DNA of 43,710 bases from an uncultured Pelagibacteraceae bacterium. GTDB taxonomy: Bacteria > Pseudomonadota > Alphaproteobacteria > Pelagibacterales > Pelagibacteraceae. The notes below the pieces were generated by a model. The model saw only the letters and a program-made list of their open reading frames with translations. It did no database searches and had not been told where the DNA came from. This document shows positions 1 through 43,710 of this stretch, piece after piece. A program made the translations under genes and the position numbers. Numbering within the stretch: the first letter of the stretch is position 1; each line of letters begins with the position of its first letter. The stretch lies in NCBI GenBank assembly GCA_902517455.1, contig CABYCN010000007.1, positions 1-43,710 on the forward strand. The letters run 5' to 3'.

Positions 1-1
1 C

Positions 2-337
2 CATATAGTCATTACTAATTATAAAATCGATAATAAAAATTTTTCCTCTTTACCTCCAGAAACCAATTGTAAAAACTTTTCTTTAGATATAAAATTTACT
101 GGTGTCTCCTCTGATTATGTAAAAAATCTAGAATTGATATTAAAAAAGTATCATATTTCTCTTAAGAGATTGGTAAACGGAAATTATGTTAAAAGTTTTT
201 TAACTGAGGACGAGAAAGATCTTTTCTTGATGACTAAAAAAATAGTAAATGGTTTTAATCCAAATGAAGTTGTATTAATAAACAAAACAGACAAAAAACA
301 GGGTTTTTTTGAGAAATTTTTTCATTTTTTCAATTAA
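2..337 (+). CDS. FtsA-like cell-division protein, C-terminal part only (5' end outside window)
   Basis: The frame is open from the first bases to a TAA at 335-337, so only the last 111 residues are visible. By eye, residues 1 to about 75 of the fragment follow the pattern of the 1C subdomain of FtsA as I remember it from E. coli, including a shared LTEDE(K/R)(D/E)L stretch. In FtsA that point is followed by more than 200 residues of ATPase subdomains. Here the protein runs only about 45 more residues and ends in an aromatic amphipathic tail (GFFEKFFHFFN) like the FtsA membrane-targeting helix. In most alphaproteobacteria ftsA-ftsZ lies just upstream of lpxC, which fits a division role. The identification is inference; it could instead be an unrelated membrane-associated protein. 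Confidence 0.4.
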   Translation, partial: HIVITNYKIDNKNFSSLPPETNCKNFSLDIKFTGVSSDYVKNLELILKKYHISLKRLVNGNYVKSFLTEDEKDLFLMTKKIVNGFNPNEVVLINKTDKKQGFFEKFFHFFN

Positions 338-401
338 ATTCTGTATTTTATAGTAATATTTCTTGTTTTTGATTTTTTTTAATAAGTAATAAAACTTTTA
401 G

Positions 402-1322
402 GTGTCAAATTTAAATCAAAAAACAATTAAAAATAAAATTAGTTTCACTGGCATAGGGCTACATAGCGGAAAAAATGTAAAGTTATGTGTAAAGCCGTCT
501 GAACCGAATACAGGAATAATTTTTAAAAGAGTAGATTTGAAAAATCAAAATCTGGTAATTCCCAACTTTTCTAACGTAAATAATACCTCATTAAATACAA
601 CAATATCTAATGAATTTGGGGCTAGTGTTTCAACCATAGAACACTTAATGGCAGCATTTTTTGGCCTAGGTATAGATAATGCTTTGGTTGAAATTGACAA
701 TGGAGAAGTCCCGATATTAGATGGATCAGCAAGAGAATTTGTAAAAAAAATAGTTAATGCTGGTCTACAGTCTAGTAATTCACCTATTAAGATTATAAAG
801 ATAAATAAAAAAATAGAATTTAAAGAGGGTGAGAAAATAATTTCAATTGAACCTTCCAAAATAAACTTAGATATAGATTTTGAACTAAAGTACAAAAATT
901 CAGTTATTGGAGTTCAAAGAAATAAAATAAATGTTTATGAAGATGACTTAAGAGAAATATTTGATTCTAGAACTTTTTGTTTATTTGAAGATATTGAGAT
1001 TATTAAAAAAAAAGGCCTTGCTAAAGGTGGTAGTTTGGATAATGCAATTGTTGTAAAAGAAAATAATATTCTTAACAATGAAGGTCTTAGAAATTCTAAA
1101 GAATTTGTTAATCATAAAATATTAGACTGTATAGGTGATCTCTATACCTCTGGATATAGAATTATAGGAAGCATTAAATGCTCTCAAGGTGGACATTATT
1201 TAACAAATCAGTTATTAAGAAAAGTGTTTAGAAATAAAGAAAATTTCTCGATTGTTGAAATTCAAGAAAGAAATTTACCTCACACAGTTATTAATAGAGG
1301 CATCTTAAGATCGATAGCATAA
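402..1322 (+). CDS. lpxC: UDP-3-O-acyl-N-acetylglucosamine deacetylase
   Basis: This is the zinc-dependent deacetylase that commits UDP-GlcNAc derivatives to lipid A synthesis in the cytoplasm. At 306 aa it has the normal length. Visible motifs are TGIGLHSG near residues 16-23, EHLMAA with E80 and H81, the zinc-ligand block HKILDCIGD with H238 and D242, and GGH with H265. The start is GTG at 402; no other good start lies nearby and the Shine-Dalgarno signal is weak. bamD follows 45 bases downstream. The ftsA/ftsZ-lpxC-bamD-ligA order is typical of alphaproteobacteria. Identification is firm. Confidence 0.96.
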   Translation: MSNLNQKTIKNKISFTGIGLHSGKNVKLCVKPSEPNTGIIFKRVDLKNQNLVIPNFSNVNNTSLNTTISNEFGASVSTIEHLMAAFFGLGIDNALVEIDNGEVPILDGSAREFVKKIVNAGLQSSNSPIKIIKINKKIEFKEGEKIISIEPSKINLDIDFELKYKNSVIGVQRNKINVYEDDLREIFDSRTFCLFEDIEIIKKKGLAKGGSLDNAIVVKENNILNNEGLRNSKEFVNHKILDCIGDLYTSGYRIIGSIKCSQGGHYLTNQLLRKVFRNKENFSIVEIQERNLPHTVINRGILRSIA

Positions 1323-1367
1323 ATTAAAGATCTTTATAATAGTTGATATAAATTATATAAAACTATT

Positions 1368-2192
1368 ATGAAGAATATTAAGTATTTATTGATATTTTTA
1401 GTTTTAATTACTTCTTGTGCCAAAGAAAAAAAAGAAATTTCCTCGATTAAGGAAACAAGCCAAGAGTTAGAAATTGCGACAGCCTATAAAGAGGCATACA
1501 AATCTTTGAATGATGGAGATCCATATTTTGCTGCTAAAAAGTTTTTAGAAGCAGAATTATTATTTCCACAATCTGAATGGGCGCCTCGATCAGCACTTAT
1601 GGCATCTTATTCATATTATTTACAAAATTACTATGCTGAAGCATTACTAAATTTAAATAGATTTTTAAAGACTTATCCTAAAGATGAAAATTTAGCTTAT
1701 GTACATTACTTAATTGCAATGTGTTATTATGAAACTATTGAGGATGAAAAAAGAGACTCCGCACCTCTTTTTAAAGCGAAAAAAAAGTTTAGTTTCATAG
1801 TAGAGAATTATCCTAATACCGATTTTTATATTGATGCTAAGTTCAAAATTGGGTTAATAGATGATATTAGTGCTTCAAAAGAAATGTATCTAGGTAGGCA
1901 CTATATAAAAAAAGAAAAATGGATTGCAGCAATTAATAGATTCAAGTTTGTTGTAGAAAATTATGGTCAAACAATATTTATTGAGGAGGCCTTACATAGA
2001 CTTGTTGAAATTAATTTCAAACTTGGTTTGACTAAAGAGTCGCAAAAATATGCATCTTTGTTGGGGTATAATTACCTTTCAGGTGATTGGTACAAAAAAT
2101 CTTATAAAGTATTTAATCAAAATTATGGGTCAAAAAAAATTGATAAAGAAAAGAAAGGTGTGATTCAGCAATTTAAAAAGCTTTTTGATTAA
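1368..2192 (+). CDS. bamD: Outer-membrane assembly lipoprotein BamD (YfiO/ComL)
   Basis: BamD is the essential lipoprotein of the BAM complex that inserts beta-barrel proteins into the outer membrane. The N-terminus is a lipoprotein signal peptide: basic start, hydrophobic core, then a lipobox ITSC with the lipidated cysteine at residue 17. The rest is TPR-like helical repeats, with an AAKKFLEAE-type first repeat near residue 40 and a second around 75-95 (YYAEALLNLNRFL). The length of 274 aa is usual. The stop codon is one base short of the ligA ATG, so the two are almost certainly co-transcribed. recN, which often sits between them in other alphaproteobacteria, is absent here. Confidence 0.9.
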   Translation: MKNIKYLLIFLVLITSCAKEKKEISSIKETSQELEIATAYKEAYKSLNDGDPYFAAKKFLEAELLFPQSEWAPRSALMASYSYYLQNYYAEALLNLNRFLKTYPKDENLAYVHYLIAMCYYETIEDEKRDSAPLFKAKKKFSFIVENYPNTDFYIDAKFKIGLIDDISASKEMYLGRHYIKKEKWIAAINRFKFVVENYGQTIFIEEALHRLVEINFKLGLTKESQKYASLLGYNYLSGDWYKKSYKVFNQNYGSKKIDKEKKGVIQQFKKLFD

Positions 2193-2193
2193 T

Positions 2194-4224
2194 ATGGATA
2201 AGAATTTGATCAAAAAAAAATATAAAGAAAAAATAAAATTAATAAATCATTATAATAAAAAATATTTTAATGAAAATAAGCCATTAATTAATGATTCTGA
2301 ATATGATCAATTAAAAGTTGAAATATATAACCTTGAGAAAAAATATAGCTTCTTAAGAGATAAAAATTCACCATCATTTAATGTCGGCTTTAAGCCATCT
2401 AAAATTTTTAAGAAATTTACTCATAAAGTACCAATGTTGTCTTTATCGAATGCTTTTTCTCAGGAGGATTTATTAAATTTTGAAAAAAGAATAAAAAATT
2501 ATTTAGATAAAAAAAGTGACATAGAAATAGAGTATAGCGTTGAACCCAAAATAGATGGAATTTCAGCATCGTTAACTTATAAAAATGGTAAATTTTTGAG
2601 AGGATTATCGAGGGGTGATGGTAATGAAGGTGAAGATATTACCCAAAATTTAAAAACCATAAAAGATATTCCTGATTATATTAAAGAAAAAGATTTTCCA
2701 GAAGAAATAGATATAAGAGGTGAGGTTTTTATTCAAAACAGTGATTTTAAAAAACTAAGAGATAAATTTGCAAATCCAAGAAATGCAGCTTCAGGCTCTC
2801 TTAGACAAAAAAATCCAATTGATACCAAAAAAATTCCTCTCAAATTTATTGCATATACCTATGGATACCAAAAAGGTTTAAATGAAAATCGTCAGACTGA
2901 CTTTATCAAAAAACTCATAGACTGGGGATTTAGAGTTAATCCATTTAATCGTCAAATTTCTGGAATTAAAAACTTAATTAAAAATTACATAGATTTAGAG
3001 AGTAAAAGAAGTGACTTAGATTTTGATATAGATGGCATTGTATATAAAGTAAATGATTTTGATCTTCAAAAAAGATTGGGAAATGTTGCTAGTGCACCAA
3101 GGTGGGCTATTGCTCATAAATTTTCCTCGAATAAAGCAATTTCCAAAATAATAAGTATTGATATTCAAGTTGGTAGAACCGGGGCTTTGACACCAGTTGC
3201 AAAAATCAAACCAATAAATATTGGAGGAGTTATAGTGTCAAATGCAACTTTACATAATGAGGATGAGATTATACGAAAAGATGTAAGAGTTAGCGATACA
3301 GTAACAGTTGAAAGGGCGGGGGATGTAATACCTCACATTCTTTCAGTAGAGTTAAAAAAAAGACCAAAGGATAGCGTAAAATTTTCATTTCCTATTAGGT
3401 GCCCGTCTTGTGGTTCAAAAACAATTAAAGATTTTAATTTAATTACAAAAAAAAAAGATGCAGTCAGAAGATGTTCTAGCGAAGGCTACTATTGTGAAAA
3501 GGTTGCAATTGAAAAACTAAAACATTTTGTCTCGAAGGATGCTTTTAATATAGATGGATTTGGAAAAAAAATTGTAGAGAGTTTTTGGAAATTAAATTTA
3601 ATTAAATTTCCTCAAGATATCTTTAGACTAGATTATGGTAAAATTGGAAAGTTAGACGGTTGGGGAAGACTTTCAGTTGAGAATCTTAAATATTCAATTA
3701 ACACAAAAAAAAAAATATCTTTTGAAAGATTCATTTATGCACTTGGCATAAGACATATTGGGTTAGAAAATGCCAAATTATTATCTAAGTATTTTGGATC
3801 TTTCTCAAAGCTTAAAAATTTTGTTGAAAAAGATAACTATGATGATTTACTAAATATTGATGGTATAGGAGAGACTCAAGTGAACTCTTTTAGACTATTT
3901 TTCACAAATGATATGAATTTAAAAGTTTTAGGTGAATTAGAGAAAATCTTAATTATTAATAATTCTTTTAGTGTTAAAAAAAATGGTTTGTTAAAAGATA
4001 AAACTTTTTTAGTCACAGGTAAGCTTCAGGGAATGAGTAGAGCAGAAATTAAATCTTTGATTGAATTAAACTCAGGTACTACAGTAAGTGGAGTTTCAAA
4101 GAAGTTAAATTGTTTAATTGTTGGTGAAAAGCCAACTAAAAAAAAAGTGGAGTCAGCAAAAAAACTTAAAATAGAAATTTTAAATCAAAATCAATTTTTA
4201 AATATGTTAAATAAAAGTCGCTAG
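2194..4224 (+). CDS. ligA: NAD-dependent DNA ligase
   Basis: LigA seals nicks during replication and repair using NAD+. The ATG at 2194, one base after the bamD stop, is chosen over an upstream in-frame TTG at 2185. This gives 676 aa, the normal length. Domains in order are the Ia domain, the adenylation domain with EPKIDG (nucleotide-accepting Lys about residue 119), the OB fold, a zinc finger (CPSCG near 405 and cysteines about 30 residues later), helix-hairpin-helix repeats (e.g. LDGWGRLSVENL, IDGIGETQV), and a C-terminal BRCT domain beginning near DKTFLVTGKL. The last 18 bases overlap the convergent aminopeptidase gene tail to tail. Confidence 0.97.
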   Translation: MDKNLIKKKYKEKIKLINHYNKKYFNENKPLINDSEYDQLKVEIYNLEKKYSFLRDKNSPSFNVGFKPSKIFKKFTHKVPMLSLSNAFSQEDLLNFEKRIKNYLDKKSDIEIEYSVEPKIDGISASLTYKNGKFLRGLSRGDGNEGEDITQNLKTIKDIPDYIKEKDFPEEIDIRGEVFIQNSDFKKLRDKFANPRNAASGSLRQKNPIDTKKIPLKFIAYTYGYQKGLNENRQTDFIKKLIDWGFRVNPFNRQISGIKNLIKNYIDLESKRSDLDFDIDGIVYKVNDFDLQKRLGNVASAPRWAIAHKFSSNKAISKIISIDIQVGRTGALTPVAKIKPINIGGVIVSNATLHNEDEIIRKDVRVSDTVTVERAGDVIPHILSVELKKRPKDSVKFSFPIRCPSCGSKTIKDFNLITKKKDAVRRCSSEGYYCEKVAIEKLKHFVSKDAFNIDGFGKKIVESFWKLNLIKFPQDIFRLDYGKIGKLDGWGRLSVENLKYSINTKKKISFERFIYALGIRHIGLENAKLLSKYFGSFSKLKNFVEKDNYDDLLNIDGIGETQVNSFRLFFTNDMNLKVLGELEKILIINNSFSVKKNGLLKDKTFLVTGKLQGMSRAEIKSLIELNSGTTVSGVSKKLNCLIVGEKPTKKKVESAKKLKIEILNQNQFLNMLNKSR

Positions 4225-5946
4225 CCACTTTTTTTCTTTAAAATTTAGATATTTTGATAATTTTGAATAAACATCTAAATGATATTTGAATAAATAGTTT
4301 TTTTCTAAAGCTGTTAAACTTTTAAAATCTATTAAATCTTTTTCAATCGGTGCCATTGTTAAATTTTCAAACCTTATTTTACTTTTTTCTTTTTTTATAT
4401 AAATTAGATTTTCAATTCTAATTCCATATTTTCCTTTTTTATAATATCCAGGTTCATTACTTAAAATCATTCCTTCTTTTAATCTAATATTATTATATTT
4501 TGAAATTGACTGTGGCCCTTCATGAACATTCAAAAAAAATCCGACACCATGCCCTGTTCCATGACCGTAATCAAGACCCACATCTTTCAAATATTTTCTT
4601 GCGTTATTATCAATTTTTTTACCCTGATTTATTTTTTTTAAGTTTGTCAATGCAACGGAGATATGTCCTTTAAGCACTCGAGTATATTTATCTTTAATTT
4701 GTCGATTTTGATTTGAAAAACATATTGTTCTTGTGACGTCCGTTGTCCCATATTTATACTGACCTCCGGAATCACACAAAAAAATGTGATTTTTTTTGAT
4801 TATTTTATTTGTTTTCTTATTCGCTTTATAGTGAATGATTGCGCCATTAGACCCAGTGCCAGCAATAGTATTAAAACTGGGGAATAAATAATCTTTATTT
4901 AGTTTTCTAAATTTTTCCAACTTAGTTAATGCTTTAATTTCAGTGATTTTTTTTTTATTTAAATTTTTTATCCAATAGATAAACTTAGTTAATGCAACGC
5001 CATCTTTTATATGAGCATTAATCATATGATTAATTTCAGTTTTATTTTTTATTGATTTCATATTATAACAAGGATCTTGTTTGGATTTTATATTGAAATA
5101 AGATTTAATCGTTTCTTCATTATTTATAGAGCAAGTATTTTGATCAATACAAAAGTTTTTACCATCTAACTGATTAACTATATTCTCAAAATTTTTATAA
5201 ATCGAAAAATTTAATTTTTCTAATTCTTTGATTTTTTTAATCTTATAAATTTTCTTTGGACAAGAAAAAAAAAATAATTTTTTATTTTTAGTAATAATAA
5301 GCTTACAATTTGGGATTGGGCTATTTGGATTATCTTTGCCTCTTATATTTAATAACCAAGCAACATTTTCAGGAGCACTTATAAATAAATTATCAATTTT
5401 TTTTGATTTCATAATTTTAATTAATCTATTAATTTTAGAGAGACTATTTTCACCAGTAATTTTTTTATTTAGTCTATAAAATGGTGAAACAAAGCCACTT
5501 TCTTTAAAATTAACTACTTTGTCTACCAAGTTTTGTTTAATTGGAATTAAATTGAAACTATTAATAAATTTTTTTTCGATTGAAAATTTCGTTAATAACT
5601 GAGGATCAAAACCTAATGTAATTTTTTTCGAATTTTTTTGCAAAATATCTTTTGGTGAATATTTCGGTATTTCAATAATCTTAAAATTCTTTCCAGACTC
5701 CAGCTTGGCCTGTAATGTATATCTTGGGTCAACAAATAAAAAATTTTTTTTCATTAAAATTATAGCATATCCAGCTGAACCACTAAAATTTGTAATAGCC
5801 TTTAGTCTATCTGGTTTTGAAAATTCAGAAAAATAAGCGTCATTTTTAGGAATTATATATCCATCCAAATCATATAATTTTAATAATTCTTTCAGTTTTA
5901 AGATAGACTTACTATTCACTTTATTCTTTTCTGATATCTTATCCAA
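4207..5946 (-). CDS. pepP: Xaa-Pro aminopeptidase (aminopeptidase P, M24B family)
   Basis: This cytoplasmic metallopeptidase removes N-terminal residues before proline. The 579 aa match the long AppP form, with two creatinase N-terminal-like domains followed by the pita-bread catalytic domain. The five dinuclear metal ligands are all visible: D392 in LCDSGG, D403 in TTDVTRT, H466 in GTGHGVG, E498 in LSNEPGYY and E512 in GIRIENL. The start at 5946 overlaps the end of the upstream uvrD-like gene by 31 bases, which suggests translational coupling. The 3' end overlaps convergent ligA by 18 bases. Peptide recycling would fit an oligotrophic lifestyle, but that is inference. Confidence 0.92.
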   Translation of the reverse strand: MDKISEKNKVNSKSILKLKELLKLYDLDGYIIPKNDAYFSEFSKPDRLKAITNFSGSAGYAIILMKKNFLFVDPRYTLQAKLESGKNFKIIEIPKYSPKDILQKNSKKITLGFDPQLLTKFSIEKKFINSFNLIPIKQNLVDKVVNFKESGFVSPFYRLNKKITGENSLSKINRLIKIMKSKKIDNLFISAPENVAWLLNIRGKDNPNSPIPNCKLIITKNKKLFFFSCPKKIYKIKKIKELEKLNFSIYKNFENIVNQLDGKNFCIDQNTCSINNEETIKSYFNIKSKQDPCYNMKSIKNKTEINHMINAHIKDGVALTKFIYWIKNLNKKKITEIKALTKLEKFRKLNKDYLFPSFNTIAGTGSNGAIIHYKANKKTNKIIKKNHIFLCDSGGQYKYGTTDVTRTICFSNQNRQIKDKYTRVLKGHISVALTNLKKINQGKKIDNNARKYLKDVGLDYGHGTGHGVGFFLNVHEGPQSISKYNNIRLKEGMILSNEPGYYKKGKYGIRIENLIYIKKEKSKIRFENLTMAPIEKDLIDFKSLTALEKNYLFKYHLDVYSKLSKYLNFKEKKWLATFI

Positions 5947-7952
5947 CCTGGACTTCTAGTTTCTTCTTCTATTTCAAAATCCTGATTAAAATCAAAATCT
6001 TCAACTTCATTAATTTCTTCGTCAAAAAACGAATTTTTTTCTAAATGTTTTTCTGGTAACTCATCTATAAATCTTGAAGCCATACTATCTATCCAATCAC
6101 CTTGGTAGAATCTGTTCATCGAAAATGATATAATTGCTTTTTTCTTCGCCCTAGTTATTCCAACATAAGCAAGTCGTCTTTCCTCTTCAAGTCCGCTTTG
6201 TCCCTTTTCCTCGATTGATTTTTGATGTGGGAATAACCCTTCTTCCCAACCTGGTAAAAAAACCACATCAAATTCTAAACCTTTAGCGGCATGCATTGTC
6301 ATCATGTTAATTTTTTCTCCTTCCCATTCTTGATCAATAGAAGTTGCAAGAGAGACGTGTTCTAAAAAACTTTCTAAATTGTCAAATTCTTTCATTGCAC
6401 TTAATAATTCTTTTATATTTTCTAGTCTATTTTCATTATCTAAATCTTTTTTATTTTTCAAAACAGCAGAATATCCAGACTCATCCAGCACAGTTTGTAG
6501 CAGTTTTACATGTGTAAATTTTTTAATTTTTAAGTCCTCTCTCCATTTGTTTATAGAATTTAGAAATAAATTTAATCCAACTTTTGCCTTTGGTTTAATC
6601 AAATTTTTTTCAATCATTTTAAGCGATGCTCTCTCCAAACTTAATTTGTTATCTTTTGCAAATTTATGAATATTTTTAAGAGTACTATCACCAATTGATC
6701 TCTTAGGGTTATTTACAATTCTTTCAAAAGCCAAATCATCTTTTTCCTGATGGATCAATCTTAAATAAGCAACACAATCTTTAATTTCTGATCTCTCATA
6801 AAATTTAGTTCCACCTAAAATTCTGTACGGCATACCTACTTTAAGGAATCTTTCCTCAAATTCCCTTGTTTGGAAAATAGCTCTAACAAGAATAGCAACA
6901 TTGTTGTAAGAAAATTTGTTTTTTATTCTTTTTTCTATTTCATCAGATATTCCAATTGCCTCATCTTTACCATTTTTAAAGCAATTTAATTTGACTAGGT
7001 CTCCATCCTCCATTGAGGTTATTAAAGTTTTACCAACTCGATTTTTATTATTGGAAATAAGATTAGAAGCAACTGATAATATATTTTGTGAAGATCTGTA
7101 ATTTTGTTCGAGTCTTATTATCTTTGTGTTTTTATAAACTTGATCAAATTCTAAAAAATTTTTTATTTCTGCTCCCCGCCAACTATAAATCGACTGATCA
7201 TCATCACCAACACAACATATATTTTTATTTTTTTCCGATAATAGATTTAGCCATTTACTTTGAATAAAATTAGTATCTTGATATTCATCTACTAGAATAT
7301 ATTTAAAATTTTTTGAGTAAATTTCTTTGATATCAGAATTTAATTCTAAAATTTTAACAGTATGTAAAATTAAGTCCCCAAAATCACATGAATTTAGATC
7401 TACTAATTTTTGTTGATAAATTTTATATAAAGGTAAAATATTTTTTTCATAAATATCTTTATTATTGATCACGACCTCAGATGGATAGTATCCTTTGTTT
7501 TTCCAACGATCAATTATTGTTAAAATAAATTTAGGAGATAGTTGTTTAATATCTATATTTTCAGACTTACAAATATTTTTAATAAGTCTTGTTTGATCAT
7601 CTGTGTCTATTATTGTAAAATTTGAGTTTAGGTTTGCTGCAGATGCATGTTTTCTCAATAATTTTGCACAGATAGAATGAAATGTTCCCAACCAAGAGAG
7701 ACCAGTGGCTGTAGAGCCAAGAATTTTGCTAACCCTACTTTGCATTTCTTTTGCAGCTTTATTTGTAAAAGTTACAGCTAAAATTTGGTTGGGAAAGGCT
7801 TTTTTTTTATTGATAATATTTGCAATTCTTGAAGTTAAGACCTTAGTCTTCCCTGAACCTGCTCCAGCTACTATTAATAGTGGACCATCAAGGCTCATCA
7901 CAGCTTCTTTTTGAGCTTTATTAAGATTTTTCAAATATTCTGTGTCTATCAT
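5916..7952 (-). CDS. uvrD: UvrD/PcrA-type superfamily 1 DNA helicase
   Basis: This is a 3'-5' DNA helicase for nucleotide excision repair, mismatch repair and replication-fork clearance. All SF1A motifs are present in order: Walker A AGAGSGKT at residues 29-36, motif II DEYQD at 222-226, motif III DDDQSIYSWRGA, motif IV with QNYRSSQNI, motif V TMHAAKGLEFD, and motif VI YVGITRAKK. At 678 aa it is slightly shorter than E. coli UvrD (720), mainly after motif VI. In the coding strand the ATG is the end of a run of 15 A (plus-strand T run 7952-7966), so there is no Shine-Dalgarno sequence. Whether it acts as UvrD, PcrA or Rep cannot be settled by eye. Confidence 0.94.
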   Translation of the reverse strand: MIDTEYLKNLNKAQKEAVMSLDGPLLIVAGAGSGKTKVLTSRIANIINKKKAFPNQILAVTFTNKAAKEMQSRVSKILGSTATGLSWLGTFHSICAKLLRKHASAANLNSNFTIIDTDDQTRLIKNICKSENIDIKQLSPKFILTIIDRWKNKGYYPSEVVINNKDIYEKNILPLYKIYQQKLVDLNSCDFGDLILHTVKILELNSDIKEIYSKNFKYILVDEYQDTNFIQSKWLNLLSEKNKNICCVGDDDQSIYSWRGAEIKNFLEFDQVYKNTKIIRLEQNYRSSQNILSVASNLISNNKNRVGKTLITSMEDGDLVKLNCFKNGKDEAIGISDEIEKRIKNKFSYNNVAILVRAIFQTREFEERFLKVGMPYRILGGTKFYERSEIKDCVAYLRLIHQEKDDLAFERIVNNPKRSIGDSTLKNIHKFAKDNKLSLERASLKMIEKNLIKPKAKVGLNLFLNSINKWREDLKIKKFTHVKLLQTVLDESGYSAVLKNKKDLDNENRLENIKELLSAMKEFDNLESFLEHVSLATSIDQEWEGEKINMMTMHAAKGLEFDVVFLPGWEEGLFPHQKSIEEKGQSGLEEERRLAYVGITRAKKKAIISFSMNRFYQGDWIDSMASRFIDELPEKHLEKNSFFDEEINEVEDFDFNQDFEIEEETRSPGWIRYQKRIK

Positions 7953-7988
7953 TTTTTTTTTTTTTTATTATAAGTGGTTTGTTTTTAT

Positions 7989-9477
7989 ATGAGTAATAAT
8001 AATTCATTTTCAAAAAAATTTAAAAAAACAATATTTAATTATAAATAATTCAATAGAGAATTATTTTAACAAATTAAGTTCATTATTTAAAAATAAAAAA
8101 AATTTTAAATTTAATCAAAATAATAGAGTTTTTTTATCCATATGTGTAATTGTATTTTTGACACTAAGCTATTTATTATTACCTACTATATTCAATAAAA
8201 ACAAAATTCAATTAGAAATAAAGAATCATATTTCAAAGAAGTATGATATTGAGCTTAAATTCAACGAAAAGATAAGATACGGTTTATTTCCAAAACCCCA
8301 TTACTCAGTTAATAATTTAAAAATAATTAGCAATGAACGAGAGATAGGAATAGTTGAAAATCTAAAAGTATTTATTACCACGAGTAATTTTTTTAACATT
8401 AATGAGATACAGGTAGAAGATTTGGTTTTTAAACAGACTGATTTTAAGATTACAAAGGACGATTTAAGTCTTTTTTTTAACCTGCTTAAAACCGCTCCAA
8501 ATGAGAATAAGATTGTTTTTAAAAATAGCAATATATTTTTTAAAAATAATAGAGATGAAGTTCTTTTTATAAACAAAATATCGGATAGCAAATTTTTTTA
8601 CGATCCAAAAAATTTAGAAAATATTCTATTATCAAATAATGAAATATTTAATATACCTTTTAAGCTAAAGGTTGAAAATAATAGGTTTGATAAAGAAGTA
8701 TTTATTAAATTTAATTCTAAAAAAATAAGGTTAACTGTTGAAAATTTAATTGATTATAGTGAAATTGATGTAAAAGGACTTTTAGATATACTATTCGTCA
8801 ATAAGAATACTTCTTTAGGATATATTATTCAGAAAGACTCAATAAATTTTTTTTCTGTAGGAAAAGACATTTATGAAGGGCTTATAGATTTCAAACCATT
8901 TTATTTAACAGCTAACTTTGATTATGGTGAGATTAATACAAAAAACTTTTTGGATAGAAATTCAATTATTGTCGATCTAATTAAATCTGAGTTTTTAAAT
9001 AATAAGAATCTAAATGCCGAACTAAATTTAAATACAAACAAACTTACTAATATTGAAGATTTAAACAATTTATCTTTAAAAATTAATTTTGAAGAGGGTA
9101 ATATTAGTTTTTCTAATTCACATGTTATGTGGAAAAATGACTTAAAAATCAGTTTGATTGAAAGCTTAGTCGTTCAAAATAATGGAGAAATTACTTTAAT
9201 TGGAAAAACTATTTTAAAATTTAAAAATCTTAAAAATTTTTACAGATATTTTCAAATCAAAAAAGAGAATAGAAAAAACATAAAAGAAATACAATTTGAT
9301 TTTATCTATAATCTTGATCAGAAAAAAATAAGTTTCGACAACGTGAAAATTGATAACCAATTTAACGAAAGTATAAACAAATATATTAATAGTTATAACA
9401 AAAAAAAGGTGAAAATAACTAATAAGGTAAAATTCAAAAATTTTGTTAATAATCTTTTTAGTGTTTACGAGGGGTAA
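7989..9477 (+). CDS. AsmA-like membrane-anchored periplasmic protein, with an apparent 5' frameshift
   Basis: The continuous downstream frame ends at 9477. It encodes a transmembrane segment ([19 protein letters not shown]) followed by an AsmA-like opening: a short helix, an 'IELKF' strand, a Y-G-L-F-P motif and 'VNNLKI', then a long beta-rich domain. AsmA-family proteins are thought to move phospholipid or shape the outer membrane. The frame has no ATG, GTG or TTG between its upstream stop at 7990-7992 and TTG 8158, which lies inside the transmembrane helix, so 8158 is unlikely to be the true start. An ATG at 7989 in another frame reads a Ser/Asn/Lys-rich N-terminus of 19 codons, then TAA at 8046. 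Skipping one base near 8043-8045 joins the two. The 3' end overlaps convergent fumC by 13 bases. The gene may be broken, or the sequence may contain an indel. Confidence 0.65.
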
Positions 9478-10853
9478 ATCATATTTCTTGGATTAATTAT
9501 CCTATTGTAATCTTTTTCGTTTATTAATCCTGATTTTAACGCTTCCTCCTTTAAAGTAGTTCCTTTTTTTAGTGCAGTTTTTGCTATTTTAGCTGCGTTG
9601 TCATAACCAATACTTGGCGCAAGTGCCGTTACAAGCATTAATGAATTATCCAAAAATAGTTTAATTTTTTCTTTATCAGCTTTTATTCCTTTGATGCAAT
9701 AAAGTGTGAAATTTTTTGTGCTATCAGCAAGTAAGTCTATTGATTGTAAAATATTATGCGCAATCAAAGGTTTAAAAACATTTAATTCAAAGTGTCCATG
9801 CGAGCCTGCCATTGTTATTCCGTTATGATTTCCAATAACTTTTACACAAACCATTGTTACTGCTTCTGATTGGGTGGGATTTACTTTTCCTGGCATAATT
9901 GAAGAACCAGGCTCATTGGCAGGCAAAATAATTTCACCGTAACCTGCTCTAGGGCCAGATCCTAAAAATCTGATATCATTTGCAATTTTCATTAAACAAA
10001 CCGCTGTAGTATTTAATGTACCAGAAAAATTCACAATTTCATCGTGAGCTGCTAAAGCAGCAAATTTATTTTTTGTTGGTCTGAAAGGCAACTTAGTGAT
10101 CTTTTTTATCTCATTTATAATTTTTTTATCAAAACCTTTTTTAGAGTTAATGCCTGTCCCAACAGCAGTTCCACCCTGGGCTAATGAATAAATTTCATTT
10201 AAGGCATTTTTTATTCTTAAAATACAGTCCTCTAATTGAGATTGATACCCTGAAAACTCTTGTCCTAAAGATAATGGCGTTGCATCTTGTAAGTGAGTTC
10301 TTCCTACCTTAATTATATTTTTAAACTTAGAAACTTTTTTTTTTAGTTCTTTATTCAACATCTCAAGACAGGGCAATAGTTTGTTTTTAGTTTCTATTGC
10401 AATAGCTATATGCATTGCAGTAGGAAATACATCATTTGTAGATTGAGATTTATTGACATGATCATTAGGGTGTACAGGTTTTTTTGAACCTTTTTTTCCT
10501 CCTAAAATTTCTATTGCTCTGTTTGCTATGACCTCATTAACATTCATATTTGTTTGGGTACCAGATCCTGTTTGCCAAACTTTTAAAGGAAAATGTTCAT
10601 CCAATTTTCCAGATATCACTTCATTAGATGCTTTAATAATAGCTTTTGAGATTTGAGGTAAAATTTGTTTCTCTTTATTATGAACTATTGCAGCAGCCTT
10701 TTTTATTATAGCAATAGATTTAATTAAAACTGGTCTAACTTGAAATTCACCTATATCAAAATATTTTTTTGATCTTTGAGTTGAGGCACCCCAATATTTA
10801 TCACTAGGTACATTTATTGAGCCAATACTGTCAAATTCTTTTCTTAATTTCAT
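9465..10853 (-). CDS. fumC: Fumarate hydratase, class II
   Basis: This iron-independent fumarase interconverts fumarate and L-malate in the TCA cycle and forms a homotetramer in the cytoplasm. The 462 aa are the standard length. The signature [11 protein letters not shown] is at residues 316-326, the catalytic-base region GRTHLQDA contains H187, and the substrate-binding TGSGTQ and HPNDHVN stretches are at 95-100 and 128-134. These features fit FumC better than aspartate ammonia-lyase, a close relative. It is transcribed divergently from the MazG-like gene across 65 AT-rich bases and overlaps the convergent AsmA-like gene by 13 bases. Confidence 0.95.
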
Positions 10854-10918
10854 TGATTAATAAGTAATTATTAAATTATTATAATATACATTAATTTTAT
10901 AAAACTTACAGGAGCAAT

Positions 10919-11290
10919 ATGTCAAATTTTAGTAAGGTTGGAATATTCATGAAAACTTTTGGTCAAGAGGTAAAGGACAAACCTTCATTTAGCTCAGATA
11001 AAATCAATAAACTAAGGATAGATTTAGTTAAGGAAGAACTTGATGAGCTTACTGAAGCTATGAAGAATAAAGACTTATTAGAGGTAGCAGATGCACTTAC
11101 AGACATATTATACGTAACTTATGGTGCTGGTCATGCATTTGGTATCGATTTAGATAAATGTTTTCAAGAAGTTCAAAACTCTAATATGAGTAAATTAGAC
11201 GAAAATGGAAAACCGATTTACAATGAGTCTGGAAAAGTCATGAAGGGCCCAAACTATATTAAACCTGATCTTTCAAAATTTGTTTATTAA
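10919..11290 (+). CDS. MazG/HisE-like nucleotide pyrophosphohydrolase
   Basis: This 123-aa protein belongs to the all-alpha NTP pyrophosphohydrolase superfamily (MazG, HisE, dUTPase-2). The metal-binding pattern E-x2-E then E-x2-D is seen as EELDE around residues 39-43 and EVAD at 55-58, followed by D62. Members hydrolyse nucleoside triphosphates, often non-canonical ones, to monophosphate and pyrophosphate. The C-terminal half carries the KLDENGKPIYNESGKV segment seen in stand-alone PRA-PH-like enzymes. The substrate cannot be told from sequence. A clear Shine-Dalgarno site (CAGGAG, 10909-10914) sits 5 bases before the ATG, unusually good for this window. The stop overlaps convergent nadC by 4 bases. 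Confidence 0.8.
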   Translation: MSNFSKVGIFMKTFGQEVKDKPSFSSDKINKLRIDLVKEELDELTEAMKNKDLLEVADALTDILYVTYGAGHAFGIDLDKCFQEVQNSNMSKLDENGKPIYNESGKVMKGPNYIKPDLSKFVY

Positions 11291-12120
11291 ATCTCTAATT
11301 TAAAATCTACTGCAGGAACACTGTGAGTAATACTTCCTACTGATATTCTGTCTACACCGGTAGCTGCAATTGATTTTACTTTTTTAATTGTGACGTTTCC
11401 TGAAGCTTCGGTCTCATAATATTTCTTTGTAAGCTTAACAGCCACCTTTAGATTATTTATATTCATGTTATCGAATAATATAGTGTCAAATTTTAGACCC
11501 ATTATTTGTTTGAGTTGTTTTAGATTATCAATTTCCACAGTAATTTTTCTTCTCTTTTTATTTTTAATGGCTAAAGAAACTAATTTTTTTATATTTGAAG
11601 AAGCAATATGATTATCTTTAATTAAATACTCATCACTTAAATTGAATCTATGGTTAGTACCTCCTCCTAATTTAACCGCATATTTTTGAATTACTCTTAA
11701 GTTTGGAATTGTTTTACGTGTACAACATATCTTACATTTTTTACCAGCCAATTTAACAAATTGATTTGTTTTAGTTGCTATTCCCGAAATATGCGACAAA
11801 TAATTTAAAGCAACTCTTTCAGCAATTAATATATTTTGAGCTTTTCCCTCAACAAGAGCAATCAAAGAATTTTTCTTTACAAAAGAACCATCTTTTTTTT
11901 TTATTTTAAATTTAATTTTTTTGTCAATTAATGAAAAGGCATGCTTTGCAAATAGAAGTCCACCAATCACTGCATCTTCATTTGATATTAATTTTAGTTT
12001 TATTATTTTATTATTCTCCACAAGATTTGATGTGATATCTCCAGATGGAAACAAATCTTCATTAAGTGCAAGCTTAACTGAGTTTCTTATAAAATCTTCA
12101 CTAAGTTTAATTTTTGACAC
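11287..12120 (-). CDS. nadC: Nicotinate-nucleotide pyrophosphorylase (quinolinate phosphoribosyltransferase)
   Basis: This enzyme converts quinolinate and PRPP to nicotinate mononucleotide, the step after NadA in de novo NAD synthesis. The 277 aa are normal. Visible motifs are the CCTRKTIP segment near residues 130-137, the GGGTNHRFNLSDEYLIKDNH block with substrate-binding Arg, His and Lys, and the C-terminal GVDRISVGSITHS phosphate-binding stretch. It starts 6 bases after the nadA stop, so the two form an operon. nadB (L-aspartate oxidase), which often accompanies them, is not in this window. Confidence 0.95.
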   Translation of the reverse strand: MSKIKLSEDFIRNSVKLALNEDLFPSGDITSNLVENNKIIKLKLISNEDAVIGGLLFAKHAFSLIDKKIKFKIKKKDGSFVKKNSLIALVEGKAQNILIAERVALNYLSHISGIATKTNQFVKLAGKKCKICCTRKTIPNLRVIQKYAVKLGGGTNHRFNLSDEYLIKDNHIASSNIKKLVSLAIKNKKRRKITVEIDNLKQLKQIMGLKFDTILFDNMNINNLKVAVKLTKKYYETEASGNVTIKKVKSIAATGVDRISVGSITHSVPAVDFKLEI

Positions 12121-12126
12121 AAAAAG

Positions 12127-13116
12127 CTATCTACCAATAGCAACCATTTTTTCTACAGACAATCTAGCTTTATTAATTGTTTCCTGATCCATAATAATTT
12201 CACCAGTTTCATTTTCTAAACAGTCTAAGATTTTTGGTAAAGTTATTCTTTTCATGTGTGGGCAGAGATTGCATGGTCTTATAAATTCAACATTTGGATT
12301 TTCTACTTGAATATTATCACTCATTGAACATTCAGTGACCATCATAACTTTTTTAGGTTGATTATCTTTCACATAATTAATCATTCCTGAAGTCGATCCA
12401 GCAAAATCACTTGCTTTGATAACTTCTGGTGGACATTCTGGATGAGCTATAATTTTTATTCCAGGATTTTTGTTTCTAATTTCATTAATTTCTTTTTCAT
12501 TAAATTGATCATGAACGATGCAAATGCCTTTCCATGCAATAATTTCAACATCTGTTTGAGAAGCAACATATTTGGCTAAATAATCATCAGGTAAAAAAAT
12601 TACTTTTTTGACTCCAAGTGATTTGACAATTTTTACAGCATTAGCAGAAGTACAACATACATCTGTTTCTGCTTTTACGTCTGCCGATGTATTAACATAT
12701 GAAACTACAGGAACTCCAGGATATTTTTTTTTTAAAAGTCTCACATCTTTACCAGTAATTGATGATGATAAAGAGCAACCTGCTTTCATGTCAGGTAACA
12801 AAACTTTTTTATTGGGGCTCATTAATTTTGCTGTCTCAGCCATAAAGTGAACTCCGGCCATTACAATAATATCTGCTGAAGTTTTTGATGCCTCAACTGC
12901 AAGAGCTAAAGAGTCTGCAGAAAAATCTGCTATACCATGATAGATTTCTGGAGTTTGATAGTTATGAGCAAGAATAACTGCGTTTTTTTCTTTTTTTAAT
13001 TTATTAATTTTATGAATATAGGGAGCATGCACAGACCATTCAATCTCAGGCATAACCTTTGATATCTTTTGATAAATTGGGTCTGTAGCTTTTTTAACCT
13101 CTTGATTAAATTCCAT
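12127..13116 (-). CDS. nadA: Quinolinate synthase
   Basis: NadA is a [4Fe-4S] enzyme condensing iminoaspartate with dihydroxyacetone phosphate to quinolinate. ATG at 13116 (protein starting MEFNQEV, 329 aa) is preferred to an in-frame TTG at 13131. The three cluster cysteines are apparent in the DMKAGCSL region, the VCCTSANAV region and RPCNLCPHM. The motifs AHNYQTPEI and HPECPPEV are also typical. Additional neighbouring cysteines (CC, CNLC) are present. It leads the nadA-nadC operon on the minus strand and lies just upstream, in the opposite orientation, of the tRNA-Leu gene. Confidence 0.95.
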   Translation of the reverse strand: MEFNQEVKKATDPIYQKISKVMPEIEWSVHAPYIHKINKLKKEKNAVILAHNYQTPEIYHGIADFSADSLALAVEASKTSADIIVMAGVHFMAETAKLMSPNKKVLLPDMKAGCSLSSSITGKDVRLLKKKYPGVPVVSYVNTSADVKAETDVCCTSANAVKIVKSLGVKKVIFLPDDYLAKYVASQTDVEIIAWKGICIVHDQFNEKEINEIRNKNPGIKIIAHPECPPEVIKASDFAGSTSGMINYVKDNQPKKVMMVTECSMSDNIQVENPNVEFIRPCNLCPHMKRITLPKILDCLENETGEIIMDQETINKARLSVEKMVAIGR

Positions 13117-13172
13117 AGTAAAATTTATCAATTTGAAACCTACTTGTCATTGATTTAATGTGGGTCATATTT

Positions 13173-13258
13173 GCGGCCATGCTGAAATTGGTAGACAGGC
13201 ACGGTTGAGGGCCGTGTGGACCTAGTCCATGAGAGTTCGAGTCTCTCTGGCCGCACCA
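13173..13258 (+). tRNA. tRNA-Leu (anticodon GAG)
   Basis: The 7-bp acceptor stem GCGGCCA pairs exactly with TGGCCGC near the 3' end, followed by discriminator A and an encoded CCA (13256-13258). The anticodon stem CACGG/CCGTG closes the loop TTGAGGG, giving GAG at 13207-13209. The T arm contains the usual GTTCGAG, and a long variable arm (about 13217-13231) marks it as class II, as expected for leucine. The total is 86 bases with CCA. It is on the plus strand between two minus-strand genes, so it must have its own promoter. The minus-strand open frame crossing it is an artefact. Confidence 0.96.
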
Positions 13259-13262
13259 AAAC

Positions 13263-14150
13263 TCAAATTTTGAGCCATGGAGGTATAAAAACTTTAAAGG
13301 AACCATTTTCACTTTTAAAAGTTTGATCTTTATTAAAATTCTCATCTTTATATTTGATAAGCCCAAAAGGGTAATCATTGTTTATAAGAATTTTTCCAAT
13401 TTCGACATTATTGTTGTAAATTTTTTCATCTTCAGATAGCTCTCCTTCGATAACTTTGATTGGTAATAATCTTTTTGAAAGTTTGTTTTTTAATTTGATT
13501 CTTGCAGTATTCTCTTGACCAACATAACATCCTTTTTTAAAGTCTATACCATTTAGTTCTTCATAATTACATTCAATACCAAATAATTTATTTTTCAGTT
13601 GATTGAGATCTTTTGGAACAATCCCAAGATTGTGACTTTGAATATAATAATATTCAACTTTATCGTCTTTAAGATCTAATTTTTTTAGGGATAAATAAAG
13701 CTTCTCTAAATTAATGATTAATCTCGCACCTAAATTTTTATTTCTTGGATCTAAAATAATTGGGTCTTCTCTATACTTGAAGGTGAAACCTAAAATATCC
13801 TTAGAGCCTTCAATTGACAGGTATTTTTTGTGCCCAAAGCTTGCAACAACAAATTCATTGCTTAAATTTAAAATTTCAACTTTTGATCTAATTTTATATA
13901 GATTCAATTGCTTAAATATTTCATCAGATTGATTTTTTTCACAATCAATGAAGAAGCCTGATTTATGTTTAACTAATATGAACTCAAATAGGAATTTACC
14001 TTGTGGGGTCAGTAAAGAGGCAAAACAACTTGAACTATCTGTAACTTTATTAATGTCATTGCTTATAAGATTTTGTAAAAAATCTTTAGCATCTACGCCA
14101 TTGACATAAATTATGGCCCTATCCTGTAATATAAAAACACTATTATTCAT
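13263..14150 (-). CDS. ygfZ: Folate-binding YgfZ/GcvT-like protein (iron-sulfur cluster repair)
   Basis: YgfZ family proteins use tetrahydrofolate to help maintain certain Fe-S enzymes, such as MiaB-type radical SAM proteins. The 295 aa include the family signature KGCYVGQE near residue 207, with its conserved cysteine, and a GcvT-like N-terminal fold beginning with a 'YVNGVDAKDFLQNLISND' stretch. The C-terminus is shorter than in E. coli YgfZ. It is divergent from the dihydroorotase gene with only 43 bases between starts, so promoters must overlap there. The gene ends just beyond the tRNA-Leu on the opposite strand. Confidence 0.88.
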   Translation of the reverse strand: MNNSVFILQDRAIIYVNGVDAKDFLQNLISNDINKVTDSSSCFASLLTPQGKFLFEFILVKHKSGFFIDCEKNQSDEIFKQLNLYKIRSKVEILNLSNEFVVASFGHKKYLSIEGSKDILGFTFKYREDPIILDPRNKNLGARLIINLEKLYLSLKKLDLKDDKVEYYYIQSHNLGIVPKDLNQLKNKLFGIECNYEELNGIDFKKGCYVGQENTARIKLKNKLSKRLLPIKVIEGELSEDEKIYNNNVEIGKILINNDYPFGLIKYKDENFNKDQTFKSENGSFKVFIPPWLKI

Positions 14151-14193
14151 ATTTGCATCGAATGAACTTTTAATATAATTACTTTTTTCATAA

Positions 14194-15504
14194 ATGTTAG
14201 ATCTTATAATAAAAAATGGTCAGTGTTATATTGATGGGGAGATTAAAGATGTTGATGTTTCCGTCAAAGATGGCAAAATTCAAACCATAGGCAAAATCAC
14301 TGAAGAGGCTAAAGACACTATAGACGCTAAAGATCTACTTGTTTTACCAGGATGTATAGATACTCAAACTCATTTTAGAGAGCCAGGATCTACAGATACC
14401 GAAGATCTTCACTCAGGAAGTAGAGCAGCTATTGCTGGGGGTATAACAGCAGTATTTGAAATGCCTAATACTAATCCCCCAACATCTAATAAAAAAGAGT
14501 TCCAAAGAAAATTAGACCTTGCAAAAAATAGAATGTACTGTAATTACGCTTTTTATTTTGGTGCAACAGCAGATAACGCTAATGATTTAGCAGATTTAAA
14601 AAATTTAGAAGGTTGTTGTGGGATTAAACTTTTTGCAGGATCTTCAACAGGAAATCTTTTAGTTGCTGATGAAAAAGATATTGAAACTGTATTTCAAAAT
14701 AGTTCTAAAGTTGTAGCTGTTCACTCTGAAGATGAAGCAATTTTAAATGTTAATAAAAAATTGATTAAAAAAGGCGATGTTCACTCTCACCCAATTTGGA
14801 GGAGTGATGAATGTGCAATCGCATCAACAAGAAGGATTGTTCGCATTGCTGAGCGTTATAATAAAAAAGCGCATGTTCTTCACATAACAACAAAGCAAGA
14901 GATCGATTTCTTGTCTCAGCATAAAGGAAATATTACTTTTGAGATTACTCCACAGCATTTAACAATTTATGCGCCAAACTGTTATGACAAACTCGGTACC
15001 TATGCTCAAATGAACCCCCCAATAAGGGATAAGTCTCATTATGATAGATTATGGTATGCAGTTAAAAATAATTTTAACGACACTATAGGCTCTGATCACG
15101 CACCTCATTTAAAAATAAATAAAGATAAAGAATATCCAAATTCACCATCTGGTATGCCTGGTGTTCAAACTTTAATGCCTGTGATGTTAAATCATATTAA
15201 TGATGGAAAGTTATCTCTAAATCAATTGATGAATTTTGTTTGTGAAAATCCAGTTAAAATTTTTGGCATTAAGAATAAGGGATTTATCAAAGAGGGATTT
15301 GACGCAGACTTTACAATAGTGGATATGAATAAAAAAATTGTCATTAAAAATGAGAATATAGAAAGTAAGTGCGGATGGTCCCCATTTAATGACGTTGAAT
15401 TTAAAGGAACTCCTGTATCAACAATAATTGCAGGAAAGATAAAAATGAAGAATGGTAAGATTCTTGGAGATCCTGATGGAAAACCATTAATTTTCAAAAA
15501 TTAA
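14194..15504 (+). CDS. pyrC: Dihydroorotase (class I type, amidohydrolase family)
   Basis: This enzyme cyclises carbamoyl aspartate to dihydroorotate in pyrimidine synthesis. The 436 aa form an amidohydrolase TIM barrel with THFREPG near residues 59-65, EMPNTNPPT near 89-97, the likely carboxylated lysine K145 in GIKLFAGS, H177 in AVHSEDE, H230 in HVLHITT and D301 in GSDHAPH. The first histidine of the usual metal-binding H-x-H pair is glutamine (Q58-T-H60). Similar Q-x-H variants are, as I recall, common in alphaproteobacterial homologues. Allantoinase or dihydropyrimidinase are alternatives, but the REPG and GSDHAPH context favours dihydroorotase. Confidence 0.85.
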   Translation: MLDLIIKNGQCYIDGEIKDVDVSVKDGKIQTIGKITEEAKDTIDAKDLLVLPGCIDTQTHFREPGSTDTEDLHSGSRAAIAGGITAVFEMPNTNPPTSNKKEFQRKLDLAKNRMYCNYAFYFGATADNANDLADLKNLEGCCGIKLFAGSSTGNLLVADEKDIETVFQNSSKVVAVHSEDEAILNVNKKLIKKGDVHSHPIWRSDECAIASTRRIVRIAERYNKKAHVLHITTKQEIDFLSQHKGNITFEITPQHLTIYAPNCYDKLGTYAQMNPPIRDKSHYDRLWYAVKNNFNDTIGSDHAPHLKINKDKEYPNSPSGMPGVQTLMPVMLNHINDGKLSLNQLMNFVCENPVKIFGIKNKGFIKEGFDADFTIVDMNKKIVIKNENIESKCGWSPFNDVEFKGTPVSTIIAGKIKMKNGKILGDPDGKPLIFKN

Positions 15505-15511
15505 AATCTTT

Positions 15512-16285
15512 TTATTTTATAAATTGGTATAATAACTTTGTAATTAAAAAGTCATAATTTTTTTTAATTTTCAGATTATTTTTTTTTGCATAATAAACAA
15601 AATAATCATGTGCTTCATTTCTACGTATCCACCAATTTTTTGAAATTTTAGTAAATTTTGATGTAGCACTATTTTCATGACGTCGATAGTAAGTTAGATT
15701 TTCATTTATAGCTAAGAAATGATTATTTATATATTTTGAGTACAAGTGTATTCTAAAATCCATCCAAGTATTAACGAATTTATCCTCATAAATAGAGTCT
15801 AAAAGTTTGTAAGCTAAACTTTTTCTTATAGAGATACAACTAGTTGGATGAATATAATCCCAATAAGTTTTAAAGATTTTTTTAATTTTTTTTTGTTTTA
15901 TAACTTTATTCTTTTTTAAAATTATAGGGTAATCAAAAACAATCATTTTATCATTCTTTTCAGAGAATATTTTAATTATTCTTTCTATTTTTTTTTCATG
16001 AAAATAATCATCACTATCTAGAAAAAAAATTATATCACCTGAGCTCTCTTCAATCGCTTTTTTAAAAGCATTCATTTGATTTAATGTTGCGAAATTAGTT
16101 TGAATATTATTTTCAATTACTTTGATATTCTTAAATTTTTTAATGATTTCAACTGAATTGTCTTGTGAATTATCATCAAAAAAAATAATCTCAGCATTTT
16201 TGTGAGTTTGAGAGTTTAATGAGTTAATGCATTCATTTATAAATTTTGCGTTATTGTAGTTAGCGATAACTATTGATGCTTTCAT
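15512..16285 (-). CDS. Family 2 glycosyltransferase
   Basis: A 257-aa GT-A fold enzyme that transfers a sugar from a nucleotide-sugar donor. The N-terminus has the classic SIVIANYNN strand-turn, followed by FFDDNSQD near residue 37 and the metal-binding acidic motif FFLDSDDYF near residue 92. No transmembrane segment is evident, so it would act in the cytoplasm or at the inner membrane face. The acceptor is unknown; surface polysaccharide or lipooligosaccharide synthesis is a guess. It converges on the dihydroorotase gene with 7 bases between stops and lies 16 bases downstream of the SMR-like gene, so it may share that transcript. Confidence 0.85.
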   Translation of the reverse strand: MKASIVIANYNNAKFINECINSLNSQTHKNAEIIFFDDNSQDNSVEIIKKFKNIKVIENNIQTNFATLNQMNAFKKAIEESSGDIIFFLDSDDYFHEKKIERIIKIFSEKNDKMIVFDYPIILKKNKVIKQKKIKKIFKTYWDYIHPTSCISIRKSLAYKLLDSIYEDKFVNTWMDFRIHLYSKYINNHFLAINENLTYYRRHENSATSKFTKISKNWWIRRNEAHDYFVYYAKKNNLKIKKNYDFLITKLLYQFIK

Positions 16286-16301
16286 GTCTAAACTGATATA
16301 A

Positions 16302-16634
16302 TCAAGTTGTTTTTAAAGTATAAGCATTAACTAATAATACACCAATAACAATTAAAAATAATCTCAAAATAGCTTGCCAAGCTAAGGTTTGTTTAAAAAA
16401 TATATAACCTAATATTGCAATAGCAAATATTCCAAGACCACTCCATATTGCATATACAATTGCAATTGGAAGCTTGTTCACAACAAAAATAAACAAATAA
16501 AAGGTAGTTAAATAAAATAATCCTAACGAAATTATTGGAATTGTTATGGTAAATCTTTTAGAAACAGGAAGCAACATTGTACCTGCAACCCTACAAAATA
16601 TTGTTCTTATGAGAAATAAATAAGTTTTAAACAC
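16302..16634 (-). CDS. SMR-type four-helix membrane protein lacking the essential glutamate
   Basis: This 110-aa, four-helix protein aligns by eye over its full length with EmrE, including the helix-3 motif AYAIWSGLGIFAI (EmrE Y60, W63 and G67 equivalents) and the helix-4 ending GVLLVNA. In EmrE the membrane-embedded E14 in helix 1 binds both protons and drug. At the matching place (FCRVAGT) this protein has arginine, R15, encoded AGG. Antiporter function by the known mechanism is therefore unlikely. ArnE/ArnF-like lipid flippases are SMR relatives without that glutamate, so a lipid-linked or structural role is possible. Its start overlaps the end of prpE by 8 bases and a glycosyltransferase follows. 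Confidence 0.75.
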   Translation of the reverse strand: MFKTYLFLIRTIFCRVAGTMLLPVSKRFTITIPIISLGLFYLTTFYLFIFVVNKLPIAIVYAIWSGLGIFAIAILGYIFFKQTLAWQAILRLFLIVIGVLLVNAYTLKTT

Positions 16635-18528
16635 TTTTTAAAATATTATTTTTAATTAGATCCTCTTTAATTTCATCTAAGATTGCAGGGTCATCAATTG
16701 TTGGTGGTATTTTATACTCAATATTATCAGCAATTTTTCTTATCGTTCCTCTAAGAATTTTACCTGACCTTGTTTTTGGTAATCTTTTTATAACTATTGC
16801 AATTTTAAATGCTGCGACTGGACCAATTTTATCTCTTACCATCTTGATACATTCTTTTGTAATAGTTTCATTATTTTTATCTACTCCTGCTTTTAAAACA
16901 ATTAATCCAATGGGTAATTGTCCTTTTAATTTATCAGCAATTCCAAGCACCGCACATTCTGCTACTGATTGATGTTCAGATAAAACCTCTTCTATGGCTC
17001 CAGTCGATAATCTATGACCAGCTACATTTATTATGTCATCAGTTCTAGACATAATCCATATATAACCATCTTCATCTATGTGTCCTGCATCATAAGTTTG
17101 GTAGTAACCCTCATAATTTGACATATAATTTTCTTTATATCTCTTATCCGCGTTCCAAAGTGTTGGAAAAGTACCGGGAGGCAAGGGTAGTTTAACAACT
17201 ATGTCGCCCATTTCATTTGGTTTAGCTAAACTATGATCGGATTTAATAATTTTTACATCATAACCTGGAACTGCTTTACACGCAGACCCATACTTTGTTT
17301 TCATCATCTCAATTCCAGTACAGTTAGAGCTTATAGCCCAACTAGTTTCTGTTTGCCACCAATGGTCTATTACTGGAACTTTCAATAAATTTTCTGCCCA
17401 TTTGATTGTATCAGGATCAGCTCTTTCACCTGCTAGAAAAAGACTCTCAAATTTTGAGAGATTATATTTTGAAAAAAATTTACCATCTGGATCCTCTTTT
17501 TTTATCGCTCTAAAAGCAGTTGGTGCAGTGAAAAGAGATTTTACTTTGTAATCAGAAATAATCTTCCAAAACGCTCCTGCATCTGGAGTGCCTACAGGTT
17601 TACCCTCAAACAATACCGTTGTGCATCCTTTGAATAATGGTGCATACACAATATAAGAGTGTCCTACGATCCAGCCTATGTCACTTGCTGACCACCAAAT
17701 ATCTCCCTCATCTATGTTATATATATTTTTCATAGTCCATTTTAAAGCAACTATATGACCTCCGATATCTCTAACTATACCTTTAGGAGTTCCAGTCGTT
17801 CCCGAGGTATAAAGAATATATGCAAACTCATTTGAATTCATTTCTACACAATCAATTTCCTTTGCATTTGAGACAACTTCCTCCCAGCTAACTTCTTTTG
17901 AGGGATTGAGCTTTACTTCATGACCCTTTCTTTGAAACAAAATCATTTTATCAATTTTGTGCTTTGCAAGCTTAACAGCTTCATCAACTAATGGTTTATA
18001 TTCCACAGTTCTACCAGGTTCAAAACCACAAGATGCCGTGACTAATATTTTTGCTTTACTATCATCAATTCTGCTAGCAAGTTCATTTGATGCAAATCCT
18101 CCAAATACTACTGAGTGAATTGCTCCAATTCTTGCACAAGCAAGCATTGCAATTACAGCTTCAGGTATCATAGGCATATAAATGATTACCCTATCTCCTT
18201 TGATAACACCTTGCGCTTTTAATGCTCCAGCAAATATAGAAACTTTTACTTTCAATTCTTCATATGTAAAATTACTTTTATCTCCAGTAATCGGACTATC
18301 ATATATAAGCGCAGTTCTTTTTCCGTTACCCCGATCTATATGTATATCTAAGGCATTATAACAAGTATTTGTTACTCCATCTTCAAACCATTTATAAAAA
18401 GGAGGACTTGATTTGTTTAAAATTTTTGTTGGCTTCTTGAACCAGAAAATATCATTGGATGCATCGGTCCAAAATTTTTCCGGATTATTGATTGACTCAT
18501 CGTATATTTTCTTGAATTTATCTGACAT
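16627..18528 (-). CDS. prpE: Propionyl-CoA synthetase (AMP-forming acyl-CoA synthetase)
   Basis: This enzyme activates propionate, and probably acetate less well, to the CoA thioester through an acyl-adenylate. The 633 aa show the ANL-superfamily motifs: P-loop-like YTSGTTGTPKG about residue 240, the WWQTE A5 motif, a YQTYDAGHIDEDGY motif, and the C-terminal acetylatable lysine motif LPKTRSGK. The VRDIGGH stretch and the ASCGFEPGRTVEYK segment are typical of PrpE rather than Acs. It is the first gene of a minus-strand string with the SMR-like protein and glycosyltransferase, and lies back-to-back with proteorhodopsin across a 215-base gap. Confidence 0.88.
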   Translation of the reverse strand: MSDKFKKIYDESINNPEKFWTDASNDIFWFKKPTKILNKSSPPFYKWFEDGVTNTCYNALDIHIDRGNGKRTALIYDSPITGDKSNFTYEELKVKVSIFAGALKAQGVIKGDRVIIYMPMIPEAVIAMLACARIGAIHSVVFGGFASNELASRIDDSKAKILVTASCGFEPGRTVEYKPLVDEAVKLAKHKIDKMILFQRKGHEVKLNPSKEVSWEEVVSNAKEIDCVEMNSNEFAYILYTSGTTGTPKGIVRDIGGHIVALKWTMKNIYNIDEGDIWWSASDIGWIVGHSYIVYAPLFKGCTTVLFEGKPVGTPDAGAFWKIISDYKVKSLFTAPTAFRAIKKEDPDGKFFSKYNLSKFESLFLAGERADPDTIKWAENLLKVPVIDHWWQTETSWAISSNCTGIEMMKTKYGSACKAVPGYDVKIIKSDHSLAKPNEMGDIVVKLPLPPGTFPTLWNADKRYKENYMSNYEGYYQTYDAGHIDEDGYIWIMSRTDDIINVAGHRLSTGAIEEVLSEHQSVAECAVLGIADKLKGQLPIGLIVLKAGVDKNNETITKECIKMVRDKIGPVAAFKIAIVIKRLPKTRSGKILRGTIRKIADNIEYKIPPTIDDPAILDEIKEDLIKNNILKSV

Positions 18529-18686
18529 TTAAAATTTGATTCGTTATTGCCATTTTTTTGAATTTTAACCTTAAAATTGTATTTAATTTTAAAAAGTCAG
18601 TAAAATCAATGCTTATTAATAGTAATTTTGTCTTCAATAAAGTGATTTAATTTGGTATTTAACGCTCAACTTTGGTTTAGAGAAGT

Positions 18687-18729
18687 CTAGGCCTAGTTTA
18701 TATAAACTAACTAAGTAAAAACTAACTAA
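18687..18729 (+). promoter_or_regulatory. Palindrome and direct-repeat cluster upstream of proteorhodopsin
   Basis: The 215-base gap between prpE and proteorhodopsin holds a 10-base palindrome CTAGGCCTAG (18687-18696) overlapping a 16-base perfect palindrome TAGTTTATATAAACTA (18694-18709). Next come two copies of AAACTAACTAA (18704-18714 and 18719-18729) spaced 15 bases apart. The second copy ends just before the ribosome-binding site. These could form an operator, the -10 region or a leader hairpin. Function is inferred only from position. Confidence 0.4.
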
Positions 18730-18730
18730 A

Positions 18731-18736
18731 GAGGGA
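18731..18736 (+). promoter_or_regulatory. Strong ribosome-binding site of proteorhodopsin
   Basis: GAGGGA lies 7 bases before the ATG at 18744. Most genes in this window have weak or no Shine-Dalgarno sites, so this one supports both the start choice and high expression. Confidence 0.8.
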
Positions 18737-18743
18737 GTTTTTT

Positions 18744-19517
18744 ATGAAAAAACTTAAATTGTTTGCTCTTACAGTTGTAGCCCTGATGGGTATTACAACA
18801 GTAGCAAACGCTGCGACCGCTATGTTAGCTCAAGATGACTTCGTTGGAATATCTTTTTGGGTAATTTCAATGGGTATGTTGGCATCAACAGCTTTTTTCT
18901 TTATGGAGAGAAGTACTGTTAATCCTGCATGGAAAACATCTGTAACAGTAGCTGGTCTTGTAACTGGTATCGCTTTTATCCATTACATGTATATGAGAGA
19001 CGTATGGGTAAGTACAGGTGATTCACCAACAGTATATAGGTATATTGACTGGTTAATTACTGTGCCATTACAGATGATAGAATTTTATTTAATTCTAGTA
19101 GCTGTAAGAAAAGCAAGTTCTGGAATTTTCTGGAGATTGTTAATTGGTTCACTAGTAATGTTAATCGGAGGATATCTTGGAGAAGCTGGATACATCAACG
19201 CTACACTTGGTTTCGTAATTGGTATGGCAGGTTGGGTATACATTCTTTATGAAATATTCTCAGGTGAAGCTGGAAAAGCTGCTTCTAAAAGTGGAAACAA
19301 AGCTCTTGTTACTGCTTTTGGTGCGATGAGAATGATCGTTACAGTAGGTTGGGCAATTTACCCACTAGGTTACGTATTTGGTTACCTAACTGGTGGTGTA
19401 GACGCTAACTCACTAAACGTCGTCTACAATTTAGCTGACTTCATTAACAAAATTGCATTCGGTCTAGTAATTTGGGCTGCTGCAGTAAGTTCTGGAGCTG
19501 GTGCAAGAAGCAGATAA
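18744..19517 (+). CDS. Proteorhodopsin, blue-absorbing type (light-driven proton pump)
   Basis: A retinal-binding seven-helix pump that exports protons when lit. The 257 aa begin with a cleavable signal peptide (cut predicted after ANA, residue 23). Using green proteorhodopsin numbering plus five, key residues are the H80 proton-acceptor partner, D102 (acceptor, in RYIDW), E113 (donor, in MIEFY), D232, and K236, which forms the retinal Schiff base (ADFINKIAFG). The spectral-tuning position (105 in the reference) is Q110, the blue-tuned residue. The acceptor/donor pair D and E indicates a proton pump, not a sodium or chloride pump. No retinal-synthesis gene is in the window. A strong RBS precedes it and a strong terminator follows. 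Confidence 0.97.
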   Translation: MKKLKLFALTVVALMGITTVANAATAMLAQDDFVGISFWVISMGMLASTAFFFMERSTVNPAWKTSVTVAGLVTGIAFIHYMYMRDVWVSTGDSPTVYRYIDWLITVPLQMIEFYLILVAVRKASSGIFWRLLIGSLVMLIGGYLGEAGYINATLGFVIGMAGWVYILYEIFSGEAGKAASKSGNKALVTAFGAMRMIVTVGWAIYPLGYVFGYLTGGVDANSLNVVYNLADFINKIAFGLVIWAAAVSSGAGARSR

Positions 19518-19537
19518 TAACTACTAAAATATAATTT

Positions 19538-19578
19538 TAGGGCGAGTATGTTTTTACATACTTGCCCTATTTTTTTTT
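19538..19578 (+). terminator. Rho-independent terminator after proteorhodopsin
   Basis: A stem of about 14 base pairs (5' arm TAGGGCGAGTATGT, 3' arm ACATACTTGCCCTA, one G-U pair) with a TTTT loop is followed by a run of nine T. It begins 20 bases after the proteorhodopsin stop and ends 17 bases before the ferredoxin ATG. This would cap the proteorhodopsin transcript while allowing partial read-through into the redox genes. Confidence 0.93.
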
Positions 19579-19595
19579 AGGGCTATATAAATCAT

Positions 19596-19916
19596 ATGCC
19601 AAAAATTACTTACATTACGCACAACAAAGAAAGTCACACAATTGAGGTTCAAAATGGTTTAACTGTTATGGAAGGAGCAGTCCAAAACGATATTCCTGGA
19701 ATAGATGCGGATTGTGGTGGAGGTATGGCTTGTGCAACTTGCCATGTTTATGTCAAAGAAGATTGGTTAGATAAACTTCCAAAAAAAGAGGATGGGGAGG
19801 AAGATATGTTAGATATGGCATTTGAACCAAAACCAAATAGTAGACTTAGTTGTCAACTAACTGTCTCAGATAAATTGGATGGACTGATAGTTGACATACC
19901 GTCTAAGCAGACTTAA
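19596..19916 (+). CDS. [2Fe-2S] ferredoxin, adrenodoxin type
   Basis: A 106-aa soluble electron carrier. The four cluster ligands follow the C-x5-C-x2-C...C pattern: C40, C46, C49 ([11 protein letters not shown]) and C86 (RLSCQL). The '[17 protein letters not shown]' stretch is typical of adrenodoxin/ISC-type or P450-type ferredoxins. Its stop codon is directly followed by the ATG of a ferredoxin-NADP reductase, its likely partner. Together they could pass NADPH electrons to a downstream oxygenase, desaturase or Fe-S assembly step. The link to proteorhodopsin upstream is positional. Confidence 0.92.
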
Positions 19917-20933
19917 ATGATTAATACAGATGCATTAATAATTGGAGCTGGGCCAACGGGTTTATTTACAGCGCATCAACTAAAACTAATTGGACTTAGT
20001 TGTGAGGTGGTTGATAATCTAGATAAAGTTGGTGGTCAGTGTATTGAGCTTTATCCCGATAAACCAATTTATGATATCCCAGCAGTCCCAGAATGCACAG
20101 GTGAAGAATTGACAAATAATTTAATCAAGCAGTTAAAACCTTTTGATATCAAATTTCATTTAAATGAGAGGGTTGATGAGGTTAAAAGGGATAACAATAA
20201 TTGGTTTGTTAAAACAAATAATGATAAAATTTTTTTGACTCCAAATGTTATAATCGCTGGCGGAGTAGGGTCGTTTGAACCTAGAAAGTTTTCTCCAAAA
20301 GAGTGTGAAAAATTTGAAAATAAGTATTTATTTTATGCTGTTAAAGATAAAAAAATTTTTGAGGGCAAAACCGTTACAATTTTTGGTGGTGGAGATAGTG
20401 CATTAGATTGGGCGGTTGAGTTGTCAAAAAATTCTAAAGTGAATTTAGTGCATAGAAGAGATGAGTTTAGAGGCGCAGAATCTACTGTAAATAAAATGAA
20501 AGAATTAGTAAATTCAGAAAGAATGAATCTTTTTACAAAATATCAATTAAACAATGTGCGTGGCTCTGATCAAATACAAAGTATTGACTTAAAACATGAC
20601 GACGGGCAAACTAAAAATTTAGAGACAGATTATGTTTTAGGATTTTTTGGACTAATTATGCAACTTGGCCCAATTGCAGAATGGGGACTTAATATTGATA
20701 AAAAAACTATTTCTGTTGATACTAAAAATTTTGAGACAAACCAAAAAGGTATTTATGCTGTTGGGGATATTTGTTCCTATCCAGGAAAACTAAAACTTAT
20801 TTTATCAGGTTTCCACGAAGGTGCTTTAGCAGCAAGAGCTTGTTTTAAACTAGCTAGGCCAAATGAAAAATATAGATTTGAATTTACTACAACTTCCTCA
20901 AAATTACTTAAAAGACTCGGCAAAAAAGAGTGA
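19917..20933 (+). CDS. Ferredoxin-NADP+ reductase, thioredoxin-reductase-like type
   Basis: A 338-aa flavoprotein that moves electrons between NADPH and ferredoxin. It has the FAD-binding GAGPTG at residues 10-15, a KVGGQCIELYPDKPIYDIP segment typical of the YumC/Fnr2 family, the NADPH-binding FGGGDSALDW at 156-165, and the C-terminal FAD motif YAVGDIC. It lacks the C-x-x-C redox pair of true thioredoxin reductases, though annotation pipelines often call it TrxB. It begins at the base after the ferredoxin stop (TAA-ATG) and its own stop overlaps the next GTG start, so ferredoxin, reductase and GST are surely one operon. Confidence 0.9.
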   Translation: MINTDALIIGAGPTGLFTAHQLKLIGLSCEVVDNLDKVGGQCIELYPDKPIYDIPAVPECTGEELTNNLIKQLKPFDIKFHLNERVDEVKRDNNNWFVKTNNDKIFLTPNVIIAGGVGSFEPRKFSPKECEKFENKYLFYAVKDKKIFEGKTVTIFGGGDSALDWAVELSKNSKVNLVHRRDEFRGAESTVNKMKELVNSERMNLFTKYQLNNVRGSDQIQSIDLKHDDGQTKNLETDYVLGFFGLIMQLGPIAEWGLNIDKKTISVDTKNFETNQKGIYAVGDICSYPGKLKLILSGFHEGALAARACFKLARPNEKYRFEFTTTSSKLLKRLGKKE

Positions 20934-21556
20934 TAGAGCTTTTTTCAGCAAATACCCCTAATGGTAAAAAAATTAGTATTATGCTTGAAGAAATTGGATA
21001 CGAATATAAAGTAACAAAAATAGATCTCGATAAAGGTGAACAGTTTAAACCAGATTTCAAAAAAATTAGTCCATTGAGTAAAATTCCAGTAATTATAGAT
21101 CGTAAAAATAATGAAGTTATTTTTGAATCTGGGGCAATTTTAATTTACCTAGCAGAGCAAAGTGGAATGTTTTATAATCAAAAAGAACGAACTAAAATTA
21201 ATCAATGGTTAATGGCTCAGATGGGTTATGTAGGTCCTATGTTAGGTCAACATCATCAGTTTCATCATTACAATCCTGGCAAAAGTAAATTTGGAGAAGA
21301 AAGATATTTTAAGATATCCAAAAGGATATACCAGGAACTTGACGAACGATTATCAAGTTCAAAATTTTTATCTGGTGATAATTATAATATTTCAGATATT
21401 GGTACTTTTCCTTGGATAGCTCGTCATGAATGGCATGATATTGGTTTGAGAAACTATAAAAATCTTACTAGGTGGTATAATGAAATTTCTAGAAGAGAGG
21501 CTGTAATAAAAGGTTTTGCGTTTATCAATCAAGAAGAAATTCCACCTAAGCCTTAA
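20930..21556 (+). CDS. Glutathione S-transferase-like protein (YfcG/YghU type)
   Basis: A 208-aa protein with an N-terminal thioredoxin-fold domain and an all-helical C-terminal domain. The opening ELFSANTPNGKKISIMLEE and the later SKIPVIID and FESGAILIYLA match Nu-class GSTs (YfcG/YghU), where the threonine/asparagine of T-P-N-G contacts glutathione disulfide. These show disulfide-bond reductase activity. The start is GTG at 20930, overlapping the reductase stop (GTGA). Membership of the proteorhodopsin-side redox operon suggests a thiol or peroxide-handling role under light, which is inference. Confidence 0.88.
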   Translation: MIELFSANTPNGKKISIMLEEIGYEYKVTKIDLDKGEQFKPDFKKISPLSKIPVIIDRKNNEVIFESGAILIYLAEQSGMFYNQKERTKINQWLMAQMGYVGPMLGQHHQFHHYNPGKSKFGEERYFKISKRIYQELDERLSSSKFLSGDNYNISDIGTFPWIARHEWHDIGLRNYKNLTRWYNEISRREAVIKGFAFINQEEIPPKP

Positions 21557-21558
21557 CT

Positions 21559-21663
21559 CTAATTTATTGAGCTGAGAAGTCTAAATAAAGAAGCAAATAT
21601 GCCATGACCTGAAAACTCTATAGCTAAGACTACAATAATGATTAATAAAAATTTTTTATTCAT
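21559..21663 (-). CDS. Micro-ORF of 34 codons, predicted single-pass or secreted peptide
   Basis: Third in a chain behind dksA. The ATG at 21663 overlaps the preceding micro-ORF stop as ATGA. It encodes a short basic start (MNKK), a hydrophobic stretch of about 12 residues (FLLIIIVVLAIE), and a tail ending RLLSSIN. The stop TAG is at 21559-21561, three bases from the convergent GST stop. The overlapping starts and typical membrane-segment layout argue that it is translated, but it is below usual gene-calling length. I do not recognise it. It could be a membrane micropeptide or chance. Confidence 0.45.
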   Translation of the reverse strand: MNKKFLLIIIVVLAIEFSGHGIFASLFRLLSSIN

Positions 21664-21785
21664 CTAGTAAATACAAATAATAGTAAAAGGATCCAAAAAA
21701 AAGCATAATAAAAGTAAATATATTTTTTTGTAAAGTTATAGGTTATTGGATTATGTACTTTTTTTTTTTTATTTTTTTTAGTCAT
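21660..21785 (-). CDS. Micro-ORF of 41 codons, lysine-rich head plus one transmembrane helix
   Basis: The ATG at 21785 lies inside the dksA stop region (8-base overlap) and the TGA at 21660-21662 overlaps the next micro-ORF ATG. The predicted peptide has a basic N-terminus (MTKKNKKKK) and one aromatic and leucine-rich hydrophobic helix near the C-terminus (about FYYAFFWILLLLFVF). It crosses runs of 12 and 8 T on the plus strand, so the frame is sensitive to slippage. An upstream in-frame ATG at 21845 lies within dksA and is unlikely. Function unknown. Confidence 0.5.
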   Translation of the reverse strand: MTKKNKKKKVHNPITYNFTKKYIYFYYAFFWILLLLFVFTR

Positions 21786-22302
21786 CAGCATGAACCTTTT
21801 CATTTTTTTCATGTTTTTCTTGTGCCGTAATAGTGTATTTTGCAACTGGCCTAGCCATAAGTCTTTTTAGTCCAATTGGTTCAGCAGTATCAAGACAATA
21901 ACCATAAGTATTATCTTTAATTCTTATTAAAGCTTTATCAATCTCTGAAATTAATTTGATCTGTCTATTTATTGCTTTCATTTCAACATTCTTATCAGTG
22001 TATGAACTTGCTTGATCAACAATATCAGCTGAAATACTATTATCGTCCATGCTTCCATTATAAAGAGCATCATTATTTGCTTTAACTAATTCTTTTTTCC
22101 ATTCTTGTAATTTTATTCTAAAAAATAGTTTATGTTTTTCACACATATATTTCTCCTTATCCTTAGGTATGTAAGTCTTAGAAATCTTAATAGGGCCTTT
22201 AGCAACAAATTTTGGCTTACTAATTACTTTTGTTTTCGTTTTATTTAAAGTCTTGGTTTTACTTTTAGGAACAATTTTTTTTAATTTACTGGCTTTGGGC
22301 AT
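21778..22302 (-). CDS. dksA: DksA/TraR-family RNA polymerase regulator with degenerate zinc finger
   Basis: DksA binds the RNA polymerase secondary channel and, with ppGpp, adjusts rRNA and amino-acid gene transcription. The ATG at 22302 (MPKASKLKK, 174 aa) is preferred to TTG 22338. The N-terminal 50 residues are lysine-rich and low-complexity. The coiled-coil tip keeps the D-x2-D-x-A motif (DIVDQA). The C-terminal motif YGYCLDTAEPIGLKRLMARP retains only one of the four zinc cysteines; the second C-x2-C is TITA. Such cysteine-poor forms are known in alphaproteobacteria. Two micro-ORFs are coupled downstream. Confidence 0.87.
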   Translation of the reverse strand: MPKASKLKKIVPKSKTKTLNKTKTKVISKPKFVAKGPIKISKTYIPKDKEKYMCEKHKLFFRIKLQEWKKELVKANNDALYNGSMDDNSISADIVDQASSYTDKNVEMKAINRQIKLISEIDKALIRIKDNTYGYCLDTAEPIGLKRLMARPVAKYTITAQEKHEKNEKVHADD

Positions 22303-22381
22303 ATCTTTAAATTGAATTCGAGCGAGTATATTCAGCAAAATAGGGGTGTCAAGTAACCTTAATTATTGTAAATATTTAGAA

Positions 22382-23701
22382 ATGAATGAATACAGAAATA
22401 TTAATAATATATTTTACATTTTTGCTTTATCTCATTTAATAATTTGGACACTTGTTCCATCCCTAACAAATAATAATTTGCCGTTGGATACTATTGAGGC
22501 TCTTGCTTGGGGAAGTAATTTAGAATGGGGATTTAACAAACATCCTCCTATGAGCGCTTTTTTTTCTGAAGTTTTTTATAGAATATTTGGTGCACAAGAT
22601 TGGGTATATTATTTATTAAGTCAAATATTTGTTTTAATTGCTTTTTATTTTGTTTTTAAATTTTCTTACGAAATTTTGAAAAATATTAAGTTAAGTTTAA
22701 TTTCTGTTTTGTTACTTGAGTCAATTTATTTTTATAATTTTACCACACCAGAATTTAATGTTAATGTTTGTCAATTACCCTTTTGGTCATTGGTTGTTTA
22801 TTATTCATGGAAAATTTACAGCTCTAAAGAAATTAAATTTATTGATTGTTTTTTAGTTGGTTTGTTTGCTGCAGTCGGATTTTTATCAAAGTACTTATTT
22901 ATTTACTTATTGATATCTATTGATTTGTTATTTATTTATTTAATTTTCATTAAAAAAACAAAAAAATTTGATTTTCAGTATTTAATTACTTTAGAAGTTT
23001 TTATAGTACTTTTAATACCACATATCATTTGGCTTTTTAATAATGAATTTTTAACGATTACTTATGGTTTGAAAAGAACTGGTTTAGAAGGTTCTAGTTT
23101 TGTTGATCACTTGATACAACCTCTTATTTTTTTGATTAAACAAATTGGTATACTGATACCATTTTTCTTTCTAGTTAGTTTATTGATAAAAAGATTAAAA
23201 TTTAAGATTAATTTAAATGATAAAAAATTACTTTTTTTGTTATTTGTAAATATTTTACCTATTTTGTTAATTTTAATTACTTCTCTCATAACTGGATCAA
23301 AAATTAGAACTATGTGGATGACGCCTTTTTATTTATTTTTTGGAATTTTGTTTATATATTTGTTGCAATCTCAAATAGACTTAAAAAAGATTAAGCTATT
23401 TCTATATTCTTTTTTGTTTTTGTTTTTCTTTTCACCTGTTCTTTATTCCTACATTTCTATCGTGAAGGATGATAAAAGGACTGATTATCCAGGGAGAGAT
23501 ATAGCTCGTAAAGTTCAAATTTTATGGGATCAAGATTTTGATAAAGAAATTGAGTTTGTCACAGGAGACGAGTGGAAAGCTGGAAATCTTTCATATCATT
23601 TAAAATCCAGACCTAAATGGGAAGGATACACAAACAATATTAAATTAAATAATTCTTCAAAATTTATTTGTGTAGAAGACGTTTGTTTGGGAAGATATTA
23701 A
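22382..23701 (+). CDS. ArnT/PMT-like membrane glycosyltransferase
   Basis: An integral membrane protein of about 439 aa with roughly ten hydrophobic helices and a short soluble C-terminus. The first periplasmic loop contains EALAWGSNLEWGFNKHPPMSAF, which resembles the acidic, KHPP-bearing loop of GT83/GT39 family enzymes that use polyprenyl-phosphate sugars to glycosylate lipids or proteins. ATG at 22382 is chosen; an in-frame GTG at 22346 would add 12 polar residues. It is followed 18 bases later by a DPM1-like GT2 that could make its polyprenyl-phosphate sugar donor. The sugar and acceptor are unknown. Confidence 0.82.
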   Translation: MNEYRNINNIFYIFALSHLIIWTLVPSLTNNNLPLDTIEALAWGSNLEWGFNKHPPMSAFFSEVFYRIFGAQDWVYYLLSQIFVLIAFYFVFKFSYEILKNIKLSLISVLLLESIYFYNFTTPEFNVNVCQLPFWSLVVYYSWKIYSSKEIKFIDCFLVGLFAAVGFLSKYLFIYLLISIDLLFIYLIFIKKTKKFDFQYLITLEVFIVLLIPHIIWLFNNEFLTITYGLKRTGLEGSSFVDHLIQPLIFLIKQIGILIPFFFLVSLLIKRLKFKINLNDKKLLFLLFVNILPILLILITSLITGSKIRTMWMTPFYLFFGILFIYLLQSQIDLKKIKLFLYSFLFLFFFSPVLYSYISIVKDDKRTDYPGRDIARKVQILWDQDFDKEIEFVTGDEWKAGNLSYHLKSRPKWEGYTNNIKLNNSSKFICVEDVCLGRY

Positions 23702-23719
23702 AAATATAAGATTTACTTA

Positions 23720-24589
23720 ATGAAAATCAAAATTTTAATACCTGTTTATAATGATTGGCAATCTTTATCTCAATTAATGAATGAAATAAATGATTTAGTG
23801 ATTACTACAGATTTTCAAATTTCTATTATAATAGTCAATGATTCATCAAATCACGATCGTTTGGATGAGGATAAAGATTTAAAAAATATTCATTCAATTA
23901 AAATCTTAAATATGAAAATGAACCAGGGGCATGCAAGATGTATAGCTACAGGACTAAAATACATTTATGAAAAAGAGGATTTTGATTATATCATACCGAT
24001 GGATGGAGACGGTGAGGACAGACCTGAGGAAATAAAAGAATTTTTAAATCAAATTAATAAATCTAACAATAAACCTATTGTAGGAGAAAGAATTAAGAGA
24101 TCTGAAAATTTACTATTTAAAATTTGTTATCGAATACATAAATTGATTACATTAATATTTACTGGTAAATCAATTAAATTTGGAAATTTTACATGTTTAC
24201 CAAAATCTGTAGTAGAAAAAATGATTAATGAAAAAGCTACATGGAATAGTTTTTCAGGATCATTAAAAAAAATTGAAAATGATTTTATTTCTGTGTCATC
24301 AGTGAGAGGTAAAAGATATTTTGGACCCTCTAAGATGAAATTTAATGATTTAATAAAACATTCATTATCAATTGTAAGTGTGTTTAGAAAGACGGTTTTA
24401 ATGCGCTCAGCTTTATTTATGGTTTTGTATATTTTATTAATTAAAAGTAATGCCTCAGTAGTTACTTCTATACCACTAGTAATGATAATAATTATGGTTT
24501 ATTTTATTTCTAAACTTGCTTTAAGAGAGAATATGGATGAACTTGATAATTCATTAAATAATATAGATAATATAGAAAATCTAAAATGA
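23720..24589 (+). CDS. GT2 glycosyltransferase, polyprenyl-phosphate sugar synthase-like
   Basis: A 289-aa protein with a GT-A domain opening KILIPVYNDW, IIIVNDSS near residue 37, NQGHARCIATGL near 72, and the acidic PMDGDGEDRPE block near 96. Two hydrophobic helices lie at the C-terminus (about residues 225-265). This fits enzymes that load mannose, glucose or similar onto undecaprenyl phosphate for a membrane transferase such as the gene just upstream. The stop overlaps the ppc ATG (ATGA), giving translational coupling to a central metabolic gene, probably through genome compaction. Confidence 0.85.
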   Translation: MKIKILIPVYNDWQSLSQLMNEINDLVITTDFQISIIIVNDSSNHDRLDEDKDLKNIHSIKILNMKMNQGHARCIATGLKYIYEKEDFDYIIPMDGDGEDRPEEIKEFLNQINKSNNKPIVGERIKRSENLLFKICYRIHKLITLIFTGKSIKFGNFTCLPKSVVEKMINEKATWNSFSGSLKKIENDFISVSSVRGKRYFGPSKMKFNDLIKHSLSIVSVFRKTVLMRSALFMVLYILLIKSNASVVTSIPLVMIIIMVYFISKLALRENMDELDNSLNNIDNIENLK

Positions 24590-27273
24590 AAAAAAGAGAT
24601 CTTTATTATGAGAGAATTCCTACTAAGTTATTAAGAGAGAATGTTAGGTATTTGGGCACGATATTAGGAAAGGTTATAAAAGATCAAGAAGGTGAAAAAT
24701 TCTTTAGATTAGTTGAAAAGGTTAGAAAGCTTTCTAAAGCAAATAAAAAAAATATTAAATCAGGATATTCATACAAAAAAATAATTCAAACAATTAAGAA
24801 TTTAGATCCACAAAATACCTTTAAGATAACAAGAGCATTTACTCATTTTATGAATTTAATGAATTTGTCGGAGTATATTGATGCCTCAAGAAGTCTAAAC
24901 GAATATGAAAATAGTAAAAAGAAAATTGATAGAACGAATATATTTATTGAGGAAATTTTTGAAGAACTCTTTAAGAATAAAAATATTGGTAACAATAAAA
25001 TATATAATCTTACAAAAAATTTAAATATAGGAATAGTTTTGACAGCTCATCCAACTGAAGTGAAAAGAAGAACGCTTATTCAAAAATATCACAAAATTAT
25101 GGAAATTCTTGAGCAGAGAGATCTACTTAAAGATCATCCTTCAAAATTGAGAATTTTAGATAAAAAACTTTTTGATGAATTAACAATCGTTTGGAATACC
25201 GATGATTTAAAAAGAGTAAGACCGTCTCCATTTGATGAAGCTAGATGGGGTTTAGCAGTGATCGAAGATAGTTTATGGGACACAATCCCTAAGGTTTATA
25301 GACGATTGAATTCAATTTTTATAAAAAATATGAATAAAGGACTTCCTAAAAATTTTAATCCAATTGAATTTGGTTCATGGATGGGTGGGGATAGAGATGG
25401 AAATCCTAATGTAACGTCAAATATCACTAAAGATGTAATTTTATTATCTAGATGGGAAGCGGCTAAATTATATGAAAAATCTTTAACTAAAATTATTAGG
25501 TCATATTCTATGAAAAAATGTTCAAAGCAAATTACACGTCAAGTTGGAAAATCATTTGAACCTTATAGAGCTTTTTTGAGACCTTTAAGAGACAAAATGA
25601 GAATAACTCACAGAGCTATCGAAAAACATTTAGTTAGCCAAGAACCTTTAAATTATGAAAAATTGTTAAATTCTAGAGAAGAAATACTCAAACCTTTAAG
25701 GGTAGTAAGAGAGTCTTTAGAAAAAAATAATAATCAAAATATAGCTAGTGGAGAATTATTAGATTTAATGAGGAGGGCTAAATGTTTTGGAATTAATCTA
25801 GCAAGACTTGATATACGTCAAGAGTCTTCAAGGCATAACCAATTAATTTACGAATTAGTAAAATTAAAATTCAAAAAAGATTATTTTCAATTTAGTGAAA
25901 AAGAAAAGATTAATTTTTTAAAATCATTAATTATTAAAAAGAAAAATATTATAAAAAATTTTAATTTTAAAAATGAGGAAAATATTGAAGTTTGGTCAAC
26001 TTTTAAAGCTCTTTCTAATGAACCAACTGAGTGCCTAGGTGCTTATGTAATTTCTATGACAGCTTCTGCATCAGATATATTATCAGTTTATTTTTTACAA
26101 AAAGAGGCAAATATAAAAAATAAGTTAAGAGTAGTTCCATTGTTTGAAACCCTAGATGATCTTATAAACTCAAAATTGATAATGCAGACTTTATTCTCGC
26201 AAAAATGGTATAGAAAATTGATTAAAAATAAACAAGAAGTAATGATAGGGTACTCAGACTCAGGTAAGGATGCTGGTAAAATGTGTGCGAGTTGGCATCA
26301 GTACAAAGCTCAAGAAGAAATAGTTAAATTAGCTAAAAAATTTAACATTGAAGTCGTTTTCTTTCATGGACGAGGAGGTTCTGCAGGTAGAGGTGGTGGC
26401 CCTATACAAGCAACTCTAAGATCTTTACCACCAAACTCTGTAAATGGTAAAATTAGAATTACCGATCAAGGAGAAGTAATTCAGCAAAAATATGGTTATG
26501 AACCTTTAGCAAAATATAATTTGTGTAGTTATATTGGTGCTGTAACTGAAGCTACTTTAAATCCGCCACCATCTCCAAAAAATAATTGGCGAGACTTGAT
26601 TGAAAAAATGTCAGACATATCTAAAAGTTCTTATAGAAAAAATATTAATCAAAGTTCAGAATTTATAAAATATTTTAAAATTGTGACACCGCATGTTGCT
26701 TTAGGAAAATTATCAATTGGTTCTAGACCTTCAAAAAGAAAAAATGTTGATAATATTAAAAGTTTGAGAGCAATCCCATGGGTTTTTGCATGGACTCAAA
26801 TTAGATTAATGCTCCCAGCTTGGTTGGGTTCTACGGAGGCTTTAAGGTATGCCTATGATAAAAGATCTAGAAAAACTTTATTTGATATGGAGAAAAATTG
26901 GCCATTTTTTAATGCAATGCTTGATATGCTTGATATGGTAATTTCTAAAGTTGATCCAGATATTTCAAAAATTTACGAGGATTTTCTTGCTGACGAGAGT
27001 CTTAAAAAAGTAGGAAGGAAGCTTAGATATCAATTTGATATTATTAAAAAACTAAATAAGAAAATAACACCCAAAGAGATTGCTCTTATTAGAAAGCCAT
27101 TTAGATCTCCAATTATTGTTAGAAATATATATACCGAAGTATTGAATATAATTCAGCCTGTTGTAATTAAAAAACTTAAAGTCAATAAAAACGCTAAAAA
27201 TAAGCAGTATTTAAATGATGCTCTGCTCACCTCGATAGCTGGTATTTCAGCTGCAATGAAAAACACTGGTTGA
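24586..27273 (+). CDS. ppc: Phosphoenolpyruvate carboxylase
   Basis: This enzyme carboxylates PEP with bicarbonate to oxaloacetate, an anaplerotic reaction refilling the TCA cycle. The 895 aa are full length. Catalytic H155 is in VLTAHPTEVKRR, the second signature is GSWMGGDRDGNPNVT (around residues 263-277), followed by GYSDSGKDAGK and the glycine-rich HGRGGSAGRGGGP loop. The C-terminal tail ends MKNTG, resembling the family's conserved NTG end. It starts within the preceding glycosyltransferase stop (ATGA) and converges on umuC with 8 bases between stops. Confidence 0.97.
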   Translation: MKKRDLYYERIPTKLLRENVRYLGTILGKVIKDQEGEKFFRLVEKVRKLSKANKKNIKSGYSYKKIIQTIKNLDPQNTFKITRAFTHFMNLMNLSEYIDASRSLNEYENSKKKIDRTNIFIEEIFEELFKNKNIGNNKIYNLTKNLNIGIVLTAHPTEVKRRTLIQKYHKIMEILEQRDLLKDHPSKLRILDKKLFDELTIVWNTDDLKRVRPSPFDEARWGLAVIEDSLWDTIPKVYRRLNSIFIKNMNKGLPKNFNPIEFGSWMGGDRDGNPNVTSNITKDVILLSRWEAAKLYEKSLTKIIRSYSMKKCSKQITRQVGKSFEPYRAFLRPLRDKMRITHRAIEKHLVSQEPLNYEKLLNSREEILKPLRVVRESLEKNNNQNIASGELLDLMRRAKCFGINLARLDIRQESSRHNQLIYELVKLKFKKDYFQFSEKEKINFLKSLIIKKKNIIKNFNFKNEENIEVWSTFKALSNEPTECLGAYVISMTASASDILSVYFLQKEANIKNKLRVVPLFETLDDLINSKLIMQTLFSQKWYRKLIKNKQEVMIGYSDSGKDAGKMCASWHQYKAQEEIVKLAKKFNIEVVFFHGRGGSAGRGGGPIQATLRSLPPNSVNGKIRITDQGEVIQQKYGYEPLAKYNLCSYIGAVTEATLNPPPSPKNNWRDLIEKMSDISKSSYRKNINQSSEFIKYFKIVTPHVALGKLSIGSRPSKRKNVDNIKSLRAIPWVFAWTQIRLMLPAWLGSTEALRYAYDKRSRKTLFDMEKNWPFFNAMLDMLDMVISKVDPDISKIYEDFLADESLKKVGRKLRYQFDIIKKLNKKITPKEIALIRKPFRSPIIVRNIYTEVLNIIQPVVIKKLKVNKNAKNKQYLNDALLTSIAGISAAMKNTG

Positions 27274-27281
27274 TAGTTTTT

Positions 27282-28562
27282 TTAGATGGCTCTAATTGTT
27301 GGTAGACAATAAAAATCTGCCGTATCTATTTTAGAGGAATACTCTCTTCTCATATTCCATTTTTTTTGAACTCCTGCACTTGCAAGACTTAATGTTGATC
27401 TTCCATATCTATAATTAGTGTTATCAATTGATCGCATTAAAGTTTTTATTTTTTCGTCCTTTTCTGATGAGAATAAGTTTTTTCTACAATCGTCATTACG
27501 TAATCCTGTAAGCATAACACCTGCTTTTTGATACTGATAACCATCTTTAAAAATTTTCTCCAATATAGAAATTGCGGTTTTTACAGTTTCAATACTGTTA
27601 TTTGTTGCAATTGGAAAATCGATTGTTTTCGCATTTGAATAATATCCATAATTTCTTTGAAAGGGGCTAGTTCTAACAAATACAGTTATAGCTTTTGCAA
27701 CTAAAGACTCTGATCTAATTTTTTCAGATGCGTTTAAACAATAATTTGCAACTGCCTCTTTTAGTTCATGAAATTTTTCAATTCTTTTTCCAAATGATCT
27801 TGAGACAACACAGCTTTTTCTTTTTGTTTGTGTAGTTTCTAAACTGATGCAAGGAATTCCTCTGAGTTCCATTGCAGTTCGTGAACTTAAAACATTAGAA
27901 CATTTTTTAATCCACGTATTAGACTTATTTTTAAGTTGCTTTGCATTATAAATCCCGTTCTTTTGATAAAACTTTGTAAGCTGTTTACCGACACCCCAAA
28001 CGTCATTAATTTCAACTTTTTCTAAAATAGGGTCTAAATTTTCTATTCCAATTAAGCTTGTTACCCCTGATTGTTTTTTCTTTGCAATATGATTTGCAAC
28101 TTTACTTAAAGTCTTAGTTTTAGCAATTCCAATACTAGTTGGAATACCAGTCCATTGTAAAACAGTATCTCTGATTTCTCTACCAACTTTCTCTACTTCA
28201 CTATCAGAAAAATTCGACAAGTCTAAAAATGCTTCATCAATTGAATAAACTTCTATTTCTGAATTAAACCTTTTGAGTGTTCTCATTACTCTTCTAGATA
28301 AATCTCCATATAAAGAATAATTTGAGGAAAATACCTCAACTTTATTCTTCACAATAATATCTTTAGCTTTAAAATAAGGCTCACCCATTTTAATTCCTAA
28401 AGCTTTTGCTTCATTAGATCTCGAGATAATACAACCATCGTTATTAGATAAAACGACGACAGGTTTTTTTCTTATTCTTGGATTAAACAACCTTTCACAA
28501 GAAACATAGAAAGAATTACAATCAACTAAAGCTAGTTTTTTAGTACGTTGAATGGATGACAT
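27282..28562 (-). CDS. umuC: Translesion DNA polymerase V catalytic subunit
   Basis: A Y-family error-prone polymerase that copies past DNA lesions. The 426 aa match UmuC. Palm residues are D14 in ALVDCNSFYVSCERLF and D109-E110 in YSIDEAFLDLS. The segment SNNDGCIISRSNEAKALGIKMG is the usual finger region, and GVGKQLTKF near residue 190 is the helix-hairpin-helix. The start overlaps the umuD end by 23 bases, so the two are translated together under the SOS-type promoter at 28936-28982. Confidence 0.95.
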   Translation of the reverse strand: MSSIQRTKKLALVDCNSFYVSCERLFNPRIRKKPVVVLSNNDGCIISRSNEAKALGIKMGEPYFKAKDIIVKNKVEVFSSNYSLYGDLSRRVMRTLKRFNSEIEVYSIDEAFLDLSNFSDSEVEKVGREIRDTVLQWTGIPTSIGIAKTKTLSKVANHIAKKKQSGVTSLIGIENLDPILEKVEINDVWGVGKQLTKFYQKNGIYNAKQLKNKSNTWIKKCSNVLSSRTAMELRGIPCISLETTQTKRKSCVVSRSFGKRIEKFHELKEAVANYCLNASEKIRSESLVAKAITVFVRTSPFQRNYGYYSNAKTIDFPIATNNSIETVKTAISILEKIFKDGYQYQKAGVMLTGLRNDDCRKNLFSSEKDEKIKTLMRSIDNTNYRYGRSTLSLASAGVQKKWNMRREYSSKIDTADFYCLPTIRAI

Positions 28563-28935
28563 AAGTCACAACTCCCCAGATAAAAATATCTTGTTCTTCA
28601 TTAATTAAAATTCTATTAGAAAACTCTTTAGAACCAGAGGTTAGAAATTTTTTATCTCTTTCTTGAACTAAAGTTTTAACTACGAGTTCGTCATGAACAT
28701 TTGCAATAACTGTTGAAAAATTTTTTGGTTTTAAACTTTTATCGACAACTAATAAGTCTCCATCATTAATCCCAACATCGACCATCGATTTTCCTTGCAC
28801 TCGGATGATGAAAGTGGCCGGAACATTTTTAATTAAATGCATGTTAAGATCGATATCTTCCTCAATATAATCAGTAGCAGGGGATGGGAAACCAGCACCT
28901 GCTTTATGCAAATAGTAAGGAATAGTGAGCTTCAT
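28540..28935 (-). CDS. umuD: DNA polymerase V accessory protein, self-cleaving
   Basis: UmuD undergoes RecA-stimulated self-cleavage and then joins UmuC. The 131 aa include the cleavage region AGAGFPSPA, with the bond between A14 and G15 where E. coli has Cys-Gly. The catalytic pair is S50 in VQGKSMVD and K87 in ELVVKTL (S24-type LexA/UmuD peptidase fold). The N-terminal arm is about ten residues shorter than in E. coli. The ATG directly follows a LexA-like box, leaving room for only a very short leader. It lies upstream of and overlaps umuC. Confidence 0.93.
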   Translation of the reverse strand: MKLTIPYYLHKAGAGFPSPATDYIEEDIDLNMHLIKNVPATFIIRVQGKSMVDVGINDGDLLVVDKSLKPKNFSTVIANVHDELVVKTLVQERDKKFLTSGSKEFSNRILINEEQDIFIWGVVTYVIHSTY

Positions 28936-28950
28936 GTTCTTGTTTTGTTC
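28936..28950 (-). promoter_or_regulatory. Alphaproteobacterial-type LexA (SOS) box of umuDC
   Basis: The plus strand reads GTTCTTGTTTTGTTC, an exact GTTC-N7-GTTC, the consensus LexA site of alphaproteobacteria. It touches the umuD ATG and would overlap the transcription start of the promoter predicted at 28954-28982, so bound LexA would block transcription. The match is direct; LexA binding is inferred. Confidence 0.85.
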
Positions 28951-28953
28951 TTA

Positions 28954-28982
28954 TTTGTAGCGCACTTATACAATGTAGTCAA
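28954..28982 (-). promoter_or_regulatory. Predicted sigma-70-type promoter of umuDC
   Basis: On the minus strand, TTGACT (-35, 28977-28982) is separated by exactly 17 bases from TACAAA (-10, 28954-28959). The -35 matches consensus at five of six positions, unusual in AT-rich DNA. Initiation would fall inside the LexA box, giving a leader of about ten bases or less. Confidence 0.6.
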
Positions 28983-29100
28983 TAGGTTGTATTTTGAGTC
29001 CATAATTGAATCAAAAATGAATCAAAACGTGAACATCAAAACTATATTTTGTATGCTTGTGGATAACTTTAACCAGAGATAGTTTAACAATTGCGCTGAT

Positions 29101-29469
29101 ATGAAAAAACTTACTTGCCACTGTGGAGAGATTGAAATTCAGATTAATTTAAAAAAAGAAATAAATGAATTAATGAGATGTAATTGCTCTATGTGTAAAA
29201 GAAAAGGAACAATGGTTGCAACAATTAATAAAGATGATTTAAAAGTCATAAAGGGAGAAGATAAAATTAAGACTTATCAATTTAATACCAGGGTGGCTAA
29301 GCATCATTTTTGCTCAAACTGTGGTATTCACACTCATAATCAAAGGAGAAGTGATCCAAATTCTTTTGGAGTTAATGTGGGATGCATCGACGAAATAAAG
29401 CCAAATAAATTATTTAAATTAAAGACCTTTGTAAATGACGGACAAAATCATATAAAGGATAGAAAATAA
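29101..29469 (+). CDS. GFA/CENP-V domain zinc protein, copy 1
   Basis: A 122-aa protein of the glutathione-dependent formaldehyde-activating (GFA) fold. Zinc-binding cysteines follow the family pattern: CHCG near residues 6-9, CNCSMC near 27-32, and FCSNCGIHTH near 70-79. True Gfa binds the formaldehyde-glutathione adduct, but most short homologues have no proven reaction. It is followed after two bases by a related copy. The pair is transcribed away from umuDC across 165 bases. A role in formaldehyde handling fits methyl-compound oxidation in SAR11, as inference only. Confidence 0.82.
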   Translation: MKKLTCHCGEIEIQINLKKEINELMRCNCSMCKRKGTMVATINKDDLKVIKGEDKIKTYQFNTRVAKHHFCSNCGIHTHNQRRSDPNSFGVNVGCIDEIKPNKLFKLKTFVNDGQNHIKDRK

Positions 29470-29471
29470 AA

Positions 29472-29834
29472 ATGAAAAAATTAATATGTCATTGTGGGGC
29501 TATTGAAGCCGAAATTAATTTAGATGGGGATTTAGCTAAAGTGATTAAATGTAATTGTTCTATTTGTAAAAGAAAAGGTGCAATTATGTCGATGGTTAAA
29601 AATGAAGATTTTAAAATCGTAAAAGGAAAGGATAAATTAAGTCTTTACCAGTTTCATTCAAAAGTTGCTAAACATTATTTTTGCTCTGATTGTGGAATTT
29701 ATACTCATCATAATCCAAGGATTAATCCAGCGATGACAGGTTTCAATGTTGGATGTATTGATGAAATAAATACATTTGAATTAAACGAAGTTCCTGTGAA
29801 TGATGGTCAAAATCATCCTTTAGATAAAAAATAA
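29472..29834 (+). CDS. GFA/CENP-V domain zinc protein, copy 2
   Basis: A 120-aa tandem paralogue of the preceding gene, about half identical by eye, with all zinc cysteines retained (CHCG, CNCSIC, FCSDCG) and the same GCIDEI and VNDGQNH endings. The differences cluster in the first loop (residues 18-26) and around residues 80-90 near the presumed substrate pocket. This suggests the copies have diverged in ligand rather than being redundant. It starts two bases after copy 1 and lies five bases before the glycerate kinase-like gene, so all three are probably one transcript. Confidence 0.82.
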   Translation: MKKLICHCGAIEAEINLDGDLAKVIKCNCSICKRKGAIMSMVKNEDFKIVKGKDKLSLYQFHSKVAKHYFCSDCGIYTHHNPRINPAMTGFNVGCIDEINTFELNEVPVNDGQNHPLDKK

Positions 29835-29839
29835 TTTTC

Positions 29840-30769
29840 ATGCAGCAATATAGTTTATGTTTTGGTAAGGTAAAAAAAGATTGCTTGAAGTTCATTAAAT
29901 CTCAAGAAACAAAAGCAGATAAATTTAAAAATAAAGAAAGAATGATTAAATCTTTTTTAATCCCACTTTGCTTTTGGATCAATAAAAAAGCTGAAAATAA
30001 AAGACCGTATTTTGTAGGTTTAGCAGGAGGCCAAGGAACTGGCAAAACTACAATTAGTTCATTAATAAGAATTATTTTAACTGAATATTTTAAATTAAAT
30101 GTATTTAGGATTTCAATAGATGATTTTTATAAAACAAGAAAAGAACGAATTAGTTTATCAAAAAAAGTACATCCTATGCTATTAACAAGGGGAGTTCCTG
30201 GAACTCATGATATTAACATGATGTTGAATTTCTTTAGACAGTCAAAGAGTAAGAAATTTAAAAGATTAAAGCTACCAACTTTTAATAAAGCTATTGATGA
30301 TAGATATAACAAAAAATACTGGTATGATTTAAAAAAAAGGCCAGATGTAATTATTTTTGAGGGTTGGTGTGTTGGTGCAAAATCTGAGAAAAATAATACT
30401 TTAAATAAAGCAATAAATTCATTGGAAAGACTAAAAGACCAAAAAAAAATTTGGAGAAAATATGTTAACCATCAGCTAAAATTAAAGTACAAAAACTTAT
30501 ATACACAGTTAAATTGTTTAATTTACCTTAAGGCAAAAAATTTTAGTTTATTACAAAAATGGAGATTAAAACAAGAGAGGAAACTTTGGGTAAAAAGTAA
30601 AGCGAAATCGAAAATAATGAGTAGGGGAGATGTATTAAATTTTATGCAAACTTATCAAAGAATAACCCAACATATGTTTAGAAATATGCCTAAGTATGCA
30701 TCAATAATATTTAATTTAAATAGTAACCATCAAATTAAATCTGCTGTATATAAAAAACAAAATGATTAA
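29840..30769 (+). CDS. D-glycerate 3-kinase-like P-loop kinase
   Basis: A 309-aa protein of the phosphoribulokinase/uridine-kinase-like P-loop group. It shows Walker A GGQGTGKTT at residues 63-71, SIDDFY near 96, a RGVPGTHDI loop near 114, and the EGWCVGAKS Walker B-side motif near 172. This set is typical of plant-type D-glycerate 3-kinase (GLYK), which phosphorylates glycerate into 3-phosphoglycerate. Plausible roles are glycolate or serine-cycle carbon recovery. The stop overlaps the TolC-family start by 8 bases. Substrate is inferred from the family. Confidence 0.78.
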   Translation: MQQYSLCFGKVKKDCLKFIKSQETKADKFKNKERMIKSFLIPLCFWINKKAENKRPYFVGLAGGQGTGKTTISSLIRIILTEYFKLNVFRISIDDFYKTRKERISLSKKVHPMLLTRGVPGTHDINMMLNFFRQSKSKKFKRLKLPTFNKAIDDRYNKKYWYDLKKRPDVIIFEGWCVGAKSEKNNTLNKAINSLERLKDQKKIWRKYVNHQLKLKYKNLYTQLNCLIYLKAKNFSLLQKWRLKQERKLWVKSKAKSKIMSRGDVLNFMQTYQRITQHMFRNMPKYASIIFNLNSNHQIKSAVYKKQND

Positions 30770-32057
30770 AATTTTAATTATAATTACAAGTTTTTTATTT
30801 TATCTTAACAATGCTAATGCAGAAACTTTTTCAGCAGCATTAAAAAAAGCTTATAATGACAATAATGAGTTAAATGCGGAAAGAGAAAGTTTAAATATTT
30901 CTGAGCAAGAATTAAAAATTTCAACAAGTTCATATTTACCTTCTGTCACCTTAAGTGGCAGTAAAAGTTCAGAAGATACTAATAAATTAACTAATCAAAA
31001 TGGGACCAATGCAACAATTTCAGATGTAGACCCAACAGTTCAATCACTAACCATTACACAGACATTAGTCGATTTTGGAAGAGGTGCAGAGTTAAGTAAA
31101 AGTAAAATTGGTATTGAACTAGCTAAAGTAAAGCTTTTAAAAAAAGAGCAAGAAATACTATATAAATCAATTGAAGCTTATACGGGTTTAATCTCAGCTA
31201 ACGAAAAACTTAAGATTAATAAATCGAATGTTGATTTACTAGATCGTCAACTTGAAACAGATAGAATTAGACTTGAAAGAGGTAATATATCTTTATCAGA
31301 TGTTGCTCAGTCAGAGTCTTCTTTAGCAGGTGCACAAGCAAAATTGATCCAAGCTGAAAACGATTTTCTAACTAGTAAGCTAAATTATGAAAATGTGATT
31401 GGCACTATTAATGATGCAGAGGCACTAGATAAATCGTCAATAATAAAAGTTAATTTACCTAGCGAACTTAAATCTGCAATAGAAATATCAAAAAAAAGTA
31501 ACCCAGATTTAATAATAGCTCAACTTGAGTATGAGCAATCAAAAAAAGATACAACCAGTGCAAGATCTGATTTAGCTCCAACAGCAACACTATCTTTTGA
31601 TAGAACAAAAACAGATGATTTAAGTTCTACTTTCGATGAAAAGGAACAAGATACTTTAAAGGCAACTGTCACATGGCCATTTTTTTCAGGTGGTAAGAAT
31701 TATGCAAATTTAAATAAAAACAAAAGTTTGGAGACACAAAAAAATCTTCTCCTAAGTAATATGACTAAAAAAAATCAAACAGATGTTGCAAGCGCTTGGT
31801 CAAATTATCAATCAAATAAAAGTCTACTTAGTTCAGTAAGAGCTCAAGTGAATGCTGCTGAGATTGCAAATGAGGGAATTGTAGCTGAATACAATAGTGG
31901 TTCTGATAGAACTACTTTAGAGGTTATTCAGTCTAACTCGTTATTGTTAAATGCTCAGATTTCATTAGCAGACTCAGAAAGAAACTATGTTCTCTCACAG
32001 TTTAATCTTCTTAAATCTATTGGATTATTGAACAGTGCCTACTTAAAAATCCTGTAA
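30762..32057 (+). CDS. TolC-family outer membrane efflux/secretion channel protein
   Basis: A 431-aa protein with a signal peptide (cut after NANA, about residue 20) and two OEP repeats of long amphipathic helices and short strands: SLNISEQELKISTSSYLPSV in repeat one and YEQSKKDTTSARSDLAPT in repeat two. Beta-barrel strands include TLSGSKSS, ITQTLVDFG and ATVTWPFFSGG. TolC trimers form the outer channel of drug efflux and type I secretion systems. No inner-membrane or adaptor partner is adjacent, so the system it serves is unknown. It overlaps the upstream kinase gene by 8 bases. Confidence 0.92.
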   Translation: MIKILIIITSFLFYLNNANAETFSAALKKAYNDNNELNAERESLNISEQELKISTSSYLPSVTLSGSKSSEDTNKLTNQNGTNATISDVDPTVQSLTITQTLVDFGRGAELSKSKIGIELAKVKLLKKEQEILYKSIEAYTGLISANEKLKINKSNVDLLDRQLETDRIRLERGNISLSDVAQSESSLAGAQAKLIQAENDFLTSKLNYENVIGTINDAEALDKSSIIKVNLPSELKSAIEISKKSNPDLIIAQLEYEQSKKDTTSARSDLAPTATLSFDRTKTDDLSSTFDEKEQDTLKATVTWPFFSGGKNYANLNKNKSLETQKNLLLSNMTKKNQTDVASAWSNYQSNKSLLSSVRAQVNAAEIANEGIVAEYNSGSDRTTLEVIQSNSLLLNAQISLADSERNYVLSQFNLLKSIGLLNSAYLKIL

Positions 32058-32090
32058 TATTGGGGTTTTTAGGCCATATTAAATTTAATC

Positions 32091-32120
32091 TTGCAAATGA
32101 GAACAAAAGTAGTACATAAT
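32091..32120 (+). promoter_or_regulatory. Candidate recA promoter with a degenerate LexA box
   Basis: TTGCAA (32091-32096) and CATAAT (32115-32120) make a plausible -35/-10 pair with an 18-base spacer. Lying across the spacer and first -10 base is GAACAAAAGTAGTAC (32101-32115). This is GAAC-N7-GTAC, one base from the reverse complement of the alphaproteobacterial LexA consensus GTTC-N7-GTTC. Location between the promoter elements is classic for a repressor site. Support is moderate because of the mismatch. Confidence 0.5.
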
Positions 32121-32165
32121 AAATTTATGATTCGAGTGTTAATAATTAAAAAAAAAGAGGCTTAA

Positions 32166-33314
32166 ATGACAAAAAATAATTTAAAGGTAGTTAAATCTAC
32201 CAAAGATCAAGAAATGGATGTTAAAGAAAAGAATAAAGCATTAGATGCTGCGATCAACCAAATAACTGACAACTTCGGAAAAGGTTCAGTTATGAAGTTA
32301 GGTGAAAAAAGAGCTATGGATATCGAGTCGATATCTACAGGATCTTTAAGCTTAGACTTAGCTTTAGGAATAGGTGGATTGCCTAAAGGAAGAATTGTAG
32401 AAGTTTATGGTCCAGAGTCTTCTGGAAAAACAACATTAGCATTGCAAGTTGTTGCTGAAGCTCAAAAGGCTGGTGGTATTTGTGCTTTTGTTGATGCAGA
32501 ACATGCTTTAGATCCGGTTTATGCAAAAAAATTAGGTGTGAATACTGAAGAACTTTTAATTTCGCAACCAGATGCAGGCGAGCAAGCCTTAGAAATAGCA
32601 GATACGCTAGTAAAATCAGGCTCTATTTCAGTGATCGTCATTGACTCAGTTGCTGCATTAACTCCCAAAGCTGAAATTGAAGGCGAGATGGGTGACCATC
32701 ATGTTGGTCTTCAATCAAGATTAATGAGTCAGGCTTTAAGAAAGTTAACTGGTTCAATTTCAAATACAAACACAATGATGATTTTTATTAATCAAATTAG
32801 AATGAAAATTGGAGTTATGTTTGGAAGTCCTGAAACTACATCAGGCGGAAATGCACTTAAGTTTTATTCATCTGTAAGAATGGACATTAGAAGAATTGGT
32901 GCCATCAAAGATAAAGATGAAATTATTGGTAACTCTACAAGAGTGAAAGTTGTTAAAAATAAAGTTGCTCCACCATTTAAAGTTGTTGAATTCGATTTAA
33001 TGTATGGAAAAGGAATTAGCAAAATGGGTGAGCTGGTAGACCTAGGAGCTAAAGCCGATATTATTGAAAAATCAGGTGCTTGGTATGCTTATAAGGGTGA
33101 GAAAATTGGACAAGGAAGAGAAAATGCCAAAGTCTATTTAGCTCAAAACCCACAAGTTGCTGCGGAAATTGAAATGGCAATTAGGGAAAAAGCTGGTGTG
33201 ATTTCTAAAAAGATTGAAGGAAATCCATTAAGTCCTGAAAAAATTGAAAAAGAGAAGAAAGTAGCTGAAAAAGAAGAAGCTGAAAAAGAAGCTACTCCTC
33301 CTAAAAAGAACTAG
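32166..33314 (+). CDS. recA: Recombinase RecA
   Basis: RecA forms filaments on single-stranded DNA, drives homologous strand exchange and triggers self-cleavage of LexA and UmuD. The 382 aa include an extra basic N-terminal arm of about 20 residues. Walker [10 protein letters not shown] is at residues 82-90, followed by the [13 protein letters not shown] Walker B region, the L1/L2 DNA-binding loops ([28 protein letters not shown]), and a Lys/Glu-rich tail. A GAGG Shine-Dalgarno site lies 7 bases upstream of the ATG. A GC-rich hairpin follows. Confidence 0.98.
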
Positions 33315-33337
33315 AATTAAAGGTCATCTTTAAATTA

Positions 33338-33364
33338 TAAAGGCGCTTATATTAAGCGCCTTTA
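33338..33364 (+). terminator. Hairpin after recA, probable terminator
   Basis: A perfect 12-bp stem (TAAAGGCGCTTA / TAAGCGCCTTTA) with loop TAT starts 23 bases after the recA stop. It has no long T run on the plus strand, so termination may be weak or the hairpin may serve as a 3' stabiliser. It is among the few GC-rich stems in this AT-rich window. Confidence 0.7.
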
Positions 33365-33414
33365 CCCCTTTATCACTATCTAGACATAGATCAAAAAAGC
33401 TGTATTTTAAAAAT

Positions 33415-36081
33415 ATGGCTCAAAAATCGTTAAATCAGATAAGAAAAACATTTTTAAAATACTTTGAAAAGAATGATCATAAAATTGTTGAGTCTAGCAA
33501 TTTAGTACCGAACAATGATCCAACGTTGATGTTTGCCAATTCCGGCATGGTTCAATTTAAAAATGTATTTACAGGTTTAGAGAAAAGGGATTATCAAAGA
33601 GCTACTACCTCACAAAAATGTGTAAGAGCAGGCGGTAAACATAATGATTTAGAAAATGTTGGTTATACACCGAGGCATCACACTTTTTTTGAGATGCTTG
33701 GAAATTTTTCATTCGGTGATTATTTTAAAGAGAAAGCAATCCATTATGCATGGGATTTAATTACAAAAGATTTTGGGATAGACAAAAATAGACTTTATGT
33801 AACAGTTTTTCATGATGACGACGAAGCATTTAATTTATGGAGGAAAATTGCAGGATTTGGAGATGACAGAATATTAAGAATTTCTACATCTGATAATTTT
33901 TGGTCAATGGGAGAAACAGGTCCTTGCGGGCCTTGCTCGGAAATTTTTTATGATCATGGAGACCATTTAAAAGGAGGTTTACCAGGTACAAAAGATGAAG
34001 ATGGAGACAGGTTTATTGAGATTTGGAATTTGGTTTTTATGCAATACGAGCAATTAACAAAAGATAAAAGAATAGACCTTCCAAAACCATCTGTTGATAC
34101 AGGAATGGGTTTAGAGAGAACTGCAGCATTATTACAAGGAACACATGATAATTATCAAACCGATCATTTTAAAAAATTAATTAGTTCTATTTCAGATGTG
34201 GCGAAAGTTAATCAAATAGAAAATAATATTTCAAGTTTTAGAGTTATAGCTGACCATTTAAGAGCAAGCTCATTTCTTTTAGCAGAAGGTGTGTTACCAT
34301 CAAATGAAGGGCGTGGGTATGTACTCAGAAGAATAATGAGAAGAGGAATGAGGCACTCACATTTATTGGGATCTAAAGAACCTATTTTTTATAAAATATT
34401 TGACTCACTCAAAAATGAAATGTCGGGAAATTATCCTGAACTAAAAAGGTCCGACACTTTAATAAAAGAAACTCTTAAAATGGAAGAGGAAAAATTTTTG
34501 GTCTTACTTGACAGAGGAATAAAAATCTTGAATGACGAAATTTCCAAAATAGATAAAGTTTTACCAGGTGAAGTAGCATTTAAATTATACGATACTTTTG
34601 GTTTTCCTCTAGATCTAACTGAGGATATTTTAAAAAATAAATCTTTAAAAGTGGATCACAAGAAATTTAATGATCTGATGAAAAAAAGTAAAGAGTTAGC
34701 GAAGAAAAACTGGAAAGGTTCAGGTGATAGCTCTGAGGAAGCTATTTGGTTTTCAATAAAAGATAATATAGGACCAACAGAATTTTTAGGTTACAAATCT
34801 AATCAATCTGAGGGAGTAATATTAAATATTTTAAAAGATAACAAAGAAGTAAAAAAATTATCAACCAATGAGAAAGGTTTAATTATAACAAATCAAACAC
34901 CATTTTATGGAGAGTCAGGGGGTCAGCTTGGAGATCAAGGCACAATAGTTTCTGGAAATTCTGTATTTGTAGTTGAAGATACACAAAAAAAACTTGGAGA
35001 TTTATTTGTGCATTATGGATCAGTAAAAAATGGTGAAATAAAAATTAAAGATGTAGTAGAAATGAAAATTGATGTCGAAAGAAGAGATAATCTTAAAGCT
35101 TACCATTCAGCAACACATTTACTTCATGAGTCTCTTAGAAGAACTTTAGGAAAACATGTTATGCAAAAGGGTTCGTTAGTTGCACCTGATAGACTTAGAT
35201 TTGATTTTAGTCATATGAAACCTATTACTGGTGAAGAGTTAGAGAAAATTGATAAACTTGTTAACGAATATGTTGAGGCAAATACTGAGGTTACAACTAG
35301 AATTATGACTCCAAAAGCTGCAATTGATAAAGGTGCTTTAGCATTCTTTGGGGAAAAATATGGAGAAGAAGTAAGGGTAGTTTCCATGGGTAAAGATAAA
35401 GAAACATATTTTTCAACAGAATTGTGTGGTGGAACACATGTCCAAAATACAGGAAATATTGGTAAATTTAGAACAATTAGTCAGGCCTCTATCGCTGCAG
35501 GTGTAAGAAGAGTTGAAGCATTAAGAGATAAGCAATTAGAGGATTATATTAAAAATAAAGAGAAATTATCAAATTTATCAACTCAAAAAGATGAAGAAAG
35601 TATTAAGGAATTGTCATCTCAAATAATAAAATTAGATGGAAAGCCAAAAATTGATAATAAAGATCTTAAAGATCTTATTAAAAATCTCACAAAACAACTT
35701 GAACAATTAAGTGTTAGTTCTGTGCTCCAAGATAAAACCAAAAACATTATTATTGATAAAAAAATAAATGGTGTGAAAGTTAGATTTCAAAAGGTTCAAG
35801 ATTTACCACCTAAAGATTTAAGAAAATTAGTTGATAGTGGAAAAAAAGAGTTAGGAGAAGGGATTATTGTTGTTTTTGCAAGTAGTGATAACAAAGTTGG
35901 TCTTGCAGTTGGTATAACAGAAAAATTAATTAACAAATATGATGCAGTTCAATTTGCTAAATTAGGATCAGAGATAATTGGTGGAAAAGGTGGGGGTGGA
36001 AGAAAAGATTTTGCTCAAGCTGGAGGTCAAGACCAAAATAAAATCGATGAAGCTTTTGAAAAAATAAAGGCTTTAATTTAA
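33415..36081 (+). CDS. alaS: Alanine-tRNA ligase
   Basis: This enzyme charges tRNA-Ala and edits mis-charged Ser and Gly. The 888 aa are full length. The class II catalytic core carries [20 protein letters not shown] and [13 protein letters not shown]. The editing domain has zinc-type ligands H564-x3-H568 (HSATH) and C671-x3-H675 (CGGTH). The C-terminal DHHA1 domain ends with [16 protein letters not shown]. The 3' end overlaps convergent icd by 9 bases. The start follows the recA hairpin by 50 bases, so a separate promoter is likely. Confidence 0.97.
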
Positions 36082-37287
36082 TTTCTTTTTTAAATTACTA
36101 TCTATTACGTCTAAAAATTGATTAGTCGTAAGGTATTTACTAGATGGACCAACTAATATTGCTAAGTCTTTTGTCATTGATCCACTCTCAACACAGCTAA
36201 TACAAACTTCCTCTATTGTTTTAGCAAATTTTATAAGTTCTTCATTTCCATCAAGCTTACCTCTATGTGCTAATCCTCTAGTCCAAGCGAAAATTGATGC
36301 TATCGGGTTAGTTGATGTCTCTTTACCTTGCTGGTGCATTCGATAGTGTCTAGTTACTGTACCATGAGCTGCTTCAGCTTCCATAATTTTTCCATCTGGA
36401 GTTAGAAGTGTACTAGTCATTAATCCTAACGATCCATATCCTTGAGCCATTGTATCTGATTGAACATCGCCATCATAATTCTTACACGCCCATATATATT
36501 TTCCACTCCACTTCATTGCACATGCTACCATGTCATCAATTAATCTATGCTCATATGTCAATTTATGTTTTTCAAAATCTTTTTTGTACTCTTTATCAAA
36601 AACTTCTTGAAATATATCTTTAAATCTTCCATCGTATTTCTTCAAAATAGTATTTTTAGTGGACATATAGACTGGCCATTTTTTTATAAGACCGTAACTA
36701 AAACAAGATCTAGCAAAATCCTCAATTGATTTGTCTAAATTGTACATTGAAAGAGCAACTCCAGGTCCAGTAAAATTAAAAACTTCATACTTGATTTCAT
36801 CTTTACCATCTTCTGAAGTCCATTTAACTTCCATCTTACCTTTACCAGGAACTTTAAAGTCTGTAGCGCGGTATTGATCACCAAAAGCATGTCTTCCAAT
36901 CACAACAGGATCTGTCCATGATGGAACTAATTTTGGTATATTTGAACAAATTATTGGCTCTCTAAAAACAGTACCGCCAATAATATTTCTTATCGTGCCG
37001 TTTGGAGACCTCCACATTTTTTTTAGGTCAAATTCCTGGACTCTGGCTTCATCTGGCGTAATTGTAGCGCATTTAATACCAACACCAATTTTTTTAATTG
37101 CATTAGCTGAGTCTATTGTAATTTGATCATCTGTATTATCTCTACTTTTCATACCTAAATCGTAATACTCGATACCAAGATCAATATATGGAAGAATTAA
37201 TTTATTTTTAATAAATTCCCAAATTATTCGGGTCATTTCATCACCGTCTAACTCTACAATTGGGTTTTTTACTGTAATTTTGCTCAC
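36073..37287 (-). CDS. icd: NADP-dependent isocitrate dehydrogenase, eukaryotic-like type II
   Basis: This TCA-cycle enzyme oxidises isocitrate to 2-oxoglutarate and CO2, yielding NADPH. The 404 aa are the length of the homodimeric eukaryotic-like subfamily common in alphaproteobacteria, not the E. coli type. Signatures are the substrate loop [14 protein letters not shown], the metal/catalytic stretch [24 protein letters not shown], and the NADP-binding [11 protein letters not shown] and [11 protein letters not shown] segments. It is transcribed divergently from psd across 73 bases and overlaps the convergent alaS 3' end. Confidence 0.95.
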
Positions 37288-37360
37288 TTAAATTTTATCT
37301 TAATAATTGAATTTCGCGATTTTATATACATATTAATGTCAAATTATCAAATAGAAGAAT

Positions 37361-38008
37361 ATGTTTAGCAAGATATTTCCAAAAATTCACGCTGAAGGAT
37401 ACAAATTTTTAATTATAGCTGGAATAATAACAATAATATTTTATAGTTTTAGTGATTTTCTAGGTCTAGTTGGTTTAGTTTTAACTATTTGGGTTTATTA
37501 TTTTTTTAGAGATCCTGACAGAGTTATAATTGAAGATGACAATTATCTTATAAGTCCTGCTGATGGCGAAATTATTAAAATTGATGAAGTAGATGGCCCA
37601 AAAGAACTTGGTTTAGAAAGTAAGAGATTTAAAAAAATAAGTATTTTTATGAATATTTTTGACTGTCATGTAAATAGAACTCCATGTAGGGGTAAGGTAG
37701 AAGAAATTTTATATAAGCCAGGTAAATTTTTTAATGCATCACTTGATAAAGCAAGTGAAGATAATGAAAGAAATTATTATAAGATTAAAGACACTCAAAA
37801 TAATGATGTTATTTTAGTTCAGATTGCTGGCCTTGTTGCTCGTAGAATTGTTTGTGAGACAAATAAAGGCCAAGAGTTAAAGCAAGGTGATAGAATAGGA
37901 ATTATAAGGTTTGGAAGTAGAGCAGATGTATATTATGAAAATTATGAGCCTTTAGTAAAAGTTGGCCAGAAAGCTATCTCTGGAGAAACACTTTTAGCTA
38001 AAAAATAA
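37361..38008 (+). CDS. psd: Phosphatidylserine decarboxylase proenzyme (short form)
   Basis: This enzyme makes phosphatidylethanolamine from phosphatidylserine at the inner membrane. It is the short 215-aa type with two hydrophobic segments at residues 15-46. The pyruvoyl group forms by self-cleavage at G185-S186 in the RFGSR motif. The preceding IFMNIFDCHVNRTP block near 95-108 carries the conserved histidine and arginine. The next gene, pssA, starts one base after its stop, giving a complete PS-to-PE module in one operon. Confidence 0.93.
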   Translation: MFSKIFPKIHAEGYKFLIIAGIITIIFYSFSDFLGLVGLVLTIWVYYFFRDPDRVIIEDDNYLISPADGEIIKIDEVDGPKELGLESKRFKKISIFMNIFDCHVNRTPCRGKVEEILYKPGKFFNASLDKASEDNERNYYKIKDTQNNDVILVQIAGLVARRIVCETNKGQELKQGDRIGIIRFGSRADVYYENYEPLVKVGQKAISGETLLAKK

Positions 38009-38009
38009 G

Positions 38010-38813
38010 ATGGAACCAAAAAAAAATAACCTGAAAATAGTTGCAGATAAAAAAAGTGCTAGAATAATTTTACCTAATATGCTTACATTAATTGGGGTAT
38101 GCATTGGTTTAACCTCAATACGATTTGCATTGGATGGTAGATTTGATTTTGCAATAATTGCAATAATTTTTGCAGCTTTAATAGATGGACTAGACGGAAG
38201 AATCGCAAGGTTAATAAAAGGAACATCAAAAGTTGGTAAAGAGTTAGACTCACTTACTGATATGATAAGTTTTGGAGTCGCTCCAGCTTTTATAATGTAT
38301 TTTTGGAAATTAAATACTTTAGAGAGATTTGGTTGGTTGTTGTGTTTAATATATGTAATATGTGTGGCATTAAGATTGGCAAGATTTAATATTAATTCTA
38401 ACCAAGAAGCATCGTGGCGAGATAATTTTTTTGAGGGCGTACCATCTCCAGCAGGAGGTATTTTAGTTTTAACTCCTTTAATTGTCAGCCTGAGCGGATT
38501 TGATTATGTACAATTAAATTATGGTATAATTGTCCCAATTTTTTTTGTGGTAACTTCATTCTTGCTTATAAGTAAATTTCCTAGTTATTCTTTTAAAAAA
38601 ATTGTTATACCAAGAAAAACAACAATTTTCTTACTGTTTGGAATAATTTTATTTTTTGGACTTTTATTGATTTACACATTTAACGTTATTGCTATTAGCT
38701 CTTTAGTATATTTGCTTTTATTACCCATCAGTTTTTTTCATTTTCAAAAGATTAAAAAACGACATCAAAATGACAAAATTCAGGATGATGATGAACTTGA
38801 AGACGAACTTTGA
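38010..38813 (+). CDS. pssA: CDP-diacylglycerol-serine O-phosphatidyltransferase
   Basis: This membrane CDP-alcohol phosphotransferase joins serine to CDP-diacylglycerol to form phosphatidylserine. The full signature D-G-x2-A-R-x8-G-x3-D-x3-D is present at D62-G63, A66-R67, G76, D80 and D84. About eight hydrophobic helices follow across 267 aa, and the C-terminus is acidic (DDDELEDEL). It is placed between psd and a glycosyltransferase-like gene; its TGA and the next ATG share a base (TGATG). Confidence 0.94.
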   Translation: MEPKKNNLKIVADKKSARIILPNMLTLIGVCIGLTSIRFALDGRFDFAIIAIIFAALIDGLDGRIARLIKGTSKVGKELDSLTDMISFGVAPAFIMYFWKLNTLERFGWLLCLIYVICVALRLARFNINSNQEASWRDNFFEGVPSPAGGILVLTPLIVSLSGFDYVQLNYGIIVPIFFVVTSFLLISKFPSYSFKKIVIPRKTTIFLLFGIILFFGLLLIYTFNVIAISSLVYLLLLPISFFHFQKIKKRHQNDKIQDDDELEDEL

Positions 38814-39724
38814 TGAAAAAAAATGCAATTGTTTCATTAGCAGATGCTAATTATTTTCCTTTACTGAATGAACTAATAGACTCAATTAAAAAATTTAAAG
38901 AGAGCGAAAATGTTGCAATCTGTATTTTGGATGCAGGATTAACAAATGATCAGAAAGATAGTTTATTGAAAAAAGTAGATGAAATTAAAAATGCAGAGTG
39001 GGATATTGAAGTTCCGAACCATAAAGTTAAAGGTAAAGAGTGGCTGAAAAGCCAGGTTTCAAGAGCATTTTTACCCAGATACTTTCCTAACTATGGAAAA
39101 TATTTATGGATTGATTGTGATGCATGGGTAAATGATTGGAATTGTGTAGAGTTATATTTTAAGGCTTGTGATAATGGAAAGCTTGGAATTACTCAAACAA
39201 TCGGTCCAGGATATAAAATTACTTCAAAAGTAAATTGGCTTTTTGGAAAACTGGCATTAATAAAATCTCAAAATTTTAAACATGCTATAAAATCCAAAAT
39301 TAATTATTCTGATGCGAGGAAATTAGCTTTCGCACCGCATATTAATATTGGAGTTTTTTCTTTAGAAAAAGATTCTAAAGGATGGAATATTTGGCAAAAT
39401 AATTTATTGAAAACTTTAAAAGCAGGTAATATTTTTGGATCTGAAGGTTTAGCTATTAACATGTCTGTTTATATTGATAATTTGGAGACAGAGTTTCTTC
39501 CCTTAAATTGTAATTGGATCACAAGTAATTTACTCCCAAAATATGATCAGAAACAAAGTACATTTGTTGAACCATACTTACCAAATTATAAAATTGGCAT
39601 AATGCATCTTGCAGCAGGTATTTGGAAAGATGGTAAAGATATGCGAATAGATAAAAGTATTAAAATTGAATTAGAAACTTTAGATAAAAACAAAATACTT
39701 AAAAGTTTAAGATATAATATTTAA
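38813..39724 (+). CDS. Glycosyltransferase-like protein (GT8-like fold), acceptor unknown
   Basis: A soluble protein of 303 aa. The N-terminal strand AIVSLADANYFPLLNELIDSI, the KYLWIDCDAWVND motif (D101-x-D103 metal site), and a C-terminal HLAAGIWKDG with a conserved histidine resemble GT8/GT-A transferases. An ATG at 38813 shares one base with the pssA stop; the in-frame TTG just before is disregarded. Tight coupling to pssA and psd suggests action on a membrane lipid or surface glycan, but this is positional inference. No membrane segment is visible. Confidence 0.65.
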   Translation: MKKNAIVSLADANYFPLLNELIDSIKKFKESENVAICILDAGLTNDQKDSLLKKVDEIKNAEWDIEVPNHKVKGKEWLKSQVSRAFLPRYFPNYGKYLWIDCDAWVNDWNCVELYFKACDNGKLGITQTIGPGYKITSKVNWLFGKLALIKSQNFKHAIKSKINYSDARKLAFAPHINIGVFSLEKDSKGWNIWQNNLLKTLKAGNIFGSEGLAINMSVYIDNLETEFLPLNCNWITSNLLPKYDQKQSTFVEPYLPNYKIGIMHLAAGIWKDGKDMRIDKSIKIELETLDKNKILKSLRYNI

Positions 39725-40336
39725 TTGAAAAAAAATAAGATTTCAAAAAATTGGATAAACAAACAAAGACGTGATACTTATGTGCGTCAATCAAAGGTTG
39801 ATGGTTATAGAGCTAGGTCGGCCTACAAACTAAAAGAGATAGATGAAAAATTTAAAATATTTAAAGGTGGGGTGTCAGTTGTAGATATTGGTGCTGCTCC
39901 TGGGAGTTGGTCACAGTATGTTGCAAAAGTAGTTAAGAGCGTAAAGATAATCTCTGTAGATTTAAAAGAAATGAAAAATATAAAAAATGCCGTGCAAATT
40001 CAGGGTGACTTTACCTCAATCGATACCCAAAACCAGATAAAAGATTATCTTAAAAAAAAACCTGATATAGTCATGTCTGATATGGCTGTAAACACAACTG
40101 GGATAAAAAATATTGACTCAATTCAAACTGGTGAGTTATGTAAAGAAGCGATGATTTTTTCAAAAGACGTGATTTCAGAAAAGGGTTTTTTTATCTCCAA
40201 AATATTTATGGGTAGTACCTTTAATGAAATTGTCGCACTGGGAAAAAAAATTTTTAAAGAAGTTAAGGTTTTTAAACCTAAATCTAGTAGAAAAGTTTCT
40301 AAAGAAAGTTTTATAATTTGTAAAAACCTTAGATAG
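39725..40336 (+). CDS. rlmE: 23S rRNA (uridine-2'-O-)-methyltransferase
   Basis: RlmE (FtsJ/RrmJ) methylates U2552 (E. coli numbering) of 23S rRNA late in 50S assembly. The 203 aa show the RSAYKLKEID segment with catalytic K35, the SAM motif VVDIGAAPGSWSQ at 52-64, the catalytic aspartate in MSDMAVNTTG, and the second lysine in FISKIFMG. The start is TTG at 39725, immediately after the upstream stop with no spacer; no better start exists before the catalytic core. It is likely translated by coupling. Confidence 0.92.
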   Translation: MKKNKISKNWINKQRRDTYVRQSKVDGYRARSAYKLKEIDEKFKIFKGGVSVVDIGAAPGSWSQYVAKVVKSVKIISVDLKEMKNIKNAVQIQGDFTSIDTQNQIKDYLKKKPDIVMSDMAVNTTGIKNIDSIQTGELCKEAMIFSKDVISEKGFFISKIFMGSTFNEIVALGKKIFKEVKVFKPKSSRKVSKESFIICKNLR

Positions 40337-40367
40337 TTTCTTTAAATTTTAAAGGAATCGTATATAA

Positions 40368-41450
40368 ATGATTATGGTTCCTATAAAAGAAGCTCTTACC
40401 TTTGATGATGTTACACTTGTGCCCAAGTATTCTGAGATTTTACCCTCAGAAGTTGATACTAGTATTAAACTCACAAATTATTTAAAACTAAATATTCCTC
40501 TATTATCTTCTGCTATGGATACTGTTACCGAAAGTAAAATGGCTATCGCGATAGCAAGAGCAGGCGGAATTGGAATTATTCATAGAAATTTAGATATAAG
40601 AAAACAAATTCTTGAAATAAAAAAAGTAAAAAAACAAAAATATTTAGTAGGTGCAGCTGTTGGTGCAGGACCAAGTGAATTTAAAAGAGCAGAGGCAATA
40701 CTTAAAGAAAAAATTGATATGATTGTTGTGGATACTGCGCATGGACATACTAAAAAAGTCTCTGAGATAATAAAGTTTATAAAAAAAACAAAAGATAAAA
40801 AAACTGCCCTTTGTGCCGGAAATATTGCTACACCTTCTGCAGCAAAATTTTTATTAAAGCTTGGTGTTGATGTCATAAAAGTTGGGATTGGACCTGGATC
40901 AATATGTACGACAAGGTTAGTTGCTGGTATTGGTGTCCCTCAACTGAGTGCAATATTAGAAGTTAGAAATGGAATAAAAAATAAAAATGTAAAAATTATT
41001 TCTGATGGTGGAATAAAGTATTCAGGTGATTTAGCAAAAGCATTCGCTGCTGGAGCAGATGCAGTCATGATCGGCTCATTATTTGCAGGTACAGATGAAG
41101 CGCCAGGAAAACTGATAAAGAGAAATGGTAAACTATTTAAAAATTTTAGAGGTATGGGCTCAGTTGGTGCTATGAATAAAGGATCTGCTGATAGATACTT
41201 TCAATCAAAACAAAAAGATATATCAAAATATGTTCCAGAAGGAGTAGAAGGATTTGCAAAATATAAAGGTAAAGTTGATAATATAATTTTTAAACTAATT
41301 GGTGGATTAAGATCATCTATGGGTTATCTAGGATCAAGACAAATTAAGTATTTAAGAGATAAACCACAGTTTGTTAAAATAACAAAAGCTGGTTTTTATG
41401 AAAGTATGGTTCATAATGTCGATATAGTTAAAAGTAATAATAAATATTAA
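40368..41450 (+). CDS. guaB: IMP dehydrogenase lacking the CBS (Bateman) domains
   Basis: This enzyme oxidises IMP to XMP, the first step to GMP. Only 360 aa are present, against about 490 in typical bacteria. The catalytic barrel is intact: SSAMDTVTE near 47-55, catalytic C180 in GPGSICTTR, the [10 protein letters not shown] flap, and YVPEGVEG with the potassium/active-site region. At residues about 88-94 the sequence runs from KKVKK straight to [10 protein letters not shown]. In the usual protein that is where two CBS domains (about 120-130 aa) insert. Those bind adenine and guanine nucleotides for regulation. A TPR gene and guaA follow. Confidence 0.93.
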
Positions 41451-41887
41451 TGAAAAAAATTTTTAAAATAACAGTTTTTTTATATTTTTTAATTAACATT
41501 TTTAATTTTTCTTTAAGTAATGAAAATTTTTTTAATAAAGGATTAGAATTTTATAGTAAGGAAAAGTTTGACGATGCGAGGTTTATGTTTGAAAGGAGCA
41601 TTGTTTTCAATCCAAAAGACTCTAATTCATATTTATATTTAGCAAAAATTTATAATCATGAAAAAAATCAAAGGAAAGAAGAAAAAAATTTAGAGGCTTC
41701 TTTATTAATTGAACCAAGCAATGAAGAAGCAATGTTAATGTTAATGAAAATAGCCTTAAAAAAATCAAATTATTCAAAAGTAAAGAACTTATCAGAGGAC
41801 TTTGCCAAAGTTTGCAAAAACTTATGTGATGAAAACAAAAGTATTTTAGAGTCTTTAGCAAACTTAGAACCAAAAAATGAGTCTTGA
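41450..41887 (+). CDS. Small exported TPR protein between guaB and guaA
   Basis: A 145-aa protein with an N-terminal hydrophobic signal or anchor ([19 protein letters not shown]) and about three tetratricopeptide-like repeats ([51 protein letters not shown]). Two cysteines near the C-terminus (KVCKNLCDE) could form a disulfide in the periplasm. Its start shares one base with the guaB stop (TAATG) and its end overlaps guaA by 11 bases. I do not recognise a specific family. Its insertion within a purine operon is unexplained. Confidence 0.7.
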
Positions 41888-43439
41888 TAAAAATTTGAAT
41901 AAAATCTTAATTGTTGATTTTGGTTCACAGTTTACGCAATTAATAGCTAGAAGAATAAGAGAATTAGGAATATTTTCAGAGATTATAAGTCATAAAAAAA
42001 TAAAGAGTAAAGATATCAACATTACAGTCAAAGGTATTATATTATCTGGTGGTCCACTTAACGTATATCAAATTAATAAATATTCCTTTGATAAAAAAAT
42101 AATTCAAAAAGAGGTTCCAGTTTTAGGTATTTGTTTTGGTCATCAAATAATATCAAAATTAAATGGTGGAAAAGTAAAACAGTCGAAACATAGAGAGTTT
42201 GGTTTAGCTAATATTTCAAAAAAAAATAATAGTCTTTTAATTAAAGATCTATTTACGAAAAAAAAATCAATTAAAGTTTGGATGAGTCATGCAGATCAAG
42301 TTTCAAAATTACCTAAAAATTTCAAAACAATTGCTTCAAGCCAAAATTCAAAATTTGCTATAGTTGAAAATAAACTAAAGAATTATTATGGGGTTCAATT
42401 TCATCCAGAGGTGACTCACACAGAAAACGGGAAAAAGTTAATCAGTAATTTTATTTTTTTAATATGTAAAATGAGAAAAAATTGGTCTTCCAAAGATCAA
42501 AAAATTAAATTAATTAAAGAGGTTAAAACTTTGGTGGGTAGTAACAAAGTAATATGCGCTTTATCAGGTGGTGTAGACAGTAGTGTAGTCACACAATTAT
42601 TAAATAAAGCAATCGGTAAAAATTTGTACTGTATTTTTGTTAATACTGGTCTCTTAAGAAAAGACGAGGAAAAGCAAGTAGTTGAAACATTTAAAAAGAG
42701 GCTAAAGATAAATTTAATATATGTAAATGCAGGGAAGGAGTTTATCAAAAAATTGTCAAATATTTCAGATCCTGAAAAAAAAAGAAAAATTATAGGAAAT
42801 TTATTTATAAGAATATTTGAACAGTATGCCAAAAAAATTAAAAACGTTAAATTTCTAGCACAAGGTACACTTTATCCTGACTTGATAGAAAGCAAATCAG
42901 TTACAGGTAGCCAAACCTCTAAAATAAAATCTCATCATAATGTTGGGGGCTTACCTAAAAAAATGAAACTTAAACTAATAGAGCCATTAAAATTTTTATT
43001 TAAGGATGAGGTAAGAAAATTGGGATTAGAACTTAATTTGAGTAAAGAAATTATTTCTCGACATCCTTTTCCTGGTCCTGGACTAGCAATAAGGATGCCC
43101 GGAATAATTACTAAAGAAAAAATAAATATTTTAAAAGAAGCCGATTACTATTTTATTCAGGCTTTAAAGAAACACAATCTATATCATAAAATCTGGCAAG
43201 CGTACGCAGCATTACTTCCAGTAAAAACAGTTGGAGTAATGGGTGATAATAGAACTTATGAATATCTGTGTTTGCTAAGAGCAATAACTTCTGAAGATGG
43301 TATGACCGCAGACTTTTATGAATTTAAAAAATCATTTATACAAGAAATTTCCAATAAAATTGTAAATAGTATTAGGGGTATTAATAGAGTAGTTTACGAC
43401 GTCACTTCAAAACCACCAAGCACTATTGAGTTAGAATAA
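41877..43439 (+). CDS. guaA: GMP synthase (glutamine-hydrolysing)
   Basis: This enzyme aminates XMP to GMP using glutamine and ATP. The class I amidotransferase domain comes first, with the catalytic C86 in GICFGHQ and the HPEVTHT motif about residue 176. The ATP-PPase domain has P-loop ALSGGVDSS near 223. The C-terminal dimerisation domain has [12 protein letters not shown] and ends [13 protein letters not shown]. The 520 aa are normal. ATG at 41877 overlaps the preceding TPR gene by 11 bases. Confidence 0.97.
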
Positions 43440-43440
43440 C

Positions 43441-43710
43441 ATGCAAAATATTAATTGGGAGCAATTGCTAAATTATAATTTTAGAGATATTAAGCATTCC
43501 ATAAATATTACAGAGAATCAATATTCTGTGAATATCAATGGGTTCAATATTACATTTTTAAAAGATAGAAATAATTTCATTATTTCACCAGATAAATGGA
43601 TTGAGGAAAAAATTAGTAATGAAAAAATTCACGAACCAAGAATGATAAATTGGTTATTTGCATTTTCAGAAGTATTTAAATCAAAAAAAATTATATTTTA
43701 TGATATCGGA
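43441..43710 (+). CDS. N-terminal part of a FkbM-like SAM-dependent methyltransferase (partial)
   Basis: An ATG one base after the guaA stop opens a frame that is still open at the window end, with 90 codons visible. The last visible residues, KIIFYDIG, resemble the SAM-binding motif I that follows a variable N-terminal region in FkbM-family methyltransferases. The preceding HEPRMINWLFAF segment also fits the helix found before that motif. Members methylate sugars or small molecules. The evidence is thin because the catalytic domain is cut off. Confidence 0.45.
   Translation, partial: MQNINWEQLLNYNFRDIKHSINITENQYSVNINGFNITFLKDRNNFIISPDKWIEEKISNEKIHEPRMINWLFAFSEVFKSKKIIFYDIG

Follow-up and report, generated by a model that had tools for sequence, protein, structure and literature searches.

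Two very short reading frames directly behind dksA in an uncultured Pelagibacteraceae bacterium raise the question of whether they encode proteins and, if they do, whether these proteins serve the stringent-response regulator to which their starts are chained. The window, the whole stretch of 43,710 nucleotides that was analysed, carries dksA on the minus strand (21778-22302, ATG at 22302), and its 174-aa product was assigned to the DksA-family transcription factors by Pfam DksA_N (1.8e-12) and zf-dskA_traR (9.7e-8), with 102.5 bits against NCBIfam TIGR02420, under the cut-off of 115.5. ORF1 (minus strand, 21660-21785) runs from an ATG at 21785 to a stop ending at 21660, and the dksA stop ends at 21778, so that 8 bases are common to both genes. 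ORF2 (minus strand, 21559-21663) runs from an ATG at 21663 to a stop ending at 21559, and its start shares 4 bases (ATGA) with the stop of ORF1. The glutathione S-transferase-like (GST) gene that converges on them (plus strand, 20930-21556, Pfam GST_N 5.9e-15) has its stop ending at 21556, which leaves 2 bases between the two stops. The coordinates therefore confirmed the original prediction of two minus-strand frames of 41 and 34 codons, overlapping by 8 and 4 bases and filling the gap up to the GST stop, and the run of 12 A that it had placed inside the first frame was located at minus-strand 21770-21759. An alternative in-frame ATG upstream at 21791 would give an ORF1 of 43 aa, and most relatives have the ATG at -8 to the dksA stop.

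Tight overlaps by themselves are ordinary in this compact DNA, where 7 of 24 co-directional gene pairs of the window overlap or abut, including one at -4 and one at -8. A promoter-like TTGACA-16-TATACT (minus strand, 22325-22352), matching the consensus at 11 of 12 positions, is a candidate promoter of dksA-ORF1-ORF2, and the scan of the whole region for such sites was at chance level (7 found against 6.4 in shuffles). No terminator-like site was seen in 21450-22450, and no Rfam family reached its gathering score in 19000-24000. A block (18744-24589) that is kept in many inspected relatives comprises the genes for rhodopsin, ferredoxin, a pyridine nucleotide-disulphide oxidoreductase, GST and DksA together with two glycosyltransferase genes (PMT_2, GT2), and the small genes sit at its joints. 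The DksA of the window carries about 37 extra residues, rich in lysine, at its N-terminus (22302-22190); in many genomes without ORF1 and ORF2 behind dksA, the dksA matches start at residue 26-38 and the frame has about 138-157 aa only. This DksA contains two cysteines only, of which one falls in the zinc-finger region (YGYCLDTAEPIG), and its score is below the TIGR02420 cut-off; it is possibly of the zinc-free type.

The coding status of the two frames was evaluated by their conservation behind dksA. DksA was scanned against bacterial and archaeal genome contigs, 324 of which encoded a relative, and in the best 80 of these loci both ORFs were present behind dksA in 76. One of the others was cut by a contig end (L047), and three of the 80 held dksA without the pair behind it: the genome of L008 had neither gene, that of L015 had both at another place, and that of L065 had ORF2 with no detectable ORF1. 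For the analysis of selection and frame, 76 sequences per ORF were used, namely 75 loci and the window; L039, in which both ORFs are present with no ATG under the start rule used, was omitted from pN/pS. Restricted to pairs with pS of 0.05-0.6 (2627 for ORF1, 1006 for ORF2 and 1411 for dksA), pooled pN/pS was 0.29 for ORF1, 0.27 for ORF2 and 0.063 for dksA, of which the last 120 codons were taken, and 55%, 61% and 83% of the differences, respectively, fell at third codon positions. The codon-level substitution pattern looked for in SAR11 relatives was thus present, and both ORFs are under protein-level purifying selection, weaker than that on dksA.

The other two forward frames were open in 0 and 0 of the 76 sequences for ORF1 and in 0 and 3 for ORF2. 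Two of the three reverse frames were tested as well; one of them was open in 2 of the 76 ORF1 sequences, and one in 23 of the 76 ORF2 sequences. The register of the ORF2 start to the ORF1 stop was -4 in 51 of the 76 loci, -1 in 18, 0 in 6 and -16 in 1. Frameshifts and stops in close relatives, which had been named as the observation that would speak against the genes, were sought, and what was seen does not speak against them. A suggestion that the A-run might let the frame of ORF1 vary did not hold, as the phase of ORF1 relative to dksA was unchanged in 73 of 76 loci, and in the other three (L026, L039 and L054) ORF1 was in another phase, yet open with the same core sequence. The run has thus left the gene intact in these genomes. 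These results indicated that ORF1 and ORF2 are almost certainly genuine protein-coding genes.

Conservation, pN/pS and AlphaFold models together describe ORF1 as a 41-aa single-pass membrane micropeptide with a Lys-rich N-terminal head, and ORF2 as a 34-aa membrane micropeptide with a conserved I-E-x-S-G-x-G. The relatives of ORF1 had about 37-45 aa, plus one distant relative of 73 aa (L185), in which YY was kept and W was not. Each had one hydrophobic stretch preceded by 7 to 10 net positive charges, with a median N-side charge of +9 and a median best 17-residue hydropathy mean of 2.16. A single helix was predicted at residues 13-40 (mean pLDDT 77), and with this hydropathy it corresponds to one membrane-length hydrophobic helix. 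In 21 diverse rows K21, Y26, Y27 and W31 (window numbering) were invariant, the core being YY...W. The relatives of ORF2 had about 31-41 aa, with a median best 17-residue mean of 2.39 and a median N-side charge of +1. Its model showed a helix at residues 3-17, a break at S-G-H-G and a helix at 22-33 (mean pLDDT 89); the peptide is hydrophobic enough for a membrane, but the first predicted helix spans residues 3-17 only before the break. Seven residues (I15, E16, S18, G19, G21, I22 and S25) were invariant in 28 diverse rows. The basic head and hydrophobic segment described earlier for both peptides were borne out by charge and hydropathy in ORF1 and hold as well for ORF2, where the charge bias is slight.

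No convincing match for either peptide was obtained from Pfam, NCBIfam, PHROGs, PADLOC or the PDB. For ORF1, Pfam Renin_r was matched with E 0.049 by the single protein and in 34 of 50 rows (best 0.0034); the window ORF1 reached 14.1 bits against a cut-off of 27.8, and the match, to a eukaryotic transmembrane segment, was read as compositional. Pfam Ac81 was matched by 6 of 42 ORF2 rows (best 0.12) and was regarded as unconvincing. In PHROGs, the best match for ORF2 was 0.0035 to a family of unknown function, and that for ORF1 was 0.0012 in 4 of 21 rows, also of unknown function, with none for the window ORF1. Searching the PDB by profile gave a best E of 1.5 in one search and nothing in another, and searching it by fold found nothing, an expected outcome for peptides of one or two helices. 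Within the portions of the SAR11 and Pelagibacter literature covered by our searches (small proteins, small ORFs, dksA, ribosome profiling and overlapping genes), nothing about these genes was found.

The distribution of the two genes was determined with profiles widened stepwise (A1 to A5) and run on 247 Pelagibacterales genomes. Both genes were found in 142 of them and neither in 86, with ORF1 alone in 12 and ORF2 alone in 7. For the 159 genomes of the window's genus, the numbers with both, with ORF1 alone, with ORF2 alone and with neither were 127, 9, 4 and 19 (Fisher p 2.6e-14, which overstates the association because genomes are not independent events and the counts carry no tree correction), and in a second genus (23 genomes) they were 15, 3, 3 and 2, with no significant association (p 0.29). 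ORF1 matches were dropped in 3 of 157 genomes (G185 with 5e-4, G231 with 9e-4 and G254 with 7e-6), and G231, which also carries ORF2, was counted under ORF2 only. ORF2 matches were dropped in 4 of 153 genomes (G150, G168, G221 and G244, E 0.005-0.0096), that of G168 sitting opposite a 552-aa frame. The counted matches belong to the genera g1 and g8 of a single family, and the ORF1 matches of G254 and G185 come from a third genus (g9) that was left out of the count. When the ORF2 profile was run on 385 genomes from across the class, three matches were obtained, in the window's own genome, in another of its genus and in G365; the last lies within a 142-aa frame (E 0.0027) and was read as spurious. 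One match per genome was obtained in nearly all genomes.

Among the 142 genomes with both genes, the two adjoin in 85 and are apart in 57. Of these 57, 16 have them on the same contig and 39 on different contigs, and for 2 the position of ORF1 was not listed; genes on different contigs were treated as apart, and a few of these 39 may be assembly breaks (G157 at a contig start). Four single-contig genomes of the same genus (G043, G046, G050 and G012) contained neither gene, and the pair is therefore dispensable. In G150, G154 and G221 ORF1 was found, but at the site that ORF2 occupies elsewhere the two glycosyltransferase genes are joined with nothing between them. At two such sites (L179:3850-3853 and L181:3695-3698) the glycosyltransferase genes overlap by 4 bases, and this junction represents either a clean loss of ORF2 or the state before its gain. 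In G155, ORF2 lies right behind dksA and no ORF1 was found. The interdependence of ORF1 and ORF2 is consequently not absolute.

The reading that we prefer, with a probability of about one half, is that the pair are SAR11-specific single-pass membrane micropeptides which, as small subunits, assist or stabilise one larger membrane complex. ORF1 would lie N-in, as judged from charge only, with its lysine-rich tail in the cytoplasm and a single helix bearing a YY...W face. ORF2 may also lie N-in, on the slight charge bias, with a short helix, a second short helix and between them a putatively rigid S-G-x-G break behind the invariant Glu. Both would serve the same process as small subunits of one larger inner-membrane complex, because most genomes have either both genes or neither, and this holds also where the two are apart. 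A functional partnership of the two comes close to an even chance while falling short of it, and the accessory-subunit role is a tentative assignment, a little weaker than the partnership. CydX, KdpF and AcrZ act as small accessory or stabilising subunits of larger membrane complexes; for ORF1 and ORF2, no partner complex was pointed to by structure or by family matches in Pfam, NCBIfam, PHROGs or the PDB. A more speculative version, which we hold to be possible and rather doubtful, is that the two make up a SAR11-specific membrane micro-complex not seen before, or are the small subunits still missing from a major membrane machine of SAR11; their function would keep them together while the genes roam and mostly borrow unrelated operons for expression.

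The main alternative is that the two small membrane proteins are independent and do different jobs, their co-occurrence reflecting shared descent and lineages that lost both. Genomes with only one of the genes exist, the counts lack a phylogenetic correction and the association in the second genus is not significant, all of which would fit this explanation. Nevertheless, genomes with both genes apart outnumber those with one alone (57 against 19), and in the window's genus 19 of 159 genomes lack both, against 13 that lack just one. Separate jobs are thus a possibility to be taken seriously, at perhaps a minority share of belief.

The break in the predicted ORF2 structure could instead mark the end of a signal peptide. 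ORF2 would then be the precursor of a secreted peptide, with MNKK as N-region, a hydrophobic core and E-x-S-G-x-G as c-region, cleaved by signal peptidase after G21 to release about 13 residues, and ORF1 would help in export or immunity. Signal peptidase cleavage sites follow a rule of small residues at -3 and -1, positions that G19 and G21 would take at this plausible site; the predicted helix breaks there (3-17 and 22-33), and the released part keeps S-L-x-R/K-L/F in most rows. A signal peptide, however, would be expected to accept Ala at these two positions and would hardly require a Glu, whereas E16, S18, G19 and G21 are invariant in the 28 diverse rows, and no common processing, export or immunity gene was seen among the Pfam-typed neighbours. 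This origin of the conserved motif was considered unlikely.

The genomic contexts of the two genes bear on whether they belong to dksA. Where the pair was linked, it lay directly behind dksA in 76 of 85 genomes and elsewhere in 9, and in some relatives dksA and the pair were separated by 0.9 to 6.6 kb of other DNA. In L119 and L120 (G047 and G224), G118 and G052 about 4.8-6.6 kb of other genes lie between them; in L119 a TPR/glycosyltransferase-9 gene stands just before the pair and the intervening block also holds a MOSC gene. The pair was found after carB in L122 and after the MOSC gene that follows carAB in L123 and L124, where L165 has ORF2 alone. ORF1 was found before an arginase-family gene (L126-L129, L134, L158, L168, L185 and L187), after an SDR gene (L130, L132, L166 and L167), after an aldehyde dehydrogenase gene (L143-L145, L183 and L184) and, in g8, after a thiolase gene (L142 and L190-L193) or between rhodopsin and ferredoxin (L140 at 7358-7495 and L141 at about 7427-7558). 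ORF2 was located between two glycosyltransferase genes (L125, L133, L135, L162-L164 and L169), behind a NUBPL/Mrp-type gene (L136) and alone between convergent and divergent genes (L131, L137, L138, L140, L141, L159 and L170). Several neighbours at the inspected sites were named by clustering with one Pfam-typed member. In ten g8 genomes the ORF1-ORF2 spacing is about 5.3 kb, as in the rhodopsin-ferredoxin layout, two of them having been inspected. A dependency on proteorhodopsin, suggested by the position of ORF1 in L140 and L141, was rejected because four single-contig genomes without the pair (L148-L151) keep the rhodopsin cluster c1 gene, which in L150 is cut by the end of the stretch.

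The Pfam-typed neighbours comprised carbamoyl-phosphate synthase, MOSC, the arginase family, aldehyde dehydrogenase, SDR, PsiE, thiolase, glycosyltransferases, a NUBPL/Mrp-type ATPase, rhodopsin and ferredoxin, and no common functional theme was seen among them, many neighbours being untyped. At many of the sites the small gene adjoins its neighbour either with an overlap or across only a few bases. By the ORF calls made here, co-directional overlaps occurred in many copies, of 1 base with SDR and 4 bases with arginase and glycosyltransferase genes, and longer ones reached 8 bases (ferredoxin in L140, arginase in L134 and L168) and 14 bases (carB in L122). As the overlapped neighbours vary, the chained start is a habit of the compact genome and does not denote a bond with DksA. 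Chaining to a neighbour was not universal, since ORF2 stands alone in seven inspected loci, and such genomes show that ORF2 needs no host transcript. In these compact genomes the pair would usually obtain its transcription and translation from an adjoining gene, which here would be dksA.

A role as stringent-response accessories, in which the peptides are made together with DksA and tune RNA polymerase or ppGpp signalling, is suggested by the 76 of 85 linked genomes with the pair directly behind dksA and by the promoter-like site upstream of that gene. Against it, the genes are apart in 57 of the 142 genomes with both, the inspected copies adjoin unrelated genes in varied order, three of the 80 dksA loci are without the pair, and dksA occurs in family f2, in which neither ORF was detected at the thresholds applied. 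Across the family, linkage to dksA was not stable, with 76 of 85 linked pairs behind dksA, 9 elsewhere and 57 genomes with the genes apart. Gene order thus indicates that the dksA link of the pair is local and that the pair is no dksA accessory; we consider a part in the stringent response very improbable. Of the original prediction, a coupled pair of membrane micropeptides linked to a stringent-response regulator, the coding, conserved and membrane-type nature of the peptides and their chaining to dksA in the window held, and the functional link was not supported, as the pair adjoins unrelated genes in relatives.

The same mobility might suggest selfish or type I toxin-like hydrophobic peptides hopping between gene ends, since both are small and hydrophobic and occur in several insertion contexts with no stable neighbour. 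Such elements are hard to reconcile with one match per genome in nearly all genomes and conservation across two genera. PADLOC had no match for the pair, 50,697 phage records searched with one ORF2 relative gave none, none of 210 pattern matches of ORF1 in viral contigs was confirmed, and no Rfam family was found in 19000-24000 at gathering scores. Little credence was left for this explanation. Chance ORFs, for which the 29% GC of the window, its long list of short ORFs and the ORF2 reverse frame open in 23 of 76 sequences could be adduced, are refuted by codon-level conservation and in-frame retention and have next to no probability.

The accessory-subunit reading was finally compared with known small membrane proteins. 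ORF2 resembles the TatA/TatE-type fold in its predicted helix 3-17, S-G-H-G break and helix 22-33, but no Tat family was among the Pfam matches for ORF1 or ORF2 at E up to 1, and its N-terminal positive residues probably give it the opposite orientation to that of TatA. Type I toxin peptides of the Hok, Ibs and Ldr type are small and hydrophobic as ORF1 and ORF2 are, whereas the pair shows strict side-chain conservation, a single match in nearly every genome and no family match. Among the 28 relatives of ORF2, one matched NF041474 (E 0.008), which points to the YkgR-type orphan small membrane proteins; this weak and single match, which the window ORF2 does not have, was read as generic hydrophobic similarity.

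AcrZ is like the pair in having fewer than about 50 aa and one membrane helix. The same likeness holds for CydX, CcoQ/CcoS and KdpF, and CydX, CcoQ, CcoS, CcmD and KdpF are named as small membrane proteins of such kind in the Pro-SMP paper (PMC10903887). The pair differs in matching none of the CydX, CcoQ, CcoS, KdpF or AcrZ families at curated thresholds; the sole match to NCBIfam ccoS was one of 28 ORF2 relatives (E 0.35), with no such Pfam match, and no oxidase or Kdp genes were among the Pfam-typed neighbours, many neighbours being untyped. Genes for CydX/KdpF-type subunits usually lie with their complex, whereas ORF1 and ORF2 stay with no particular gene. Their changes of place, often with a few bases shared, advise caution against inferring function from the overlap with one neighbour in compact genomes. 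The gene set of SAR11 is among the smallest of free-living cells, and retained genes are therefore presumed to be useful. Small single-pass membrane proteins are a known kind, these two families were not found in the libraries and literature searched, and two conserved micropeptide families without a convincing curated-library match are a testable addition to the SAR11 gene set.
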